Part shown: in pieces, positions 1 through 64,000 of the stretch
Position numbering within the stretch: position 1 is the stretch's first letter
How the letters are laid out: each line of letters begins with the position of its first letter
The notes under the pieces: model-generated
Told to the model about the DNA's origin: nothing
The model's input: only the letters and a program-made list of their open reading frames with translations
Databases searched by the model: none
Assembly (NCBI GenBank): GCA_025057975.1
Contig: JANWUV010000010.1
Location: 62,001-126,000, forward strand
DNA: 64,000 nucleotides
Direction of reading: 5' to 3'
Source: Chloracidobacterium sp.
GTDB taxonomy: Bacteria; Acidobacteriota; Blastocatellia; Chloracidobacteriales; Chloracidobacteriaceae
Program-made: the position numbers and the translations under genes

Positions 1-828
1 AAGCGCCCGTGCGCCATTCGGTTTGGTCAGCGTCAATCGGTCAACCTCAAGCAACACGTCTTTCGGGCGGGCCGGCGTTTTCTCAACCCGAAGGAGTACG
101 TCCCGCCCGACCATGAGACGCGCAAGCTCCTCAGCCGAAGTCCGGTGGGTTTCCACCTCGCCGACGACCCTGCCGTCGCGCATGACGGTGACGCGGTCGG
201 ATAGCGCCAGCACCTCATTGAGCTTGTGGGTGATGATGATGATGGTTTTACCTTGGGCGCGGAGGGCGCGAAGGACGGTGAAGAGTTCTTCAACTTCCGG
301 CGGCGTCAGAACAGCTGTCGGTTCATCGAGGATCAGCACTTCCGCGCCACGGTATAGCGTCTTGAGAATCTCAACCCGCTGCTGTTCGCCGACGGAGAGT
401 TCACTGATGAGCGCGTCCGGGTCAGCGCGCAGTTTGTACCGCGCACACAAATCAAGCAGCTTTTGTCGTGCGCCAGTGTAGTCCACCGTGAGTCCGGCGC
501 ACGGCTCTGCACCGAGGATGACGTTTTCCAGAACGGTTAGCGTCGGCACGAGCATGAAGTGCTGGTGTACCATGCCCAGGCCGGCGGCGATGGCGTCGCG
601 TGGGGAGGCAAAACGCACTGTCCGCCCGTGCAGGACGATTTCCCCGGCGTCCGGTGTATAGAGGCCGTAGAGGATGTTCATCGCCGTGGATTTACCGGCC
701 CCGTTTTCACCAATGACGGCGTGAATGCTGCGCGGCGCAATCCTAAGCGTCACAGCGTCGTTGGCGACCAGCGCGCCGAAACGCTTAGTGACGCCGCGCA
801 TTTCAATAGCCGGCGGGTGATGGTCCAT
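1..828 (-). CDS. ABC transporter ATP-binding protein, nucleoside/simple-sugar type (partial, runs off left edge)
   Basis: The first 276 residues are present; the C-terminal half lies beyond base 1. It would power uptake of a nucleoside or simple sugar across the inner membrane as a double-ATPase subunit of the YufO/NupO/RbsA type. Visible are a Walker A GENGAGKS near residue 40, the family-typical [11 protein letters not shown]-loop, a signature LSVGEQQR, Walker [11 protein letters not shown] and the switch histidine in ITHKLNEV. The second ATPase domain is just beginning at the edge. The start at 828 is the first ATG; no good Shine-Dalgarno is visible. It follows tRNA-Arg by 57 nt on the same strand. 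Permease and binding-protein genes, if present, lie outside. Substrate is inferred from family only. Confidence 0.9.
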
Positions 829-885
829 GACGCAAGAGGACGCAGGGGAATAACCTGCTCCGCATGAGAAGCAGCCTAAAGGAAG

Positions 886-962
<77 letters not shown>

Positions 963-1024
963 AACCAGCTAAAGCGGGAGACGAACGTAGCGTGTTTCCC
1001 AAAAAAAAGCAAGGTGGGGAAACT

Positions 1025-1525
1025 TCACGGCGCGGCGACTTCCTCTACACGGGCTGATTGAATCACTACTGGTTTGAGCGGCTGATCTTGGGCGTTGGTC
1101 GGCGTCTCAGCAATGGCGTCCACCACCTCCTGCCCAGACACGACGCGCCCAAAAATGGTGTAGTTCGGCGGCAGGGCGCACTTTTTGTGGATGATGAAGA
1201 ACTGGCTGCCGTTCGTGTTTGGCCCTCGATTCGCCATCGCAACGACGCCCGGCACATAACCCGTCTGGTACAGCGGCGAGTTGGGATTGATTTCATCGGC
1301 GAATTCGCCTCCAAAGGCGGACTCGCCGCCGGCACCCGTCCCCGTCGGATCGCCGCCCTGAATCATAAAGCCGCGAATGACGCGATGAAATGTGACGTTT
1401 GTGTAGTAGCCGCAATTGGCCAGCAGGGTAAAGTTTTCAACGGTTTTTGGGGCGTCTTCAGGCAGGAGCTCAAACCGAATCTCGCCGAAGTTTGTGACCA
1501 AGGTAGCGATGAGCTTGGCGGCCAT
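1025..1525 (-). CDS. cyclophilin-type peptidyl-prolyl cis-trans isomerase, cytosolic
   Basis: A 166-residue single-domain cyclophilin that would catalyse Xaa-Pro isomerisation during protein folding. The canonical core is present: FHRVIRGFMIQGGDPTGTG (catalytic Arg and Phe), GVVAMANRGPNTNGSQFFI and the substrate-binding stretch NYTIFGRVVSGQEVVD. No signal peptide is visible, so a cytosolic location is expected. I chose the ATG at 1525 because AAGGA sits 8 nt upstream and the protein then begins with the family-typical MAAKLIATLVTNFG; an ATG 33 nt further upstream has no such site. It lies 85 nt downstream of an exported paralogue on the same strand, and the two share long identical stretches, so they look like a tandem duplication. 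Confidence 0.95.
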   Translation of the reverse strand: MAAKLIATLVTNFGEIRFELLPEDAPKTVENFTLLANCGYYTNVTFHRVIRGFMIQGGDPTGTGAGGESAFGGEFADEINPNSPLYQTGYVPGVVAMANRGPNTNGSQFFIIHKKCALPPNYTIFGRVVSGQEVVDAIAETPTNAQDQPLKPVVIQSARVEEVAAP

Positions 1526-1610
1526 GCTGGGTATCCTTTTCAAGATAAAGTCGCGCAAGCATAGCCCAGACGCGCTGGATCGTCACTGCGCTTGCTGATC
1601 ACGATTTACT

Positions 1611-2282
1611 TCATAGTTCACTGACCGTCGCCGAGATGATCCGCACTGGGGTAAGCGGTCGGTCGTTGGGGCCAGTCGGGGTCTCGGCGATGGCGTCCAC
1701 GACCTCCTGCCCTGCAATGACGCGCCCAAAAATGGTGTAGTTCGGCGGGAGTTGGTAATCGCGGTGCATAATGAAGAACTGACTGCCGTTGGTGTTTGGT
1801 CCGCGATTGGCCATCGCTACGATGCCGGCCTTGTAGCCGGCTAGATACAACGGCGACTTTGGGTCAATTTCGTCCGCAAACTCACCGCCGAAGGCCGATT
1901 CACCGCCGGTACCGTCGCCCCGTGGATCGCCAGTTTGGATCATGAAGCCCTTGATCACGCGGTGAAACGTCAGGCCGTTGTAGTATTTGCGTTCCGCCAG
2001 CAGGCGAAAGTTCTCACATGTTTTGGGGGCGTCCTGCGGCAGGAGTTCAAACTGAATTCGCCCTTTGGAGGTCTCCAGCGTCGCTACCAATCGTTTCGCC
2101 GGGGTTGTGTTGAAGGACGCCGCCGGTGTGGTCGGCGGTGGCGGCGGTGGAGCCGGTACCGGCGACGACGTGGCGCAGGCACACGTCAGCGCCGACGCCA
2201 CCCATACGGCGCCGCAGCAGACCCGGACACCTACAGTGGTTTGTTTTTGCGTCGGAAGAAGCCGATTCAGAAAGCGTTTCAT
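1611..2282 (-). CDS. cyclophilin-type peptidyl-prolyl isomerase, exported (probable lipoprotein)
   Basis: A 223-residue cyclophilin with an added N-terminal export signal: basic MKRFLNRLL, a hydrophobic stretch and two cysteines around residues 35-37, then a proline-rich linker of eight consecutive prolines near residue 47. The catalytic domain (residues 65-223) keeps FHRVIKGFMIQ, MANRGPNTNGSQFFIMH and NYTIFGRVIAGQE. It should fold proteins in the periplasm or at a membrane, while its neighbour acts in the cytosol. The cysteine could be a lipobox but the residues before it are not ideal, so lipid attachment is uncertain. It is divergent from the CHAT protein gene, with about 100 bp between the two starts. 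Confidence 0.92.
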   Translation of the reverse strand: MKRFLNRLLPTQKQTTVGVRVCCGAVWVASALTCACATSSPVPAPPPPPPTTPAASFNTTPAKRLVATLETSKGRIQFELLPQDAPKTCENFRLLAERKYYNGLTFHRVIKGFMIQTGDPRGDGTGGESAFGGEFADEIDPKSPLYLAGYKAGIVAMANRGPNTNGSQFFIMHRDYQLPPNYTIFGRVIAGQEVVDAIAETPTGPNDRPLTPVRIISATVSEL

Positions 2283-2383
2283 CGCTTGAGAACACAGTCA
2301 AAGTCATGGGATTCGTTCAAGTTGGCTGGTATGTATTGGCACGCGCGGCGGCTCGTCGGCAAGACCGTACAGCGGACTTCCAT

Positions 2384-5300
2384 ATGGCGAGTCGTTGGTT
2401 GGCGGCAGTGTTCTTGCTGATGGCGACTGTCACGGCTTGTCGGCCGTCGCAGACCCCTTCCGGCGTCTTAGAAGTCTGGCGGCGCTTGCGGCAGTGGCCG
2501 GTGACAACGCCCCACGGCTTTCGGTTGTCCGGGGTTCAGACGCCGCCGGACGCCGGCGCTACAACCCTGGATGCAGCCAAAGCTGCGGAAGCCGCCGCTG
2601 TTGTCACTGCAACGGCGCTTGATCCGGCGCAGCGCGATCATGCTTGTCTCTGGCGCGACTTGGCGGCGGGCGACATCCGCTCCGCCCGCCGGCGTCTCCT
2701 CACCGCCGTTCCCAACGCCGACTCGGCTTGGGTGAATGACCGGGCGGCGGCTTACGCGGAGTGGGCGCTGCATTCCGGGCGACCGGAAAGCTTTGAAGCG
2801 GCGCTCCGGTCGTTTGGTGAAGCGCTGCGCGACGCCGCGCTGTCCGACACGGCGCGCTTCAACCGAGCGCTTTTGTTTCAGCGTCTTGGCTTGTCCGCCC
2901 GCGCTGAAACCGAGTGGAGACGTTACCTTGCGGATGCGCCGACGGACGCTTGGGCGGCGACGGCGCAACGCCATCTGGCTGATCTGTCGCGGCAGCCGCC
3001 GGATGCCGTCGCGCTCTGGACGACATTCGACAGGCTTGCCGCACGCTCCGAATCGGCTGAAATGGAGCGGTTTCTCGCCGATCACCTCGGTCGCCTCATC
3101 GGCGATGGGCTAAGCGAAGCCGCCCAAAACTTCTTGGTTTCCGGCGACGAACAACACTTGGCGCGGCTGCGACAGGTTGCGGATGCGGCGCGGCGGCGCG
3201 GCGAGGAACATTGGGTTGGCGATCTCGTCGAATCACTGACGGCGATTCGGTTGAACGGTCGTGCGACGGAATGGCTGACGGCTTACCACGTGTTGCTGCA
3301 AGCCCGCCGGCTCTATCCGATTGAAGGAAAGCCGACGGCGGCCGAACCGCTGTACGCACAAGCTCACCGGACGTTTCTGGCGTTGGGGGATTCGGCGAGC
3401 GCGGCGGAAGCTGAACTGGGACTGGTTTATTGCGCCGTCCAGATGCCTGACATTGAGCTGCTTGATCGCCGCAGCAGCAGGCTGTTGGCGGCGGCGCAGG
3501 CGCGACGCTACGTTCGGCTGGAGGGGCAGGTGTTGCGCGTACGAGCGCAGCTAGCGCTGCGCCAAGCCGATGCGCCGTCGGCTGTTGCCCAGTGCCGGGC
3601 AGCGCTGGCGCGATTCCAGACACTCGCCGACTGGGAGGAGTACCAGCGAACGCTGCTGATTCTAAGCGACGCCTATGAGCGTCAGGGACGGTCAGCGGCG
3701 GCTTTGGCGGCGTTGCGCGATCTGCTCCAGACCGGCTTGCAGCATGGGACGAACCTGCGCCGACGTTCGCAAGCCTGTGCTTTTGCAGCGCGAACCTGCG
3801 CCGCCGCCGGCGCTTTTGAACTGGGTCTTGTGTTTGCCGAAGAAGCGCGGGTGATGGCGGAAGGGCAGGCCTTTCCGGCCTTTCAACTCGACGCTGAAAC
3901 CCTGTTGGCGGTTTTGGGCGTGCGGCTGGGACGGCGGACGGAAGCGGCGGCGGCGCTGGCGCGCGCTGAAGCCATCTTCGCTGGTGTTACCGACCCGCGC
4001 CTCCGGGCGGTGCTGGCGCTTGATTTTCTCCCGACGGCGGCCTGGTGCCGGATGGAACTGGGTGAGCCGACTGCTGCATTGCGCCTGTGCGCCGCCGCCG
4101 CAAAGAGCCTTCGCATCGGTCGGCACGACGCCTACCGGCCGCTGGTGGATTCGGTGCGCGGCGCGGCCTACTTGGCGCTCGGTGACGACCAAGCCGCCGA
4201 AGCCGCTCTGTCTGAAGGCATCCGTCGCTTGGAAGGACTGCGCCAAAAGTTGGCGCAAACACCGGATCGGCAGCGTTTCTTTCATCGGCATGCCGATCTC
4301 TATGAGCAGATGGCGCGCCTGCACCTGCGGCGCGGGCGAACGTATGAAGCGTTGGACTGGTTTGAACGGGCGCGCGCCCGGACGCTGCTCGACCGCCGCC
4401 GAACGCAGGAAGGGACAGCGTGCGCCGTACGCGCTCTGCAGCGGAGTTTGCCGGACAACCTTGTGGTCGTCGCCTATGCCGTTGACGATCACGGTGTAGA
4501 AGGCTTCGTCCTTGACCGCCGGACATTGCGCCGGCGGACGCTTCCCATCACACGCGAGCGACTCACCCGGATGACCGAGGCGCTCCTCCGGTGTCTTTCC
4601 GACCCAACCGACCAAATCGCGCCATTGCGCCAAGCCGGACAGGCGTTGGAAGCTGAACTATTGTCGCCGCTGGGGGTCGTCCTCAATGAAGCGACTCGTT
4701 TAGCGATTGTCCCTGACGGATTGCTCCACGGCCTGCCGTGGGGGGCGCTGTGTGATGAGCGAGGCCGGTGGTTGGCGGAGCGAACGCCGTTCGCCGTCTG
4801 TCCGAGCGTTGCGGCTTTGGTGCAGGCGCTCAAGTCGCAGGCGCAGACCGAGCATCCACGTCGCGCCCCCGCACTGATCGTTGCCGATCCCAACCCAACC
4901 TCCGACGCCGAAACGGAAGACCTGCCGCCGCTGACCGGCGCACGCGATGAGATCGCCTGCCTTTCGTCGCTTCTCGGCCCGTCGCTGACGCTGGCTGGGG
5001 AACAGGCGACTAAGGCGCGGGTTCTGGAGGCGCTGCAAGGCGTACGCCTCGCCCATCTCGCCGTGCATGGCACGTCGAACGGTGAAGAACCGTTGCAGGC
5101 GACGCTCCACCTGACGCCCACCGATGCTGACGACGGACGGCTGACGGCGGCGGAGGTTTATGCACGGGATTTTCCTCAACTCCGACTCGTGACGCTCTCG
5201 GCCTGCGACGCTGCTCTTGGCGCGCCGCTGCGCGGCGAAGGTCTGACGGGGCTGGGACAAGCGTTCTTGGCGGCGGGCGCAGCGAGCGTTGTAGCAACGC

Positions 5301-5464
5301 TTGGACGGGTGGAGGATCGTTTTATGCGGGATTTGGTTTGCGCGTTCTATGCGGCGCTGGGAGAGGGATTGAGCCCGGCGGTCGCGCTGCAGCGGGCGCA
5401 GTCGGCGCATCTGACGCGCCACCCGGCGCAGTGGGCGCTGGTGGTTGTGATGGGAGCGCCGTAA
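2384..5464 (+). CDS. TPR-CHAT protein with lipoprotein signal peptide
   Basis: A 1026-residue protein. Residues 1-19 form a lipoprotein signal ending in VTAC (Cys19). A long alpha-helical middle (about 150-720) is rich in Ala/Leu/Arg and reads as degenerate TPR repeats. The C-terminal 300 residues are a CHAT domain (caspase-like fold, clan CD) with the expected dyad: His895 in LAVHGTSN and Cys941 in TLSACDAAL. CHAT domains are proteases in separase-like and Craspase systems, but many TPR-CHAT proteins have no known substrate. The start at 2384 gives the clean signal peptide; reading in this frame is open further upstream to 2126, but there it overlaps the divergent cyclophilin. No strong Shine-Dalgarno is visible. 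Target and role are unknown. Confidence 0.88.
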   Translation: MASRWLAAVFLLMATVTACRPSQTPSGVLEVWRRLRQWPVTTPHGFRLSGVQTPPDAGATTLDAAKAAEAAAVVTATALDPAQRDHACLWRDLAAGDIRSARRRLLTAVPNADSAWVNDRAAAYAEWALHSGRPESFEAALRSFGEALRDAALSDTARFNRALLFQRLGLSARAETEWRRYLADAPTDAWAATAQRHLADLSRQPPDAVALWTTFDRLAARSESAEMERFLADHLGRLIGDGLSEAAQNFLVSGDEQHLARLRQVADAARRRGEEHWVGDLVESLTAIRLNGRATEWLTAYHVLLQARRLYPIEGKPTAAEPLYAQAHRTFLALGDSASAAEAELGLVYCAVQMPDIELLDRRSSRLLAAAQARRYVRLEGQVLRVRAQLALRQADAPSAVAQCRAALARFQTLADWEEYQRTLLILSDAYERQGRSAAALAALRDLLQTGLQHGTNLRRRSQACAFAARTCAAAGAFELGLVFAEEARVMAEGQAFPAFQLDAETLLAVLGVRLGRRTEAAAALARAEAIFAGVTDPRLRAVLALDFLPTAAWCRMELGEPTAALRLCAAAAKSLRIGRHDAYRPLVDSVRGAAYLALGDDQAAEAALSEGIRRLEGLRQKLAQTPDRQRFFHRHADLYEQMARLHLRRGRTYEALDWFERARARTLLDRRRTQEGTACAVRALQRSLPDNLVVVAYAVDDHGVEGFVLDRRTLRRRTLPITRERLTRMTEALLRCLSDPTDQIAPLRQAGQALEAELLSPLGVVLNEATRLAIVPDGLLHGLPWGALCDERGRWLAERTPFAVCPSVAALVQALKSQAQTEHPRRAPALIVADPNPTSDAETEDLPPLTGARDEIACLSSLLGPSLTLAGEQATKARVLEALQGVRLAHLAVHGTSNGEEPLQATLHLTPTDADDGRLTAAEVYARDFPQLRLVTLSACDAALGAPLRGEGLTGLGQAFLAAGAASVVATLGRVEDRFMRDLVCAFYAALGEGLSPAVALQRAQSAHLTRHPAQWALVVVMGAP

Positions 5465-5581
5465 CGAACGCTAGGTGTTTTCGGCCTTATCAGCAGGTTG
5501 TGAGGCGATGTACGTTACAATTACGTTCCACGGACGAACGGCGTCCCCGCCACCTTTTCCAGTTCCGTAGGCGAAGCGTGT

Positions 5582-5950
5582 ATGTCCTTTCCCATCAACG
5601 TTCAAATCGAAAACCCCATCAATGACCCGCTGCGGATTGAAAGTTGTACGGCTGAAGTCGCCGAAAACGGTGACATCAACATCAGCGGTGAAGTGGTACA
5701 CACCGGCAACGATGGCGTACGGCGTTACAATCCGTCCCTGCTGTTTATGGTGGTGGACAAATACAATGTCCCTATCGGCAGCGGTCGCACAATGGCCGGC
5801 GGCGAGTTTCTTGTTCCCGGACAGCGGGCGTACTTTACTGGAACAATCCCACGGATCGGACAATCCGCGCGGTTTGGAAAGGTGATTGTAAGCGCCATTC
5901 CAAACAGTGGCTTCCGGGAAAGCAAAAAGCGCGGTAAAGCAACCGGCTGA
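5582..5950 (+). CDS. conserved hypothetical protein, probable beta-sandwich (FxLYD-like)
   Basis: A 122-residue protein that I do not recognise with certainty. It alternates short hydrophobic strands with turns: EVAENGDINISGEVVHTG, then LLFMVVDKYNVPIGSG, and a final segment with conserved-looking GQRAYFTGTI. This resembles FxLYD-type immunoglobulin-like domains that compare 'old' and 'new' bonds in exported proteins, but no signal peptide or lipobox is visible, so the protein appears cytosolic. The C-terminus ends in a basic tail (KKRGKATG). It lies 117 nt after the CHAT gene on the same strand and could be read from the same transcript. Function unknown. Confidence 0.7.
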   Translation: MSFPINVQIENPINDPLRIESCTAEVAENGDINISGEVVHTGNDGVRRYNPSLLFMVVDKYNVPIGSGRTMAGGEFLVPGQRAYFTGTIPRIGQSARFGKVIVSAIPNSGFRESKKRGKATG

Positions 5951-5981
5951 AGCGTGGGGGAAGAGTGGCGACTGCCGTCTC

Positions 5982-6812
5982 TCAAGGACGCAGGTCGGCG
6001 ACGAGACGCGCCAACCAAGGTTGCCGGTGGTGTTCGCGCACCGCTGCGCCGACACGCTTCATCCAAGCCAGTTCGTCGGCCGACATCGGCCCGCGGTCAA
6101 GGGCGGCGAAGGCGGCTTCAAGCTCCTCGGCGTCTTTTGGTCCGGCCAGACAGACATCTACGTGCGGATTGGTAAGGACAAAGCGATAGCAATCGGCGGC
6201 GCTTGGCGTTCGTTCACCGTTGGGTGTCAAGCGCGGATTGAGCAGTGATCCCCACCGCGTCGCCGTGTAGGCGACGACGCCGACGCGCCGGTGGCGCAAG
6301 TGAGGGAAAACCTCCGTTTCAGCCCCCGGATGCGCCGCGTTGTAGCGCACCATAATCGCATCGAAGACCGGCTCGCCGATGAAGGCCTTGAACATTTTCC
6401 GTTCGTGGCACGAAATCATGATGAAACGCGCCCGCCCGGTCTGCTTGAGGCGCACTGCTGCGTCAAGAATACGGCGCGGGGGCATGTCGTTCCACCACCC
6501 CAGAAGCAGGATGTCGGTGTAGTCTGTATCAAGCTCGCGCAGGGCGGACTCCAACGCTGGCTTCATCAAAAAGCCAACGCGGGTGTAGGTCTGGACGACA
6601 ATCACCAGCCGTTCCCGGTTGCGCGCCGCCAACCGGCGAATGGCCTTGCCGAAATCCGGGCGCTGGATGGAACCCCAGTAGAGGTAGTTGATGCCGCGTT
6701 CGTAGGCGGCCTCAACTTCACGCGCGCCAATCCCATAACTTGACCCAAGACCAATGCGGCTGACCTGAAGACCGGTATCGCCTAGCAGCGTTTTGTCCCA
6801 GAGCGATGCCAT
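5982..6812 (-). CDS. aldo/keto reductase family protein
   Basis: A 276-residue NADPH-dependent oxidoreductase-like protein of the aldo/keto reductase superfamily with a TIM-barrel pattern. The N-terminus LLGDTGLQVSRIGLGSSYGIG is the classical AKR opening; the segment YERGINYLYWGSIQRP occupies the place of the catalytic Asp/Tyr motif (usually D..Y), and LRELDTDYTDILLLGWW matches strand 4. The catalytic Tyr region reads YLYWG rather than DTAxxYG, so this is a divergent member. The ATG at 6812 is well constrained because the family motif starts 9 residues later; upstream codons are a tRNA gene. Only 11 nt separate this ATG from the tRNA CCA, and no Shine-Dalgarno is present. Confidence 0.85.
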   Translation of the reverse strand: MASLWDKTLLGDTGLQVSRIGLGSSYGIGAREVEAAYERGINYLYWGSIQRPDFGKAIRRLAARNRERLVIVVQTYTRVGFLMKPALESALRELDTDYTDILLLGWWNDMPPRRILDAAVRLKQTGRARFIMISCHERKMFKAFIGEPVFDAIMVRYNAAHPGAETEVFPHLRHRRVGVVAYTATRWGSLLNPRLTPNGERTPSAADCYRFVLTNPHVDVCLAGPKDAEELEAAFAALDRGPMSADELAWMKRVGAAVREHHRQPWLARLVADLRP

Positions 6813-6823
6813 ATGAAGCAGTA

Positions 6824-6899
<76 letters not shown>

Positions 6900-6948
6900 A
6901 CGCTTGAGCAAGCAATCGTAACCGGCGCAACGGTTGGCGGCAAGCCGT

Positions 6949-7755
6949 TTACTTCGTGCCGGTCACAAGCGCAAAAACGACCGATCCTAAAGCACCAAGC
7001 AGCCACAGACTGATGGGAATCACAACCATTTGCTTTGGGGTTTTCCTGTAAGCGACGGCCGCCAGCCCAATCGCCATCAACGCGATAAACCATACGGAGA
7101 AGGCGTCCAGCCAACTGACGGCTGCCAACACCCACGCCGGCAGCGATTCCGGGAGCAGCGGAGCCGGGTTGCTGATCACAAAACTCCCGCGCGCTCTGAG
7201 AATTTGTTCAATCTCCGGCGGACGCAGGAAAACAACCACGATGTTCAAGACGTATTTGACGCCCTCTGTAGCGTAGAGAGCGTAGGCCGTCACCGACAGA
7301 ACCTGTTTGAAACCAGCCTGCCCACGCATCAACAGTACCCCGATATAGTGTAGCCCGGCCAGCGCCAGCGTATACACAACGCCGAAAACGACACCTAGCG
7401 CCGGCGCAAAACGCTGAAAGCCGGCACCCAACTCAATGCCTTGCTCAAATTGGCGCTGTTCAGCGTTAGACAGATCGGTCCAACGCTTGCCTTGAAGTTC
7501 GAGTTGGCGCTCGAACCCGCGCCGGGCAATTTCTCTGGGATCGGCTTTGACCCAAAAGCTGAAAAAGAGCGAGAAACCGGCTGTCAAAATCGCCAGCGCC
7601 AGCATTGGCGCAAGGAAATCTGGTTTGTGACGAAGCGTCGCAAACACGATGCCGGGTGAGAAAAAAACTCCCGTCAGGCGTCGCCAAACTGTTGAAGTTA
7701 CGGGCGCGGCGGTCTCACTGAAAGGCGTTTCATTTGGTGCGCCAACATCAGCCAT
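6949..7755 (-). CDS. YIP1 family integral membrane protein
   Basis: A 268-residue membrane protein. After about 30 polar residues comes the typical YIP1 entry (TVWRRLTGVFFSPGIVF), then roughly five hydrophobic segments around residues 45-68, 115-140, 150-170, 205-230 and 240-265. A charged loop (residues 70-105) separates helix 1 from the rest. Bacterial YIP1-domain proteins have no settled biochemical role. The ATG at 7755 gives a sensible start; an AGGAG lies 13 nt upstream, slightly far. An earlier ATG at 7833 is in frame but would add 26 residues that overlap the divergent promoter region of the photolyase gene. Confidence 0.85.
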   Translation of the reverse strand: MADVGAPNETPFSETAAPVTSTVWRRLTGVFFSPGIVFATLRHKPDFLAPMLALAILTAGFSLFFSFWVKADPREIARRGFERQLELQGKRWTDLSNAEQRQFEQGIELGAGFQRFAPALGVVFGVVYTLALAGLHYIGVLLMRGQAGFKQVLSVTAYALYATEGVKYVLNIVVVFLRPPEIEQILRARGSFVISNPAPLLPESLPAWVLAAVSWLDAFSVWFIALMAIGLAAVAYRKTPKQMVVIPISLWLLGALGSVVFALVTGTK

Positions 7756-7868
7756 GCCAAATAAATCGCTCCTGTAGGTGTCTCCGCGGGGTTCAAAACC
7801 AGTGTTTTGCAAGTTACGGCACAGGATCGGCAATCTGCGTCAACGTGACGGCCTTTCAACTGAGGGCC

Positions 7869-9335
7869 ATGACGAAACGCATCATTCATTGGTTTCGGCG
7901 CGACCTGCGTCTTGACGATAACACGGCTTTGCTTGCCGCTTACGCTGCAACCGACGCTGTTGTTCCCGTTTTCATTTTTGACGACGCCATCCTGCGTCGT
8001 CCCGACACCGGGGCTAACCGCGTTGCGTTCCTGCTGGACAGCCTGCGTGCGCTTGACGCCGATCTGCGTGCGCGCGGCGGGAGGCTGATTATCCGGCGCG
8101 GTCGGCCGGAGGACGAACTGGCGCGGCTGGTTGTGGAAACTGGGGCCGTCGCCGTTTACTTCAACCAAGACGTTGAACCATTTGCACTGGCGCGGGATGC
8201 GCGGGTCAAGGCCCGACTGGCAGGGCTGTGCGCGGTGGAAGGCTTTGAAGACGGTGGCTTGACCGCGCCAAACGCCATCAAAACTAAGGCCGGAGCGCCC
8301 TACACCGTGTTTACGCCGTACAAAAACGCTGTCCTGAACCAAACCATTCCGCGTCCGCGCCCGGCTCCAGCCATCCTCAAGACGCCGGCCGACATCGGCG
8401 GATTGCCGCTCCCAACGCTTGTAGAACTCGGTTTTACAACTACAGTCACCTTACCGCCAGGCGGCGAAGGAGCGGCGCAAACGCGGTTGAGGGAGTTCAT
8501 CCATACAAGCCTGCACCGCTACGCAGCAGAACGTGACCAGTTGGCGGCGAACGGTACATCCGGGCTGTCGCCTTATTTGCGTTTTGGCTGTCTTTCACCG
8601 CGCCGCGCCTACTGGGCGGCGCGCGACGCTTTTCCTCAAGGCGCAGCCGGTGCGGAGGTTTGGATTGCCGAACTCATCTGGCGCGATTTTTACCGGCAGA
8701 TTCTCTTCCACTTTCCTTATGTTGAGACCGGCGCGTTCAAGCGAGACTATGGCGAACTCGATTGGGAAAACAACGAGGAGTGGTTTGACCGCTGGCGCAC
8801 TGGGCGCACAGGCTTCCCAATTGTGGACGCCGCGATGCGGCAGTTGCTGACGACAGGCTGGATGCACAACCGCGCACGGATGATTGTCGCCTCGTTTCTG
8901 ACGAAAGATTTGCTCATTGACTGGCGGTGGGGTGAGTGCCACTTTATGCAGCATCTGGTGGACGGGGACCTAGCCGCCAACAACGGAGGGTGGCAGTGGG
9001 CCGCCTCGACAGGGACAGACGCCCAGCCGTACTTTCGCATTTTCAACCCGACGGCGCAGGGGAAAAAATTCGATCCGACTGGGGCGTACATCCGCCGCTA
9101 CGTTCCCGAACTCCGCACCGTGCCGGATCGCTGGATTCACGAGCCGTCTCGGATGCCGCCGGACGTACAGCGTGCCTTCCGGTGTGTGATTGGAGACGAT
9201 TACCCTGCACCCATTGTGGATCATAGCCGTCAACGGGCGAAGGCGCTGGCGCTGTACGGTCGTGCGGCCGGCGGTAAAACAACGCGCCGCAGGAGCATCG
9301 TGCCCATCGCGCACACGTCCAATGTAGAAGGGTGA
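7869..9335 (+). CDS. phr: deoxyribodipyrimidine photolyase (class I CPD photolyase)
   Basis: A 488-residue flavoprotein that uses blue light to split cyclobutane pyrimidine dimers. The N-terminal alpha/beta antenna domain starts with IHWFRRDLRLDDNTALLAA. The C-terminal FAD-binding domain carries the diagnostic stretch NNGGWQWAASTGTDAQPYF and FNPTAQGKKFDPTGAYIRRYVPEL; WIAELIWRDFYRQILFHFP and the GWMHNRARM region are also intact. These features indicate a class I CPD photolyase rather than a (6-4) or CryB type. The ATG at 7869 is the first codon matching the family N-terminus. The gene is divergent from the YIP1 gene and is followed by a hairpin with a T run. It fits a sunlight-exposed phototroph. 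Confidence 0.95.
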   Translation: MTKRIIHWFRRDLRLDDNTALLAAYAATDAVVPVFIFDDAILRRPDTGANRVAFLLDSLRALDADLRARGGRLIIRRGRPEDELARLVVETGAVAVYFNQDVEPFALARDARVKARLAGLCAVEGFEDGGLTAPNAIKTKAGAPYTVFTPYKNAVLNQTIPRPRPAPAILKTPADIGGLPLPTLVELGFTTTVTLPPGGEGAAQTRLREFIHTSLHRYAAERDQLAANGTSGLSPYLRFGCLSPRRAYWAARDAFPQGAAGAEVWIAELIWRDFYRQILFHFPYVETGAFKRDYGELDWENNEEWFDRWRTGRTGFPIVDAAMRQLLTTGWMHNRARMIVASFLTKDLLIDWRWGECHFMQHLVDGDLAANNGGWQWAASTGTDAQPYFRIFNPTAQGKKFDPTGAYIRRYVPELRTVPDRWIHEPSRMPPDVQRAFRCVIGDDYPAPIVDHSRQRAKALALYGRAAGGKTTRRRSIVPIAHTSNVEG

Positions 9336-9438
9336 ACGGCGGCATTGCCCAAACCCGACATTTGCATCATACTCGCCCCCACAAAAGTCTGGGCTTGGGA
9401 AGCACGAGTCATAGTACTAACTAACTTTGGGTATCTGT

Positions 9439-9464
9439 CGCCTGCCGTGTCAGGAGGCGCTTTT
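9439..9464 (+). terminator. probable intrinsic terminator after the photolyase gene
   Basis: CGCCT(G)CC pairs with GGAGGCG around the loop GTGTCA, giving a 7-bp stem with one bulged G, followed by C and four T residues. It lies about 100 nt after the photolyase stop and before the lipoprotein gene. The T run is short, so efficiency is uncertain. Confidence 0.45.
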
Positions 9465-9557
9465 CCGCCGACCTATCATGCGTTGCTTCCTTACGCCAGA
9501 GACCTTGGTTGAAAAATCTTATGCTCTTATACCCTTTTTTAGAAAGGACCAGCTATC

Positions 9558-10262
9558 GTGTTGTTTTTGACTGCTTTACATCATTCTGTGCTTCAATCCG
9601 ACCTGCGACGTAGCCTACTGATGGCCGGTTTCAGCGTGCTGGCGTTTATGCTTGCCGGATGCAAAACCAAGGAACCACCCAAGTCAGACAACCAGCCAGC
9701 TGCGCCAGCCACGACGACCACCAACACCACGCCGTCGCCAGCTGATGCGGCTGCGCCGGACAATGATCCCGACTTCCAAATCCTGTCCACCGACAAGAAG
9801 AAGAAAACCATCACCTTCCGCGACAAAAAAACTGGCAAGACCGAAACCGTCTCGATGGAAGCGTTTTACAAGCAATTAGCTGAACGCGAGCAAGCGCGTG
9901 CCAAAGAACTCGCTAAAGAGCCTCAGAAGCTCCAGCCGAATGTCAAGGAAGCCAAGCCGGAGGATTTGCCGTCGTGGGTGGCGCTATACGCTGGCGCAGA
10001 GGTTACAACGAACATAAAAGCTGACCGCGACGGCAAAGTCGCCGGCCGGATCATAATGACGACGGGGGATGCGCCCGCCGCCGTTGTACAGTTCTACGAA
10101 AAGCAGCTCAAGAATAACGGTTTCACGCCGACGACCGTCGCTTCGGGCGAAGCCCGCTCCATCAGCGCCCGTCGTAAGTCTGGTGAACTGGTGACGCTGA
10201 CGATCAACCCCAACAGCGAAACCAAACGGACCAACATTATGCTGACTTACGCCACTCAGTAG
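9558..10262 (+). CDS. lipoprotein of unknown function
   Basis: A 234-residue exported lipoprotein. A hydrophobic signal ends in the lipobox LAGC (Cys35), followed by a disordered stretch rich in Pro, Thr and Ala (to about residue 70), a Lys-rich segment (TDKKKKTITFRDKKTGKT) and a C-terminal alpha/beta region (130-234) in which GDAPAAVVQFYEKQLKNNGF resembles a short substrate-sensing or pilotin-like domain found in other Acidobacteria lipoproteins. Start is the GTG at 9558, supported by AAGGA 9 nt upstream; an in-frame ATG at 9621 is an alternative that would leave a shorter signal. Stands alone; the next gene is convergent. Confidence 0.8.
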   Translation: MLFLTALHHSVLQSDLRRSLLMAGFSVLAFMLAGCKTKEPPKSDNQPAAPATTTTNTTPSPADAAAPDNDPDFQILSTDKKKKTITFRDKKTGKTETVSMEAFYKQLAEREQARAKELAKEPQKLQPNVKEAKPEDLPSWVALYAGAEVTTNIKADRDGKVAGRIIMTTGDAPAAVVQFYEKQLKNNGFTPTTVASGEARSISARRKSGELVTLTINPNSETKRTNIMLTYATQ

Positions 10263-10307
10263 TACATCGGCAAGCCAGGACCGAGGCCGTGCACGTTGGG
10301 CTGAACG

Positions 10308-11018
10308 TTAGGCGTGCATAGCCTGTGCGCCGGCCGCTGTCCCCAGCGCCCGATTGAGCAGCGTTTCAAACTCGCCGTACGCCTCCAGATAGTCTTCCCG
10401 ACTCAACCGGATGACATGGTGGGCTTCCGCCGCGTCATAGACGTGGGTAATTTCCGTCCGGCGCTCGGTCGCTCCCGGAATTTCCTTGTAGGTCAAAAAG
10501 TAGTGCCGCAGGCGCTCGACCAGGTTTGGCGGACATTCGCTGATGTCGCGCCATGCGCCGTACACCTCGTCGCCGCGCAGGACGGCGATGATTTTGTCGT
10601 CGGCTTCATTGCCGTCAATCATCCGCAGACCGCCAATTGGGACAGCCTGCACGAGAATGTCGCTGTGGTGAATCGGCTTCTCTGTCAGCACGCAGATGTC
10701 AAGTGGATCTCCGTCGCCGATTAGGGCCGCGCGTCCCGTCCGTTCTGCACAAAACGCGCCTACCCGCGCACCGCAGTAGGTTTGTGGAATCAAACCGTAC
10801 AGCGTCGGGCAGTGGTTGGAATACTTCTGTGGGCGGTCAACTTTCAAATGTCCGGTCGTCTTGTCCAGTTCGTACTTGACGGCGTCGGTCGGCACGATTT
10901 CGATGTAGGCCGTGACTTGGACGGGCGAGTGTTCGCCGATTGAGACGCCATGCCACGGATGCGCCTTAAACAGCGTCCGCATCATCTTCCACAGAGCGGC
11001 TTCCAGAGTTTGATCCAT
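10308..11018 (-). CDS. ppa: inorganic pyrophosphatase, family I
   Basis: A 236-residue cytosolic enzyme hydrolysing diphosphate to phosphate, pulling biosynthetic reactions forward. The Mg-binding signature is complete: DGDPLDICVLTE with its two Asp residues, and the third Asp in EADDKIIAVL. Other matching segments are VTAYIEIVPTDAVKYELDKTTGHLKVDR and LRHYFLTYKEIPG. The length is larger than the ~175 residues of E. coli Ppa because of extra N- and C-terminal segments, as in several other bacterial lineages. It is convergent with the upstream lipoprotein gene, 45 nt apart, and no hairpin terminator is evident in that gap. Confidence 0.93.
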   Translation of the reverse strand: MDQTLEAALWKMMRTLFKAHPWHGVSIGEHSPVQVTAYIEIVPTDAVKYELDKTTGHLKVDRPQKYSNHCPTLYGLIPQTYCGARVGAFCAERTGRAALIGDGDPLDICVLTEKPIHHSDILVQAVPIGGLRMIDGNEADDKIIAVLRGDEVYGAWRDISECPPNLVERLRHYFLTYKEIPGATERRTEITHVYDAAEAHHVIRLSREDYLEAYGEFETLLNRALGTAAGAQAMHA

Positions 11019-11136
11019 AGCGTACGTGTACCCATTTCGTGAAACATCACCCCAAGCGCATCAACCCGCCGCCCAGCACACGGGACGCCGAGACTTCTCC
11101 CATCACAGAACCAGCGGCTTGCACGCGGAGTTGTGC

Positions 11137-12402
11137 TTATTCTGCATTCCCGCTTCGTTGCTTTTCGTACGCTTGCAGAGCTTCGGCGTAAACCACCCGC
11201 AAAGGTTTGTTTGTCGTCGCCGCCAGCGCCCGGCAGTCATCATATTCGGGCGTTGCGGTTTCCGTCCCGTCGGGTAGCGCGGCGACCTTGAGGCGCACCA
11301 TGCCGTCCTTGGTTGTGACGCGAACTTCCCGCCGGGGCAACGTGTAGCGGTTGGACAGTCGCCGCCGAACACCGAGTGTCGTGGTTTCTCGAAAGACGAG
11401 GGTAGCCAAGCGCGACTCATCTTCCGGGCGGCAGAGGACAGTCAGCGTCACAGCCGGGCGCTGTTTTTTCATCTGGATCGGGGTAAAGAACACATCGAGC
11501 GCGCCGTCCGCCAAGAGCCGTTCCATCACGTAGCCCAGCTGGTGCGGCGCTTGGTCGTCTAAGTTGGCTTCGAGGATGGCGATGGTTTCATCGGCAAGCG
11601 CGCCCCCATTCGGCGAAGCAGCCGCCTTGGACGCCGTGCCGAGAAACACACGCAGCGCATTGGGAAAACCGAAAATGTCGCGCGTTCCCGCTCCATAGCC
11701 GGTGTGCGTCACGGTGAAATCCGGCGTGCGCGCATAGGCTTCGCAGAGCGTGGTGACAAGCGCCGCGCCGGTGGGCGTCGTGAATTCGCCCTCGATGTCA
11801 CCTGCGTAAAAGGGAACGCCTTTGAGCAGTTCCGCCGTACCGGGTGCCGGAATCGGGTAACGTCCGTGCGCGCACGCAACCAGCCCAAAGCCGACCCGCA
11901 GGGGGGATGACGTTAGGCGCTCGACGCCGAGCTGTTCAAGGCACAGACATGCGCCGACGACATCAATGATGGCGTCCACCGCGCCGACTTCGTGAAAGTG
12001 AACCGCTTCGGGGGCAATTCCGTGGACGCGCCCTTCAACTTCGGCCAGTCGCCGGAAGACGGCGACGGCCTGTGTTTTGACGCGCTCACTCAATGGAGCC
12101 GCCGCGATGATGTCCGTGATCTCGCCCAGACCACGCCCGTGGTGGTGATGGTCGTCGGCCGCGTGCGCCTGATGGTGGTGATGATCAGCGTCCGTGAGAT
12201 GAACGTCAAACTTGGCGCAGTCAATCCCAGCCCGCCGGACGCGCCGCAGCTCCAACCTGTATCCGTCAAGTCGGAGCTTGTGCAGATCAGCGCACAATGT
12301 TTCAAACGACGCGCCGGCGTCAAGCAGTGCGCCGATGATCATGTCGCCGCTGACACCGGCGAAAGCGTCAAGATGAAGACAACGTGCATAACCGATTTCC
12401 AT
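11137..12402 (-). CDS. larC: nickel insertion protein LarC (pyridinium-3,5-bisthiocarboxylate mononucleotide nickel chelatase)
   Basis: A 421-residue protein of the LarC/DUF111 family. It inserts nickel into the pincer cofactor of lactate racemase-type enzymes. Matching features are the N-terminal LHLDAFAGVSGDMIIGALLDAG, a His-rich metal-binding segment around residues 75-90 (HHHH twice), VHFHEVGAVDAIIDVVG, and a C-terminal domain with ILEANLDDQ. Start is the ATG at 12402; a GTG three codons upstream is possible. LarB, LarE and LarA are not in the window, so where the cofactor is used cannot be seen. LarC-like proteins are also found in genomes with no lactate racemase. Confidence 0.92.
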   Translation of the reverse strand: MEIGYARCLHLDAFAGVSGDMIIGALLDAGASFETLCADLHKLRLDGYRLELRRVRRAGIDCAKFDVHLTDADHHHHQAHAADDHHHHGRGLGEITDIIAAAPLSERVKTQAVAVFRRLAEVEGRVHGIAPEAVHFHEVGAVDAIIDVVGACLCLEQLGVERLTSSPLRVGFGLVACAHGRYPIPAPGTAELLKGVPFYAGDIEGEFTTPTGAALVTTLCEAYARTPDFTVTHTGYGAGTRDIFGFPNALRVFLGTASKAAASPNGGALADETIAILEANLDDQAPHQLGYVMERLLADGALDVFFTPIQMKKQRPAVTLTVLCRPEDESRLATLVFRETTTLGVRRRLSNRYTLPRREVRVTTKDGMVRLKVAALPDGTETATPEYDDCRALAATTNKPLRVVYAEALQAYEKQRSGNAE

Positions 12403-12565
12403 TTTTTTCACTTTCGGAGATCAGACGCCGCACTATGCAATGCGTGCCGACCAAACGCAAAGAGGAGGCCTACGGGCTGCTACTTCGCGGAGAAGGCACA
12501 AAAACACGGAACGGAGGCGTTGCCGCCCCCGCCCTAGAATGGAAACTTTGGTGGAAGAAGGTGGG

Positions 12566-12642
12566 TGGTGCACCCGACAGGATTCGAACCTATGACCTTC
12601 TGATTCGTAGTCAGACGCTCTATCCAACTGAGCTACGGGTGC
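12566..12642 (-). tRNA. tRNA-Arg (anticodon ACG)
   Basis: Minus-strand cloverleaf with acceptor stem GCACCCG/CGGGTGC, anticodon loop CTACGAA and T loop TTCGAAT; CCA is encoded at 12566-12568. Anticodon ACG (read as ICG) decodes CGU, CGC and CGA. It is four nucleotides away from the tRNA-Leu gene, so both probably come from one precursor. Confidence 0.96.
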
Positions 12643-12646
12643 ATGG

Positions 12647-12733
12647 TGGTGCGGATGAAAGGACTTGAACCTTCAAGGGCCGAAGCCCACATGGTCCTGA
12701 GCCATGCGCGTCTGCCAATTCCGCCACATCCGC
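12647..12733 (-). tRNA. tRNA-Leu (anticodon CAG)
   Basis: Class II tRNA on the minus strand with acceptor stem GCGGATG/CATCCGC, anticodon loop CTCAGGA, a long variable arm (TGGGCTTCGGCCC region) and T loop TTCAAGT; CCA is encoded at 12647-12649. It decodes CUG leucine codons and lies upstream of tRNA-Arg(ACG) in a two-gene unit. Confidence 0.95.
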
Positions 12734-12862
12734 ATATTGTGCGCTAGCGCCCACCCAAAGCGCTACAGCGAAGCAACTAATGCGTATAGTCATCAGCCGC
12801 GCTGTTGTCAAGTCGCCTAAGCAGGGAGACAAAGCAGCAGCTCGAAACCTGCAAAAAATCGC

Positions 12863-13522
12863 CTAGACAAGGCGCGGCAGGCGTCCCGTCGTGGATTTGG
12901 CCGCCTCCTGTTTGCCTCGTTCGACTTCGAGCATGAAGGTCTGCAACTTGATGCGGTCTTTGCGGCCCGGCGTGGACTCAACGCCTTCACGCACGTTGAC
13001 AGCGTAGGGTTTGACCGTGCGGATGGCGGCAGCGACGTTTTCGCTCGTCAAACCGCCAGACAAAATAACCCGAGCATATTGTTTGGCTGCCGCCGCCAAA
13101 CGCCAGTCAAAAAGCCGCCCGCCCTGTCCTTCCGTTGATTCGCCCTCGAGAAGCACAGCCGCGACGGGGTAGGTTTTGACCCGCGTCACGTCAAAGTCCT
13201 CGCCGACGCGCAACTTCTTGACCAAACGCCACGCACCAAGTTGGCGGCAATAATCGGCGCTTTCGTTGCCGTCAAGTTGAATGACGGAAACCTTGGCCGC
13301 CTCGACCATCGAGCGCAACGCCTCGAAATTGAACTCATTGTGAAAAACGCCAATGATCGGAACGAAGGGCGGCAGCCGGTCGGCAATCTCACGTACGGCC
13401 GCTGGTGCAATGTGATACTCACTACGTGGGTTGAGATCGAAAGCCAACGCATCCGCTCCAGCGTCCAGAGCGAGCGCGGCGTCGTGGTAGTTCATAATGC
13501 CGCTGACTTGGGTTTTGACCAT
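12863..13522 (-). CDS. TrpF-like TIM-barrel protein with altered catalytic residues
   Basis: A 219-residue homologue of phosphoribosylanthranilate isomerase. The fold is recognisable: ALDAGADALAF, PPFVPIIGVFHNE, LFDW, LSGGLTSENVAAAI and GVESTPGRKD. But the general base Cys of KxCGIT is Ser7 in VKTQVSGIM (with two inserted residues), the general acid Asp is Glu126 in VLLEGES, and the usual LHG histidine is Asp84 in QLDGNE. The phosphate loop SSGVE reads REGVE. Either catalysis has been rebuilt or the protein does something else. The ATG at 13522 has GGAGG five nt upstream. No other trp gene is adjacent. Sequence facts are direct; the loss of isomerase activity is inference. Confidence 0.75.
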   Translation of the reverse strand: MVKTQVSGIMNYHDAALALDAGADALAFDLNPRSEYHIAPAAVREIADRLPPFVPIIGVFHNEFNFEALRSMVEAAKVSVIQLDGNESADYCRQLGAWRLVKKLRVGEDFDVTRVKTYPVAAVLLEGESTEGQGGRLFDWRLAAAAKQYARVILSGGLTSENVAAAIRTVKPYAVNVREGVESTPGRKDRIKLQTFMLEVERGKQEAAKSTTGRLPRLV

Positions 13523-13758
13523 GACCACCTCCCCGCTCTGAAGCGGCCTCGGTGCGCTTTCAAAGCCATTTTTTCGGACGTGCGAATGCGCCTAATTATC
13601 GCCCAGACCACGTCAAGGAACAAGAACCGTACAGGCCGCTGGCGTCCGCCGCCTGTACCAAGTCAGTTGCGTCTGATTGACAATTTACGCCACCATTGGC
13701 GGCCGGTGTACATCACTTTTCGAAAAGGCCGTAAAGCACTCAAAAACGGAAGTCGTTT

Positions 13759-15078
13759 ATGCCGACCCGTTACGACATCGTAGGTGGCCGACCCTTGCAT
13801 GGCACGGTGCGCGTCTCCGGCGCGAAAAACGCCGCGCTCAAAATGATTGTTGCGGCACTTATTGCCGAGGGTGTGACAACGCTGTACAACGTGCCGCGCA
13901 TTACGGATGTCGAAATCACGCTCAAACTGTGCGAAGAACTTGGCGCAAGCTATGTCTGGCGCGATGAGACGACAGTCGCCGTTGATGCCCGGCGGGTCAG
14001 CAATCCCGTCATCCCACTCAAGTACAGTGGCTCAACTCGAACGCCGATTCTGTTTGTATCGCCGCTGCTGCACCGCCTTGGCCGGGCGGAGTTAACGACC
14101 ATCGGGGGATGCTCGATTGGGCCGCGGCCGATCAACTACCACATTGCCGGCTTGCGGCAGTTAGGCGTCACCGTAGAAGAAGTCTCTCGGACAGCCTATC
14201 GGTTTTACGCCGACCAGCTTCAGGGCAACATCATCACGCTCGAATACCCCAGCGTTGGAGCGACAGAAAACCTGCTGATGGCAGCCGTCGGCGCGCGCGG
14301 CCGAACCGTCATCCGCAACGCCGCCATTGAGCCGGAAATTCTAAACTTGGCCGGCCTGCTGCAGGCTATGGGCGCCGTCGTCTATCAGGACGTGAACCGA
14401 ACGTGGATCGTTGAGGGCACGTCGCGGTTCCGTGCGGTTGAATATGAGGTCATGAACGACCGCATTGAGGCAGCCTCATTCGCTGCCTGCGCTGTCGCCA
14501 CTGGTGGAGAGGTCTTTGTTGAAGGCGCGGTACAGCGCGATATGGTGACGTTTCTCGACTGGCTGCGCAAAGTAGGCGGCGAATTTGACGTTTATCCCAA
14601 CGGCATTCGGTTTTACCGTCAGGGACGCCTGCGCCCGGTCAATCTGGAAACTGATGTCCATCCTGGTTTTATGACGGACTGGCAGCCGCCGTTCGTAGTG
14701 CTGCTAACGCAGTCCGAAGGTATTTCGGTCGTTCACGAAACGGTTTATGAAAGTCGTTTCGGCTACGTTGAGGCGTTGGTTTCAATGGGCGCGCACATCC
14801 AACTCACCAACGACTGCCTCGGCAGCCGGGAATGTCGCTTTACGAATAAGAATCACCTGCACAGCGCCTTGATTGCCGGGCCGACGCCCTTGCGCGGCGG
14901 TCGGCTTCATATCCCAGACCTGCGCGCCGGGTTCGCTTATGTGATGGCGGCGCTAATGGCGACAGGTGAAAGCCGAATCTACGGTACGGAATTTGTCCAA
15001 CGCGGTTACGCCGACTTGATCGGCAAATTGCAGGCGATTGGCGCAGACATTGTTGAGACGCCAGTTGAAACCCCATGA
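13759..15078 (+). CDS. murA: UDP-N-acetylglucosamine 1-carboxyvinyltransferase
   Basis: A 439-residue enzyme that adds enolpyruvate from PEP to UDP-GlcNAc, the first committed step of peptidoglycan synthesis. The N-terminus LHGTVRVSGAKNAALK carries the catalytic Lys (residue 23) and Asn; the loop TTIGGCSIGPRPI carries the fosfomycin-binding Cys (residue 118). VIHETVYESRFGYVEAL and DLRAGFAYVMAALMATGE match the second domain. The Cys means a fosfomycin-sensitive type is expected. Start at 13759 is the first ATG and matches the family. A signal-peptide SurA-like gene follows immediately with no gap, suggesting a joint cell-envelope transcript. Confidence 0.94.
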   Translation: MPTRYDIVGGRPLHGTVRVSGAKNAALKMIVAALIAEGVTTLYNVPRITDVEITLKLCEELGASYVWRDETTVAVDARRVSNPVIPLKYSGSTRTPILFVSPLLHRLGRAELTTIGGCSIGPRPINYHIAGLRQLGVTVEEVSRTAYRFYADQLQGNIITLEYPSVGATENLLMAAVGARGRTVIRNAAIEPEILNLAGLLQAMGAVVYQDVNRTWIVEGTSRFRAVEYEVMNDRIEAASFAACAVATGGEVFVEGAVQRDMVTFLDWLRKVGGEFDVYPNGIRFYRQGRLRPVNLETDVHPGFMTDWQPPFVVLLTQSEGISVVHETVYESRFGYVEALVSMGAHIQLTNDCLGSRECRFTNKNHLHSALIAGPTPLRGGRLHIPDLRAGFAYVMAALMATGESRIYGTEFVQRGYADLIGKLQAIGADIVETPVETP

Positions 15079-15085
15079 GCAGACG

Positions 15086-15874
15086 GTGGCAACCACAGTC
15101 GGGCGTTTGAGCCGGTCGCGCCCAAGTGGACGGCGAATCGTCACGCACGGGCTGGTCGGCTTCGCCTTGAGTTTGGTGCTTTGGGGGGCATGCGCGCCGG
15201 ATATCTTCGGGCAATCGCCGCCGACCGTCGCCGCACGGGGAACGCTCACCGACCGCCTTGTGGCGACGGTCAACGGCGACGTGATTACCCAGAGCGATCT
15301 CATCTGGTTGCTGGCGTTTGATCCCGGCGTCAACCTCGCGTCCATCTCGGAACAGGACCTGCGGCGCGTGCTGACGGCGAAAATAGACCTGCTGTTGTTG
15401 TCGCAGGAGGCAGCCCGCTTCCCTCCGGCGACGCTGACGGCGGATGAAGTCGCCGCCGCCAAACAACGTCTCATCAAGCAATTCGCCTCGGAAGCCGTCT
15501 TTCGGGAGCGTTTGGAATCCGTCGGGTTGGATGCGGAGAACTTTGACCGGATCATCCGTGAACGACTGCAGGTTGAGAAATACATCAACTTTCGATTCCA
15601 GACTTTTGTCCTGGTCACAGACGATGACGTACTGACGTACTACGCAACCAAGGTGCGTCCCGCGTTGGCGGCGGCAGGCACAGTTGCGCCGGAAACGCCC
15701 AACGACGAACAACGGGCATTGATTGTGGAAATCTTGTCGCGGGAACGGGCGGCGCGTGAACAACAACAGTGGCTGGAAACAGCCCGACGGCGGGCGGAGA
15801 TTATTCCCCTCGCGCCGTACGCTAAGGCAGTCATCCCAGACGCGGCTCCGGCGGGCAACGGGAAGCCGGAGTAA
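15086..15874 (+). CDS. SurA N-terminal-domain (periplasmic chaperone-like) protein
   Basis: An exported protein of about 262 residues. After a basic segment comes a hydrophobic signal (HGLVGFALSLVLWGACA) and then the SurA_N motif LVATVNGDVITQSDL, followed by helical chaperone segments (LRRVLTAKIDLLLLSQEA). The parvulin isomerase domain is absent; the rest is helical to a C-terminal Ala-rich tail. It would act in the periplasm as a folding helper for outer membrane or exported proteins. The start is uncertain: a GTG at 15086 is used here, since a TTG at 15038 overlaps murA and the ATG at 15075 is out of frame. It follows murA closely and is convergent with the kinase gene. Confidence 0.75.
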   Translation: MATTVGRLSRSRPSGRRIVTHGLVGFALSLVLWGACAPDIFGQSPPTVAARGTLTDRLVATVNGDVITQSDLIWLLAFDPGVNLASISEQDLRRVLTAKIDLLLLSQEAARFPPATLTADEVAAAKQRLIKQFASEAVFRERLESVGLDAENFDRIIRERLQVEKYINFRFQTFVLVTDDDVLTYYATKVRPALAAAGTVAPETPNDEQRALIVEILSRERAAREQQQWLETARRRAEIIPLAPYAKAVIPDAAPAGNGKPE

Positions 15875-15900
15875 GCCAAGGCGCTGCCGTCGGTTGGCGG

Positions 15901-17943
15901 CTACGGCGACGGCGTTGCCGCAGGTGGCGCGTCCTTAGCGCAGCGGAAGCCGGTTGAAAGATCACGGAACGTTCGTTCGTTCATCAGCCGGCGCGTCACC
16001 ATGGTTCGGCGCGCGTCGTCGGCGAAGCAGCCGCCGCGGATAATCTTGAGCGATTGGAACTCCGGTTTAATGACCGCTTGGCTGCCGGGATAGAGGTCAT
16101 AACCGCTGTCGGTCCACTCCGAGACATTCCCGGCCATATCCAGCAGTCCAAAGGGGCTTTCGCCATTGAAGCTACCGACCTGGCGACGTTGGTCCTTGAT
16201 TCGGCTAATGTCGCGCCCCGCGTTGAGCTTCGACGGGTCGAACTCGTTGCCCCACGGATAGAGGCGGCGATCAGTTCCACGCGCGGCATACTCCCATTCG
16301 ACTTCGGTTGGCAACCGCTTACCGGCCCACTTGGCGAACGCCTGCGCGTCGTCCCAGCTGACTTCCGCCACCGGCAGCTTGGCGGTTCCCGGCGGAAAGG
16401 TTTTTTGCCCCTTCCAGTTCAGCGGCGGCGGATGCCCCGTTTCCTGAACAAATTTGGCGTACTGCTCATTGGTGACTTCCGTCTTGTCCATAAAGAACGG
16501 CGCCACCTGCCGTTCATGCTCTGGTTTCTCGAAGTCATCCGGGCTGGCGTTGTTGCCCATAATGAACACGCCGCCGGGAATGTACACCATGCCGGGCGGC
16601 GGCGTTGGCGTCTGGGGGACGGTCACAGTGGCCGGCGTCTTCGTAGCGGCTGCACGCTGGAACGCCCGCCGAGATATGTACCACCCACCACCGGTAATCA
16701 GGATGATGGCCAACCCAACCCCCGCAACAAGTGGCAGCCGATTCTTGGACGTCGGCGCAGCTGCTTTATCCACCGTCACGTAGGCTCTGGTCTCGCCCCC
16801 AGAATCAGCTCTCCCATGGCGGCTCGTTCCAAGTGAATGCTGGCGCGCTTGCGTGGGTCGGTCGGCCAGTGTCTCTGTCGTTGACAACGCCAACGTCCGG
16901 TTGGTTAGGAGGGGTTCTTCGCGGGACTTGGTGGTTGGCAGCTGCTCGTCACCGGTGACACTGCGCTCCGCTCGTCGCTGTGTTTTGTACCAGTTGGGAA
17001 GGGGATTGGTCGCCAATGGGACTCCTGCTTCCCGCAGGGCTTGGTCAAGCTCTTCTAGCAGATGCAGCGCTGTTGCTGGCCGATCGTTGGGGTTTTTCGC
17101 CAGCGTCCGCAAGATCAAGTGATTAATGGACAGCGGTATCGCCGGATTGACCTCAATTGGCGGCGGCGGCGCTTGTGAAACGTGGGCGAGCAGTGTCGCC
17201 ATGGAATTGCTGTTTTGAAACGGGACTTTGCCGGTGAACAGTTCGTAAAGGATGACGCCTAGGCTGTAAATGTCCGACCGAGCATCAAGCTCAAGGCCCT
17301 GACACTGCTCCGGCGACATGTAGTCAGGCGTCCCAACGACTGTCCCAGAAGCCGTCAAGGTGTTCTTGTCTTGGCGTTTGAGCTTAGCGATGCCAAAGTC
17401 AAGCACCTTGACACCCTTGATGTTTTTCTCTTCGTCAAGCAACAGAAAGATGTTGTCCGGCTTGACATCCCGGTGAACGATGCCCTTGCTGTGGGCAGCG
17501 TGCAGCGCCGAGCAGACACCAGAGTAAATGAAGTGAATGTCTTCATACGGCAACTGGCGGTGTTCCCGCAGCCAATCGCCTAGCGACATCCCTTCGAGGT
17601 ACTCCATGACGAAGTACACCAAGTTGGAGTCCTTCGTCACGCCGAAGTCAGTGACGCTGACGGCGTTTGGATGGCGAATCTGGGCCGCCGCCTGCGCTTC
17701 GCGGCGGAAGCGCGCCACGGCCTTTTCGTCCTCGCCGAATTGAGCGTGCAGGACTTTGACGGCAAAAGGCGTCCCAATCTCGACGTGAACGGCGCGGTAG
17801 ACCTGCCCCATGCCGCCCTCGCCGATTTTTTTCTCAATGCGATACTTGCCGTCAATGAGCGTCGGTATGAGGCCGTTGCCGTCAACCGGGCAAAAGGTCA
17901 CATCCTCGTCATATTCTCGCCCGCAGGCTGGACATTGCTTCAT
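15901..17943 (-). CDS. Ser/Thr protein kinase with Zn-ribbon and FGE/sulfatase-modifying-factor-like domain
   Basis: A 680-residue membrane kinase. The N-terminus has a Zn-ribbon (CPAC, CPVD; Cys4, Cys7, Cys18). The kinase domain (about 33-305) has the P-loop GEGGMGQVY, Lys63 in AVKVL, HRDVKPDN (Asp159) and DFG (182-184). Then follow a low-complexity linker, a single transmembrane segment (about 405-425: LVAGVGLAIILITGGGWYI) and an extracytoplasmic FGE-like domain with PGGVFIMG, LPTEVEWEYAARG and GLLDMAGNVSEW. Only one cysteine (RGGCF) sits in the region of the FGE active site and the second copper Cys is missing, so it is probably a binding rather than oxidising module. The domain may sense an outside ligand. 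Starts are supported by the Zn-ribbon at residue 4. Confidence 0.9.
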   Translation of the reverse strand: MKQCPACGREYDEDVTFCPVDGNGLIPTLIDGKYRIEKKIGEGGMGQVYRAVHVEIGTPFAVKVLHAQFGEDEKAVARFRREAQAAAQIRHPNAVSVTDFGVTKDSNLVYFVMEYLEGMSLGDWLREHRQLPYEDIHFIYSGVCSALHAAHSKGIVHRDVKPDNIFLLLDEEKNIKGVKVLDFGIAKLKRQDKNTLTASGTVVGTPDYMSPEQCQGLELDARSDIYSLGVILYELFTGKVPFQNSNSMATLLAHVSQAPPPPIEVNPAIPLSINHLILRTLAKNPNDRPATALHLLEELDQALREAGVPLATNPLPNWYKTQRRAERSVTGDEQLPTTKSREEPLLTNRTLALSTTETLADRPTQARQHSLGTSRHGRADSGGETRAYVTVDKAAAPTSKNRLPLVAGVGLAIILITGGGWYISRRAFQRAAATKTPATVTVPQTPTPPPGMVYIPGGVFIMGNNASPDDFEKPEHERQVAPFFMDKTEVTNEQYAKFVQETGHPPPLNWKGQKTFPPGTAKLPVAEVSWDDAQAFAKWAGKRLPTEVEWEYAARGTDRRLYPWGNEFDPSKLNAGRDISRIKDQRRQVGSFNGESPFGLLDMAGNVSEWTDSGYDLYPGSQAVIKPEFQSLKIIRGGCFADDARRTMVTRRLMNERTFRDLSTGFRCAKDAPPAATPSP

Positions 17944-18074
17944 TGTGGTGCGCCGTCATCCGCTCGACCAGACCGCCGTTGGCGTGCTGAAGGGCCATCA
18001 GCTTAGCTAACATACGGATTGTTGGAAAACTATGCCGGTGTTGTCAAACGCCCGCATCGAAACCGGAGCGCGCC

Positions 18075-19427
18075 ATGCCAAACGACCTCATGCTTGCACG
18101 GAGCTTTACGGTTTGCGGAGCGGGACCAGCCGGGACACTGGCGGCTTTGTACCTAGCGCGACAAGGGTACCGCGTTACTCTGTATGAGCGGAACCCTGAC
18201 CTGCGTACGTCGCCTGTGCCGCGTGGACGCTCCATCAATCTGGCGCTCTCCACGCGCGGTCTGCATGCCTTGGAGGCCGTCGGACTGGCCGCAGTGATCC
18301 GCCCGCTGGCAATTCCTATGCGTGGGCGGATGATCCACAGCCCAACGGGAGAATTGACCTTCCAGCCCTACGGGCGTACGCCTGAAGAAACGATTTTTTC
18401 CATCTCCCGCCACCGACTAACCTGCGCCTTGCTCGACGCGACAGCCGCTTGGCCGAACCTAGAGATTCATTTTGCGACGCGCTGCGTCGGGCTGAACTTG
18501 GCGACTATGACGCTAGACATTGAAGACGCACAGACACGAACCGTACGCCAAGTTCGTCCGCAAACTGTCATTGGCGCGGACGGGGCGTTCTCGGCTGTGC
18601 GTCAGGCGCTTCAGCGTACTGAACGCTACGACTACGCGCAGACGTTTTTACCGCACGGCTACAAGGAATTGACGATTCCGGCATTGCCTGACGGTTCGCA
18701 CGCGCTTGCCAAAAACTACCTCCACATCTGGCCGCGGCAGGACTTTATGCTCATTGCCCTGCCGAATCTGGATGGGTCGTTTACCTGCACGTTGTTTCTC
18801 GCTTACGAAGGCGCGGAAAGCTTCGCGCAACTGACCGACGATGACGCCGTTCGCCGGTTCTTTGATCGGCATTTCCCTGACGTCACGCCGCTGATGCCGA
18901 CCTTGCTGGAGGATTTCAAACACAACCCGACCGGTTCGATGGTGACGATTCGGTGTTTTCCGTGGCAGTACGCTGGGCGGGTCGTCTTGGTGGGGGACGC
19001 GGCGCATGCCGTCGTTCCATTTTACGGTCAGGGGATGAACGCCTCATTTGAAGATTGCTTCATCCTCGATGAGTGTCTCCGGCGGCACAACGGCGATACA
19101 CAGGCGGCGTTTCTCGACTATCAACAGCGGCGCAAAATCAACACAGACGCGCTGGCTGAGTTGGCGTACGAAAACTACCTTGAGATGCGCGCTAAAGTGG
19201 CGTCCCCGTGGTTCTTGCTGCGGCGGCGGTTAGAGTACGCGCTCTCCCGTGTGTTGGGCGACCGCTTTCTGCCGCTGTACACGATGGTGTCGTTTACGCG
19301 GATTCCGTACGCAGAAGCGCGCGCGCGTGCGGCGCGGCAGGAGCGGTGGCTCGACGCGATACTAGTCGCCGTCGCGCTGGTCAGCTTGCTCACCTTGCTA
19401 TGGCTGCTGTGGCGATGGTTTAGGTGA
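18075..19427 (+). CDS. FAD-dependent kynurenine 3-monooxygenase-like protein with C-terminal membrane anchor
   Basis: A 450-residue flavin monooxygenase. The dinucleotide fold VCGAGPAGTLAALYLARQG opens the protein; PRGRSINLALSTRGLHAL matches kynurenine 3-monooxygenase and the FAD-binding GDAAHAVVPFYGQGMNA is intact. In kynurenine degradation it would hydroxylate L-kynurenine with NADPH and oxygen. The C-terminus ends in a hydrophobic helix, ILVAVALVSLLTLLWLLW plus a basic end, like eukaryotic outer-membrane enzymes. None of the other kynurenine genes are in the window, so pathway membership is inferred. The ATG at 18075 is followed by the fold within 14 residues. Divergent from the kinase gene. 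Confidence 0.85.
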   Translation: MPNDLMLARSFTVCGAGPAGTLAALYLARQGYRVTLYERNPDLRTSPVPRGRSINLALSTRGLHALEAVGLAAVIRPLAIPMRGRMIHSPTGELTFQPYGRTPEETIFSISRHRLTCALLDATAAWPNLEIHFATRCVGLNLATMTLDIEDAQTRTVRQVRPQTVIGADGAFSAVRQALQRTERYDYAQTFLPHGYKELTIPALPDGSHALAKNYLHIWPRQDFMLIALPNLDGSFTCTLFLAYEGAESFAQLTDDDAVRRFFDRHFPDVTPLMPTLLEDFKHNPTGSMVTIRCFPWQYAGRVVLVGDAAHAVVPFYGQGMNASFEDCFILDECLRRHNGDTQAAFLDYQQRRKINTDALAELAYENYLEMRAKVASPWFLLRRRLEYALSRVLGDRFLPLYTMVSFTRIPYAEARARAARQERWLDAILVAVALVSLLTLLWLLWRWFR

Positions 19428-19693
19428 CGCTTCGCTGCGTCTACCAGGACGAAGTGTGCCGCCCTTTTCGCAAAGGGGGCGATACAGGATAGGCAGTGCC
19501 GGTATGCGCCGCCATCACGCTGCGCTACGTTTCATGCGTTGCTCTGGTAACTCCTTGTTTGCACGGCGCAGTTCAGGGCGTTTTTTGTGCGGAACGCCCG
19601 CTGTCATGGCTTCATAAAGCGGCGGAACCCGGCTGCACGCCAAACGCTTGACGCCGCTCTACAAAAGCGGCTTGTCTCATATCGCGGAAGGCG

Positions 19694-19921
19694 CTAGCGA
19701 AACTGTAACCACAGGCGATAGAGCAATCGCCCGCCGCTAATCAGCCCGGCTAAACCGAGCAATGTAAACCATAGCGGCGCGGTTTGCAGCCACCGGTCAA
19801 GCCAATAACCCACAAAAAACGACCCAACCAGCGTCATTGGCAGGCTTAGGGCCAAGCCGGCGGCTGTTAGCATCCGCGTACGCAAAGCCGCATCATTTTC
19901 TGGATCTGGCGGCGGCTGCAT
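19694..19921 (-). CDS. AtpZ/AtpI-like small membrane protein
   Basis: A 75-residue protein with two predicted transmembrane helices (about 15-38 and 45-65) and a charged connecting loop (WLDRWLQ). The pattern SLPMTLVGSFFVGYWLDRWL fits AtpZ/AtpI proteins, which help insert c-ring subunits or transport Mg in F-type ATP synthase operons. Here no atp genes are adjacent. The ATG at 19921 lies only 15 nt beyond the CCA of tRNA-Ser, no Shine-Dalgarno is present and the reading frame continues into the tRNA. An alternative ATG at residue 17 would drop the charged N-terminus. Function is inferred from topology and weak similarity. Confidence 0.65.
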   Translation of the reverse strand: MQPPPDPENDAALRTRMLTAAGLALSLPMTLVGSFFVGYWLDRWLQTAPLWFTLLGLAGLISGGRLLYRLWLQFR

Positions 19922-19936
19922 TGGCGGTGAAAAGAG

Positions 19937-20022
<86 letters not shown>

Positions 20023-20167
20023 GCAAAGGACTGAAAAACTATAGCCCGCCGACCGTACGCCGACAAGGTTGGATCGTCGGTGTTGCGCTACAATCGGCTG
20101 TGGAACGTTTGGCTTGGAAGCCGTCAGGGTGAGTGAGTTTCCAAAGGTTGTTGAAAGGAACTGTACC

Positions 20168-20473
20168 ATGGCTCAGGGTGACCGACGTCATTTCGAATAT
20201 CAGGTTGGCGACGAAGTATCCTTTGCCGCCGGGCGTGGGATGCAGTATGGCGAAGTCGTGCGGATTGTGACGCCCGGCCCAGAGGGGGCGATTGAAATCC
20301 AATGGGAGGACGGTCGGCGGGAAATCAAGAAAACCCGTGACCGCGCCGTCCGGTTGCTCCGGCGGGCAACCGGAGTCAGTGAGGTGGATGAGCAGCGTGG
20401 CGAACGCCGACGTAGCTTTGACAACGAAATTGCTGAGGTTCGGCGCAGCGACGTGCGCCGTTGGCGCGGATGA
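20168..20473 (+). CDS. hypothetical basic protein upstream of miaA
   Basis: A 101-residue cytosolic protein I cannot name. The first 70 residues look like a compact beta barrel (FEYQVGDEVSFAAGRG, GEVVRIVTPGPEGAIEIQWEDG), similar to a KOW/Tudor-like nucleic-acid-binding fold; the last 30 are highly charged and Arg-rich. RBS AAAGGA lies 8 nt upstream of the ATG at 20168. Its TGA overlaps the miaA ATG as ATGA, so the two are translationally coupled. The coupling and basic nature suggest RNA-linked work, but this is only inference. Confidence 0.7.
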   Translation: MAQGDRRHFEYQVGDEVSFAAGRGMQYGEVVRIVTPGPEGAIEIQWEDGRREIKKTRDRAVRLLRRATGVSEVDEQRGERRRSFDNEIAEVRRSDVRRWRG

Positions 20474-21432
20474 CGGAGCGTGTCATCCCAGTTGTTGTCG
20501 GCCCGACCTGTTCTGGGAAAAGTGATCTCGGCGTAGCGATTGCCCGCGCGCTGGACGGTGAAATCATCAACTTGGACTCCATTCAGGTGTACCGCGGCCT
20601 CAACGTCGCCACGGCGAAGGTTCCGCCGTCCATCCGCGCCGAAGTTCCACACCACCTGATTGATGTCGCGTCGCCGACCGAACACTACACCGCCGGCCGG
20701 TACGCCCGTGAAGCGGCGGCCTGTTTGTTGGAGATTGAGGCGCGCGGTCGGATGGCTGTTTTCGTCGGGGGGACGGGACTGTATCTCGACGCCTTGCGCG
20801 GTCGCCTGTTCACCGAGGACGCCCCGACCGATTTACGCCTGCGCGCACGACTCAAGGCCATCCGCGACCGGCATGGCGCACCTTGGCTGCACCGGATGCT
20901 GACGCGACTTGATCCGGCGACGGCTGCGCGCTTGCGTCCCAACGACTGGTCGCGGACGATGCGTGCGCTCGAAGTGTTCTTTCAATCCAAACAACCCCTC
21001 TCCGAACGTCAACGCGCGCTGCCGCCGCCGCCGGCTTTTGCGGCGCGGATGCGGATTATTGTCCTATCGCCACCGCGCGCGGCGCTTTACGCCCGTATCA
21101 ATGCGCGCGTCGAAGCCATGGTTGCCGCTGGACTGCTTGATGAAATCCGTGACTTGCTGGCGGCGGGCGTCCCACCGGACGCCGAGGCGTTTCAAGCGCA
21201 TGGCTACCGGCGGTTTATTGAATATTTGCGGGGTGAACGCTCCTATGAGTCGGCTGTTGAACAAATGAAAATCGACACGCGGCGCTACGCTAAACGGCAG
21301 CTTTCATGGTGGCGACGCGAACCAACAGCTGAATGGTTTTACGGTTTCGGCGGCGATCCCGCCGTGCAGGCGCAGGTCATTGCGGCGCTGCGGCGTCCGG
21401 CGACCAATCCGGCGCACACCCCTTCCGCGTGA
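20470..21432 (+). CDS. miaA: tRNA dimethylallyltransferase
   Basis: A 320-residue enzyme that adds a dimethylallyl group to A37 of tRNAs reading codons that start with U. The P-loop VVVGPTCSGKSDLGVAIA, the catalytic segment LDSIQVYRGLNVATAK and the QAHGYRRFIEYLRGE / TRRYAKRQLSWWRRE region are intact. Start is the ATG at 20470, overlapping the upstream stop by ATGA and fitting the usual N-terminus. The next gene starts 26 nt after the stop. It is one of the best-supported calls in the window. Confidence 0.95.
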   Translation: MTERVIPVVVGPTCSGKSDLGVAIARALDGEIINLDSIQVYRGLNVATAKVPPSIRAEVPHHLIDVASPTEHYTAGRYAREAAACLLEIEARGRMAVFVGGTGLYLDALRGRLFTEDAPTDLRLRARLKAIRDRHGAPWLHRMLTRLDPATAARLRPNDWSRTMRALEVFFQSKQPLSERQRALPPPPAFAARMRIIVLSPPRAALYARINARVEAMVAAGLLDEIRDLLAAGVPPDAEAFQAHGYRRFIEYLRGERSYESAVEQMKIDTRRYAKRQLSWWRREPTAEWFYGFGGDPAVQAQVIAALRRPATNPAHTPSA

Positions 21433-21457
21433 TGAAACCGCCTCGTATAGTCACGGT

Positions 21458-23065
21458 ATGCGTCCTCAAAACGTCGCGGAAGCCGTTTCAGAATCGGTCT
21501 TTGATGTAGTGGTTGTCGGCGCCGGTGTGGCGGGTCTAACGGCGGCCGCGCTGCTGCAACGCGACGGCTACCGCACGCTGCTGCTTGAAGCGCATGACAA
21601 AGCGGGCGGCTGCGCCGGTTATTTTTCCCACAAAGGTTACACTTTCGACGCCGGAGCGACCGTCTTGATGGGGTTGGATGCTGGCGGCTTGCATACGCAG
21701 GTGCTAGCGCGGTTGGGCGTATCCCCGCCTGAAAGCACGCTGATTCGGCGCGTCCCGGTCCACCTACCCGACCGGACGGTGAACATTGACCACGATCAGA
21801 CGGCGTGGACGCGCGAGCGCGTCGAACGTTTCGCCCGCGACGCTGCCGAAGCCGAACGGTTGCGCGCTTTCTGGCAACTGGTTGACCGTACGGCGGACGC
21901 CATGTGGACGGCGACGGCGAAGTTGCCGGCGCTCCCGTTGCGCAGTTGGCGCGACTTGGCGGCGAACCTACGCCTTGTTTCCCCCGGTTTTTTAGGCATC
22001 ACGCCCTATCTTTTTTCAACCGTCGGCGATGTTTTGCAGCGGTATCGGTTGTGGGACAACGCGCCGCTGCGGGCGTTTCTAGACGGACTGCTGCTGATCA
22101 CCGCGCAGGAAACCGCCGACCGCGCGCCGTTTCTCAACGGCGCAGCTGGACTGGACATTTACCGGCACGGTATTCGGCGTGCGCGCGGCGGCATGAAGGC
22201 GTTCATCAAGGCGCATGTGGAAGCGTTTCGAGCGTTGGGCGGCGTGTTGAAACTGCGCCAGCGTGTAACGCGCATCACGCCGCAGCGCAGGGGCGGCTAT
22301 GTTGTTGAAACTGACCGTGGTCTAACCGTTTGTGCGCCGCGCATTATTGCTAACCTACCAATCTGGAATCTGCCGGGATTAGTTGCGGCGGACCTGTCGG
22401 CGCGGCTGGCGCGTCCGCTGGCAAAAGCCGGAACGGGCTGGGGCGCGTTCACCCTCTACTTGGGGGTGCGGGCGGAGGTCATTCCCGACGATGCGCCGCT
22501 CAATCACCAAGTGCTTTTGCGCTACGACGAGCCATTCAAGGACGGCAACAGTGCGTTCTTGAGCCTGAGCGAGCCCGACGACCGAGCGAGCGCGCCGCCA
22601 GGCCGCCGGACGCTCAATGTCTCAACACATACCGAGGTTGACGAGTGGTGGAGCGCCGCCCCTGAAACCTACGCCGCCCGACGTACGGCGCTTGCGGAAC
22701 GTCTGTTGACGGCGGTTGAGCGCGTTTTTCCTAACATCCGCGACGGTATTGAATGCGTGTTGCCAGGGACGCCGGTGACGTTTGCGCGCTACACGGGCCG
22801 CGCGCGCGGGATGGTCGGCGGTCTGCGGACAACGCTCTGGAACAGCAACCTTTTTGGCATCGGGGCGCGTGATGTAGGACTACCAAACTTCTGGCTTGTA
22901 GGCGACACGGTCTTTCCGGGGCAGGGCACGCCAGCCTGCGCACTGTCCGGTGTCAACGCTTGGCGCGACATCACCGGCTGCTGGACGCTTGACGCGCCGC
23001 CGCTCAGTGAGACGGTGCTGAGCGTCAAGCCGTCGTGCCTCAAGCCTGCGCCCCCGCCGGCATGA
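21458..23065 (+). CDS. CrtI/CrtISO-type carotenoid oxidoreductase (phytoene desaturase family)
   Basis: A 535-residue FAD-dependent enzyme. It begins with the dinucleotide-binding VVVVGAGVAGLTAAALL and the GG loop KAGGCAGYFSHKGYTFDAGATVL, and ends with the GDTVFPGQGTPACALSGVNAW motif typical of carotenoid isomerases and desaturases. The C-terminal end fits CrtISO/CrtH or retinol-saturase-like enzymes more than classical CrtI, but the reaction cannot be decided by eye. Start at 21458 gives the canonical N-terminus; an upstream in-frame ATG would overlap miaA. Carotenoids would be needed in the photosynthetic membrane. It overlaps the convergent patatin gene by 26 bp. Confidence 0.82.
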   Translation: MRPQNVAEAVSESVFDVVVVGAGVAGLTAAALLQRDGYRTLLLEAHDKAGGCAGYFSHKGYTFDAGATVLMGLDAGGLHTQVLARLGVSPPESTLIRRVPVHLPDRTVNIDHDQTAWTRERVERFARDAAEAERLRAFWQLVDRTADAMWTATAKLPALPLRSWRDLAANLRLVSPGFLGITPYLFSTVGDVLQRYRLWDNAPLRAFLDGLLLITAQETADRAPFLNGAAGLDIYRHGIRRARGGMKAFIKAHVEAFRALGGVLKLRQRVTRITPQRRGGYVVETDRGLTVCAPRIIANLPIWNLPGLVAADLSARLARPLAKAGTGWGAFTLYLGVRAEVIPDDAPLNHQVLLRYDEPFKDGNSAFLSLSEPDDRASAPPGRRTLNVSTHTEVDEWWSAAPETYAARRTALAERLLTAVERVFPNIRDGIECVLPGTPVTFARYTGRARGMVGGLRTTLWNSNLFGIGARDVGLPNFWLVGDTVFPGQGTPACALSGVNAWRDITGCWTLDAPPLSETVLSVKPSCLKPAPPPA

Positions 23066-23876
23066 CCGACCGAAGCAGGGCCTCCGTCACGGCGCGGCCT
23101 GAAGCTACGAGAGCCGCCAAGTCGGATTGCCGATACAGCAGCATTCCGCGTCCAAGCGCGTCGGGAGTGACAATGTAGATTGGAATGTGCGGATACCGAG
23201 CGCGAAAGACGGCGACTTTGGCGGCGTTTTCCCGGCGGTGCGTCAGGCGATTGGCGATGTCGCTGACAATGATCTGACGCGGCGCAAAGGGCGCTTCAAA
23301 TAGGTACTCAATCGGCAGCCGGTTTCGACCGCCGGCGTCGCGAAGTCGCAGTGTCCGCCCGCCGTAGCGCAGCGTCCGGGGCGGATAGACTAACGGAATC
23401 GCCACAGCGCCGCGCATGGCGTCGGCTAGGGGAAAATCAGGCATCTCGCTGTGGAACAGCATGTCGCGTCCCGAAGCCGCATCAAAGGCCAGCAAGCCGA
23501 TTCGTTCAACACCGTGGTGCAGTTGTCGTGGGGAAGTCCGCTCAAGGCGCTCAAGGTATGCCGGGACGATTCCGGCTCGGCGACGGAAGTAGGCTTGTGC
23601 AAAGCGCGGCGCGCGCCGCGCCGCCGCCCAAGCCAACAAATGCCGCGACGACAGTCCTAGCCCTAGCGTCCGCATCTCGTCCAGCGATAAACCGACGCCA
23701 GCGTAGTAAGCTGCAATCAACGCGCCGACGCTCGAACCGACAATCTCCTGAATGTGGAAACCGTGGTTGACCAAGGCTTCAAGGACGCCGACGTGCGCGA
23801 CGCCGCGCGCCCCACCAGCTGTCAACACCAAACTGACCGGTTCGTTGGGGTGGAGGGCGGTCATGCAGCCATCCAT
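23040..23876 (-). CDS. patatin-like phospholipase
   Basis: A 278-residue acyl hydrolase of the RssA/patatin type. The oxyanion loop is LTAGGARGVAHVG, the nucleophile elbow GSSVGA holds the catalytic Ser, and the second member of the dyad is in LRDAGGRNRLPI, where the family usually has DGG. It would cleave fatty acyl esters at the inner membrane surface; substrate unknown. Its stop overlaps the end of the CrtI-type gene by 26 bp on the opposite strand. Start is the ATG at 23876; a second ATG at 23864 is possible. Confidence 0.88.
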   Translation of the reverse strand: MDGCMTALHPNEPVSLVLTAGGARGVAHVGVLEALVNHGFHIQEIVGSSVGALIAAYYAGVGLSLDEMRTLGLGLSSRHLLAWAAARRAPRFAQAYFRRRAGIVPAYLERLERTSPRQLHHGVERIGLLAFDAASGRDMLFHSEMPDFPLADAMRGAVAIPLVYPPRTLRYGGRTLRLRDAGGRNRLPIEYLFEAPFAPRQIIVSDIANRLTHRRENAAKVAVFRARYPHIPIYIVTPDALGRGMLLYRQSDLAALVASGRAVTEALLRSVMPAGAQA

Positions 23877-23930
23877 GAAAAGCTACGCCAGCAGCGTAGC
23901 CCCGCTTTCGTGTCTCAAAAGGCGATACGG

Positions 23931-25091
23931 TTACGCGGCAAGCTTGACCACCTTTTCCGCCGCATCCTTCATCCCGTCGGCGGTGGTGAAGTTCAACCCG
24001 GAGCTTTCCAACAGGGCGCGTCCTTGTTCAACGTTTGTCCCTTCCAAACGCACCACAATCGGCAACTTGGCGCCAAGGTTGCGTGCGGCGGCGATCACGC
24101 CCGCCGCCACCATATCGCACCGGACAATGCCCCCAAAGATGTTGATGAGCACCGCTCGTACGTTCGGATCAGAGAGTAGGATGCGAAACGCTTGCTCAAC
24201 CCGCTCCTGCGACGCGCCGCCGCCGACATCCAGAAAGTTGGCCGGATTCCCACCAGCCAGCTTGATGATGTCCATAGTCGCCATCGCCAACCCCGCACCG
24301 TTGACCATGCAGCCAATCGTGCCGTCCAACTTGACGTAGTTGAGGTCATACTTGGACGCTTCAGTCTCCAGTGGGTCTTCTTCGCGGGTGTCGCGCAGTT
24401 CCACATAGTCGGGATGCCGATACAGCGCGTTGTCATCCAGTATCACCTTGGCGTCAAGCGCGTAGAAGTCCCCTTCCTTCGTCAACAGAAACGGATTGAT
24501 TTCGATCAGCGAAGCGTCGCTTTCGACAAACGCTCGGTAAAGCGCCAGTAGAATCTTCACCACCCGGGCCGCCTGCGCACCGGTAAAGCCCAACCCAAAA
24601 GCGATTTTGCGCGCCTGATAGGGCTGCAAGCCCAGCGCCGGATCAATCACCTCGCGCAAAATTTTTTCCGGTGTTTCCGCCGCCACTTCCTCAATTTCCA
24701 TGCCGCCCGCTTGGCTCGCCATGATGAGGGGCGAAGCGGCGGTGCGGTCGATCAACAAGCTGAGGTATAGCTCGCGGTCAATGTGGAGACCTTCTTCAAC
24801 GATGAGCCGGTGAACCGTTCGTCCTTCAGGGCCGGTCTGAGGCGTCACCAGCTTGTGGCCCAGCATACGCAGAGCAATGGACTCAACTTCTTCAAGGGAA
24901 TGCGCCAGCTTGACACCGCCGCCCTTGCCGCGTCCGCCGGCATGAATCTGCGCTTTCAAAACGACCGGAAATGTTCCCAGCGCCTCGGCCGCCATACAGG
25001 CGTCCATCGGGTTGAGGGCGACATGATGGCGCGGCACTGGAACGCCGAACTTCGCTAATAAACGTTTGGCTTGATATTCATGGATTTTCAT
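23931..25091 (-). CDS. sucC: succinyl-CoA synthetase (ADP-forming) beta subunit
   Basis: A 386-residue ATP-grasp subunit of the TCA enzyme that couples succinyl-CoA cleavage to ATP formation. The typical opening MKIHEYQAKRLLAKFGVPVP, the GRGKGGGVKLA loop, IEINPFLLTKEGDFYALDAKV, and the C-terminal LDVGGGASQERVEQAF and INIFGGIVRCD are all present. The alpha subunit sucD, normally next door, is not within the window; the next gene downstream is a convergent-side patatin. SucC lies 10 nt after the Cache-HAMP receptor gene on the same strand, so it may be transcribed with the signalling block. Confidence 0.94.
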   Translation of the reverse strand: MKIHEYQAKRLLAKFGVPVPRHHVALNPMDACMAAEALGTFPVVLKAQIHAGGRGKGGGVKLAHSLEEVESIALRMLGHKLVTPQTGPEGRTVHRLIVEEGLHIDRELYLSLLIDRTAASPLIMASQAGGMEIEEVAAETPEKILREVIDPALGLQPYQARKIAFGLGFTGAQAARVVKILLALYRAFVESDASLIEINPFLLTKEGDFYALDAKVILDDNALYRHPDYVELRDTREEDPLETEASKYDLNYVKLDGTIGCMVNGAGLAMATMDIIKLAGGNPANFLDVGGGASQERVEQAFRILLSDPNVRAVLINIFGGIVRCDMVAAGVIAAARNLGAKLPIVVRLEGTNVEQGRALLESSGLNFTTADGMKDAAEKVVKLAA

Positions 25092-25101
25092 CGTTTTCGT
25101 C

Positions 25102-26361
25102 TTACCGGCGGCTGCGTAGCCGTTCGATGGCCTGCTTCAAGCTGATGCGCATCCGTTCAAGCGATTCGCCAAGCTCACCGATTTCATCGCCTGTGTTGAC
25201 GGCGATGGGTTCGTCTAATTCGCCAAGGCTGATGCGGTTGGCGGCTTCGGTGAGTTTCAAGATGGGCTGCGTGAGACGCTGCGACAAAACAAACGCCACG
25301 CCGATACCCAACACCAGCGATATGCCAGTGACCACAGCGATAATCAGCAGGGTGGTGTTAAAAACCTGACTGAAGTAGCTCTCGCGGACGCCGACCCCAA
25401 CGTACCCAAGGATGGTCACGTCATCCGGCGCTTTGATTGGCGCAAACGCCGTTTTGTAGGCGCCGCCCAGCAGATTGTTGTTGACGGCTGTGGGTTTATC
25501 GGCGGCCAGTTCGCTTTGGAGGGCGACGCCCAAGGCGCGTGGGTCGCTGGACGAAATCACCTTTCTGTCCTTCGCCAAAACCAACGCCACAGCAACGTCT
25601 TGTAAGTCGCGGTAGAGCGTTTGCTTGACTTCGCGCGTCAATGCCGTCAACGGACGATTCTCATCCTGCGGAGCATTGTTGATGAGTTGTCCAACGACGA
25701 CATAGCCCAGCGCCCGGTTGCCGGAGACCACCGGCGCCATGGCTTCAATTGTCAACCCAACCGGCGACGCCGGATTCCGATTGAATTGCTCCGCAAGCCC
25801 AAAGCTTTTGAGCAGGTCGGGCGGCTCATTGACAGCCCCGGCGACCTGAGCGCGTAGCAGGGCGTCCGGCTGATTACTTTCAGCGGCGTTTTTGGCTTTG
25901 ATGAACAAGGGGTTGTCGCCGAAGGAAGCCTCGCCGCCGCCGGCATTGCGCACCAGCACTTGCCCCTTGGTGTTGAGGATGGCGATAAAGTCCACGCCGG
26001 AGGACTCGACGCGCTGCCGGATGAGTTGAAGCAGCTTCTGCTGCCCGCCGGCCTGACTCTGCTGCGCAACTTGGGTTGGATTGCCGGAGGCGCTAGAAGC
26101 GCCGGTCGGCGGAGCCGCCGAGTCAATCAAATTTTCTGCCGCGACGGTCTGCGCTGTCGCCTGCGCCACTTCACGCAGAGCTTGTTGCCGTGAACGAAGA
26201 ATCCGGTCGGCCAAACGGGCGTCTTTCTCAATGTCGCGCCGCGCATTGCCGTCAATCGTGCCGCTGACAATGACGACAAACGCCAACGCCGACAAAGCCA
26301 ATGGCGCAAAAATCAACAGCGCCGCAAAAATGGCGAGCTTGTTCCGAATGTTAAGTTTCAT
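25102..26361 (-). CDS. Cache-HAMP transmembrane receptor without output domain
   Basis: A 419-residue inner membrane receptor. An N-terminal helix (IRNKLAIFAALLIFAPLALSALAF) is followed by a large periplasmic sensor of about 270 residues (double-Cache-like: IAILNTKGQVLVRNAGG, VVVGQLINN, GYVGVGVRESYF), a second membrane helix (TLLIIAVVTGISLVLGIGVAFVL) and a HAMP domain (LSQRLTQPILKLTEAANRISLGELDEPI) ending 30 residues later. There is no kinase, cyclase or methyl-accepting domain, so it must act through a partner. The ATG at 26361 matches the N-terminus; an in-frame TTG is four codons earlier. It sits directly in the DUF4388/Roadblock block and sucC follows by 10 nt. Confidence 0.85.
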   Translation of the reverse strand: MKLNIRNKLAIFAALLIFAPLALSALAFVVIVSGTIDGNARRDIEKDARLADRILRSRQQALREVAQATAQTVAAENLIDSAAPPTGASSASGNPTQVAQQSQAGGQQKLLQLIRQRVESSGVDFIAILNTKGQVLVRNAGGGEASFGDNPLFIKAKNAAESNQPDALLRAQVAGAVNEPPDLLKSFGLAEQFNRNPASPVGLTIEAMAPVVSGNRALGYVVVGQLINNAPQDENRPLTALTREVKQTLYRDLQDVAVALVLAKDRKVISSSDPRALGVALQSELAADKPTAVNNNLLGGAYKTAFAPIKAPDDVTILGYVGVGVRESYFSQVFNTTLLIIAVVTGISLVLGIGVAFVLSQRLTQPILKLTEAANRISLGELDEPIAVNTGDEIGELGESLERMRISLKQAIERLRSRR

Positions 26362-26511
26362 GGGGGAAAGCAAAAGGATGTCTGATGAATCGCAACGTAC
26401 ATCTTCGTGTCCATCCTAACGGAGCTTCTTGGCCGATTCGAAGCTCATGGGGTTAGGACAGCGTCAGGTGGCAGGAATTTGCGACGCGCCGCCGCTTCGC
26501 CGAACCACGAA

Positions 26512-27318
26512 TCAGGCGTATAGGTGTTGCATAATCTCCAGCATCGCCTCTTGAAACTTGACCCGCCGTTCGTTGTCTGGAATTTCTTCAGCCAGGCGCT
26601 CGGCCAGCGACGGCATCATATCCTTGGGTAGTTGCCGCAGTTTGAAGCCAAGCGCCTCGGCGCAGTCCTCAAGGACAATCGGGGCCATCGGCCCGATGGC
26701 GCGCGTCAGCTCTCGTTCCGTCTGGTGGAGAATGTCTTCCGACACGGCGTCCACCACCGTATCTTCCTCCTGACGCTCGCCAACGTACTCCACCAAGCCC
26801 AAGTCATACAGGCGAACAATGACCTTCGAGGCCATTAGTTCATTGAGCTGCGTAATGTCGCCGATTTCGCCGACGGTACGAACACCGTCGAGGTTTTGGA
26901 TGACCGACCAATCTTCCGCGCGCAAGGAAAATTCCTTCATCGAGCGGGAGGAAAGCCGAAATACCGCGCGGGCGGATGGCACGACCCGGCGGACGCTTTC
27001 CCATTCCGTCGCATAGGTGACGCACTCCAGCAAAATCTCTTCCGTCTGGAGGTAGGTTGTCCGCTCATCGGTCGGCGTGTCCGTCGCCGTGAAGCTGAAC
27101 TTACCGCTGCCCCAAGAGAACAATCCGTATACGGCGTCTTCTCCAACGGCATCCTCGTAGACGGCGTGTACGATTTGCCCGTTGTCGAAGTACACTTCAC
27201 CCTGCCGTCCGTCGTCATGAACCAACTCCAAGACGCCGGTTCGATTGCTGGCGTGGAGTAGACGGAGGACATCCATGAGTTTGAGTTGCGCCAGATTGCC
27301 ACTGAATGCATTTGACAT
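26512..27318 (-). CDS. DUF4388 (PatA N-terminal-like) signalling protein
   Basis: A 268-residue protein. Residues 1-110 form a DUF4388 domain: FSGNLAQLKLMDVLRLLHASNRTGVLEL, YFDNGQIVHAVYEDAVGEDAVYGLFSWGSGKF. It resembles PatA/PilG-like N-termini seen in cyanobacterial and acidobacterial signalling proteins. The middle part (120-190) is winged-helix-like and the last 60 residues are a helical domain with RAIGPMAPIVLED found in other signalling proteins. Start is the ATG at 27318, before which the reading frame continues to a 34-residue extension that looks noncoding. It lies between a Roadblock gene and the receptor gene on the same strand. Likely a scaffold or adaptor, by inference. Confidence 0.75.
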   Translation of the reverse strand: MSNAFSGNLAQLKLMDVLRLLHASNRTGVLELVHDDGRQGEVYFDNGQIVHAVYEDAVGEDAVYGLFSWGSGKFSFTATDTPTDERTTYLQTEEILLECVTYATEWESVRRVVPSARAVFRLSSRSMKEFSLRAEDWSVIQNLDGVRTVGEIGDITQLNELMASKVIVRLYDLGLVEYVGERQEEDTVVDAVSEDILHQTERELTRAIGPMAPIVLEDCAEALGFKLRQLPKDMMPSLAERLAEEIPDNERRVKFQEAMLEIMQHLYA

Positions 27319-27422
27319 GGCGTGCGTCCCCAAGGCGAAGAAAGTGTCCGTCGGTCGCACCGGCTGAGCCGAAGAGGTTTGGGGCGCGCAAAAGCATCGC
27401 CGCCAACCACACGAGCCCAACG

Positions 27423-27914
27423 CTACTGGGCGCGATTCATGGCTTCAAGCAGTTCCCAACTCGTCGCATCGAGTCGGTCGCGCGTGAGAAGATTACGACG
27501 CAACACGCTGACGCTGACCCGCAAGCCAGCCACGGCACGGTCTTTCTTCAGCTTGTCGGCTGCCACCTTGACAGCCATACGCATGGTGGGCAGGTTTGCG
27601 GTGGGCGCACTGACGAGTATAAGAAAAACTTCCTGCGTACCGTAAGTGGTCTCAATCATCAAGTCAAGGTTCGTGAAGGTCGTCACGCGCCCATCAGCGA
27701 ACACTATCGAGATTTCCTCGACTTTGTCGTATTGCAGTTCAGCGACGGCGGAAAGTTGCGCCAGCAGGACGCCCATTTGCACCGTCGCCTGCGAGTTGAG
27801 CGCAAACTGTCCAGCGCTCAACAACACTTCACCACGATTATTGACCAGCAGGGCACTCTTGACGCCCGGCAGGCGCATCAGGTCTTGCAGAAAAACTTCG
27901 TGCGCTTTTGACAT
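27423..27914 (-). CDS. Roadblock/LC7 domain protein
   Basis: A 163-residue protein of the Roadblock/LC7 (MglB) fold: VFLQDLMRLPGVKSALLVNNRGEVLLSAG, then VQMGVLLAQLSAVAE, ISIVFADGRVTTF and LDLMIETTYGTQEVFLILVS. Such proteins regulate small Ras-like GTPases (MglB is the activator of MglA in Myxococcus). No GTPase is encoded in the window. The ATG at 27914 has AAGGAG six nt upstream. It stands between two DUF4388-type genes and is likely co-transcribed with them. Its partner is unknown. Confidence 0.8.
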   Translation of the reverse strand: MSKAHEVFLQDLMRLPGVKSALLVNNRGEVLLSAGQFALNSQATVQMGVLLAQLSAVAELQYDKVEEISIVFADGRVTTFTNLDLMIETTYGTQEVFLILVSAPTANLPTMRMAVKVAADKLKKDRAVAGLRVSVSVLRRNLLTRDRLDATSWELLEAMNRAQ

Positions 27915-27960
27915 GGCGGCTCCTTGGAACACTGACGCCTTGCCGAAACCAGAACGCCGT

Positions 27961-29223
27961 CTATCCGGCCGAGGGCGCTAAGATTTCATTTGTTGCAATC
28001 TCCAATCCATAGCGCTCGAACTCGGCTTGGCGTCGCTGCTGCAGCGACCGCAATGCCTCTTCGATGTGGCGGCGGACGTAGGTTTCAGGCGAGCGACGAT
28101 CCAAGTCGGCTACCGTCAGTCGCAACGCTTGGGCCAGACCGAACACAAAGTCTGCCGGGCGCGCTTTGCCGCGGAAGGTCGCTACTCCGCCGGCATACTC
28201 AAACTCAGCAGCGAATGGGTCTAGGAAAGGGTAGCGGGTCGCAATGTTGATTAGGGCTTCGCGGAAAGAGGGCAAAAAAGAATCTGTCCGACGGAGGGCG
28301 TCAGCGACGCCGACTTCAACGGCGCGGACAATTTCCCCCATCAGCCTGACCAACTCTGCATATTGCTCGCGGGTCAGTGGACGGATGCTTTCGTCGTCGA
28401 GTTCGAGCGGCGAATCGTCATCTTCGGTGTCGCCCACCAAGACGGTGTCCACCACTGGCGTAACTAGCGGCGGTCCTTGCGCCTGCGGGACGCGAATGGT
28501 CGGGGGCGGCTCCTCGGTGGTGAGGCGGGACGGGCCGTTCCGCACGACTCCGGCGCCAGCCGCAGCGGCCTCCACACGCGACGGTGCAGTCGTTGGAGAT
28601 TTGAGCGGCGCAAGGGCCGTCGGAGGCGCACTCGTCCCACGGTAGACATTGAAGACAGCCCCACCAGGGACACGTTCATAGATAAGCTTTAGTCCTTCCA
28701 CGCCCAGTGCTGTTTCGTACACCTCAGCGCCAGCCGTAGCAGTGGAAACGACTGCTTCAGCGTGATTATCAAGGATGTAAATAATGCCACCGCCCCGTTC
28801 CTGTTCAAAGAGAACCTCGATGTACCAAACCCCGCCGCTTTTGATGAGTCTCTCAACCAACTTTTCAAGGTTGGTAAAGTCGGAGGATAGGTCGCGGTGA
28901 ACGGGTTCGCCGGTGATGACGCCGGTAATTGCTTGGATGACCTCTTCGGGATGCTGAAAGAAACCAACCTTACCGTTGCGCGCCTGCGCGCGCGACAGCA
29001 AGCCGTCAAGCGCTTCGTGTTCGCGCTGAACCGCGTGATCGGTTACTTCGTAGGCATTGATGATTTGCCCACGTGACAGAAAGACGTAGCCGGTGTAGCC
29101 CCAAAACTCGACGCAGACATAGCCCGTAAACTCATTGACCTGCAAATCGGCCAGCAGGGCAGCGACGTTGACGTAGGACGTGCTGAGGTTTTCGTGAACC
29201 GGCTTTCCACGCGGAACAATCAT
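27961..29223 (-). CDS. DUF4388-like signalling protein with proline-rich linker
   Basis: A 420-residue protein. The N-terminal 100 residues again look DUF4388-like: VAALLADLQVNEFTGYVCVEFWGYTGYVFLSRGQIINAYEV. Residues 110-215 form a second, similar domain (LSSDFTNLEKLVERLIKSGGVWYIEVLFEQERGGGIIYILDN). A Pro/Ala/Thr/acidic linker follows (215-300) and a helical C-terminal domain (300-420: REQYAELVRLMGEIVRAVE, SFREALINIATRYPFLDPF). No enzyme motif is visible. Start is the ATG at 29223, two codons after an in-frame TTG. Read in the same direction as the neighbouring Roadblock gene with a gap of 46 nt. Role inferred from context only. Confidence 0.7.
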   Translation of the reverse strand: MIVPRGKPVHENLSTSYVNVAALLADLQVNEFTGYVCVEFWGYTGYVFLSRGQIINAYEVTDHAVQREHEALDGLLSRAQARNGKVGFFQHPEEVIQAITGVITGEPVHRDLSSDFTNLEKLVERLIKSGGVWYIEVLFEQERGGGIIYILDNHAEAVVSTATAGAEVYETALGVEGLKLIYERVPGGAVFNVYRGTSAPPTALAPLKSPTTAPSRVEAAAAGAGVVRNGPSRLTTEEPPPTIRVPQAQGPPLVTPVVDTVLVGDTEDDDSPLELDDESIRPLTREQYAELVRLMGEIVRAVEVGVADALRRTDSFLPSFREALINIATRYPFLDPFAAEFEYAGGVATFRGKARPADFVFGLAQALRLTVADLDRRSPETYVRRHIEEALRSLQQRRQAEFERYGLEIATNEILAPSAG

Positions 29224-29266
29224 GGTCAACTGTACGGTCCCAACCCAAGCTACGCCGTGAGGTGGG

Positions 29267-30118
29267 CTACATCGTCAGCGGTCCGGGGTACGGGCCGGGC
29301 GGCGTCAGCACACCAGTACCGCCCAGCAAGCCGGTCGAAACCCTATCCGTTGCGCCGTTGATGCGCGCCTGCATCTTCCGAAAGATGCGGTCAATGTGCG
29401 GACTCATCGTTTCAAACCGAACGGCGGCACTGAACTCAATCAGAGCCAAGTAGTTTTCAAGGTCGAAAACCATCACCTTTTTAGGGCCGACGCTGATTGT
29501 CATGCGCGACAACGCTCCGACGCGCGCCGGTACGCTGATGAGACGGCCCAAGTGCACCAACAGCGCCACCATCATCCCCAGCTTTTCCGCCGATTTCACC
29601 TTGCTGGCCGCCTGCACTGTGCCGTCGCGCGATACAGCCAGCGCTGAATCCACGCCCTTGACTTTGGTCAGGTCATTGACCAACGACTGGTAGATGTTGA
29701 TGACGCGCGCCGCACCGCTGGTTGTTGTTGGCGTTCGAGTAGTGGAAGCCGCTGTCGGCGTTGCAGCGTCGCTTTGGACGCCTTCGCCGCCACCTTCACC
29801 ACGTTTCGCGCGCGCTTCATCCAGCAGGCGCAGACCCTCCATGATGATGTTGGCCCATGGCTCAAAAATGGTTCGGGTCGGCGCCGGAATCCCAGTGTCA
29901 ATCCGAAACGCTCCCTGGTCGTATTCCAACGCTTTGTATACCGCTTCCACTCCAACCAGATTCCCAAGGCGCGCATCCACCACCTCGCCGTCGGCAAAGT
30001 AGAAGACCCCATCGCCAATCGGGTAGTGAACCGTCAGTCGCGCTGTGTTGCGGCCGACACAGTTGATTTGAATGATGTCCACTAGTGCGAGGTCGGTCAG
30101 ATCGCCAACAAGCGGCAT
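29267..30118 (-). CDS. DUF4388-Roadblock fusion protein
   Basis: A 283-residue fusion. Residues 1-95 are DUF4388 (LVGDLTDLALVDIIQINCVGRNTARLTVH, YFADGEVVDARLGNLVGVEAVYKAL). A Thr/Ala-rich linker (115-145) leads to a Roadblock/LC7-like domain (150-265): VNDLTKVKGVDSALAVSRDGTVQAAS, LGMMVALLVHLGRLI and VMVFDLENYLALIEF. The fusion itself shows that both folds work together, as expected from the separate genes downstream. The ATG at 30118 starts the domain with no extra residues. First gene of the block on this strand, with 148 nt to the membrane Zn-ribbon gene upstream. Confidence 0.8.
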   Translation of the reverse strand: MPLVGDLTDLALVDIIQINCVGRNTARLTVHYPIGDGVFYFADGEVVDARLGNLVGVEAVYKALEYDQGAFRIDTGIPAPTRTIFEPWANIIMEGLRLLDEARAKRGEGGGEGVQSDAATPTAASTTRTPTTTSGAARVINIYQSLVNDLTKVKGVDSALAVSRDGTVQAASKVKSAEKLGMMVALLVHLGRLISVPARVGALSRMTISVGPKKVMVFDLENYLALIEFSAAVRFETMSPHIDRIFRKMQARINGATDRVSTGLLGGTGVLTPPGPYPGPLTM

Positions 30119-30266
30119 AAGGCTTTCTAGAAACAGGAAAAACGACTTTGAAAGCGTTCAGGAGACTCTTCGAGAAGGTACGAACAGGCTAACAAAGTTT
30201 CTTTCATGGTGTCAATTCAACCACTGCCGCCCTTTTTGCCCCCGTTCGCTGGGATGACCCTAATCG

Positions 30267-33191
30267 TCAACCGACCGCTGACCGCCGCCGCCACAGCCAA
30301 GTTCCAGTCACAAAGAGTAGAAGGCCGGTCACAGCCAAATAGACGCCATAGGGAATGTCGCCCCATGGGACGCTTAAAACGACAACCGCCAAGAGGTGAA
30401 AACCAAGCGCCGTACCGCCGAGCGTCAACGGCGCGCGTAAACGTCCGGCCAGACCGACCAACAGCGCCGTCAGCGCCGTTGTATCTGCGAGGATGTCGTA
30501 AAACAGAGCTACGTCGCCGGTCAGACGACGATGGAGCGCCTGCAAGACAACTGGAAAACAGAACGTCAGACTTCCCAGCCAGACCAGCGCCTCCGACAAA
30601 GTCGGACTGCCCCGCTGGAAGCGTTGTTTGAGCCACCCCGTTGCGCCCACGATCAGACCATAGGGAAGCGTGACGCTGGCGATCCATGCGAACGCCGGCC
30701 AGCCAAGGTAACGCAACCACCACACGTAGGCTGCACCGCCCCAGACTAAGCCGCCCACCGCATACACATCGTGCGCTGCGGCGTCGGCGGCTATCAGGCT
30801 CATGACGGCCAAGGCGACAGCGGAGCAAACCAAGCCGCTGCCGGCCGCTAGGCTGTTGTCCAGCAGGGCAGCTGCCAAGCCGCCGCCGGCCGCCAACCAA
30901 AGCCATCCCTGCCCGCCGATGGCCAGCGCCGACCAGAGCGCCGCTCGTTCCGTCGTGCCGCGTCGCCAACGCCAACCCAACCACGTCACGCCGTAGCCAT
31001 ACGCCACCCCCGGCATCGAGAGGGCCGCCGTCGGACACCCTATGAGCCGCGCCGCTTGGAGAACCGCCAACCCGCCGCATACCGTAGCGGCCAGCGCGGC
31101 TGGCGCTTCCTGACGCCGCCACGCGACCACCCAACCGGCGACGGCCGCCGCTGTCAATGTCAAACCGTGTCCGCCCGCCTGTCCCCGTGACGCAACGATG
31201 CCTGTCAGCGCGACTAACGCGCCAAAAACGAGGACGCCCAGTGAAACCTGCCGGAGCGCCCACCGCAGCATCCACTCATCCGCGACCGGCCGGGCGACGC
31301 CGACCACCACTGCCGCCGCCGACACGACGATCCATGGCATAACGGTGAACAGGTCGGACTGACCGGTACCGCAGGCGGTCGCCAGCACGCCAAGGTACGT
31401 CACCGTCCACATCGCCAGTGCGTACGCCTGCTGCATCCAGCGGACGCCGGTGGTCAGCCAGCACAACCCGCCGTATCCAACCACGACGCCAAATCCAAGC
31501 GTCTGCACAACCCGCCAATTCTGCGCTGCCGCCGCCAAAAGCCCCAGCAGGCAGCCCAACATAACGACATCCAGCGCCACGCGCGATGGGACAATCGCTG
31601 GATGGTTGGGGAGACCGAAGTCGAGACCGAAGCTCGTATCCACTTCCGTGCTATAACCCTGTCCAAAGCGGACGCCGAGCAGTTCTACGCCCAAGCGCGT
31701 CACACAAGCGACCATCGGCGGCGTCAAGATGACTAACGGGTGAGAGGAACCCAAGAGAGCCGGCGTACCGCTGATCGCAAGGACGGCCAGCGTTAGGGTG
31801 AGAAGCGGAAACCAAGTCAACCCTGCCTGCAACCGCCGGACGCTCCATGCCGCCAACAAAGCAAGCCCCGTCCAGTAGGACGCCGTTTCCGCCGACGATA
31901 AGCGCACTGTAGTCGTAGGAAAGCAGACCTTCGGTAGGATGACCACCGTCAGCCAGAGCGCCACTACACCGGCCGTGAATTGTTCCAGACCACTCAAGAA
32001 CAGGGACGGTGGCAGTATTCGCCGAGGTGGTTGGCGCAAGGTTTCTCGGTGGACGGCCACTGCGCGTCCAGCAGCGGCAGCCCACAGCCAGCCGCACCAA
32101 CCAACCACTTGCCATGCCGGCGGCAGTTCGAGTGTGTTGAGCCATCGGCTGTAGCTGAGGGTCAGCAAGCCGAGGCCGCCGACAGACCACCCCCAGACAG
32201 CCGCTGGCGCGACGACTAGACAGCCCAAACTGAAGCAAGCGACGCCGACTACGCCGCCGACCCACGCTTGGCTCAACACCAGCGAGCAGAGCGCACACAG
32301 AGTGACGGCCGCCCCGCCCCACCACCAGCTTGCTATGGCTATGATATGCGCCGGATGCAACGCCGACCAAAAGGCGCAGCCGACGGCGGCGGCTGCGACC
32401 GATGAGACGGCGACTGCCGGCGTTGAGAAGAGATCAAGCCCCAGCCACATAGCGGCTAGCAACAGTGAAGGGACAGCCATGTGTGGCAGCAGCGGGTCGT
32501 TCAGCCGAACCGCCGCCAGCCAGTACGCTAAGCCGCAGGTCAAGCCGTACACCCAGCGGCCGCCTGCCGGAAGTCGGCCGTGGTGGACGCCGAGCCACAG
32601 TGTCGCAGGCAGCAACAATGCGCCTACCCACAGTCCGCCACGGGCGACGAGATCATCCGGCCGGCGGCCGACGCCCCGGACGCCTAAAACCGACACCCCG
32701 ACCGTGAAGGCGGTCAGCAATCCAAGCTGAAGCGTGGGATGTTCCAGAATGACTTGTCGTAAATAAATCAGCGCGCCGACGACCATCAGCAGTCCGCCGC
32801 TGTACACCATGGTTTTGAGCAACCAAGTAGTGGACACCCTAAGGTCGGCTGCGGTTTCTCTATTAGGTTGGAAAGGCGGCTGTGGTGGTGCGGATGGCGG
32901 TTTGGCGTCGGCCGTTTTCAGTTCGGCGGCAGGCGCAATGTCGGTGGGCTGGGCTGGATTCGGCGTCGGCGGTAGGGCGTTTCGTTTATGAGACGGCAGA
33001 AGCTGTGTCAGGATGGCTCGTCGCTCGGCGTCCAGCGCCGCTAGCCGTGCAAAGGCCGCCGGGTCGTAGCGTAGCCCGCAGCGGATGCAGAACTTCCACT
33101 GGGGAGACAGTCGAGCGTCGCAATTCGGGCAGATCACAGTTCTTGAGTCGGCGTAAGGCGAGTTGTACCCTGAAGGTGCTTCAGCCGACAT
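30267..33191 (-). CDS. large polytopic membrane protein with N-terminal Zn-ribbon
   Basis: A 974-residue protein. The N-terminus has a double-Cys Zn-ribbon (CPNCD at about 22, CIRCG at about 36) and a Pro/Ala-rich linker to about residue 110. The remaining 860 residues are more than half hydrophobic and contain roughly two dozen membrane helices, with short loops and repeated G-x-W/L-rich turns. Such a plan (cytosolic ribbon plus many helices) resembles DUF2157/DUF2339-type predicted membrane proteins, whose functions are unknown. The ATG at 33191 has GGGAGGG 8 nt upstream, which decides the start. GC-rich and Trp-rich. Role unknown. Confidence 0.8.
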   Translation of the reverse strand: MSAEAPSGYNSPYADSRTVICPNCDARLSPQWKFCIRCGLRYDPAAFARLAALDAERRAILTQLLPSHKRNALPPTPNPAQPTDIAPAAELKTADAKPPSAPPQPPFQPNRETAADLRVSTTWLLKTMVYSGGLLMVVGALIYLRQVILEHPTLQLGLLTAFTVGVSVLGVRGVGRRPDDLVARGGLWVGALLLPATLWLGVHHGRLPAGGRWVYGLTCGLAYWLAAVRLNDPLLPHMAVPSLLLAAMWLGLDLFSTPAVAVSSVAAAAVGCAFWSALHPAHIIAIASWWWGGAAVTLCALCSLVLSQAWVGGVVGVACFSLGCLVVAPAAVWGWSVGGLGLLTLSYSRWLNTLELPPAWQVVGWCGWLWAAAAGRAVAVHRETLRQPPRRILPPSLFLSGLEQFTAGVVALWLTVVILPKVCFPTTTVRLSSAETASYWTGLALLAAWSVRRLQAGLTWFPLLTLTLAVLAISGTPALLGSSHPLVILTPPMVACVTRLGVELLGVRFGQGYSTEVDTSFGLDFGLPNHPAIVPSRVALDVVMLGCLLGLLAAAAQNWRVVQTLGFGVVVGYGGLCWLTTGVRWMQQAYALAMWTVTYLGVLATACGTGQSDLFTVMPWIVVSAAAVVVGVARPVADEWMLRWALRQVSLGVLVFGALVALTGIVASRGQAGGHGLTLTAAAVAGWVVAWRRQEAPAALAATVCGGLAVLQAARLIGCPTAALSMPGVAYGYGVTWLGWRWRRGTTERAALWSALAIGGQGWLWLAAGGGLAAALLDNSLAAGSGLVCSAVALAVMSLIAADAAAHDVYAVGGLVWGGAAYVWWLRYLGWPAFAWIASVTLPYGLIVGATGWLKQRFQRGSPTLSEALVWLGSLTFCFPVVLQALHRRLTGDVALFYDILADTTALTALLVGLAGRLRAPLTLGGTALGFHLLAVVVLSVPWGDIPYGVYLAVTGLLLFVTGTWLWRRRSAVG

Positions 33192-33618
33192 CGAGCAGCC
33201 CTCCCGGCGCTTGCCACTAAGGTTCTCTTTTGAGTCAGGCTGTGTGCGCGTTGTTCTAAGGTAAACCCGGCTTCGTGCTGGGCCGTTGACTGTCAACCCG
33301 CTTGAATGGACGGAAGGTGGTCGCCGCCGACCGTAACCAGTGTACGGCGCTCTAGCTCGTCAGAGAAACTATATCCTTACGAGTGTAGGTAAGGTCTCCA
33401 CAAATCAAAAATGCCTGATCCTGCGGCTCGTCATGTTGTCTTTCTTGGTAAGTTAGGGCGATCTTGGGAAGTGATGGCAACCCATACCGGCGCTTTGGGC
33501 TGCGCCGGCAAGGCCGGTGAAGGCAGCGCGCACTTAGATTCACATCGGCCATGGTACACAGCGTGCATTGTACGTTCGAAGCCGTGCCTAACAACGGAGG
33601 CCTCTTTTGCAGCGCGTT
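33192..33618. other. gene-free stretch with operator-like palindrome
   Basis: 427 bp between the stop of the dipeptidyl peptidase gene and the start of the membrane Zn-ribbon gene, both on the minus strand. I see no convincing coding. The perfect 13-bp palindrome GTTGACTGTCAAC lies at 33285-33297; on the minus strand it contains TTGACA, a consensus -35 hexamer, but no good -10 follows at 16-18 nt. A GCGCCGGC/GCCGGT hairpin region lies near 33493-33525. Nothing else is recognisable. Confidence 0.4.
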
Positions 33619-35925
33619 TTACAGGTGCCGCTCGATAAACGCCAGCATGCGCCCATAGAGGTGCTTGACGCGGTAGGGTGTTACCACGCCGTGCCGCGAC
33701 TGCGGATATGCCAGAAACTCAAACGGCCGATCCGCCTTCTGCAAGGCGTCAATGAGTTGCACGGAGTTGCGCAAGTGCACGTTGTCGTCCATCAGACCGT
33801 GAATCAGTAAGAGCGGCCCATGCAACTGCTTCGCCGCCGCCACAACCGAACTCCGCTCGTAGCCCTCCGGATTGTCTTGCGGCAGCTTCATGTACCGCTC
33901 CGTGTAGATGGAGTCGTAGTTGCGCCAATCCGTCACCGGTGCACCCGCAATGCCGCACTTGAACACTGTACTATGCGTTAGCGCGTAGGCCGTCATGTAG
34001 CCGCCGTAGCTCCAGCCCCACAGACCAATCCGGTCACCGTCCACGTAGGGCAGAGTTTTTAGGTACGCCACACCGTCCTCCAAGTCGCGCAGCTCCAGTT
34101 CGCCCAACTTGCCGTAAATCGGCGCCATCGAGCGCATCCCCTTGCCGCTCGCCGAACGGTTGTCACACACCCACACCAGATAGCCCTGCTGCGCCAGCAG
34201 TTGGTGCCACAACATACGCTGCCCGCCCCACCGATCCACAACCGACTGTGCGCCGGGGCCGCCGTACGTGTAACACCACACCGGGTACTTCCGCTGCGGG
34301 TCGAAATCCGGCGGACGCAACAACATCGCCTCCATCACGAAGCCGTCGCGAGTTTTGACCTGCTGGAACGCCGGCGGCGCCACGCCGTACTCAGCCGCTA
34401 AGGCGCGCGCCTCCGCATTGTCCGCCACGGTGCGCACCAACGTCCCATCCGCGCGATGCAGGCTGATCTGCGGCGGGACGGCGGCCGTACTCGACGTGTC
34501 AAAGTACGCCGTGCAATCGGCGTTGAAATCCGCCGCGTGTGTTCCTTCCGTTCGGCTCAGGCGGGTCAACCCTGTTCCGTCCAGCTTGACGCGATAGATA
34601 TGGTTTGCGATGGGTGAATGGGCGGCGGCAGCGAAGTACGCCATGCCGTCGGCGACGCCATACAGCTCGCGTACATCCCAGTCGCCCTGCGTCACGGCGC
34701 GAAGCAGCCTGCCGTCGGCGGCGTAGTGATATAAGTGCCGAAAGCCTGTTCGGTCACTTTGCCAAAGGAACGAACCGTCAGGTAGAAACGTTGGCAGCTC
34801 CACTATCTCCACCCAGGCGGTTGCGCTTTCCTCGCGCAACAGGCGCTCTGGCGCGTCGGGACGCGGCACAGGCGGCAAGCTTTCCAACATGCGCACCGTC
34901 GTCGTATTGAGGTCGAGCAGCGTCTGCCGCCGATTCTGCACCTCAAACAACAGCCGATTGGCGTCGCGCGGATGCCAGCCGACGCGGACGATGATGCGGT
35001 CGTCGGGCGGATACGCTTGCAGGCTCACTTCCGCCCGCTCGCCGTCGCAGGTCACGACATGCAGCGACGCCAGAGGGTTTGGATCGCCGGCCTGTGGGTA
35101 GTGCGTCCGCTCGACGCGCTGCCGGAAGGGTACGTCGTCGGTGAGGACGTGAATCGGCACTGCCGTATCGTCCAGCCGCAGGTAGGCGAGCAACGTACCC
35201 GACGCATTCCACCAGTAGCCGCGTCGCTTTCCACGCCCGTAAACTTCTTCTTCGTAAACCCAGTCAAGAATGCCGTTGAAGATGCTCGTTGAGCCGTCCT
35301 GCGTCAGACGCCGTTCAGTTGGCGGCTCCGTCTCAAGGTCGAGCAGAAACAGGTCGTTGTTCCGAACAAAACTGACGCGCTTTCCATCAGGGCTGAAGTC
35401 ATATTCCTCTTCGGCGTTGTCGGGCGAGGTGGTCAATCGCCGGGCGCGGTTGGCGGCGAAGTTGTAAAGATAGAGGTCGTTGTCGGCGTTCACGAGCGCG
35501 CAGCGAAAAGCCGCGTCAAAGACGGCGGTACGGAGGTCGGCGGCCGCTTGGCTGGCGTCGGGCGACAGACCGACGGCTTCAAGCGCCTGCCGTATTTGCA
35601 CCGGATCGTGGAAAGGAGTGCGCTTGCCGGTTTGGACATCAACCTGTGTGACCTCGTACCGGCGCGTCTGCGCGTTGGTTTCAAACGCCAGATAACGCTT
35701 ACCGTCGGGCAGCCAGACAAGACGCGGAAGGTTCCCAGTAAAGTTCACCCGCTGAACCGGATCAAAGAGCAATTCCAAGGTCAGTCGCTTGGCGGCCGTT
35801 TGGCGAGCCAGCGGCGTCGGTTGCGCCGCCAACGGCGTCAGCGTCAGCGAAATCAGGCAGGTGGTGAGTGATAGGACGCCCGCCCGCCCGCCGCAGCAGG
35901 ACGACCGTCGTCGAAAGTGCGTCAT
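33619..35925 (-). CDS. dipeptidyl peptidase IV-like S9 family serine peptidase, exported
   Basis: A 768-residue prolyl-specific peptidase. A signal peptide (AGVLSLTTCLISLTLTPLAAQ) is followed by a beta-propeller (about 40-490) and an alpha/beta hydrolase domain. The catalytic Ser639 is in GWSYGGY, the Asp is in HGLMDDNVHL and the His in PQSRHGV. It would release X-Pro dipeptides from oligopeptides outside the cytoplasmic membrane, useful for a heterotrophic peptide diet. Start at 35925 is supported by AAGGAG eight nt upstream; the frame is open further upstream but without such a site. Divergent from an ABC ATPase gene (144 bp apart). Confidence 0.93.
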   Translation of the reverse strand: MTHFRRRSSCCGGRAGVLSLTTCLISLTLTPLAAQPTPLARQTAAKRLTLELLFDPVQRVNFTGNLPRLVWLPDGKRYLAFETNAQTRRYEVTQVDVQTGKRTPFHDPVQIRQALEAVGLSPDASQAAADLRTAVFDAAFRCALVNADNDLYLYNFAANRARRLTTSPDNAEEEYDFSPDGKRVSFVRNNDLFLLDLETEPPTERRLTQDGSTSIFNGILDWVYEEEVYGRGKRRGYWWNASGTLLAYLRLDDTAVPIHVLTDDVPFRQRVERTHYPQAGDPNPLASLHVVTCDGERAEVSLQAYPPDDRIIVRVGWHPRDANRLLFEVQNRRQTLLDLNTTTVRMLESLPPVPRPDAPERLLREESATAWVEIVELPTFLPDGSFLWQSDRTGFRHLYHYAADGRLLRAVTQGDWDVRELYGVADGMAYFAAAAHSPIANHIYRVKLDGTGLTRLSRTEGTHAADFNADCTAYFDTSSTAAVPPQISLHRADGTLVRTVADNAEARALAAEYGVAPPAFQQVKTRDGFVMEAMLLRPPDFDPQRKYPVWCYTYGGPGAQSVVDRWGGQRMLWHQLLAQQGYLVWVCDNRSASGKGMRSMAPIYGKLGELELRDLEDGVAYLKTLPYVDGDRIGLWGWSYGGYMTAYALTHSTVFKCGIAGAPVTDWRNYDSIYTERYMKLPQDNPEGYERSSVVAAAKQLHGPLLLIHGLMDDNVHLRNSVQLIDALQKADRPFEFLAYPQSRHGVVTPYRVKHLYGRMLAFIERHL

Positions 35926-36069
35926 GGGTTTCTCCTTGGCATGAAGCGATGGCAGAAAGCCTTGTTGTTTGCGCCATGCCTTACGCGATGTTCGGCCGGC
36001 GCGCAACCCGGCGGTGTCACCGTCGCCGGCGGCTTGGCCGCCCACACTGATTTCGGCACACTGCCGCCG

Positions 36070-36816
36070 ATGATTGTCGCCGAGCACCTTGTCAAAGTGT
36101 ACCGCGACCGTAAGCGCGGCGAAGTGCGCGCCGTGGATGGTGTGAGTTTCACAGTTCACGCTGGTGAAATCTTCGGACTACTCGGCGCAAACGGCGCAGG
36201 CAAGACCACAACGCTGCGAATGCTGGGGACGCTGCTGCAACCGACCGACGGCACAGCGTACGTGGCGGGTTTTGACGTGCGGCTGGAGCCGGAAAAGGTG
36301 CGCGCCAATATCGGCTTTCTCTCGACAACCACCGCGCTTTATGGCCGTCTGACCGTTCGTGAAATGGTGGAATACTTCGGGCGGCTGCACGGTCTTGATG
36401 AAGCCACGCTGCGGACGCGCATTGACGACATCTTCACGACGCTCGACATGCACGGGTTCGCCAAGGCGCGCTGCGACACCCTTTCGACTGGGCAAAAGCA
36501 GCGCACCTCAATTGCCCGCTCCATCATTCACGAACCGCCGGTGATGATCTTCGACGAGCCGACGACAGGCCTTGACGTGATGACCTCGCGTACGATTGTC
36601 AAGTTCATCCGGCGCTGTCGGGACGAAGGGCGGACGGTGGTTTTTTCGACGCACATTATGAGCGAAGCCGAACGACTGTGCGACCGCATCGGCGTCATTC
36701 ATGCGGGACGACTGGTCGCTGTCGGTACGTTGGATGAACTTCGCCGCCAAACCGGCGCGACCTTTCTAGAAGAAGTGTTTCTGCGGTTGGTCGCGCCTGA
36801 CGAGACGGATGCCTGA
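36070..36816 (+). CDS. ABC transporter ATP-binding protein (NatA/CcmA-like), orphan
   Basis: A 248-residue single-domain ATPase. Walker A GANGAGKTTT near residue 43, Q-loop ISTTTALYGRLTVRE-like segment, signature LSTGQKQRTSIARS, Walker B MIFDEPTTGLD and a His-loop FSTHIMSEAERLCDR are all present. It belongs to the NatA/ABC-2 exporter group by VDGVSFTVHAGEIFGLLGANGAG. No ABC-2 permease is next to it; the following gene is an AMP ligase, and a permease without ATPase lies at 53266. The ATG at 36070 follows the family N-terminus; the frame is open upstream to 35917 but that region overlaps a divergent promoter. Substrate unknown. Confidence 0.9.
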   Translation: MIVAEHLVKVYRDRKRGEVRAVDGVSFTVHAGEIFGLLGANGAGKTTTLRMLGTLLQPTDGTAYVAGFDVRLEPEKVRANIGFLSTTTALYGRLTVREMVEYFGRLHGLDEATLRTRIDDIFTTLDMHGFAKARCDTLSTGQKQRTSIARSIIHEPPVMIFDEPTTGLDVMTSRTIVKFIRRCRDEGRTVVFSTHIMSEAERLCDRIGVIHAGRLVAVGTLDELRRQTGATFLEEVFLRLVAPDETDA

Positions 36817-37077
36817 CGCGCCGGACTGAAAGCTGACTTTTGGATGTCCGCACTGGTTGACAAAGCCGCGCCGCAAGCCTTCCTTGGGTAAGCGAAAAGG
36901 ACAAGCATGACGGTTGGACTAGTTCACCGTTAGGGACTACACTGACCCGGACAACGGCTTTCAATCTTTCCCTATGGGTTGCGGCTGGCCTCTATCGCCC
37001 GGCGCGTCACTGCTGTGCTGACGCGACCAGTTCACACTAGGACGAGCAGGCATCGGGCCTGGCCGCGTCGGCGACCA

Positions 37078-38802
37078 ATGGCTTGGAACATGCACGATTT
37101 ACTGACTGAATTTGAACGCGAGGAGATCGTTTTTGAACGCCTTGATGCTTGGGCGCAGGCGTCGCCTGAGGCAGTGTACCTCTACGATGGTGAAGGCGAT
37201 CAGGCGTTCACCTTTGGGCATGTGGCGGCGTTGACCGATACGATCGCTGGCCGGCTGGCCCACTTCGGGATTGAACGCGGGCAGCGGGTTTCCGTGTTGA
37301 TGCAGAATTCGTTCATCACGGCGCTGGCGATGTTCGGGATTTGGAAAGCGGGCGGCGTATTTTGTCCCATCAACCACACGTTCACCGGTAAGTTGCTGGC
37401 TTATACGCTCAACGATACGCAACCGGCGTTGCTGTTGACCGAGCGCCGAATGATCCCGCGTTTGGTGGAAATCGCCGGCGACCTGACGCCTGTGCCGCGC
37501 GCCGTTGTTTATAACGCGCCGGAAGACGCGCCTGAGGCCGTGGATGCATCAGAAGAAGCGTCGTTTGCCGCTTTTCGGCCGCTTGACTGGCAGGAATTGC
37601 TTGCGCCGGCGCCGCGCCCCAACTTCACGGCGACGTTCAGCGATCCGGCAAGCATCGTGTACACCTCTGGCACAACCGGGCCGTCAAAGGGCGTCGTTCT
37701 GTCGTTTCGCTGCCTGAACCAATACTGCTTCCTGGCGCGCAAACTGCTGACCCGCGACGACGTCATCTACTGCGACTTGCCGATGTATCACATCGCCGGT
37801 GCGTTTGCGCTTGTGGCGCGGGCGGCGTGGGTTGGCTGTGAGGTCGCTGTTTGGAATCGCTTCAGCCCACATGATTTCTGGGCGCGCATCGCCAAACGCG
37901 GCGCGACAACCGCCATTTTACTTGACGTAATGACGCCGTGGTTGATGAAGGCTCCGCCGAGTGAACAGGATCGTCGGAACACGCTTTCCAAGGTGCATTT
38001 GCAGCCGCTGCCGTTGAACCATCAGGAAATCGCGCGCCGCTTCGGGTTCGATATTGTCACGACCGGTTTCGGACAAACGGAATCCGGTCTGGGACTATGT
38101 CTTGTGATTGAGGAAACGCCGGACGGCGAGGGGACGCCGCCCGAATTCTGGAAAGGTGCGACGCGCGACCATATTCGCCAAACGGCGGCGCAGTTTGGGG
38201 TTCCCGTGGTTCGCGGTGAGTCCGTCACGACCAAAGGCGCGATGGGGCGTCCAATGCCGTTCCACGAAGTCGCCGTTCTGAACGAACGGGGCTATCCCTG
38301 TAAGCCAGGGGAGATCGGCGAACTCTGCTTTCGGCCAAAGATTCCGGGACTGTTGTTCGACGGCTACCTGGGCAAACCGGAAGCCACACTCAAGGCATTC
38401 CGCCATCTCTGGTTTCATACAGGCGACGCGGCCTACGTAGACGAAAACGGTGACTACTTTTTTGTTGACCGATTGGGGGACCGACTGCGGCGGCGCGGCG
38501 AGAACTTCTCCAGTTACGTTGTTGAAGACCTTCTGTATCAGCACCCGGACATTGCGCTCTGCGCCGTTTTCCCTATTCCGGCGGCGGAAGGCGATGAAGA
38601 CGACATTGTGGCGTTCATTGTGCCTAAGCCTGACACGAACCTGACGGAAGCATCCGTGGCGGCGTGGGCGGAGCGACATCTGCCGAAGTTCATGCAGCCG
38701 CAGTATATTCGGCTGGTCGCTGAACTGCCGCGCACACTCACCAATAAGGTTGAAAAGTATAAGCTCCGCGCCCAAGTGCTGCGTGAGTTAGGACGCGCAT
38801 GA
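37078..38802 (+). CDS. AMP-dependent acyl-CoA synthetase/ligase (CaiC-like)
   Basis: A 574-residue adenylate-forming ligase that would activate a carboxylic acid to its CoA thioester in two steps. Motif A3 is SIVYTSGTTGPSKG (about residue 190), then GFGQTESGLGL, the linker motif FHTGDAAYVDENGDYFFVDRLGDRLRRRGENFSS and the C-terminal catalytic Lys in TLTNKVEKYKL. Overall similarity is to crotonobetaine/carnitine-CoA ligase rather than to acetyl- or long-chain-specific enzymes; the true substrate is open. Start at 37078 (MAWNMHD) or the next ATG (MHDLL). The AIM24 gene starts 88 nt after its end. Confidence 0.9.
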   Translation: MAWNMHDLLTEFEREEIVFERLDAWAQASPEAVYLYDGEGDQAFTFGHVAALTDTIAGRLAHFGIERGQRVSVLMQNSFITALAMFGIWKAGGVFCPINHTFTGKLLAYTLNDTQPALLLTERRMIPRLVEIAGDLTPVPRAVVYNAPEDAPEAVDASEEASFAAFRPLDWQELLAPAPRPNFTATFSDPASIVYTSGTTGPSKGVVLSFRCLNQYCFLARKLLTRDDVIYCDLPMYHIAGAFALVARAAWVGCEVAVWNRFSPHDFWARIAKRGATTAILLDVMTPWLMKAPPSEQDRRNTLSKVHLQPLPLNHQEIARRFGFDIVTTGFGQTESGLGLCLVIEETPDGEGTPPEFWKGATRDHIRQTAAQFGVPVVRGESVTTKGAMGRPMPFHEVAVLNERGYPCKPGEIGELCFRPKIPGLLFDGYLGKPEATLKAFRHLWFHTGDAAYVDENGDYFFVDRLGDRLRRRGENFSSYVVEDLLYQHPDIALCAVFPIPAAEGDEDDIVAFIVPKPDTNLTEASVAAWAERHLPKFMQPQYIRLVAELPRTLTNKVEKYKLRAQVLRELGRA

Positions 38803-38890
38803 GCGCATGGGCCTTTGTGCTTTCGCCTTCGCCTGTGCTACGAACTGACAGCCCCTCACGGCGCACTTCAGTCTTTTGGAGAAAATGCCA

Positions 38891-39658
38891 ATGCCGCAGT
38901 CGGATGTTATTGATTACCGCATCGTCGGCGATGATTTGCAGGGCGTCATCATCACGCTTGACCCCAATGAACAGGTTCTAGCCGAAGCCGGCGTCATGTT
39001 GTACATGACCGACGGCATTCAGATGCAGACGACGATGGCCACGGATAGCTCGAAGGGTTTCTTCGGCAATCTGGCCAAAGCCGTCGGGCGTGTGTTTTCC
39101 GGCGCGGGCTTTTTCATTACAACGTTCACCAACTACGGTCACACCCGCGCGGATGTCGCGTTTGCCGCCCCCTATCCGGGTAAAATCATCCCGATTGATC
39201 TGGCCAAATACGGCGGCGAAGTGTTGTGCCAGAAAGATTCATTTCTCTGCGCCGCCCGTGGGACGGACATCAGCGTTGGTTTTCAACAGCGGCTCGGCGC
39301 GGGCTTTTTCGGCGGCGAGGGCTTTATTCTTCAGCGACTGCGGGGGGATGGCATGGCGTTTATTCACGCCGGTGGTGCTGTCATTGCCCATACCCTGCGG
39401 CCGGGCGAGACGCTGCGGGTGGACACCGGCTGCGTTGTCGCTTTTCAGCCGTCAGTACAATTCGACATTCAGTTCGTCGGCGGCTTCAAAAACGCCTTGT
39501 TCGGCGGCGAGGGGCTGTTCCTGGCGTCGCTGACGGGACCGGGCTACGTCCTACTCCAAACACTGCCTTTCAGTCGGCTTGTGGGACGGATTAGCGCAAC
39601 TCTGCCCCGCGCCACGTCTGGGACGGGCATTAGCGGACTGTTCGGTGACGACAACTAG
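38891..39658 (+). CDS. AIM24 family protein (TIGR00266 type)
   Basis: A 255-residue beta-rich protein of the AIM24/TIGR00266 family: VIITLDPNEQVLAEAGVMLYMTDGIQMQT, FFITTFTNYGHTRADVAFAAPYPGKIIPIDL, GEGFILQRLRGDGMAFIHAGG and VAFQPSVQFDIQFVGG. Bacterial members have no assigned biochemical activity; eukaryotic AIM24 is in mitochondria. There is no signal peptide. The ATG at 38891 has GGAG 9 nt upstream; another ATG six bases earlier would have only 3 nt spacing. It follows the AMP ligase on the same strand. Confidence 0.85.
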   Translation: MPQSDVIDYRIVGDDLQGVIITLDPNEQVLAEAGVMLYMTDGIQMQTTMATDSSKGFFGNLAKAVGRVFSGAGFFITTFTNYGHTRADVAFAAPYPGKIIPIDLAKYGGEVLCQKDSFLCAARGTDISVGFQQRLGAGFFGGEGFILQRLRGDGMAFIHAGGAVIAHTLRPGETLRVDTGCVVAFQPSVQFDIQFVGGFKNALFGGEGLFLASLTGPGYVLLQTLPFSRLVGRISATLPRATSGTGISGLFGDDN

Positions 39659-39694
39659 TCTACATAACTTAGCTGGGACTTACCGCTTATTCTT

Positions 39695-39769
39695 CGCTTC
39701 GGCGCAGCGCTGCTCCCACGAAAAAACCGCGTAGGCGTTTTGGTAGGGCGGTGTGCTGCGCCGAAAGCG
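39695..39769. repeat. imperfect 14-bp inverted repeat
   Basis: CGCTTCGGCGCAGC (39695-39708) is mirrored by GCTGCGCCGAAAGCG (39755-39769); the pair matches over 14 bases with one extra A. The spacer is 46 bp. No coding sequence is between the arms. It could be a small mobile palindrome, or the base of a large RNA hairpin acting as terminator for the AIM24 gene. Confidence 0.5.
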
Positions 39770-39974
39770 CCCGCCGCTAAGTTTCTGTGTCCGGCGGCGG
39801 CGACAAGAGCAAGGGAAAAGAGCAAGGAAAAAGCAGCAGAGCGCCGCCGCCGCTGTACCACCGAGACGCGCTACTCACTAAAGCCTGGTCCGCCGACAGA
39901 CTGCGGCTTCCCCATCCTTTTTACACCTCCACGGACGGGGGAAGGGCGAGCAAACTTCAGCGTCCGGCTTGGCG

Positions 39975-39995
39975 TCCCACCCCACGGGGGTGGGA
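39975..39995. repeat. perfect 9-bp hairpin with 3-nt loop
   Basis: TCCCACCCC, loop ACG, GGGGTGGGA: an uninterrupted 9-bp G/C-rich stem. No T run follows, so a standard intrinsic terminator is unlikely. Function unknown. Confidence 0.5.
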
Positions 39996-40179
39996 ATGTC
40001 CCTAGTGTTGCTGGCTTCTACACGTGCGAGGCGGCTCGGATCTGGCGCTGAAGCGCGCGCTAAGCCGGCGCGGCGGAAAGCGCGCCTAGGACAAACGGCC
40101 GCAATGACTGCGTCCCCAAAATCATCTCTTGACAGAAACAACCAAGCGCCCAATACTTACTCCAGCCCAACGGTTGTGC

Positions 40180-40269
40180 GGAGAAGTCGCATAGTGGCCT
40201 AGTGCGCTGGTTTGCTAAACCGGTGTACGCGAAAGCGTACCGAGGGTTCGAATCCCTCCTTCTCCGCCA
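40180..40269 (+). tRNA. tRNA-Ser (anticodon GCT)
   Basis: Class II cloverleaf on the plus strand: acceptor stem GGAGAAG/CTTCTCC, anticodon loop TTGCTAA, variable arm around GTACGCGAAAGCGTAC and T loop TTCGAAT; discriminator G and encoded CCA at 40267-40269. It decodes AGC/AGU serine codons. Confidence 0.95.
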
Positions 40270-40620
40270 CTTTCGGGGGTGACCCTCCCCCATATTTGCC
40301 AGCCACCGTCTTGAAAAGGCTGTTCGCGTACGTTACTCCGCTAGTAACCGCCAGTACTAGTTTGCGTCGTTGCCTAACCAAGGTTACCCGTCCAGTGAAA
40401 GAAACGCCGCAGGCTTTTGTCGGCTTAGCTGATGGTGTCCACTGTTTGTGGGTGAGGGTTCGGCGAAGCCGCCGAGCAGCTCTTGAGCAAGTCATCCAAT
40501 CGCTCGCGCACAACCCCTAGTGTTGTGGCAAAACCTGCTCCTACCTCCGTCCTAGCAAAGGTTAGGTCTTTTGGTACGCTTGCCTTTGGTGCGCTTGTTT
40601 AGGAGTCTTACCGTACCATC
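40270..40620. other. gene-free stretch before the TonB-dependent receptor
   Basis: 351 bp after tRNA-Ser. I see no coding region, no Fur-box-like AT palindrome and no known riboswitch core. AGGAG lies about 15 nt upstream of the receptor ATG, far for a ribosome site. A promoter must be here but cannot be placed by eye. Confidence 0.4.
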
Positions 40621-43338
40621 ATGAGGAAATCCTTTGGTGTCTTCTTGCTTCTTTTGTGGTGCGCCACAAGTTCGGGCGCGGCGGCGGAATCAGCTGTGTT
40701 GACTGGTCGCGTGCGGAGTGTGTCAGGTGCGCCAGTCGCTGACGCTCGTCTAACGCTACTTACAGCACGGCAAACAGTCGCCGCTGTGACAACCAGCGCA
40801 ACCGACGGCGGCTATCGGTTTGACGACGTTGCGCCGGGCACGTACGAACTTTCAGTCACCGCCGCCGATGGGCTGACGGCGCGGCTGGCGGTGTCGCTTG
40901 CCGCCGGGGTCGAGGCTACCCGCGATGTTGTGGTCGCCCTGTCGCCGATTGCTGAGACCGTAACGGTGACGGCTGAAGTTGGGCTTGTCCAAGACAAGGA
41001 CGAGCTTGGGCAAACGGTGACGGTCATTCCGCAAGCGCGCCTGCGCGAGCGCGTCATCGGTGGGCTGGCGGAGGCTTTCGCTGGGGAAGCCGGCCTTTCG
41101 GTACAGCAGACCAGTCCGACGCTGGGTGGTGTGTTCATTCGCGGCCTCGTCGCTAGCCGCGTGTCGGTCTTTGTGGATGGCGTCCGCTACACAACCGGCG
41201 CGCAGCGCGGCGGCATCAGCACGTTTTTCAACCTACTTGAACCGAGTGGCCTGCGCAGCGTTGAAGTGCTGCACGGGCCGCACGGCGCACAGTATGGGAG
41301 TGACAGCTTGGGCGGCAGCGTCCAGTTACTTACAGCGACTGCACCCCTGACGGCGTCCGGTTTTGAGTTTCACGGTGAAAGCGCCGTCTTTGGGGCGAGC
41401 GCCGTCGCCGGTTTTGGGAGCGCGACGCGCTTCGCTTTCGGTACGCCGCGATTCGGGGCGGTCGTCAACTTAGCTGGACGCCGCATCAATACGCTGCGGG
41501 CGGGCGGCGGGATTGATTCGCGGGCGGCCGTCGCACGCTTCTTTGATCTGCCGTCGAACCGCTTCTACGGCGAACGTCAGCCGGACACGGCTTTCACCGA
41601 ATACGCCGGAAGCCTCAAAGCCGTAGTGACGCCGGCGTTGGGGCAGCAGTTGGTGTTTCACTACCAGCGCGGCCAGCAGGACGGCGGCAAGCGGTCGGAT
41701 CAACTACTGGGCGGCGACGGCAACCTCGTCGCCAAGCTCGGCAACTTGATGCTCGACTTCGGCTACCTGCGCTATGACGCCCAACGTCTTGGTTGGTTTG
41801 ACAGCCTGACGGTCACGGGCAGCTTCAACGTCCAGCGCGAGGAGCGCATCAATCAGGGCGGACAGGGCAATCCGGCGACGCTCATCAATGCGCAGTACGA
41901 GCGGACGCGGGCGGTCGGCGCGTCGCTCTTCGGCTCAAAGGCGCTGCCGGGCGGACATACCCTGCTGAGCGGCGCAGATTTCTACCGTGATGTCATGCGC
42001 GCCCGCGCCTTCGACGCCAACCCGACGACGGGCGCGGCTGCCGCCGCCCGTCCGCGCGTGCCCAACGGGGCGTACTTCAACAACTACGGCTTTTTCGTGC
42101 AGGACATGTGGGACGCCGTACCGAACCGGCTACGGCTGTCGGCAAGCGCACGCTATGGTGTGGCGTCTTATCGAGCGCGGGCGCGCGACAACGCACCGGT
42201 CGGCGGGCGGGCTGTCGTAGAAGACGACGCCGTACGCACCACCGCATGGACGTTCCGCATTGGGGGAGCATGGCAGATTGGGCGCGGCTTCGCGCTGGCC
42301 GCGAATGTGGCGCGCGGCTTTCGTCCGCCAAACATGACGGATTTGGGTTCGCTCGGCCTACAGGGTAACGGCGTGTATGAAGTCGCTGCGCCGTCCGTCG
42401 CCGGGCGCAACGCCTTCATCGGCACAACGGCCGACGCCACAGCCGTTTCAACGGGGCTGCCCGTCAAGCAGGTCATCCCCGAAAGCAGTCTGAGCTACGA
42501 GGTCAGCCTTCGTTATCGAAATGGCTGGGTGGATGCTGACGCGACCGGCTTTGTGACCAACATCAATGACCTGCTGACAACGCAAACACTCATCTTGCCG
42601 CCGGGCGCAGTTGGGACGCGCATTGGTACGGAAATCATCATTGCGCAGCTTCCGACGGGGGCGGTGTTTGTCGCGCCGGCGGTGAGTCCAGTGCGGGTGC
42701 GGGCGAACTTCTCCAACGCGCGGATTTACGGCGTTGAAAGCTCGCTGGGCGTCAGGCTGACGGAAAACTGGTCGCTAGGTGGGAACTTCACTTGGCTGCA
42801 CGCTGAAGACCGCGCCACAGGCCAGCCGCCGAATGTCGAGGGCGGGACGCCGCCGCCGCAGGGGCTTCTTCGGCTGCGCTATCAGCCGTCGCGCCGGAAC
42901 TGGTGGGTTGAAGGCGTCGTCGCCGCCGCACATCGGCAAACGCGCCTGTCGTCGCTCAACCTCGATGACCGTCGGATTGGCGCGACGCGGACGCGGACGC
43001 AAATTCAGAACTTTTTCCGGCGCGGCGCGACCGTCCGGGGTTTTGTGGAAGCCGGTCCCGACGGGCGCTTTGGGACGGCGGATGACCGTCTCCGCCTCAC
43101 CGGCGAAACGTTGGCGCAAATCCAGGCGCGCGTACTGGGGACGGCGACCAGTGCGCCAATGTTTCCGGCGTTGCCGGGTTGGGTGACGCTCAACCTGCGT
43201 GGCGGGTATCAGCTCGGCGAGCGACATGAGCTGTTCATCGCTTTTGATAACATCCTTGACCAAAATTACCGCACGATTTCGTCCGGCGTAGACGCACCGG
43301 GGCGCAACGTGGTCGTCCGCTATACAGTGCGGTTTTAG
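40621..43338 (+). CDS. TonB-dependent outer membrane receptor with carboxypeptidase-regulatory-like N-terminal domain
   Basis: A 905-residue outer membrane transporter. A signal peptide ends in SSGAAAE; a carboxypeptidase-regulatory-like beta domain follows (25-110: SGAPVADARLTLL, YRFDDVAPGTYEL). The TonB box-like ETVTVTAEV leads into the plug (VFIRGLVASRVSVFVDGVRYTTG, GLRSVEVLHGPHGAQYGSDSLGGSVQL), then the barrel, ending with NVVVRYTVRF (aromatic last residue). It would import a siderophore, cobalamin or carbohydrate-like ligand using TonB energy. No ligand-specific neighbour is present. ATG at 40621. A strong hairpin follows its stop. Confidence 0.93.
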   Translation: MRKSFGVFLLLLWCATSSGAAAESAVLTGRVRSVSGAPVADARLTLLTARQTVAAVTTSATDGGYRFDDVAPGTYELSVTAADGLTARLAVSLAAGVEATRDVVVALSPIAETVTVTAEVGLVQDKDELGQTVTVIPQARLRERVIGGLAEAFAGEAGLSVQQTSPTLGGVFIRGLVASRVSVFVDGVRYTTGAQRGGISTFFNLLEPSGLRSVEVLHGPHGAQYGSDSLGGSVQLLTATAPLTASGFEFHGESAVFGASAVAGFGSATRFAFGTPRFGAVVNLAGRRINTLRAGGGIDSRAAVARFFDLPSNRFYGERQPDTAFTEYAGSLKAVVTPALGQQLVFHYQRGQQDGGKRSDQLLGGDGNLVAKLGNLMLDFGYLRYDAQRLGWFDSLTVTGSFNVQREERINQGGQGNPATLINAQYERTRAVGASLFGSKALPGGHTLLSGADFYRDVMRARAFDANPTTGAAAAARPRVPNGAYFNNYGFFVQDMWDAVPNRLRLSASARYGVASYRARARDNAPVGGRAVVEDDAVRTTAWTFRIGGAWQIGRGFALAANVARGFRPPNMTDLGSLGLQGNGVYEVAAPSVAGRNAFIGTTADATAVSTGLPVKQVIPESSLSYEVSLRYRNGWVDADATGFVTNINDLLTTQTLILPPGAVGTRIGTEIIIAQLPTGAVFVAPAVSPVRVRANFSNARIYGVESSLGVRLTENWSLGGNFTWLHAEDRATGQPPNVEGGTPPPQGLLRLRYQPSRRNWWVEGVVAAAHRQTRLSSLNLDDRRIGATRTRTQIQNFFRRGATVRGFVEAGPDGRFGTADDRLRLTGETLAQIQARVLGTATSAPMFPALPGWVTLNLRGGYQLGERHELFIAFDNILDQNYRTISSGVDAPGRNVVVRYTVRF

Positions 43339-43385
43339 AGCAGTTTCTGTGAAGCGGACGATACCCGGCGTGAGCCACATAGCAG

Positions 43386-43418
43386 TTTGGCGTGCGGCGG
43401 TGTTCCGCCTACGCCAAA
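43386..43418 (+). terminator. hairpin after the TonB-dependent receptor gene
   Basis: TTTGGCGT pairs with ACGCCAAA, then a small internal loop and GGCGG pairs with CCGCC around TGTT, about 50 nt after the stop codon. There is no T tail, so transcription end is plausible but not shown. Confidence 0.4.
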
Positions 43419-43551
43419 TCAAGGGCTTTCTCACCAACCTCTTTGGAAAGCGATCCACCGATGCTGCCCCATAACTGGCGCGTAACTTCGACAAAGCGGC
43501 GTCGGTTGTGAAATCATACGCAGGATGATTTGCGTACGGTGATAATCCCCT

Positions 43552-44250
43552 ATGAATCAACCATTCCCTATCCTTAAGGGTACGAAGCGGATTCCGATCT
43601 TCCCGCTTCCGGTGGCGCTATTCCCCGGAACGATGCTGCCGCTGCACATCTTTGAGGAGCGGTATAAGGCCATGGTGCGCGACTGTCTAGCCGGAGAAAA
43701 AATTTTCGGCGTGACATTCGTAATGGGGCGGGAAGGCTTTCCCCCACCGGTCGGCCGGGTTGGTTGCGTCGCCTTCATCGTCGCCACCATTCCCCTTGAA
43801 GAAGGGCGGATGAACATCCTGACCACTGGCCTGATGCGCTACCACGCGCTGGAGTACTTTCAAGATAAGCCGTATCTGGAGGGTCTCGTGACGTTCTTTG
43901 ACGATCAGCCAGCACACGAGGACCTCACGGAGGTCGCCGATGCCGTACGCTCCATGTTCCGGCGCACCATCAGAGCGATTCGCGCCATGAGCCGCGAAGA
44001 CGACAACTTCCCCGACGAACTGCCTGAAGATCCACGAGCGCTGTCCTTCCTCGTAGCCTCGCTGTTGCAAATGAGCGACGAACAAAAGATGGTGCTGATG
44101 GAGCTGACGGATACAGGCGAGCGCCTTGAACGCCTGCGGCGGCTGTTGATTCCGGCGGTGGAAAAGTATGAACTGCGCGCCGCCGTCAATGAACTGGCTA
44201 AAATGAATGGACACAGCCCGCGCGGGCCGTCTGAACACCTCAAACCGTAG
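43552..44250 (+). CDS. LON peptidase substrate-binding-domain protein
   Basis: A 232-residue protein consisting only of the N-terminal substrate-recognition domain of Lon proteases: IPIFPLPVALFPGTMLPLHIFEERYKAMVRDCL, FGVTFVMGREGF, GCVAFIVATIPLEEGRMNILTTGLMRY, and a helical C-terminal half (SFLVASLLQMSDEQKMVLMELTDTGERLERLRRLL). No ATPase or protease domain is attached. Free-standing copies are common in bacteria, including near VWFA genes; they may bind unfolded proteins. ATG at 43552. The VWFA gene starts 8 nt after its stop, so the two are probably in one transcript. Confidence 0.85.
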   Translation: MNQPFPILKGTKRIPIFPLPVALFPGTMLPLHIFEERYKAMVRDCLAGEKIFGVTFVMGREGFPPPVGRVGCVAFIVATIPLEEGRMNILTTGLMRYHALEYFQDKPYLEGLVTFFDDQPAHEDLTEVADAVRSMFRRTIRAIRAMSREDDNFPDELPEDPRALSFLVASLLQMSDEQKMVLMELTDTGERLERLRRLLIPAVEKYELRAAVNELAKMNGHSPRGPSEHLKP

Positions 44251-44257
44251 CGCTGTG

Positions 44258-45262
44258 ATGGTCAGGTGGACAGTGACATACGGCTTGTGGGTGGCGCTCT
44301 GGTGTGGAGCGGTGTTGTGGCCGCTTCACGCCGACGCTCAGGAGCGTCCAGCCCTACCGGACGATACGCTGGTGACGCTGCGCGCCCAGCAGGTCATTGT
44401 GCCGTTTACGGTAGCGGATCGCCTGAATCGTCCGGTCGCCGACCTTACCGCCGAGGAAGTCAAGCTCTTTGAAGACGGCGTTGAACAGGAAATTGTCTCG
44501 CTTCGCCCGGCTTCCGCCCTACCGACAACGGTGGTCATCGTTCTTGACTGTAGTGGAAGCATGGCGCGTCGTCTGGCGTTGGCGAAGCGGGCAACCGGCA
44601 ATTTTCTTGATCGCCTTTTACGTGGGCCGCAAGATCGGGCGGCGTTGCTTGCTTGCCAGCAAGATATTTTCCCAGCCCATCCTCTGACCGGCGACGCGGC
44701 GGCATTACGACAAGCCCTTGCCGACCTCGATGAGCGACTGCCGACGCCGCTTGGTCGAACGCCTCCCTTCGAGCCGTCAAAAGCTATCCCGCCCGGAACG
44801 GCACTCTATGCTGCTGTTTACGCCGCGATTGACATGCTGCTGATGGAGGGGAGCGACGATGACCGGCGGCGCGTTGTCGTAGTCGTCAGCGACGGCTTCG
44901 ACAGCGAAGGGGTCGCGCGTCTCGGCGAGGTGATTGAGCACGCCTGGCGGGCAGGCGTCAGTATTTACGCCCTTGGCATCAGCGCTCCCGATCTGACGGC
45001 CGCCGACGCTGACCGGATGGTCAACCGCGCCGAACTTGAACGCCTGTGTACATCAACCGGCGGGCAAGCCTTCTTTCCGCGTCTCGACCGCGAGTTCTTC
45101 ACGGCCTTTGAGCAAATCGAGAGGGATTTGCGGCAGTGTTTTGTGCTGGCCTACACGCCGACAAACGAATCCGCGTCCTTTCGGGCTATTCGCATCGAGA
45201 TTCCACGGCGGCCGGACTGGAAGGTGCGCCACCGGGCCGGGTACTACGCCGGCACCCCATGA
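44258..45262 (+). CDS. exported VWFA domain protein (VWFA-related acidobacterial type)
   Basis: A 334-residue exported protein. A signal peptide (LWVALWCGAVLWPLHADAQ) precedes a beta segment with LRAQQVIVPFTVADRLNRPVADLTAEEVKLFEDG, a typical lead of acidobacterial VWFA-related proteins. The VWA domain starts with VVIVLDCSGSM: the MIDAS residues Asp97, Ser99 and Ser101 are intact. SDGFDSEGVARLGEVIEHAWRAGVSIYALGIS is the second half. It would bind metal-dependent partner proteins in the periplasm. Start at 44258 gives a normal signal peptide. Follows the Lon-domain gene closely; Dps comes 100 nt later. Confidence 0.88.
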   Translation: MVRWTVTYGLWVALWCGAVLWPLHADAQERPALPDDTLVTLRAQQVIVPFTVADRLNRPVADLTAEEVKLFEDGVEQEIVSLRPASALPTTVVIVLDCSGSMARRLALAKRATGNFLDRLLRGPQDRAALLACQQDIFPAHPLTGDAAALRQALADLDERLPTPLGRTPPFEPSKAIPPGTALYAAVYAAIDMLLMEGSDDDRRRVVVVVSDGFDSEGVARLGEVIEHAWRAGVSIYALGISAPDLTAADADRMVNRAELERLCTSTGGQAFFPRLDREFFTAFEQIERDLRQCFVLAYTPTNESASFRAIRIEIPRRPDWKVRHRAGYYAGTP

Positions 45263-45362
45263 AACAAACCGCTGCGCCGTCGCTCGCGCACAAAGCCTGC
45301 TCCACAGTGGAGGCTACACAGACCTTCCACATTTTCACAGCTTTTTCCACAGGAGGAACGTT

Positions 45363-45857
45363 ATGGGTGAACAACTTCACGCGACGCGGATTGATCTTCC
45401 CGAAGAAATCCGGGTCGCCGTTGTGCGGTTGTTGAATCAATCGCTGGCGACGGCGCTCGACCTCAAAACACAGGTCAAACAGGCCCACTGGAATGTCAAG
45501 GGACCGCAATTTGCGGCGCTCCATGCCTTGTTTGATGAGATGGCCGGCGAGCTTGACGGCTTTGTGGATGAACTCGCCGAACGGGTGACGGCGCTGGGCG
45601 GGACGGCGCTAGGGACAGCCCGGATCGCTGCTGCCACCTCTACACTGCCGGAGTACCCAACCGACATTCAGGACGGTTTGGATCACGTTCGGGCGCTGGC
45701 TGACCGCTACGCCCCCTTCGCCAAGCATGTCCGCGCCGCCATTAGCGAAACGGACGAACTGGGCGATGCTGATACGGCTGACCTGTACACTGGCATTTCC
45801 CGCGCGATTGATAAGCGGCTGTGGTTTCTCGAAGCCCACTTGCAAGCCCAGCGCTAA
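45363..45857 (+). CDS. dps: Dps family DNA-binding ferritin
   Basis: A 164-residue four-helix-bundle ferritin that stores iron, protects DNA and detoxifies peroxide. The ferroxidase region is QAHWNVKGPQFAALHALFDEMAGELDGFVDELAERVTALGG, with the typical His and Asp/Glu ligands shared between subunits. Length fits the family. AGGAGG precedes the ATG at 45363 at good spacing. Its end overlaps the 5' end of the formiminotransferase reading frame. Iron and light stress in a phototroph make this a reasonable gene to find here. Confidence 0.94.
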   Translation: MGEQLHATRIDLPEEIRVAVVRLLNQSLATALDLKTQVKQAHWNVKGPQFAALHALFDEMAGELDGFVDELAERVTALGGTALGTARIAAATSTLPEYPTDIQDGLDHVRALADRYAPFAKHVRAAISETDELGDADTADLYTGISRAIDKRLWFLEAHLQAQR

Positions 45858-46756
45858 ACGCTGCAGCGACGGAAGCGCCGCTGGTCGAGTGTGTGCCCAA
45901 CTTCAGCGAAGGGCGGCGGCCGGAGGTTGTCGCGGCCCTTGTGCAGGCGATGGAGCGGGCGCTTGGCCACCCGGTGCTCGATGTCCACTGCGACGTTGAC
46001 CACCACCGCGCCGTCATTACCTTCGCCGGCGTCCCGGAAGCTGTGGAAGCCGCCGCTGTCGCAGGTATCGCTGAGGCCGTCGCGCGTCTTGACCTTTCGG
46101 CGCACGAGGGCGTCCATCCGCGCATTGGTGTGGCGGATGTTGTGCCGTTTGTCCCCGTACGCGGTGTGACCATGGCAGACTGCGTGGCGTTGGCGCACCG
46201 CGTCGGCGCACGTGCAGCGGCGCAGTGCGGCGTTCCCGTGTTTTGTTACGGCGAAGCGGCGCGCCAGGCAACGTATCGTGATTTGGCTGCCCTCCGGCGG
46301 ATGCTACGCACGTCCACAACCTTTCCAACGCCGGATTTTGGGCCGGCGCGGCCGCATCCGACGGCCGGCGCAGTCGCCGTCGGCGCACGCGACTATCTCA
46401 TCGCCTTCAACGTCGAACTTGAAACCGACGCCCTCGAAACAGCGCAGGCGATTGCACGCTGCCTCCGCGCCGCCAACGGTGGCTTACCGGGCGTCAAGGC
46501 GTTGGGTCTGCGCTTGGCGTCACGCGGCACGGTGCAGGTTTCGATGAATTTGACCGATGTCCGTCAAACACGTCCGGCAGACGCTTTCTACGCCATTGCC
46601 GCCGCCGCTGAACGCTGTGGGGTTAAGGTCGGGCGGGCGGAACTGGTCGGTCTTATACCAACGGCCGAAGCAGCGGCTGGATTTGATGAACCAACCCGGT
46701 TGCAGTTGTTCCCGGATGAAAAAATCCTTGCTCGTCGGCTGCACTTGGATGACTAA
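45821..46756 (+). CDS. ftcD: glutamate formimidoyltransferase
   Basis: A 311-residue enzyme that transfers the formimino group from N-formimino-glutamate to tetrahydrofolate, in histidine degradation. The opening [39 protein letters not shown] and [23 protein letters not shown] are characteristic. The start is unusual: the first plausible codon is the GTG at 45821, inside the end of dps; the conserved part begins around residue 21 after a short Ala-rich leader, so a start at a non-ATG codon nearby cannot be excluded. No other histidine degradation genes are in the window. Confidence 0.88.
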
Positions 46757-46779
46757 CTTGCTCACAAGGAGTCGCGGTT

Positions 46780-47784
46780 ATGACGTTGCTGGAAAGTCTT
46801 CGTCGGCGAGCAGCGGAGCTCGCTAAACACATTGTATTGCCGGAAGGCGACGACCCACGAACGCTGCGGGCGGCGGCAATGTGTCTGGAGCAGGGCATTG
46901 CCCGCGTTACGTTGCTAGGGGACGCTGCGCTCATTCGTACGCGCGCCCGTGAACTCGGTATAGACCCGGATCGCTTTCCCATTATCGAGCCTGCTCGCCA
47001 TCCCGACTATGAAGCGTTTGCGCAGGCTTTCTATGAGCGACGCAAAGCGAAGGGGTTGACGCTAGAGCAGGCGCGAGAAGCGATGCGCGATCCGCTCTAC
47101 TTTGGCAACATGCTTGTCCACACCGGACAGGCTGACGGTTCTGTAGCTGGCGCGACACACTCTACGGCCAAAACCGTCCGCGCCGCGCTCCAAGTCATTG
47201 GGTTGGCGGCGGGCTTCAACATCGTGTCCAGCTTTATGTTGGTGACGGTTCAGGACCGAACCTTTGGCGCGGACGGCAGCCTTCTCTTTGCGGATTGCGC
47301 GATTGTGATTGAGCCATCGCCTACCGAGTTGGCCGACATTGCGCTGGCGGCGGCCGACAGCTGCCGGACGTTCCTAGGCGTTGAGCCAAAGGTGGCGCTG
47401 CTGTCGTTTTCCACGCGGCGCAGCGCTGACCACCCGCTCGTTGACAAGGTGGCGGAGGCGGTCCGGCTGGTCGCTGCGCGCCAGCCGGACTTGCTAGTGG
47501 ATGGGGAGATGCAGGCGGACGCTGCGCTGGTGCCCGTGGTGGGCGCGCGTAAAGCGCCGGGCAGCCCCGTTGCTGGTCAGGCAAACGTTTTAATCTTTCC
47601 GAGCTTGGAGGCCGCCAACATTAGCTACAAGTTGGTTGAGCGGCTAGGCAACGCGACGGCGATTGGGCCGATTTTGCAGGGATTGGCCAAACCCGCAAAC
47701 GACTTGTCGCGCGGCTGTGATGCGGATGACATCGTGGACGCCATCGCGCTGACGGCGCTTCAGGCGGCACAACGTCGCACATAG
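46780..47784 (+). CDS. pta: phosphate acetyltransferase
   Basis: A 334-residue enzyme converting acetyl-CoA and phosphate into acetyl phosphate. It begins [35 protein letters not shown] and has the family segments [62 protein letters not shown] and [22 protein letters not shown]. This is the short catalytic form without the regulatory N-terminal domains. AAGGAG is 9 nt upstream of the ATG. Acetate kinase is not adjacent. Its stop and the end of the bchP gene are one base apart on opposite strands. Confidence 0.94.
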
Positions 47785-47785
47785 G

Positions 47786-48982
47786 CTACACGGGCGCGGT
47801 GTGAAGTTGCGATGGACGATACAGCCCCAGCAGCGCTCGCGTGAGGTGGTAAAAGTTTTTACTCATAATGCGAACGCCATCGAGCAGCGGCATGCGGACC
47901 AAGGTTTTGTACATGTAGGACTGAAATGTTAAGTCCTGCACCCCCCGGTCGCGGCAAATCGCCACGAACGCTTCCCGCCGCGCGTCATTCTTGTAGTACA
48001 AGTTTTGCATCAGCTCTAGGAAACGGAACGTCGCGCCGTACTTTTTCAGAAAAGCCTTTTGATAGGCGCGATAGAGCTTTTCTGCGCGCAGGTCATGACG
48101 GCATTCCAGCAGCGCTTGCGCGGCCATTTCGCCGCTCTTCATCGCATAAAAGATGCCTTCCCCTGAACTGGACGCCACCAGCCCGGCGGCGTCGCCGACC
48201 AAAGCGACGCGATGCGCCACCCATCGGTCGTAAGGACGCAGTGGAATAGGCGCACCTTCGCGCAGGGTTGGGCGCTCCTCAATACCAAGGTGGCGCTTGA
48301 ACGCCTCCAGATGGGCCTTGAGGTTGGCGTTGCGAATTGCCGTCCCAGTGCCAATCGCGACATGGTCGGCTTTGGGAAAAACCCACCCGTAGAAGTCAGG
48401 CGAGTAGCGTCCATCGTAGTAAATCGCGCAGCGTTCATTGAGTCGCCGCGCGGTTTCGGTATGGAGCGCAAATCGCTCCTGAATGGCCGCAGCGACCAAA
48501 CCGCCTTTGTGTAAGCCGAACGTGCGGGCGACAAGGGAATTAGCGCCGTCGGCTCCGATGATGGCGTCAGCGACCAACGTTTGACGCGCCCCGTGCGTGG
48601 TGGTGTAGGTGACGGTGGCGCCGCGTTCGGTGGCATCCACGCCCTCGACCCGCCCCTCAATGACAAGCGCCCCAAGGTCGCCGGCGCGTTGGCGCAGAAA
48701 GGCGTCGAATGCCTCGCGGCACACCATACCAACATAGCCGTTCTGGATGGTCATCGTAACGGCGCGTCCCGACGGCGCGTACACAGCGACCGCCGAGACG
48801 CGGCGCTGAATCAGCCGTTCGGGAATGTCGAAATCCCGCACCAGCACCGGCGGAATTGCGCCGCCACAGGGCTTGATGCGCGAAAAACTTTTCTCAATGA
48901 GCACCGTTTCTACACCGGCACGCGCCAGTGTAGCCGCCGCCGTAGACCCGCCCGGCCCGCCGCCGCAGACAATTACCCGCAT
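47786..48982 (-). CDS. bchP: geranylgeranyl reductase (bacterio)chlorophyll type
   Basis: A 398-residue FAD enzyme that reduces the geranylgeranyl tail of (bacterio)chlorophyll to phytyl using NADPH. The N-terminus VIVCGGGPGGSTAAATLARAG and the IKPCGGAIPPVLVRDFDIPERLI segment match BchP/ChlP, as do GVVFPKADHVAIGTGTAIRN-like and LVGDAAGLVASSSGEGIFYAMKSGEMAA. The ATG at 48982 is preceded by GGGAGGG at 9 nt. The closest neighbour upstream on the same strand is the PucC-type MFS gene; a repeat element separates them. This is the strongest evidence for chlorophototrophy in the window. Archaeal-type lipid reductases are related but the conserved GAIPP region favours BchP. Confidence 0.9.
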   Translation of the reverse strand: MRVIVCGGGPGGSTAAATLARAGVETVLIEKSFSRIKPCGGAIPPVLVRDFDIPERLIQRRVSAVAVYAPSGRAVTMTIQNGYVGMVCREAFDAFLRQRAGDLGALVIEGRVEGVDATERGATVTYTTTHGARQTLVADAIIGADGANSLVARTFGLHKGGLVAAAIQERFALHTETARRLNERCAIYYDGRYSPDFYGWVFPKADHVAIGTGTAIRNANLKAHLEAFKRHLGIEERPTLREGAPIPLRPYDRWVAHRVALVGDAAGLVASSSGEGIFYAMKSGEMAAQALLECRHDLRAEKLYRAYQKAFLKKYGATFRFLELMQNLYYKNDARREAFVAICRDRGVQDLTFQSYMYKTLVRMPLLDGVRIMSKNFYHLTRALLGLYRPSQLHTAPV

Positions 48983-49130
48983 AGACTTCAACCCTCCCAC
49001 ACGACAGGTCCGATGTTGACCGGGCAGGCCAAGCATCGTTTTTTCTTCGGCAAAACCAAGCCGCGTTTTGGCGCAACGTGTGTAACGCTACAGAGAAAAC
49101 CCACCAAAAAGCGCAACGTAGCTCCAACCA

Positions 49131-49152
49131 TCCCCGCTCAACAAGGACACGC
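49131..49152. repeat. half copy of the palindromic repeat
   Basis: 22 bases (TCCCCGCTCAACAAGGACAC followed by GC) match the central part of both full copies (49212-49233 and 49324-49345) with one mismatch (G for A). The flanking arm sequences differ, suggesting a decayed copy. Confidence 0.75.
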
Positions 49153-49176
49153 GGCTTCCCCCACCCCAGTAAAGAT

Positions 49177-49247
49177 TCAATTTGCAGGGAAGGAAGCGTC
49201 TGCTTGCTGCGTCCCCACTCAACAAGGACACGCTCCTCCCTGCAAAC
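49177..49247. repeat. palindromic 71-bp repeat, copy 1
   Basis: First of two identical 71-bp units in the gap between the PucC-type gene and bchP. The ends are mutually complementary: TTTGCAGGGAAGGAAGCGT (49181-49199) against ACGCTCCTCCCTGCAAA (49230-49246), with two unpaired bases, forming a long stem with an internal hairpin GTCC/GGAC around CCACTCAACAA. The unit repeats 112 bp further on. No gene is inside, and translated frames over it look like noise. Confidence 0.85.
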
Positions 49248-49288
49248 CTTGCCGCACTTCCCCACGAAGCGCGGCTTATTTCCGTCAA

Positions 49289-49359
49289 TCAATTTGCAGG
49301 GAAGGAAGCGTCTGCTTGCTGCGTCCCCACTCAACAAGGACACGCTCCTCCCTGCAAAC
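49289..49359. repeat. palindromic 71-bp repeat, copy 2
   Basis: Identical over all 71 bases to copy 1 at a period of 112 bp. The 41-bp spacer between copies is unrelated to the unit. Together with the half copy, it looks like a non-autonomous palindromic element or a structured RNA region that multiplied locally. Confidence 0.85.
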
Positions 49360-49426
49360 TTGGCCGTACCGGTGACGCCGGCCACAACGGTACGGACTTC
49401 ATCTCGTTGTCAAATCCGCGCCAACG

Positions 49427-50812
49427 CTATGAGCCGGCGCTCACGGCGTCGGCTAGTCGCTCGACACCTCGGCGTTCGTCCCGCTGCTCCGGTTGCGGCG
49501 TCGTCCGCCCCATCAGCAGCAACAAACAGACGGTGGCGATCAACGCCAAGGCTTCCAGCGCAAACACGCCTTGGTAGGCGAGGCTGAGGCGTCCCGTGAC
49601 GACCTCCAGCCCGGCGCGTCCGACCCCGGCCGTCAAACCGGCGACGCCCTGCGCCAGCGCCTGGGCAATGCCCCACACGCCTAGGTAGGTGGCGGCTTGT
49701 CCCGGACGAGTCATGTCCATCATCATGGACAAGGCCCCGACGGCGAAAATCCCATTCCCCATGCCCAACGTAAACACGCCGATCCGCAGGGTGTCCGCCC
49801 CTAGGTCGCCGGCTGCAATCACCAGCCCCAATCCCAACGTACTCAAAGTCGCGCCCATCAGCGCCATCTGTTTCCGCGAAAGCCGCCGGGCTAGGACAAA
49901 GCCAGCAAACAGCATCGAAATCAGCGTCGCGCTGCCCCACGTCGGTTGCAGGCGTGTTGTGTCGGCCAGCGACATCTGAAGCACCTGTGCGCCGTACGGC
50001 TCCAGCAGCACATCCTGCGCATTGACGCCGAAGATGCCGAGCGCGATGACGGCGAAGAAAATCTTTGAATCTCGGTCGGCGGTCATAACGGCGATGGTTT
50101 CGCGCAACGTCGGCGGCTTGTCGTCTTCCGTCGCCGAGGCTTGATGGCGCGGCTCCATACCGATGACGGCGGCGGCTACTAAGATCACGGACAGCCCAAC
50201 AACGGTGTAGAACAACCGCCGGAGCACTTGGTCGAGCGCAGCGGCGTCCAGTGCGGTGACATCCGTGGAGAGCTTCGACAGATTCAGATCAAAAAACTTG
50301 GCGATGACGATGCCGGTCGCCACAATCCCAAACGCCACCATCATGAACCACGCGACGGAAATCGTCCGCGCCCGCTGTGTTCCCGAAAGGTCGCTCATCA
50401 GTGCCAGATACGGCACGGACGCCGTATTGAGTCCCAACCCCCAGAGCGCAAAGGCGAGACCACAGGCGACGCCGCCCCATACCGGCTGGGTGCGCATCCA
50501 CTGCGCGGCGTGAAGAATCAGGAGCAATGACCCGAAGGCAACCAGCATGCCGCCGATGATGTACGGTGTCCGCCGGTAGCCCCACAGCGGCTTGGTGTCT
50601 GAAGCGTAGCCAGCCAGCGTCCGCATCGGACATACAACGTAGTGCGCGCAAACAAAGACACCCACCAACGCCGCATTGATTTGCCACTCGCTAATCATGA
50701 CGCGATTGAGCACGCCGAAGACGAGCAGGGCATTCATGCCGATCGTCACATTGAGCAGACCCAATCGAATCGCGCCAAGTAGGGACAAAGATGGGACGGT
50801 TGGGGATGACAT
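49427..50812 (-). CDS. PucC/LhaA-type MFS protein (BCH2-like, photosynthetic complex assembly or pigment transport)
   Basis: A 461-residue membrane protein with about 12 helices. The opening LGAIRLGLLNVTIGMNALLVFGVLNRVMI, YVVCPMRTLAGYASDTKPLWGYRRTPYI and DLSGTQRARTISVAWFMMVAFGIVATGIV are the signature of PucC/LhaA-type transporters, which assist light-harvesting complex assembly in phototrophs. Start is the ATG at 50812, two codons after a GTG; AAGG lies 9 nt upstream. The bchP gene follows on the same strand. A chlorophototroph is the natural reading of this pair. Exact cargo is unknown. Confidence 0.88.
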   Translation of the reverse strand: MSSPTVPSLSLLGAIRLGLLNVTIGMNALLVFGVLNRVMISEWQINAALVGVFVCAHYVVCPMRTLAGYASDTKPLWGYRRTPYIIGGMLVAFGSLLLILHAAQWMRTQPVWGGVACGLAFALWGLGLNTASVPYLALMSDLSGTQRARTISVAWFMMVAFGIVATGIVIAKFFDLNLSKLSTDVTALDAAALDQVLRRLFYTVVGLSVILVAAAVIGMEPRHQASATEDDKPPTLRETIAVMTADRDSKIFFAVIALGIFGVNAQDVLLEPYGAQVLQMSLADTTRLQPTWGSATLISMLFAGFVLARRLSRKQMALMGATLSTLGLGLVIAAGDLGADTLRIGVFTLGMGNGIFAVGALSMMMDMTRPGQAATYLGVWGIAQALAQGVAGLTAGVGRAGLEVVTGRLSLAYQGVFALEALALIATVCLLLLMGRTTPQPEQRDERRGVERLADAVSAGS

Positions 50813-51119
50813 ATGCACTCGCCTTGGCTGGGGGATTCAGCTCACCTAGTACCAACCTACTTTCAACGCGGCGCAAGTCAAAGCGTAAAAATGTATCTTT
50901 CGAGACAAAACCTTCGGCGACGACAGGCAAGCCGCCTGCTAACTTGCAGTCGCTCGCTTTCAGTCGCTCGCTTTGCGGAAGGCGTGGCGGTGGAAAGAAA
51001 AGGGTCGAGCGCGGACTTGAGTCGTGGCAAGCCTTGACGTAAGAAGGAATTACGCCGGGCCTCACTCCGGCGGGCGCTGCGTCCTCAATACTTGCGTTGC
51101 CTGCGGAGTCTTTCGACCT
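50813..51119. other. gene-free stretch with a 14-bp tandem repeat
   Basis: 307 bp between divergent genes (PucC-type and MoaD-like). CAGTCGCTCGCTTT is repeated directly at 50947-50960 and 50961-50974; a GCCGG/CCGGC hairpin is near 51054-51073. It must hold both promoters. No known riboswitch core was recognised. Confidence 0.45.
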
Positions 51120-51413
51120 ATGGCTGTCACCATCGAACTCTCTTCGGTGTATCTTCCCCTGACGGACAACACGCGCACTGTGTCGGTTGAAGCGAGCACG
51201 GTCGGCGAAGCGTTACGGAAGCTGACTGACAAGTACGCCAAGCTCAGCAAAGAGATTTACAACGGGCGCGGGTTGCGGCAGCCGACCGTCAGCATTTATG
51301 TCAACAGCCGTGACATCAATACCCTTGAGGACATTAACACTCGCCTTGAGAACGGCGACGTTGTCACGGTTGTCCCATCGGTGGGATGGAAACGGCCTTA
51401 CGGCACGGTCTAG
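51120..51413 (+). CDS. MoaD/ThiS-fold ubiquitin-like protein without C-terminal Gly-Gly
   Basis: A 97-residue beta-grasp protein: the pattern VTIELSSVYLPLTDNTRTVSVE, STVGEALRKLTDKYAKLSKEIY, VSIYVNSRDINTLEDINTRLENGDVVTVVPSV follows the sulfur-carrier (MoaD/ThiS) family closely. These proteins normally end in Gly-Gly, which is thiocarboxylated; this one ends in VVPSVGWKRPYGTV. Either it has a different role or the tail is trimmed. Start at 51120 is the family-like start. The DUF1684 gene begins 10 nt later, so the two are likely one operon. No other sulfur or molybdopterin genes nearby. Confidence 0.8.
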   Translation: MAVTIELSSVYLPLTDNTRTVSVEASTVGEALRKLTDKYAKLSKEIYNGRGLRQPTVSIYVNSRDINTLEDINTRLENGDVVTVVPSVGWKRPYGTV

Positions 51414-51423
51414 ACAGAAAGGT

Positions 51424-52173
51424 ATGGGTGTGCTCGGCTCAACGGCGGGGCGGCGGCACACAACCGGTAGCAGGGTGGGGCGTCTGTGCGCCGTCGGCAT
51501 GTTGGCGGTTGTTTCCGGTTGCGCGCCGGATGCGCCGCGTCCCATGCCGCCGAGGTTACCGCCGCCTGCCACGGCGGAGGCCGGGGCAGGTGGTACGCCG
51601 ACCAATCCGCTGGATGATCCACGCGCTCCAGTGGAGGTCGTAGAGCGCGCCGTCCAAGCCCAGCGCCAAATCAAAGATCAGGCCTTCAAGGTGGGCAAGG
51701 ACTCGCCGCTGCCGGCCAATCGCCGCGCCGCCTTTCAGGGGCTGAATTATTTCCCTTTCGACGCCCGGTATCGTTTTGTCGTCAAGCTTGAGCCATGTCC
51801 GAAAGCGGATGTGATTGAGACGGCGACGACGCGCGCGGACGACGCGCGCCGCTACCGCTGTGCGGGCGTGTTTCGGTTCACAGTGGACGGCGTCGCCTGT
51901 TCGTTGTTGGCGCTGACGCCGGACATCGGTGTTCCCGATGCGGCAACCGACTTGTTTATTCCATTTCGTGACGCTACTTCGGGACGGGAAACCTACGCCG
52001 CTGGACGCTACTTGCAGCTCAAGCGACGCGGCGCGGACGCGGAGTACGTCCTCGACTTCAACCAGGCGTTTAACCCCTACTGCGCATACGGCGGCGAGTA
52101 CAGTTGCCCCTTGCCGCCGCCAGAAAACCATCTGCCGGTAGCCATCCGGGCTGGGGAGAAGTCGCCGTCATAG
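51424..52173 (+). CDS. DUF1684 lipoprotein
   Basis: A 249-residue exported lipoprotein. The signal ends in VVSGC, followed by a Pro-rich linker and a DUF1684 domain (about 95-245). Matching pieces: NYFPFDARYRFVVKLEPC, LFIPFRDATSGRETYAAGRYLQL, YVLDFNQAFNPYCAYGGEYSCPLPPPENHLPVAIRAGE. DUF1684 proteins are widespread but have no proven activity. Cysteines in the last segment (YCAY, SCPL) may form a disulphide. Start at 51424 has GAAAGGT just upstream; a longer in-frame opening exists but overlaps the MoaD-like gene. Confidence 0.85.
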   Translation: MGVLGSTAGRRHTTGSRVGRLCAVGMLAVVSGCAPDAPRPMPPRLPPPATAEAGAGGTPTNPLDDPRAPVEVVERAVQAQRQIKDQAFKVGKDSPLPANRRAAFQGLNYFPFDARYRFVVKLEPCPKADVIETATTRADDARRYRCAGVFRFTVDGVACSLLALTPDIGVPDAATDLFIPFRDATSGRETYAAGRYLQLKRRGADAEYVLDFNQAFNPYCAYGGEYSCPLPPPENHLPVAIRAGEKSPS

Positions 52174-52272
52174 GCGAAACCGTCCACAGCAAAGCTAGAG
52201 GCTTTCCACAGATTTGGTACTAACGCCGTTTTCAGCAGGACGTGCGACAGCCCAGAGCGCGGACTCAAGCGC

Positions 52273-53181
52273 TTATGGTGTAGAAAAACGCTCCAATACG
52301 GCCCGCCGAACAGCGTCCGCCATGGCAATGCACTCCCGCATTGCCGCGACATCGTGAACCCGTACAATGTGCGCCCCGCCTACGATCGCCACGGTCACAC
52401 TTGCCGCTGTACCCAACAGGCGGTCGGCCGGATTTGGTTTCCCGGTCACCATGCCGATGAACGACTTGCGTGACGGCCCAACCAGCAGCGGTCGGCCCAA
52501 TGCGGCCAGGCGCGGCAGGACGCCCAGCAGCAGTAAGTTGTCCTCTACAGTTTTACCGAAGCCGAGACCCGGATCTAGCACCACACAGTCCGGGTCAATG
52601 CCGGCGGTTCGCGCCACGAAGAGGCTGCGGTGAAAGCTCGCTTCAACCTCCGCCAGAATGTCCGCCGTTGGGGAAAGCCCGTGGAGCGCTCCGGGTCGGC
52701 CACGACTGTGCATCAGCACCACGCCTGCGCCATAGCGCGCGACCACCTCCGGCATCCGGGCGTCAAACCGAAAGCCGGAAATGTCATTGACAATCGCCGC
52801 CCCGGCCTTGAGCGCTGCCTCGGCGACGGAAGCTTTGTAGGTGTCAATCGAAATTGGGACGCTGACCGTCCCCGCCAGCGCTTCAATCACCGGCAGCACC
52901 CGCGCCATTTCTTCGGACGCTTCCACGGTTTGTGCGCCCGGACGAGTGGATTCGCCGCCGACATCCACAATGTCGGCGCCTTCTTCAACCAAGCGCCTTC
53001 CGTGCGCGACGGCGGCTTCAATCGTTGTGTACCGCCCACCGTCCGAAAATGAATCCGGCGTCACATTGAGAATGCCCATAACGCGCGTTGCAGTGCCCAA
53101 CGCCAGCGTATGTCCGGCGCATTTCCAAACAAACGATTGACGTGCAGCAAGGGAACAGGCGGCGATGGCGGCGGACTGCAT
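52273..53181 (-). CDS. folP: dihydropteroate synthase
   Basis: A 302-residue TIM-barrel enzyme of folate synthesis, condensing hydroxymethyl-dihydropterin diphosphate with p-aminobenzoate (the sulfonamide target). The hallmark motifs are MGILNVTPDSFSDGG, GADIVDVGGESTRPGA, PISIDTYKASVAEAALKAGAAIVNDISG, VVLDPGLGFGKTVEDNL and GPSRKSFIGM. The N-terminus has about 25 extra residues before the family start. ATG at 53181. It is divergent from the ABC-2 permease gene, with 84 bp between starts. Confidence 0.95.
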   Translation of the reverse strand: MQSAAIAACSLAARQSFVWKCAGHTLALGTATRVMGILNVTPDSFSDGGRYTTIEAAVAHGRRLVEEGADIVDVGGESTRPGAQTVEASEEMARVLPVIEALAGTVSVPISIDTYKASVAEAALKAGAAIVNDISGFRFDARMPEVVARYGAGVVLMHSRGRPGALHGLSPTADILAEVEASFHRSLFVARTAGIDPDCVVLDPGLGFGKTVEDNLLLLGVLPRLAALGRPLLVGPSRKSFIGMVTGKPNPADRLLGTAASVTVAIVGGAHIVRVHDVAAMRECIAMADAVRRAVLERFSTP

Positions 53182-53265
53182 CAGCTTGCGGTGGCTTCGG
53201 TTGCAGGAATAATCTGGCGCAAGTAAACGCTTTGGCCACGGGCGATCAACCTGTGGGGGACGGCC

Positions 53266-54060
53266 ATGAAACAGATTTTCGTCGTGGCGCTCAACACATT
53301 CCGAGAGTCCGTCCGCGACAAAGTGCTCTACAACTTGGTTGTCGCGGTGCTTATCCTCATCGCCGCCTCATTGTTCATTGGCGAGTTGTCCATCAATCAG
53401 GAACGCAAGGCGATGGTGGATTTGGGGCTAAGCACGCTCCTGCTGTTTGGCTACCTTATCGCCGTCTTCATTGGAACGGGCTTGGTGTACAAGGAAATCG
53501 AGCGGCGTACAATCTACACGGTGTTGGCCAAGCCCCTACACCGCTATGAGTTCATCTTAGGGAAGTTTCTCGGCCTGTCCGCCACCTTGCTGGTCAACTG
53601 CACGGTCATGGTGATCGCCTTGATACTGGCGCTGTTGTATGTCCGTCGGCCGAATGATCCCTCTCCGTTTGGTATTCTGCCAGCGGCGTTTCTGTTGTAC
53701 GTCGAGTTACTACTGGCGACGGCGCTTGCGCTGTTGTTTTCATCGTTCACTACGCCGGCGTTGGCGACATTCTTCAGCATTGTGAGTTATCTGGCGTGTA
53801 ACTTCACCCCTGACCTTAAGCTCTTCGCCGATGTGTTGAACGTTGAGGCGTATCCGTCGCTGCGCGTCACCCAAGTTATTCTCTGGACGCTCTACTACAC
53901 ACTTCCCAACCTGCACAACTTCAACTTCATCACCCGCACCGCTCACGGAATTCCCATTACGGGCGTCCAGTTTGGCCTCGCCTGTCTGTACGGCGTGGTG
54001 TACTTGAGCATTCTTCTGTCCCTCACGATCTATGTCTTCGAGCGACGGAACTTCAAATGA
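53266..54060 (+). CDS. ABC-2 type transporter permease
   Basis: A 264-residue inner membrane permease with six hydrophobic segments (about 20-40, 60-80, 105-130, 140-160, 170-190 and 235-258). The N-terminal IFVVALNTFRESVRDKVLYNLVVAVLILIAASLFIGELSINQE is typical of ABC-2 permeases of the GldF/NosY-like group. No ATPase is adjacent; the orphan ATPase at 36070 is far away. The C-terminal end overlaps the start of a TPR-protein gene by 29 nt in another frame, so the pair is translated together. Confidence 0.85.
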   Translation: MKQIFVVALNTFRESVRDKVLYNLVVAVLILIAASLFIGELSINQERKAMVDLGLSTLLLFGYLIAVFIGTGLVYKEIERRTIYTVLAKPLHRYEFILGKFLGLSATLLVNCTVMVIALILALLYVRRPNDPSPFGILPAAFLLYVELLLATALALLFSSFTTPALATFFSIVSYLACNFTPDLKLFADVLNVEAYPSLRVTQVILWTLYYTLPNLHNFNFITRTAHGIPITGVQFGLACLYGVVYLSILLSLTIYVFERRNFK

Positions 54061-55081
54061 CCGACGAACGGCGACCGCCGCGCGGTGGCGGGCGTACCTC
54101 TGCTGGGGCGTCATCGGTATTGGCGTCGCCTGCTTATACCCGCTTCAAGTACAGATGGATGCGACTTTTCGCGCCAACCGCGCTATCGAAGAAACACTCT
54201 ACATCCGGTCGGGGGAAACTGTCCGGCGGTTATGCTTCGGATTTGAAGGTGTGGTCTCTGACCTCTACTGGATTCGAACAGTGCAGTATTTTGGGCGCAA
54301 GCTCGGCGGCGGACTGACCGGTGAAGGGGCGGTGGATTTTTCCAAGCTTTCCAAAGACGACATGCCGTTGCTGGAGCCGATGCTCAACATCACGACGACG
54401 GTGGACCCCAACTTCGTCGCCGCGTACCGCACCGGCGCGATTTTTTTGGCTGAGTTCGACTATGACGCGGCGCTGGCGCTCCTGCGCAAAGGCATTGCTG
54501 TTCAGACCGACCGCCGGACGCTGTTTCGGATGTGGTCGGATTACGGAGCTATCTGCTGGCGGGCGAAGCGGTATGAGGCGTGCGCCGAAGCCTATCAGCG
54601 CGCGTCCGAGTTAGCCCTCAGCTCCAACGACCGGGATTGGACAGCTATGATGGCTGGCGCGGCTAGAACGCGCGGCGGTGACCGGCGAACTTCGTACCTC
54701 CTGCTTCAGCGGCTGCGTGACGAAGCCGAGCATGAGGGCGCACGGCTTGGCGCGGAATGGCGGCTCCAGCAACTGATGTCGCTGGACGAGCGAGACTTTC
54801 TCACACGAATGATTGCGCTGTTTCGGCAGGAAAACGGGCGCAATCCGGCGAACTTCGCTGAACTGTACCCGCTTGTTGTGGCGCACCGCCACGAAGCCTA
54901 CGACACGCTGGGGCGACCGCTGGCGCTGTTCCACGGGGATTTCGCCAAACGCTACGGACGCTATGACCATGTACCACTTGATCCAAGCGGCGTTCCCTAT
55001 CGCTACGATCCGGTGCGGGGTTGCGTCGGATTGGGGACAGAATCACGAGTAGCGCGTGACTTGGAGGAAGCCTGTCCCTAG
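54032..55081 (+). CDS. membrane-anchored TPR-like protein linked to ABC permease
   Basis: A 349-residue protein. Residues 20-45 form a membrane helix (AYLCWGVIGIGVACLYPL); the rest is helical with TPR-like periodicity (ATTVDPNFVAAYRTGAIFLAEFDYDAALALLRKGIAV, RYEACAEAYQRASELALSS) and an end rich in Tyr/Arg (HVPLDPSGVPYRYDP). Its start overlaps the permease gene by 29 nt; the in-frame ATG at 54032 is the only early one. The overlapping ATGA at the permease end is in another frame and too short. Together with the permease it may form an export or envelope complex, by inference. Confidence 0.75.
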   Translation: MSSSDGTSNDRRTATAARWRAYLCWGVIGIGVACLYPLQVQMDATFRANRAIEETLYIRSGETVRRLCFGFEGVVSDLYWIRTVQYFGRKLGGGLTGEGAVDFSKLSKDDMPLLEPMLNITTTVDPNFVAAYRTGAIFLAEFDYDAALALLRKGIAVQTDRRTLFRMWSDYGAICWRAKRYEACAEAYQRASELALSSNDRDWTAMMAGAARTRGGDRRTSYLLLQRLRDEAEHEGARLGAEWRLQQLMSLDERDFLTRMIALFRQENGRNPANFAELYPLVVAHRHEAYDTLGRPLALFHGDFAKRYGRYDHVPLDPSGVPYRYDPVRGCVGLGTESRVARDLEEACP

Positions 55082-55085
55082 TCCA

Positions 55086-56729
55086 TCACAAAACGACCGG
55101 GTCCATCGAGACCGTTTGTGGCGCGACCGGAACAGTAGTTTCATCATCGGCGGTTTGGCTAACCGGTTGAGCCAGTTGCAGCCGGCGGGCTTCCGCCTCG
55201 GCGCGTTTGCGTTGACTGGGAATGAACTCGTTCATCACAAACTGTTTCAGCGCAGCGACGACCTGTGGATCGAACTTGGTGCCGGTGCTTTCGTCAATCA
55301 ACTCCAGCACTTCCTCAATCGGCATTGGTTCGCGGTAGTGTCGCTTGTGCGTCAGCGCGTCAAAGAAGTCGGCGACGGCGATGATGCGCGCGCCCAGCGG
55401 AATTTCATCTCCCTTCAAGCCGAAGGGGTAGCCGCTGCCGTCGAGATTTTCGTGGTGTCCGGCGGCGACCAACGGTAAATCCTGCATATCGCGCGTAAAG
55501 TGAATCTTCGAAAGAATGTCGTAAGTGTTTTTGGCGTGGTCGCGCATGTGGGCGTATTCTTCAGGCGTCAGTTTGCCCGGCTTGCACAAGATTGCCTCGC
55601 GCGTCCCAATCTTGCCGTAGTCATGCAGTAGGCCTGCGTAGTAAATGCGCCGCCGTTCGGCCTCCGGTAGGTTCATGTACTTGGCAATCGCCCGCGAGTA
55701 GCGGGCCACCCGCGCCGAATGCCCCGCCGTTAGGTCATCGCGCGCGTCAATCGAGGCCGCCAGCGTCGTGATAAAGCTCTGGAACGTGATTTTTTGCTCC
55801 TCCAGCAGGTAAATGTTTTCCAGCGCTAACCCGGCCTGCCGCGAGACGGCCATCAAAAACTCCAACTCTTCGTCTTCAAAGGTTTTCTTGGTCGTCAAGT
55901 TGTCGAGGTAGCAAACACCCCACGTCCGAGTGGAAGAACTGATCGGCGCGCACATGACCGACCGAATGGATTGGAAGATAATGCTTTGCTGGCTAGCGAA
56001 ACGGGCGTCATTGCGGGCGTCTAGACACAACTCAGCAACGTTCGCTTCATAGACCCGGCGGACGATGGTTTGACTCGGCGACACATGCGCGGCGTCACCG
56101 TTGCGCACACGCGCCGCCTGCTGGCGTAGGGTGTTGTCTTTCGGGTCGGCCAGCAAAATCACGCCGCGTTCGGCCGGCAAGACGTCAAACAACAGCTTCA
56201 GCAGCTTTTCAGCTAGCTCTTCGCGCGTCGTCACGGTTAGGATGGCGCTGGTAATCTCATAAAGGGCCTTCAGCCGGCTAACCATCACCGCATTGGTCAG
56301 CTGGGCGGCGCGGATCAGCGACGTGTTGAGGTAGCGCGTCTGCGAGTGGTCAATGACCGACATGACCTGGTGCGGTTCAGGGACGTTGGCGGCCGCATTT
56401 TGGTTGACATACTCAAAGGTCATTTCCGTGCCGGCCAGCTTGCGTCCCAACGCAATCCGGTCGCCGCTGTGCAGCCGCGCCTCCGGCACGCGCTGGTCAT
56501 TGACATACGTCGCTCCTGTGCTGCTTCGGTCAATCAGCGTGGCGTGGAGACCGTCGAACCGAAGTTCGACATGCAGGCGTGAGACGTAAGGGTCGTCAAC
56601 TTGCAAGTCGTTGTCAGCCAAGCGACCAATGCGGAAAACCGGCTTGCTTAGCGCCAGAACAACTTCTTTGCCAGTTGCGTCCCGATACTTAAGCGTTCCC
56701 CACGCCGTGTCGGCGGCATGCTGATCCAT
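55086..56729 (-). CDS. FHA-GAF-HD-GYP protein (probable cyclic di-GMP phosphodiesterase)
   Basis: A 547-residue cytosolic signalling protein. FHA domain (about 25-95: FRIGRLADNDLQVDDPYVSRLHVEL, DRSSTGATYVN), GAF domain (about 160-310), HD-GYP domain (about 335-515): GHSARVARYSRAIAKYM, LLHDYGKIG with the HD pair, GHHENLDGSGYPFGLKGDEIP with GYP, ARIIAVADFFDALTHKRHYR. It would degrade cyclic di-GMP under control of a phosphothreonine ligand and a small molecule. ATG at 56729. It faces the TPR gene with four bases between stops. Confidence 0.93.
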   Translation of the reverse strand: MDQHAADTAWGTLKYRDATGKEVVLALSKPVFRIGRLADNDLQVDDPYVSRLHVELRFDGLHATLIDRSSTGATYVNDQRVPEARLHSGDRIALGRKLAGTEMTFEYVNQNAAANVPEPHQVMSVIDHSQTRYLNTSLIRAAQLTNAVMVSRLKALYEITSAILTVTTREELAEKLLKLLFDVLPAERGVILLADPKDNTLRQQAARVRNGDAAHVSPSQTIVRRVYEANVAELCLDARNDARFASQQSIIFQSIRSVMCAPISSSTRTWGVCYLDNLTTKKTFEDEELEFLMAVSRQAGLALENIYLLEEQKITFQSFITTLAASIDARDDLTAGHSARVARYSRAIAKYMNLPEAERRRIYYAGLLHDYGKIGTREAILCKPGKLTPEEYAHMRDHAKNTYDILSKIHFTRDMQDLPLVAAGHHENLDGSGYPFGLKGDEIPLGARIIAVADFFDALTHKRHYREPMPIEEVLELIDESTGTKFDPQVVAALKQFVMNEFIPSQRKRAEAEARRLQLAQPVSQTADDETTVPVAPQTVSMDPVVL

Positions 56730-56855
56730 AACAAAGCACCCTGTCGTCTAAACCGTTCCCGAACTTCGCGCTTCCAGCTCAAAGCGCGCGTCTAGCACAC
56801 GCTAAATCCACACTAAAGGAGCAAAAGAAACATTACGTACACTCACGGTAGCACG

Positions 56856-57719
56856 TCAACGTTGGGCTTGTCGCGTCGGCCTAGCGTATGGGGGCTGGCA
56901 CTTCGGACAAAAGTAGGTTGAACGCTGGCCCTGACGGATGCGCACAATAGGCGTGTCACAACGGATGCAGGGTTGACCTTCCCGGTCATACACCAGCAGG
57001 GCCTCGGCGTAAGCTGCGCCAAAGTACTGGCCGGCGATGCTTTCCGGGTTGACGTCTATCGTGCCGCCAGCCTCAATAGCGGTTTCCAGCAGAATCCGAA
57101 TCACCTCCCACAGGTCTTTGACTGTCGCCTTGGGGATAGCATTGGCCGGCGTCTGGGGGTGCACGCCGACGGCGAACAGCGCCTCCGCCGCGTAGATGTT
57201 CCCTAACCCGGCGACGCGCTTCTGATCGAGCAACACCTCTTTGATGGGACGCTGGGTGCTAGCCAGCACGCGCTGCAAGTAGGTCGGCGTAAAATCCGGG
57301 CCGAGCGGTTCCGGGGCCAGGTCACGCAATTCCTTGAGCTGATCCAGTTCGGCCGTCCGCGCCAAACGCATAACGGCAAAATGACGTTGGTCTTGGAACG
57401 CCAGTCGCCGGTCGTTGTCAAGGTCAAAGACCGCGTGAATGAATTTCGGCAGGGTGGCGTCAGGCGCAACAAACAGAAAGCGCCCAGACATCCGCAGGTG
57501 GACGACCATCGTATGGGCGTTGTCAAGGTGAAAGAGAAGATACTTGCCGCGTCGCCCGACGCCAGTAAAGGCGGCGCCGCGTACGCCTGCGACAAACGCT
57601 TCCACCACCTGCGGCGCGACAAGGCGCGAACGGGTGACCTCTGCGCGGACAATTCGTCGTCCATGGAGATGCGACTGCAAGGCGCGCGCCACGCCTTCTA
57701 CTTCAGGCAGTTCCGGCAT
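56856..57719 (-). CDS. mutM: formamidopyrimidine-DNA glycosylase
   Basis: A 287-residue DNA repair enzyme removing oxidised purines and nicking the strand. The N-terminal catalytic Pro2 and Glu3 are present in MPELPEVEGV; the Lys in GRRGKYLLFHL, the QRVLASTQRPIKEVLLDQKRVAGLGNIYAAEALF helix-hairpin and a C-terminal zinc finger (CIRCDTP and CPKCQ) are all seen. Start is the ATG at 57719, which gives the required free N-terminal Pro after Met removal. The exported BNR-repeat gene stops only five bases upstream on the same strand. Confidence 0.95.
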   Translation of the reverse strand: MPELPEVEGVARALQSHLHGRRIVRAEVTRSRLVAPQVVEAFVAGVRGAAFTGVGRRGKYLLFHLDNAHTMVVHLRMSGRFLFVAPDATLPKFIHAVFDLDNDRRLAFQDQRHFAVMRLARTAELDQLKELRDLAPEPLGPDFTPTYLQRVLASTQRPIKEVLLDQKRVAGLGNIYAAEALFAVGVHPQTPANAIPKATVKDLWEVIRILLETAIEAGGTIDVNPESIAGQYFGAAYAEALLVYDREGQPCIRCDTPIVRIRQGQRSTYFCPKCQPPYARPTRQAQR

Positions 57720-57724
57720 CGCGG

Positions 57725-59881
57725 TTACTGGTTCGACGCCGTGGCGGTCAGTGCCGGAAGGGTTACAATCATCACGCCCGACGTGACCGAACCGGCGTAC
57801 ATCCGCCCGGTTGTAAAGGGATCGAACGCCGCCGCCCACATCCGGCGCCCCGGTAGTTCGGCCCGCCAATCAAGGCGATAAAAAAGCTGTCCACCATTGA
57901 CCGAAAGGTACAGGCCTCCGCCCTGCGCATCGCCAACTAGCACCTCATCGGCGTTGCGTGGGTTGAACCGAATCACGGCAATGTCACCAAAACCGATGCC
58001 GCGCGCCAATCGTTCCCAGCTTTTGCCGCCGTCGTAGCTTACGTAGGCCGTCCGGCGCGTCCCGACCAAGATCACCTCCGGCTGGCGCGGATGGATGGCG
58101 ATTTCCTGCACACAGGTGGCGTCTTTGGCAGCCTGCATCGGCAGGGCCGCGCGCTCCCATGTTGCGCCGCCGTCCCGACTGACCAGCAAACCGTCGGAAA
58201 CGCCGGCCAGCACAACATCCGAGTTCCGAGGCGATACGGCGACGGAAAAAACCCGTCCGCGGTAGGTTCCAAGGCGAATCTTCTCCCAGCCTTTCACCGG
58301 ATTGTCCGTACGGAACAAGCCGTCCCAGGCGGCGGCGTAGAGCCAACCGTCGCCGGTCGAGGCTAGTTCAACCACGTGTCCCTTCAACCGCTGCCGCAGA
58401 ACGGTTCGACGAGCAGTTAGGCGTGCCGCCGGGCGACCTTTGACGGATGGGCGCGTGCGTGGAACCAGAGACGTCGCCGCCGGTCGCCGACCACCCGGCG
58501 CGACCGGCGTCGGTTTCCAGTCAGCGGGTGGATTGGCGGGTTGCCAGAGGCCGCCGCTGTTGTCTGTAAAAAATACGCCGTCGTTGGTGGCGGCGTAGAG
58601 ACGCCGCGAGTCGCCGACAGGCGCATGCAGACCGTACACATCGCGCGCGCCAAGGCCCTGCGAGGCGGGCTGCCACGTATGCCCCAGATCGGTGGAGACA
58701 TAGACGCCGCCTTCCGCCCCGTTGAACATCACCGAGGCGAAGATGCGCCCGCGCTGCATGCTGTCGGCTAGCAGTCCTGAAATCCGCCGCGTAACGAAAC
58801 CATTGTTGGAGGGACGGAAAGTCATCCCGCCGTCTTCGCTGATGAGGACGCCGCGATTTTCCGTCCCAACAATCACGCGATCCGGCGCGGTGGGATGAAT
58901 GCGAATCTCGTTGATGGTGGTCGTGGACGGAAGCACCTGCCGCCACGTGTCGCCACCGTCAGTGGTGCGCCACAGCCCCTCGGTCGTCCCAGCGAAAATT
59001 TCCTTCTCGCGCGTCGGATGGGGGAAAATGACGTGCGTCCGGCGTGCGCTATAGGGAATGCCTTTGAACTTCGTCCAGTTGCGGCCACCGTCCAAGCTGC
59101 GGTAGATGCCGCTACACGCGCTGCAATACACTCGTTCGGGGTCAAAGGCGTCAATGGCGATGCTGAAGATGTCGGAGTCCTCAATGAGCTTGGAAGCTTC
59201 ACCGTGGATGAAGGTCCAGTTCTTGCCGCCGTCAGTGGTCTTCCACGGGAGATACCATGTTCCGACATACACTGTATCGGGACTGCGCGGATCAATCGCC
59301 ACGGACTCAATGTTGCGGAGGCCGCTGTGACCAGCCGGCGACAGCCGCTCCCACGTCTCGCCCCCGTCAGTGGAACGAAATGCGCCGGTAAGTGTTCCAG
59401 CGACCAAAATTCGCGCATCACTTGGCGCCATGGCGAGCGCACGCACCGACGCCTGCTTGAAGACTTCGCGCCAGGTCCGGCCGCCGTCGGTGGATTTGTA
59501 CACGCCGCCCTCCTGGTCGTTCTCAAGCATCCAGACGGCAGCGTAAAGCGTATCCGTCGCCGTCGGGTCAATCAGAATACTTTCCACAATGTACTGTGAG
59601 CGATTGAAGCTCGGTAGCCACCGCCAAGTTTGCGCCCCGTCGGTCGTGGCGTAGATTTGTCCATCCGCCGTACCGATAAACAGGCGCTGGGGATTGGTCG
59701 GGTCCTGCGCCAACGCGCGCACCGTCCCGCCGAAAGGGCCGGTGACTTTCCATTCGACTTGCTCAGCCAAGATGGAAGTCAACAGCGGGGTTTCGGCAAC
59801 GACTGCGTGGGTGTGAGCCGGCGCTGCCAACCCGACAAGCAAGGCGCAAGGTAAAAGAAGGAGGGCGAACAACCTTTTCAT
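57725..59881 (-). CDS. exported BNR/sortilin-like repeat protein
   Basis: A 718-residue exported protein. A signal peptide (FALLLLPCALLVGLAAPAHTHA) is followed by multiple BNR-type repeats with the pattern W..TDGG.TW (e.g. YATTDGAQTWRWL, YKSTDGGRTWREV, FRSTDGGETWERL, YRSLDGGRNWTKF, LWRTTDGGDTWRQV), spread through most of the length, so a beta-propeller fold of the sialidase/VPS10 type is expected. The middle (about 470-510) has a linker without the repeat. It would bind glycans or proteins outside the cell. Start at 59881 gives the signal; an upstream in-frame ATG is unlikely. Operon-like with mutM and the SDR gene. Confidence 0.88.
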   Translation of the reverse strand: MKRLFALLLLPCALLVGLAAPAHTHAVVAETPLLTSILAEQVEWKVTGPFGGTVRALAQDPTNPQRLFIGTADGQIYATTDGAQTWRWLPSFNRSQYIVESILIDPTATDTLYAAVWMLENDQEGGVYKSTDGGRTWREVFKQASVRALAMAPSDARILVAGTLTGAFRSTDGGETWERLSPAGHSGLRNIESVAIDPRSPDTVYVGTWYLPWKTTDGGKNWTFIHGEASKLIEDSDIFSIAIDAFDPERVYCSACSGIYRSLDGGRNWTKFKGIPYSARRTHVIFPHPTREKEIFAGTTEGLWRTTDGGDTWRQVLPSTTTINEIRIHPTAPDRVIVGTENRGVLISEDGGMTFRPSNNGFVTRRISGLLADSMQRGRIFASVMFNGAEGGVYVSTDLGHTWQPASQGLGARDVYGLHAPVGDSRRLYAATNDGVFFTDNSGGLWQPANPPADWKPTPVAPGGRRPAATSLVPRTRPSVKGRPAARLTARRTVLRQRLKGHVVELASTGDGWLYAAAWDGLFRTDNPVKGWEKIRLGTYRGRVFSVAVSPRNSDVVLAGVSDGLLVSRDGGATWERAALPMQAAKDATCVQEIAIHPRQPEVILVGTRRTAYVSYDGGKSWERLARGIGFGDIAVIRFNPRNADEVLVGDAQGGGLYLSVNGGQLFYRLDWRAELPGRRMWAAAFDPFTTGRMYAGSVTSGVMIVTLPALTATASNQ

Positions 59882-59936
59882 TTTCTTGCTTTTGAACAAA
59901 GGAATCGCAGTTTTTACATAAAGTCGCGCGAGCATA

Positions 59937-60659
59937 TCACGTCTCAGTTGGCGGCGTCAGCCGGTCGAGTGGAAGTCCAAGGCGATAACCAGCGTCCACA
60001 AAAAGTGTTTCTCCGGTCACGGCGTCGGCCTGCAGCAAATACAGGAGCGCCTGCGTGATGTCGTCCGGCGTCACACCTCGGCGCGCTGCGGTAAAGTCAA
60101 CCCGTCCCGGCGCAATGGCGTTGACTTGAACCACTGGCGCAAGGGCTTTCGCCATGCTTTCGGTTAGCATGATGAGACCGGCCTTGGAGACGTTGTAGTG
60201 GATATAGTCCGTCCACGGTCGGACGCCACCGACACAGGCTATGTTGATGATTTTGCCGCGTCCCTGCGCCGTCATCAGGGCGGCGGCCCGGCGCGCACAC
60301 CAAAAGGGCGCCGTCAGGTTGACGGCGAGGGTTTGTTCCCAGTCGGCGTCGGTGAGTTCGAGAAACGGACGGCGCTCAAAAACGGCGGCGTTGTTGACGA
60401 GAATGTGCAGCGCGCCAAAGCGGTTTTTGACGGCCTCAAACAGAGCCTCCACGTCGGAGGCGCGGCGCAAGTCGGCGGAAAAAACTTCGACGACGGCGCC
60501 GGCTGTGCGCAGTTCAGCCGCCAGCGCCTCAGCCGCCGCGTGGGAGGTGTGGCAGTGAAGCGCGACGTGGACGCCGTGCGCTGCAAGCGCGCGCGCCATA
60601 GCAGCGCCCAAACGCCGCGCGCCACCCGTCACCAACGCGATGCTCTCGGCCAGTTGCAT
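59937..60659 (-). CDS. short-chain dehydrogenase/reductase, pteridine-reductase-like
   Basis: A 240-residue SDR with the N-terminal NADP-binding pattern VTGGARRLGAAMARALAAHG, LVNNAAVF and the catalytic YNVSK (Tyr and Lys). The expected catalytic Ser position reads NIACVGG rather than NISSVGG, a change also seen in pteridine-reductase/FolM-type members. It might reduce a pterin or an acyl chain; the substrate is unproven. ATG at 60659. It is followed on the same strand by the BNR protein with 55 bases between. Confidence 0.85.
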   Translation of the reverse strand: MQLAESIALVTGGARRLGAAMARALAAHGVHVALHCHTSHAAAEALAAELRTAGAVVEVFSADLRRASDVEALFEAVKNRFGALHILVNNAAVFERRPFLELTDADWEQTLAVNLTAPFWCARRAAALMTAQGRGKIINIACVGGVRPWTDYIHYNVSKAGLIMLTESMAKALAPVVQVNAIAPGRVDFTAARRGVTPDDITQALLYLLQADAVTGETLFVDAGYRLGLPLDRLTPPTET

Positions 60660-60750
60660 CGTTGCTTCTTGCAGTACGGTTCATTTGGGCGAACAGGTCT
60701 GGCTATGGCATTGTGCTTCTAGCCGATCCCGCCGCGGCAAGGCTACGTTG

Positions 60751-60954
60751 ATGTCGCTAGAAAAGAAACCACGTCGTCCGTTGGTTGCTTGGGCGCTGCC
60801 AGCGTTTTTCGTGGCGGTAGGTACGTGGTACATCGCCGAGTGGGCGATGACGCCGCCGCATACGCCGACCTTTCGGGTGCTCCTTGGCGTCGTGCTACTA
60901 CTGTACGGCGGAGTGCGGCTCATCAACCTACGACGCTTCCTGCGCAGTGGATAG
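60751..60954 (+). CDS. small two-helix membrane protein
   Basis: A 67-residue protein. After a basic start (LEKKPRRP) come two hydrophobic segments, ALPAFFVAVGTWYIAEWAM and FRVLLGVVLLLYGGVRLI, separated by TPPHTP. The basic end (NLRRFLRSG) fits the positive-inside rule. Function unknown. The ATG at 60751 is used; the frame is open upstream but overlaps the start of the divergent SDR gene. A hairpin with a T run follows. Confidence 0.6.
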   Translation: MSLEKKPRRPLVAWALPAFFVAVGTWYIAEWAMTPPHTPTFRVLLGVVLLLYGGVRLINLRRFLRSG

Positions 60955-60990
60955 TGTGCTCCTCAGGCCGCTGTACTTCGCTTCCTCATA

Positions 60991-61037
60991 AAAACGGCAT
61001 CCGTGGAAGGCAGGCGTCCGCCGCCCGCGGATGTTTT
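60991..61037. terminator. probable bidirectional terminator between convergent genes
   Basis: CATCCG (60998-61003) pairs with CGGATG (61028-61033) around a G/C-rich loop region, preceded by AAAA and followed by TTTT, so each strand would read a stem with a T run. It lies between the small membrane protein gene and the UspA gene, which converge. Confidence 0.5.
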
Positions 61038-61104
61038 CCCAAACGTCTGCAGGCGGCAGGCAGGCATCTAGAGCAGGCAAAAGCGCGATACTCCACGCCG
61101 GCGA

Positions 61105-62022
61105 CTAGGCTTCGGTGGTGTCCGGTGGGACAACAAGCACCGGGCAGGTCATTTCACGAATCACACGCTCAACGTGATGCCCAAGCGGTTGCCCGGAGCT
61201 GCGATCGCCACAACCCATCACAATCACGTCAGCTTCAATTTCTTGAGCGACTTGCAAGGTGGCCTCATACGCGCGACCGTCACAGAGCCGCGCTTCAAAC
61301 TGGACGCCCGCCGCCGCTGCTTCCGCCGCCAACTCCTCAAAACGGGCTTCGGCGTTACGGCGCACCAGCGCCACAGCATCGTCCTCGCCCGGTTTGGCGC
61401 GCATCGGAAAGTAGCCTAGAACGACGTGGACGGCATGCAACCCTGTTACTTTCGCGCCGTACTCTTTCGCCAGCGCGAAGGTCATGCGTTTGGCGGCGTC
61501 AGTCAGGGGGTGGAAATCCGTGGCAAAGAGAATGCGGTTAAGGGCGATCGTTGTTTCAGAACCTTTGTAATACACAAAGTCACGTGACGGCGGGCGGGCG
61601 ACAAGCGTTGGACATGGGACACTTTCCAGCACCGTCAAGGCCGTTGAGCCGATCAACGGGCGCGTTAGAAAGCCTCGGCGCTGGGTTGCCATCACAAGCA
61701 ATGAAACGTCTTTTTCCTTGACGACACGCAGAATTTCGGTCGCTGGCTCGCCTTCAGCCAGCATCGCGTGGGCATCGAGACCCTGAAGGACTTCATGTTG
61801 AAGCATTTCCTCTAGCTCGCGGCGAATGCCCACCAGCCACTCATAGCCGTTTTCCGCCAACGCACGTTCGGAAAGGCGCAGCGCCTGCGCCGGCAGCGAG
61901 GCGTTTTGGACATTGAGCAGCGTCACTCGCCCACCGCTGTGCCGCGCAAAAGCGGCGGCGTACTTCAGCAAGCTGCGCGACAGGGGAGAGAAATCGGTGG
62001 CAAAGAGGACGTGTTTGAACAT
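61105..62022 (-). CDS. tandem universal stress protein (two UspA domains)
   Basis: A 305-residue protein of two UspA domains (1-150 and 160-300). Each begins with the family pattern (KHVLFATDFSPLSRSLLKYAAAFAR, RILFATDFHPLTDAAKRMTFALAKEYG) and each has the Gly-rich ATP-binding turn near its end (IGSTALTVLESVPCPTLVARP, GHHVERVIREMTCPVLVVPP). Such proteins respond to starvation, oxidative or light stress. Start at 62022 is chosen because the N-terminus then matches the family exactly. Next on the same strand upstream is the ferritin-like gene. Confidence 0.92.
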   Translation of the reverse strand: MFKHVLFATDFSPLSRSLLKYAAAFARHSGGRVTLLNVQNASLPAQALRLSERALAENGYEWLVGIRRELEEMLQHEVLQGLDAHAMLAEGEPATEILRVVKEKDVSLLVMATQRRGFLTRPLIGSTALTVLESVPCPTLVARPPSRDFVYYKGSETTIALNRILFATDFHPLTDAAKRMTFALAKEYGAKVTGLHAVHVVLGYFPMRAKPGEDDAVALVRRNAEARFEELAAEAAAAGVQFEARLCDGRAYEATLQVAQEIEADVIVMGCGDRSSGQPLGHHVERVIREMTCPVLVVPPDTTEA

Positions 62023-62181
62023 GGCGTCGAAGTCGGATTCAACCGGCGGTGACACAGCCGTACGAATCCTCCCCGTACGGGGTTGAGCAACGGCATGACG
62101 GCCAATCCAGCGTAGCGCACCCAACCGTCCTACGCCTATCGGAAAAATCGCCGGGAGACGCCGTCTCAACCCCCACCGACG

Positions 62182-63087
62182 CTACGCCGCTTGTGCCTGC
62201 GGCTGCCACAGGCTTTCTACAGCGCGGCGCGCATCCGCCGCCAAGCGGCCCAACAACGAATCGCTTCCCAACGGTCGCCCGTCGAGGATGCGCCGCACAT
62301 CTTCACGAACCTGTTCGCGCAGCCGCGCCGACGACAGAATGGTTTCCACCAACTGCCATCGCGCCCCTAGCAAGGGTAGGGGGTTGGCGGCCCGCAAAAA
62401 TTGTCCAACGACATAAGGAAGTTGGCGCTCGACAGGCAGTTCGCGGGCGATGTCCACAATGCGCCGCAGGCGGCGCAGCGGTGCGCCCGGCATGATGTCC
62501 AGCGAGGTTTCGTAGGCGGCTTGCTCAATGACTTCAAACTTCGCCTGCGCCCGCCGCACTTCCGCTTCGCGGCCCTCGGCTTTGAGCCGCGCCAGTTGTT
62601 CGTTGCCCCACCGAACATGCCCGGCTTCTTCATTCTTGATCTGATTGAGCAGTTTGAAGGCCTTGCTTTCTTTGGGCAACGTAGAAACGTGCAGGGCGAA
62701 GCTGAACAACCCGCGCTTCTCTGTCACGTTGAGCGCAGCCAGCAGTTCAACTTCATCTAGTTGGTTGGGGTCGCTGCTCGCCGTCGCCAGCGCGGCAAAC
62801 TCGTCTACATACTTGACGCCGAGCGGCGGGCGCGGCGCGTCGCCCAAATCCGTCATGATGTCGGCGATCATTGCCGCGTGGCGGAATTCGTCGTCTGCAT
62901 GGTGGACTAGCGCCTCGGCGAGCTGCGGATTGGTCGCTTCTGTGCGGGTCGCCAGCGCGGCGATGCCCTCCGCGCCATGGTATTCCGAGTAGTAGTAGAG
63001 GTTCATCGTCGCCCAATGCAGGTCAGGATCGGCGACAATGCGCGCGAAGACCTGACGCATGGCGGCTTCCTGACGAGTAGCTGACAT
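62182..63087 (-). CDS. di-iron ferritin-like protein
   Basis: A 301-residue four-helix protein with two ExxH motifs, DDEFRHAAM (Glu67, His70) and NEEAGHVRWG (Glu154, His157), and additional Glu ligands near 40 and 123 (EYHGAEGIAAL, VTEKRGLF): a ferritin-like di-iron site. The C-terminal 100 residues are helical without a clear motif. It belongs to the ferritin-like superfamily; whether it is an oxidase, oxygenase or storage protein cannot be told. AGGAG-like GGGAG is about 8 nt before the ATG at 63087. Upstream of the UspA gene on the same strand. Confidence 0.8.
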   Translation of the reverse strand: MSATRQEAAMRQVFARIVADPDLHWATMNLYYYSEYHGAEGIAALATRTEATNPQLAEALVHHADDEFRHAAMIADIMTDLGDAPRPPLGVKYVDEFAALATASSDPNQLDEVELLAALNVTEKRGLFSFALHVSTLPKESKAFKLLNQIKNEEAGHVRWGNEQLARLKAEGREAEVRRAQAKFEVIEQAAYETSLDIMPGAPLRRLRRIVDIARELPVERQLPYVVGQFLRAANPLPLLGARWQLVETILSSARLREQVREDVRRILDGRPLGSDSLLGRLAADARRAVESLWQPQAQAA

Positions 63088-63190
63088 GCAACTTCTCCCA
63101 AAACCGGCGGGAATGTGTTTTCTGGGGGATGATGGTCGTACTGTAAATCACCGGCGGCGACTTGAAAACCCATGCGGCAAGGCACGCCTG

Positions 63191-63961
63191 CTATACGCGA
63201 CGCAGCGCCTGTTCACAGCGGTGTAGTCCACTCAAAAGCACAACAACGATGGGTGGGAACAGCAGACCGTCGCGCAACGCATCAAAGGCAGGGAACGGCG
63301 TCCCATCCGGCTGATTGACGAGAAGGCCAATCCCATAGCCAAGGGCAAGCGCCGTCCCATAGCCGCCAATGAGCGCAGCAACCGCAGCACTGCGGCTAAA
63401 GGGTTGCGCCGGCGGCGCGGCCTCTGTCACGGACAGCAGTGTTTGCCGATAGGTGTAGTGCTCAAGCAAAACCTGAAGCCGTCGCGCCAGCCACCATATA
63501 CTGCCAAGGCAGACGAGCCACAGCGCCAAGCGCGGCGCACCTTCGTTCACGCCCAGCCAGAGGGAAGGACGCGCCGCCGCCGCCGCAAGCGTCGAAAACC
63601 ATCCCACAACGACAAACAGTACAGCTTCCGCCCGAAACGCCGCCTCACGGCGTTCGGCTTCCAGCATGTCGTTGATGACGCTCTCGATGCGAATTTTGTA
63701 GGCGCGCGCCCGCGCCGCCCGCCGTCGGCGACTTTCACGGGTCGGCGTCAGCTCAACCGTTCCGCCGCGATCGTACTGGGCGCGTAGGCCCGGATCACTG
63801 AGCACCCGGTAAGCTGCGGCAATTTCAGCGAAGCGCGCGGCGGCGTCCGGCGACGAACTCACATCGGGATGATACAGTCGCGCCAGCCGCCGAAAGGCGG
63901 AACGAATTTCATTCGGCGAAGCTTGGCGGGATACGCCGAGTGTTTCGTAGAAGTCCCCCAT
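63191..63961 (-). CDS. J-domain (DnaJ-like) membrane protein
   Basis: A 256-residue protein. Residues 1-65 are a canonical J domain with HPD in [16 protein letters not shown] and the FRRLARLYH helix, so it should stimulate an Hsp70. A basic linker (75-95) is followed by membrane segments at about 115-140, 145-160, 190-215 and 225-245. A membrane-bound J protein likely recruits DnaK to an inner-membrane client. ATG at 63961 is the natural start. No dnaK is in the window. Confidence 0.85.
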
Positions 63962-64000
63962 AGCGCCGCAGAGGTGATGGATTGTCGAAAAATGTTGCAG

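Follow-up and report, generated by a model that had tools for sequence, protein, structure and literature searches.

The locus described here raises the question of how a membrane receptor whose polypeptide ends directly after its HAMP domain hands on a signal. Af1503 is a standard model for HAMP domain function, and to our knowledge it has no known effector. In the window, i.e. the whole stretch of 64,000 nucleotides that was analysed, ORF calling places five minus-strand genes, termed R1 to R5, at 25102-30118, and the five-gene same-strand block of the original prediction was thereby recovered with its coordinates. Start codons were corrected to ATG 27914 (R3), ATG 27318 (R4) and ATG 26361 (R5), and an alternative start at ATG 29223 is possible for R2. 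The genes and their parts are the following.

29267..30118, minus strand: R1, 283 aa, DUF4388/PATAN, low-complexity linker and Roadblock-like domain; first gene of the conserved cassette (Pfam)
29813-30106, minus strand: DUF4388/PATAN domain of R1 (Pfam, 1.3e-18)
29444-29686, minus strand: Roadblock-like domain of R1 (Pfam, 3e-4, sub-threshold)
27961..29229, minus strand: R2, 422 aa, two DUF4388-like repeats, disordered linker and helical C-domain (weak Pfam match; model)
28912-29205 and 28630-28908, minus strand: DUF4388-like repeats of R2 (AlphaFold2 model, same order of strands and helices twice)
27979-28371, minus strand: helical C-domain of R2 with an invariant P-x-L/F-DPF motif (model; alignment)
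27423..27914, minus strand: R3, 163 aa, free Roadblock-like protein (Pfam Robl_LC7, 8e-4, sub-threshold; orthologues)
26512..27318, minus strand: R4, 268 aa, DUF4388/PATAN, winged helix and C-terminal STAC-like domain (Pfam; model; alignments)
26770..26988, minus strand: winged-helix domain of R4, residues 111-183 (VIA-align, Z 10.7, rmsd 2.2, 70 aligned)
26521..26742, minus strand: STAC-like domain of R4, residues 193-266 (structure and profile match to Af1502, 5a1q_A)
25102..26361, minus strand: R5, 419 aa, TM1, periplasmic Cache, TM2, HAMP and short conserved tail (Pfam)
25135..25287, minus strand: HAMP domain of R5, residues 359-409 (Pfam, 3e-15)
25105..25167, minus strand: end of HAMP helix 2 and C-terminal tail of R5, residues 399-419, ...ERMRISLKQAIERLRSRR (conservation; putative STAC docking site)

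Gene content and order were established by computation. The order R1-R5 is kept intact in 13 of the 247 sampled Acidobacteriota genomes, the source and 12 others, and these carriers span four families (f1, f5, f21 and f37); it is also present in named contigs of a second collection, some of which are the same genomes. Flanking genes differ between families, and the view of the block as a self-contained sensory cassette is thus upheld by a constant order within variable surroundings. Reduced cassettes, R1-R3-R4-R5 in G074 and G131 and R2-R4-R5 in one Deinococcales contig, were also found. No recurring transporter appears in the flanks of ten cassette loci, where most flanking genes were judged by eye. 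A consensus scan, uninformative in this phylum, returned neither a sigma-70-like promoter nor an intergenic minus-strand terminator. The cassette encodes no catalytic domain, and a literature search returned no paper combining DUF4388 with Roadblock.

R1 passes the Pfam cut-off for DUF4388 (PF14332, 67.6 bits against 25), while the Roadblock/LC7 scores (PF03259) of R1 and R3, 20.9 and 19.5 bits, stay below the cut-off of 23. The C-terminal half of R1 matches the R3 profile (hhalign, E 4e-6), and the best PDB profile matches of R3 are Roadblock and LAMTOR2, both weak (E 0.5-0.9). R1 is assigned as a fusion of DUF4388 with a Roadblock-like domain and R3 as a free Roadblock-like protein, the Roadblock part being sub-threshold in each. 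R2 had been described as a DUF4388-like protein with a linker, which is correct as far as it goes; its second repeat had been overlooked. Pfam gives R2 a single weak DUF4388 match (0.008, 16.7 bits, under the cut-off of 25), the DUF4388-like region matches the DUF4388 of R4 in profile comparison, and the AlphaFold2 model (pLDDT 79) reveals the second repeat and a mostly helical C-domain. Resemblances of this model to sliding clamps and acetolactate decarboxylase (Z <7) were taken as chance; the C-domain was barely covered by that search.

R5 was expected to be a Cache-HAMP receptor ending right after HAMP, and the orthologues bear this out. The Cache domain is matched by Pfam (8.5e-10), the protein stops about 10 residues past HAMP, and Pfam finds no kinase domain behind it. 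The C-terminus lies at the same place in all 13 orthologues (12 besides the R5 of the window), and the last 21 residues are the best-conserved part of the protein, with 13 of 21 columns invariant versus 16 of 290 in the periplasmic part. Because the most conserved residues stand at the very end, R5 is not a truncated protein, and loss of an output domain by a frameshift or sequencing error is ruled out by the 12 orthologues that stop at the same codon region. Since most HAMP proteins possess an output domain, R5 could be regarded as the degenerate remnant of a receptor from which a kinase or chemoreceptor domain has been lost, with its gene neighbourhood a matter of accident, but the common end point, the conservation of the tail and a cassette order kept across families of several classes render this account highly improbable. 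The best PDB profile match of R5 is the HAMP domain of Af1503 (E 2.4e-11; best chemoreceptor, 8.6e-6), and the aligned Af1503 end (SIERLRRSLKVAMESL) also has the conserved stretch of the R5 tail. R5 is the sole receptor of its kind in the source genome.

The candidate partner of this tail is R4. Its assignment as a DUF4388 protein was right (Pfam 6e-24, 84.8 bits against a cut-off of 25); a winged helix and a STAC-like domain had been missed. Folding R4 (pLDDT 87.6) disclosed a C-terminal domain of four helices in two alpha-hairpins, with an IGPMA motif separating helix 1 from helix 2. Af1502 (PDB 5a1q) aligns to this domain over its entire length (69/69, Z 7.4, rmsd 2.9, 19% identity), the Z value lying under the caution level of the tool for helical bundles (~13), and it is also the top PDB match of the domain profile, in an alignment that superposes the GPxA motifs, at an E value of 0.024 that is weak alone. 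The domain is assigned as STAC-like because the structural and profile matches agree. It is the sole copy found in the source genome. Foldseek returned nothing for the R4 model at E <= 0.001.

The winged helix of R4 has a GATOR1-KICSTOR subunit as its top structural match, followed by MarR-like regulators. Kinship with GATOR is not claimed, as GATOR1/SEA subunits head the list of R4 matches via the winged helix only. The MarR-type likeness, seen in both sequence and fold, would suit a transcription regulator that binds DNA through the winged helix, is tethered to R5 by the STAC domain and is released on signal. We regard such a role as quite unlikely, since the best structural matches are GATOR1/SEA subunits, PqqD and other protein-binding versions, and many receptor partners in other loci are Roadblock-STAC or kinase-STAC proteins that lack this winged helix.

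The pairing of such receptors with STAC proteins was surveyed with an HMM of HAMP plus tail across the 247 Acidobacteriota genomes, with cassette loci excluded from the contrast. Receptors ending at most 3 aa past the match were compared with those carrying at least 129 further residues. With a STAC profile that predated these loci, STAC lies near 11 of 13 receptors ending at HAMP and none of 13 with an output domain (Fisher 2e-5); the refined profile gives 13/13 versus 0/13 (Fisher 2e-7). Counted by family, the contrast is 8/8 to 0/8 (1.6e-4), and restriction to 1.5 kb leaves 10/13 against 0/13 (p 1e-4), the flanks of the control loci being partly shorter. The pairing is reciprocal, as a receptor ending at HAMP stands beside 20 of 21 STAC matches. 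In other phyla STAC adjoins all 8 such loci (7 by profile, one of these weakly, and L099 by eye) versus 0 of 4 with an output domain. The first outgroup loci had been chosen by a pattern from the R5 tail, and the HAMP-plus-tail profile of the Acidobacteriota survey was partly built on them. The tail motif is not exclusive, and a similar stretch is found in some HAMP proteins with kinase domains (L145, L147). The search for partners of the HAMP end, which the original prediction had proposed, leads to adjoining STAC genes as candidates, represented here by R4.

We consider it likely that R1-R5 constitute a split two-protein transmembrane receptor, in which R4 serves as the STAC effector and attaches to the HAMP tail of R5, together with its own cytoplasmic relay. 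The Cache domain of R5 would sense a periplasmic ligand and shift the HAMP helices. As R5 has no output domain, R4 would receive the signal at the conserved end of HAMP helix 2 by docking there with its C-terminal STAC-like domain. The DUF4388/PATAN domain and winged helix of R4 would then act on R1-R3, which may serve a downstream target as a switchable scaffold. Both the physical docking of STAC on HAMP and a complex of R1-R4 are putative. The lack of an output in R5, noted earlier as a missing kinase, is better explained by the STAC domain of R4 acting in trans than by the loss of a kinase.

In other Acidobacteriota loci the fusion partner of STAC is DUF4388, Roadblock or a Ser/Thr kinase. 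STAC-bearing Ser/Thr kinases adjoin receptors ending at HAMP in G055, G176, G073 and G121, and on a Holophagaceae contig a kinase gene whose C-terminus looks Roadblock-like by eye adjoins a Roadblock-STAC gene and a receptor. These arrangements would agree with a relay that ends in a Ser/Thr kinase encoded elsewhere and recruited by the Roadblock proteins together with R4, so that what the relatives combine in a STAC-kinase fusion would here be divided into two parts; given that 0/13 cassettes contain a kinase and that no STAC besides that of R4 was found in the source genome, this ending is unlikely.

As to the downstream target of the proposed split receptor, the cell does possess the GTPase described as missing: mglB and mglA form a pair on the contig of the window (C10:36882-38052), ~24 kb before the window and outside the cassette. 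The earlier interpretation as a whole is therefore retained for the conserved sensory cassette and abandoned for the absent GTPase. No GTPase gene is present in the operon, and the MglA profile detects none in the named loci and reduced cassettes. A tentative alternative reading is that the locus is an MglA/MglB-type polarity or pilus module, in which R1 and R3 regulate MglA, the PATAN domains bind PilB and the receptor steers twitching, with R5-R4 coupling through STAC or without it. The same contig also carries pilB-pilT-pilC; binding of PilB by PATAN domains is known for Synechocystis regulators, according to work cited in PMC10519157; and PATAN genes occur close to some mglA/mglB genes (PMC4316618). 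REC-PATAN proteins are encoded elsewhere in the source genome, and Pfam finds no REC match in R1-R5. MglA is present in all 13 cassette carriers, but also in 161 of 234 other genomes (p 0.012), a co-occurrence that was set aside as evidence because it is confounded by ancestry. Against this reading, the stretches examined around the cassettes contain no mglA, mglB or pil genes, and R3 is remote from the MglB of its own genome (hhalign probability 3%), so that its identity as a plain MglB is not supported. Since STAC also resides on Ser/Thr kinases beside such receptors, pili cannot be the general output. The leading candidates for the target, both unproven, are MglA and the type IV pilus motor, singly or together, whose genes lie elsewhere in the genome; this is a weaker guess than the split receptor itself.

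The role of STAC has been described as unclear (PMC13022988). Bacterial loci pair receptors with STAC proteins that bear recognisable effector domains, including Ser/Thr kinases of measurable activity, and the target of an output-less HAMP receptor therefore becomes testable. The cassette suggests how sensors without an output domain hand on their signal, and many uncharacterised DUF4388 and Roadblock genes gain a receptor. Such pairs are easily overlooked because no Pfam model was found for the STAC-like domain, which is unmatched in Pfam scans of R4 and its relatives.

Comparison with known systems places the cassette among several partly similar arrangements. It shares DUF4388/PATAN domains (R1, R2, R4) with the PatA-type response regulators of type IV pili and phototaxis, but has no REC domain, chemotaxis or phosphorelay components. 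With the MglA-MglB module it has Roadblock-fold proteins in common; unlike MglB, R1 and R3 are divergent, score below the Pfam cut-off and adjoin no GTPase gene. The Streptomyces conservons (CvnA-D) likewise unite a HAMP membrane receptor, a Roadblock protein and a winged-helix protein in one operon, and weak DUF742 matches occur in R4 relatives. CvnA carries HAMP and kinase modules (PMC4316618), whereas R5 has no histidine kinase-like domain and the cassette no GTPase gene. In the CbrA/CrbS-type SLC5-STAC histidine kinases, as in the cassette, STAC stands between membrane input and cytosolic output; in CbrA it packs beneath the membrane domain, whose motions it is proposed to relay (PMC13022988, a preprint and the only relevant result of a literature search for STAC with HAMP or Roadblock). 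These kinases are single polypeptides with a transporter input, in contrast to the Cache-HAMP input and separate STAC protein of the cassette.

The nearest counterpart is Af1503/Af1502, Af1503 being the closest solved structure to the HAMP and tail of R5. Archaeal receptors of the Af1503 kind lack an effector, and their genes are frequently coupled to those of STAC proteins that bear an LGPx(x)A motif; Af1502, a stand-alone protein of 68 residues, shares its operon with a gene for an MgtE-like transporter (PMC4834066). In both pairs HAMP is the sole cytosolic part of the receptor, and a STAC-type four-helix domain with GPxA is encoded adjacent to it. In contrast to Af1502, of the stand-alone 60-90 aa type, the STAC of R4 is the C-terminal part of a 268-aa protein that also contains DUF4388 and a winged helix; three additional DUF4388/Roadblock proteins go with it in a bacterial host, and no transporter genes were noticed beside the cassette. 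As its STAC is not stand-alone, R5/R4 is a variant and not a plain member of the Af1503/Af1502 type. We lean, with some reserve, towards the view that receptors ending at HAMP form a widespread bacterial class, apart from fused histidine kinases and chemoreceptors, whose output is delivered in trans through a common STAC plug with interchangeable effectors (PATAN-winged helix, Roadblock or Ser/Thr kinase), and of which Af1503-Af1502 would be a stripped-down form.

The 3.52-Mb Chloracidobacterium-like genome that hosts the window (C10:62001-126000) carries the five-gene DUF4388/Roadblock block with a Cache-HAMP receptor ending at HAMP that the original prediction had described, and its content (window 25102-30118) is confirmed:

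R1, minus strand, first in transcription order: DUF4388 (PATAN) plus Roadblock-like domain
R2, minus strand, second: two DUF4388-like repeats, linker and C-domain
R3, minus strand, third: Roadblock-like
R4, minus strand, fourth: DUF4388, winged helix and C-terminal helical domain
R5, minus strand, fifth: Cache-HAMP without output domain

Intergenic spacing is about 40-150 bases, R1 and R2 overlap in family f21, and sucC starts 10 bases past R5. With R2 as the query, relatives turned up in 22 of 247 Acidobacteriota genomes, and the gene order proposed for checking is kept, in identical order and strand, around 12 R2 matches outside the own genome (families f1, f5, f21 and f37). Further copies, complete or end-truncated, occur in Blastocatellia and other Acidobacteriota contigs of an independent collection, which overlaps in part with the sampled genomes (some are the same genomes). 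sucC lies downstream in f1 only and the other families have unrelated flanks; the unit is therefore R1-R5. Two more genomes have R1-R3-R4-R5 without R2 (L161, L167), and one Deinococcales contig has R2-R4-R5 (L094). R2-like proteins also stand alone, with the rest of the cassette absent, in genomes from families f2 and f3 of the class Blastocatellia (L065, L068-L073, L076; G009, G025, G243, G038, G114, G227, G075, G141), and are mostly short, the second repeat being missing. Upstream of R1, window 30267-33296 encodes a protein of 1009 aa that combines a zinc ribbon at the N-terminus with many membrane spans and is kept within the genus only among the loci seen.

R5 is not a truncated relic, because its C-terminal end is its best conserved part. 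All 13 of 13 R5 proteins end in ...AIERLR(R/K/S)R, and the share of invariant columns is 16/290 for the periplasmic part, 13/40 for HAMP and 13/21 for the stretch made up of the end of HAMP helix 2 and the tail. It is the sole HAMP protein without output domain in its genome, where the other three HAMP matches run on into histidine kinase or HD domains (named by eye). The top PDB match of the R5 profile is the archaeal receptor Af1503 (E 2.4e-11), with chemoreceptors behind (8.6e-6), and the match extends through the end ...SIERLRRSLKVAMESL.

Archaeal Af1503-like receptors have no effector and are frequently coded next to proteins with STAC, a small four-helix domain (PMC4834066). A HAMP+tail profile (A11) was searched in the 247 genomes, and the best loci outside the cassette were inspected in two groups, namely receptors stopping at most 3 residues past the match (n = 13) and those with at least 129 residues after HAMP (n = 13). 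STAC was found nearby in 11/13 versus 0/13 with the first profile (Fisher 2e-5), and in 13/13 versus 0/13 with a refined profile that used the new STAC members (Fisher 2e-7); the last two of these neighbours are also recognisable by eye as Roadblock-GPIG proteins. Counted by family, the figures are 8/8 versus 0/8 (1.6e-4). The pairing is reciprocal, since 20 of the 21 STAC matches in the 247 genomes adjoin a HAMP-ending receptor, the exception being a REC-DUF4388-STAC protein (L192). In this case (G129:C12:63347-63511) STAC is joined to a response regulator, with no HAMP-ending receptor within 1.5 kb. Among other phyla and named-collection Acidobacteriota contigs, STAC is present in 8/8 HAMP-ending loci (L094-L099, L101, L102; weak in L096, by eye in L099) versus 0/4 with an output domain; these eight were picked by a tail-derived pattern, by which tail similarity was partly selected and STAC neighbourhood was not.

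The R4 profile gives a weak match to the archaeal STAC protein Af1502 (5a1q), which becomes the top PDB match (E 0.024, GPxA motif in register) with a profile restricted to the C-terminal domain and based on R4 together with partners in other phyla. In the AlphaFold2 prediction for R4 (mean pLDDT 87.6), C-terminal helices lie at 194-208, 212-222, 232-244 and 249-267. They form two hairpins, with IGPMA separating helix 1 from helix 2 and with a nine-residue linker, the same hairpin layout as given for Af1502 (PMC4834066). VIA-align covers 69/69 residues of 5a1q with Z 7.4, by itself no proof for helical bundles, and rmsd 2.9. Since motif, profile and gene context agree, the domain is taken as STAC-like. 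The best structural matches of the R4 model are GATOR1/SEA winged helices, and the winged helix of R4 relatives weakly matches Pfam HTH_NPRL3 (GATOR1; 4e-4, below cut-off; L167:6108-6893); PATAN-winged helix proteins are possibly deeply related to NPRL-type proteins.

STAC is carried by three kinds of effector:

DUF4388-winged helix plus STAC: the cassette, L153, L161, L167
Roadblock plus STAC: L162, L166 by Pfam; L097, L101, L164, L165 by eye
Ser/Thr kinase plus STAC, some with TPR repeats: L144, L154, L155, L168

Receptor and STAC therefore form the constant pair and the effector is interchangeable. In the Holophagaceae contig L097, a kinase gene adjoins Roadblock-STAC and receptor. The STAC-kinases (L168, G055:C184; L144, G176:C11; L154, G073:C67; L155, G121:C11) carry the STAC-like domain C-terminally, in two copies in L168, L154 and L155, and a receptor ending at HAMP adjoins; these pairs are good test systems, the output being enzymatic.

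In the CbrA structure, STAC is packed beneath the membrane domain, whose motions it is proposed to relay (PMC13022988). Modelled on this structure, the STAC domain of R4 would dock onto the end of R5 HAMP helix 2, and R4 may pass the signal on to R1-R3 via DUF4388/Roadblock contacts. A GTPase of the MglA type, which the original prediction suggested seeking, is encoded outside the cassette, and two loci on the window's contig, both outside the window, bear on the target of such a relay:

C10:36882-38052, mglB-mglA pair
C10:50348-55005, pilB-pilT-pilC cluster

MglA or the pilus is a possible target, though less likely than not. PATAN domains bind PilB in Synechocystis (cited in PMC10519157), PATAN genes have been found near some mglA/mglB genes (PMC4316618), and MglA is present in all cassette carriers; however, it is also present in most genomes without the cassette. 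The PilB of this cluster has an MshE-type c-di-GMP domain.

PATAN shows extensive paralogous deployment in the genome, with at least 15 genes inside and outside the cassette (among them C6:225141, C6:226823, C4:166338, C8:90733, C8:70102, C5:186411, C8:189884, C9:120532, C5:165670, C6:153063, C7:82488 and C3:262035), the partner parts being, by eye, REC, TPR, DnaJ, FHA or cyclic-nucleotide-binding. A Roadblock-like gene (C5:228846; L023:1483-1854) immediately follows a secretin (PilQ-like) gene and starts before that ORF ends.

The original reading of the block as a sensory relay is partly supported, and the missing kinase and GTPase, seen there as the puzzle, are largely accounted for: the GTPase is coded elsewhere, and R5 can do without a fused kinase, since a separate STAC protein seems to serve as its effector. 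R1-R5 share with Af1503/Af1502 a HAMP-only receptor and an adjacent STAC, whereas the stand-alone STAC is missing from R1-R5; the cassette is therefore a variant of the Af1503/Af1502 type.
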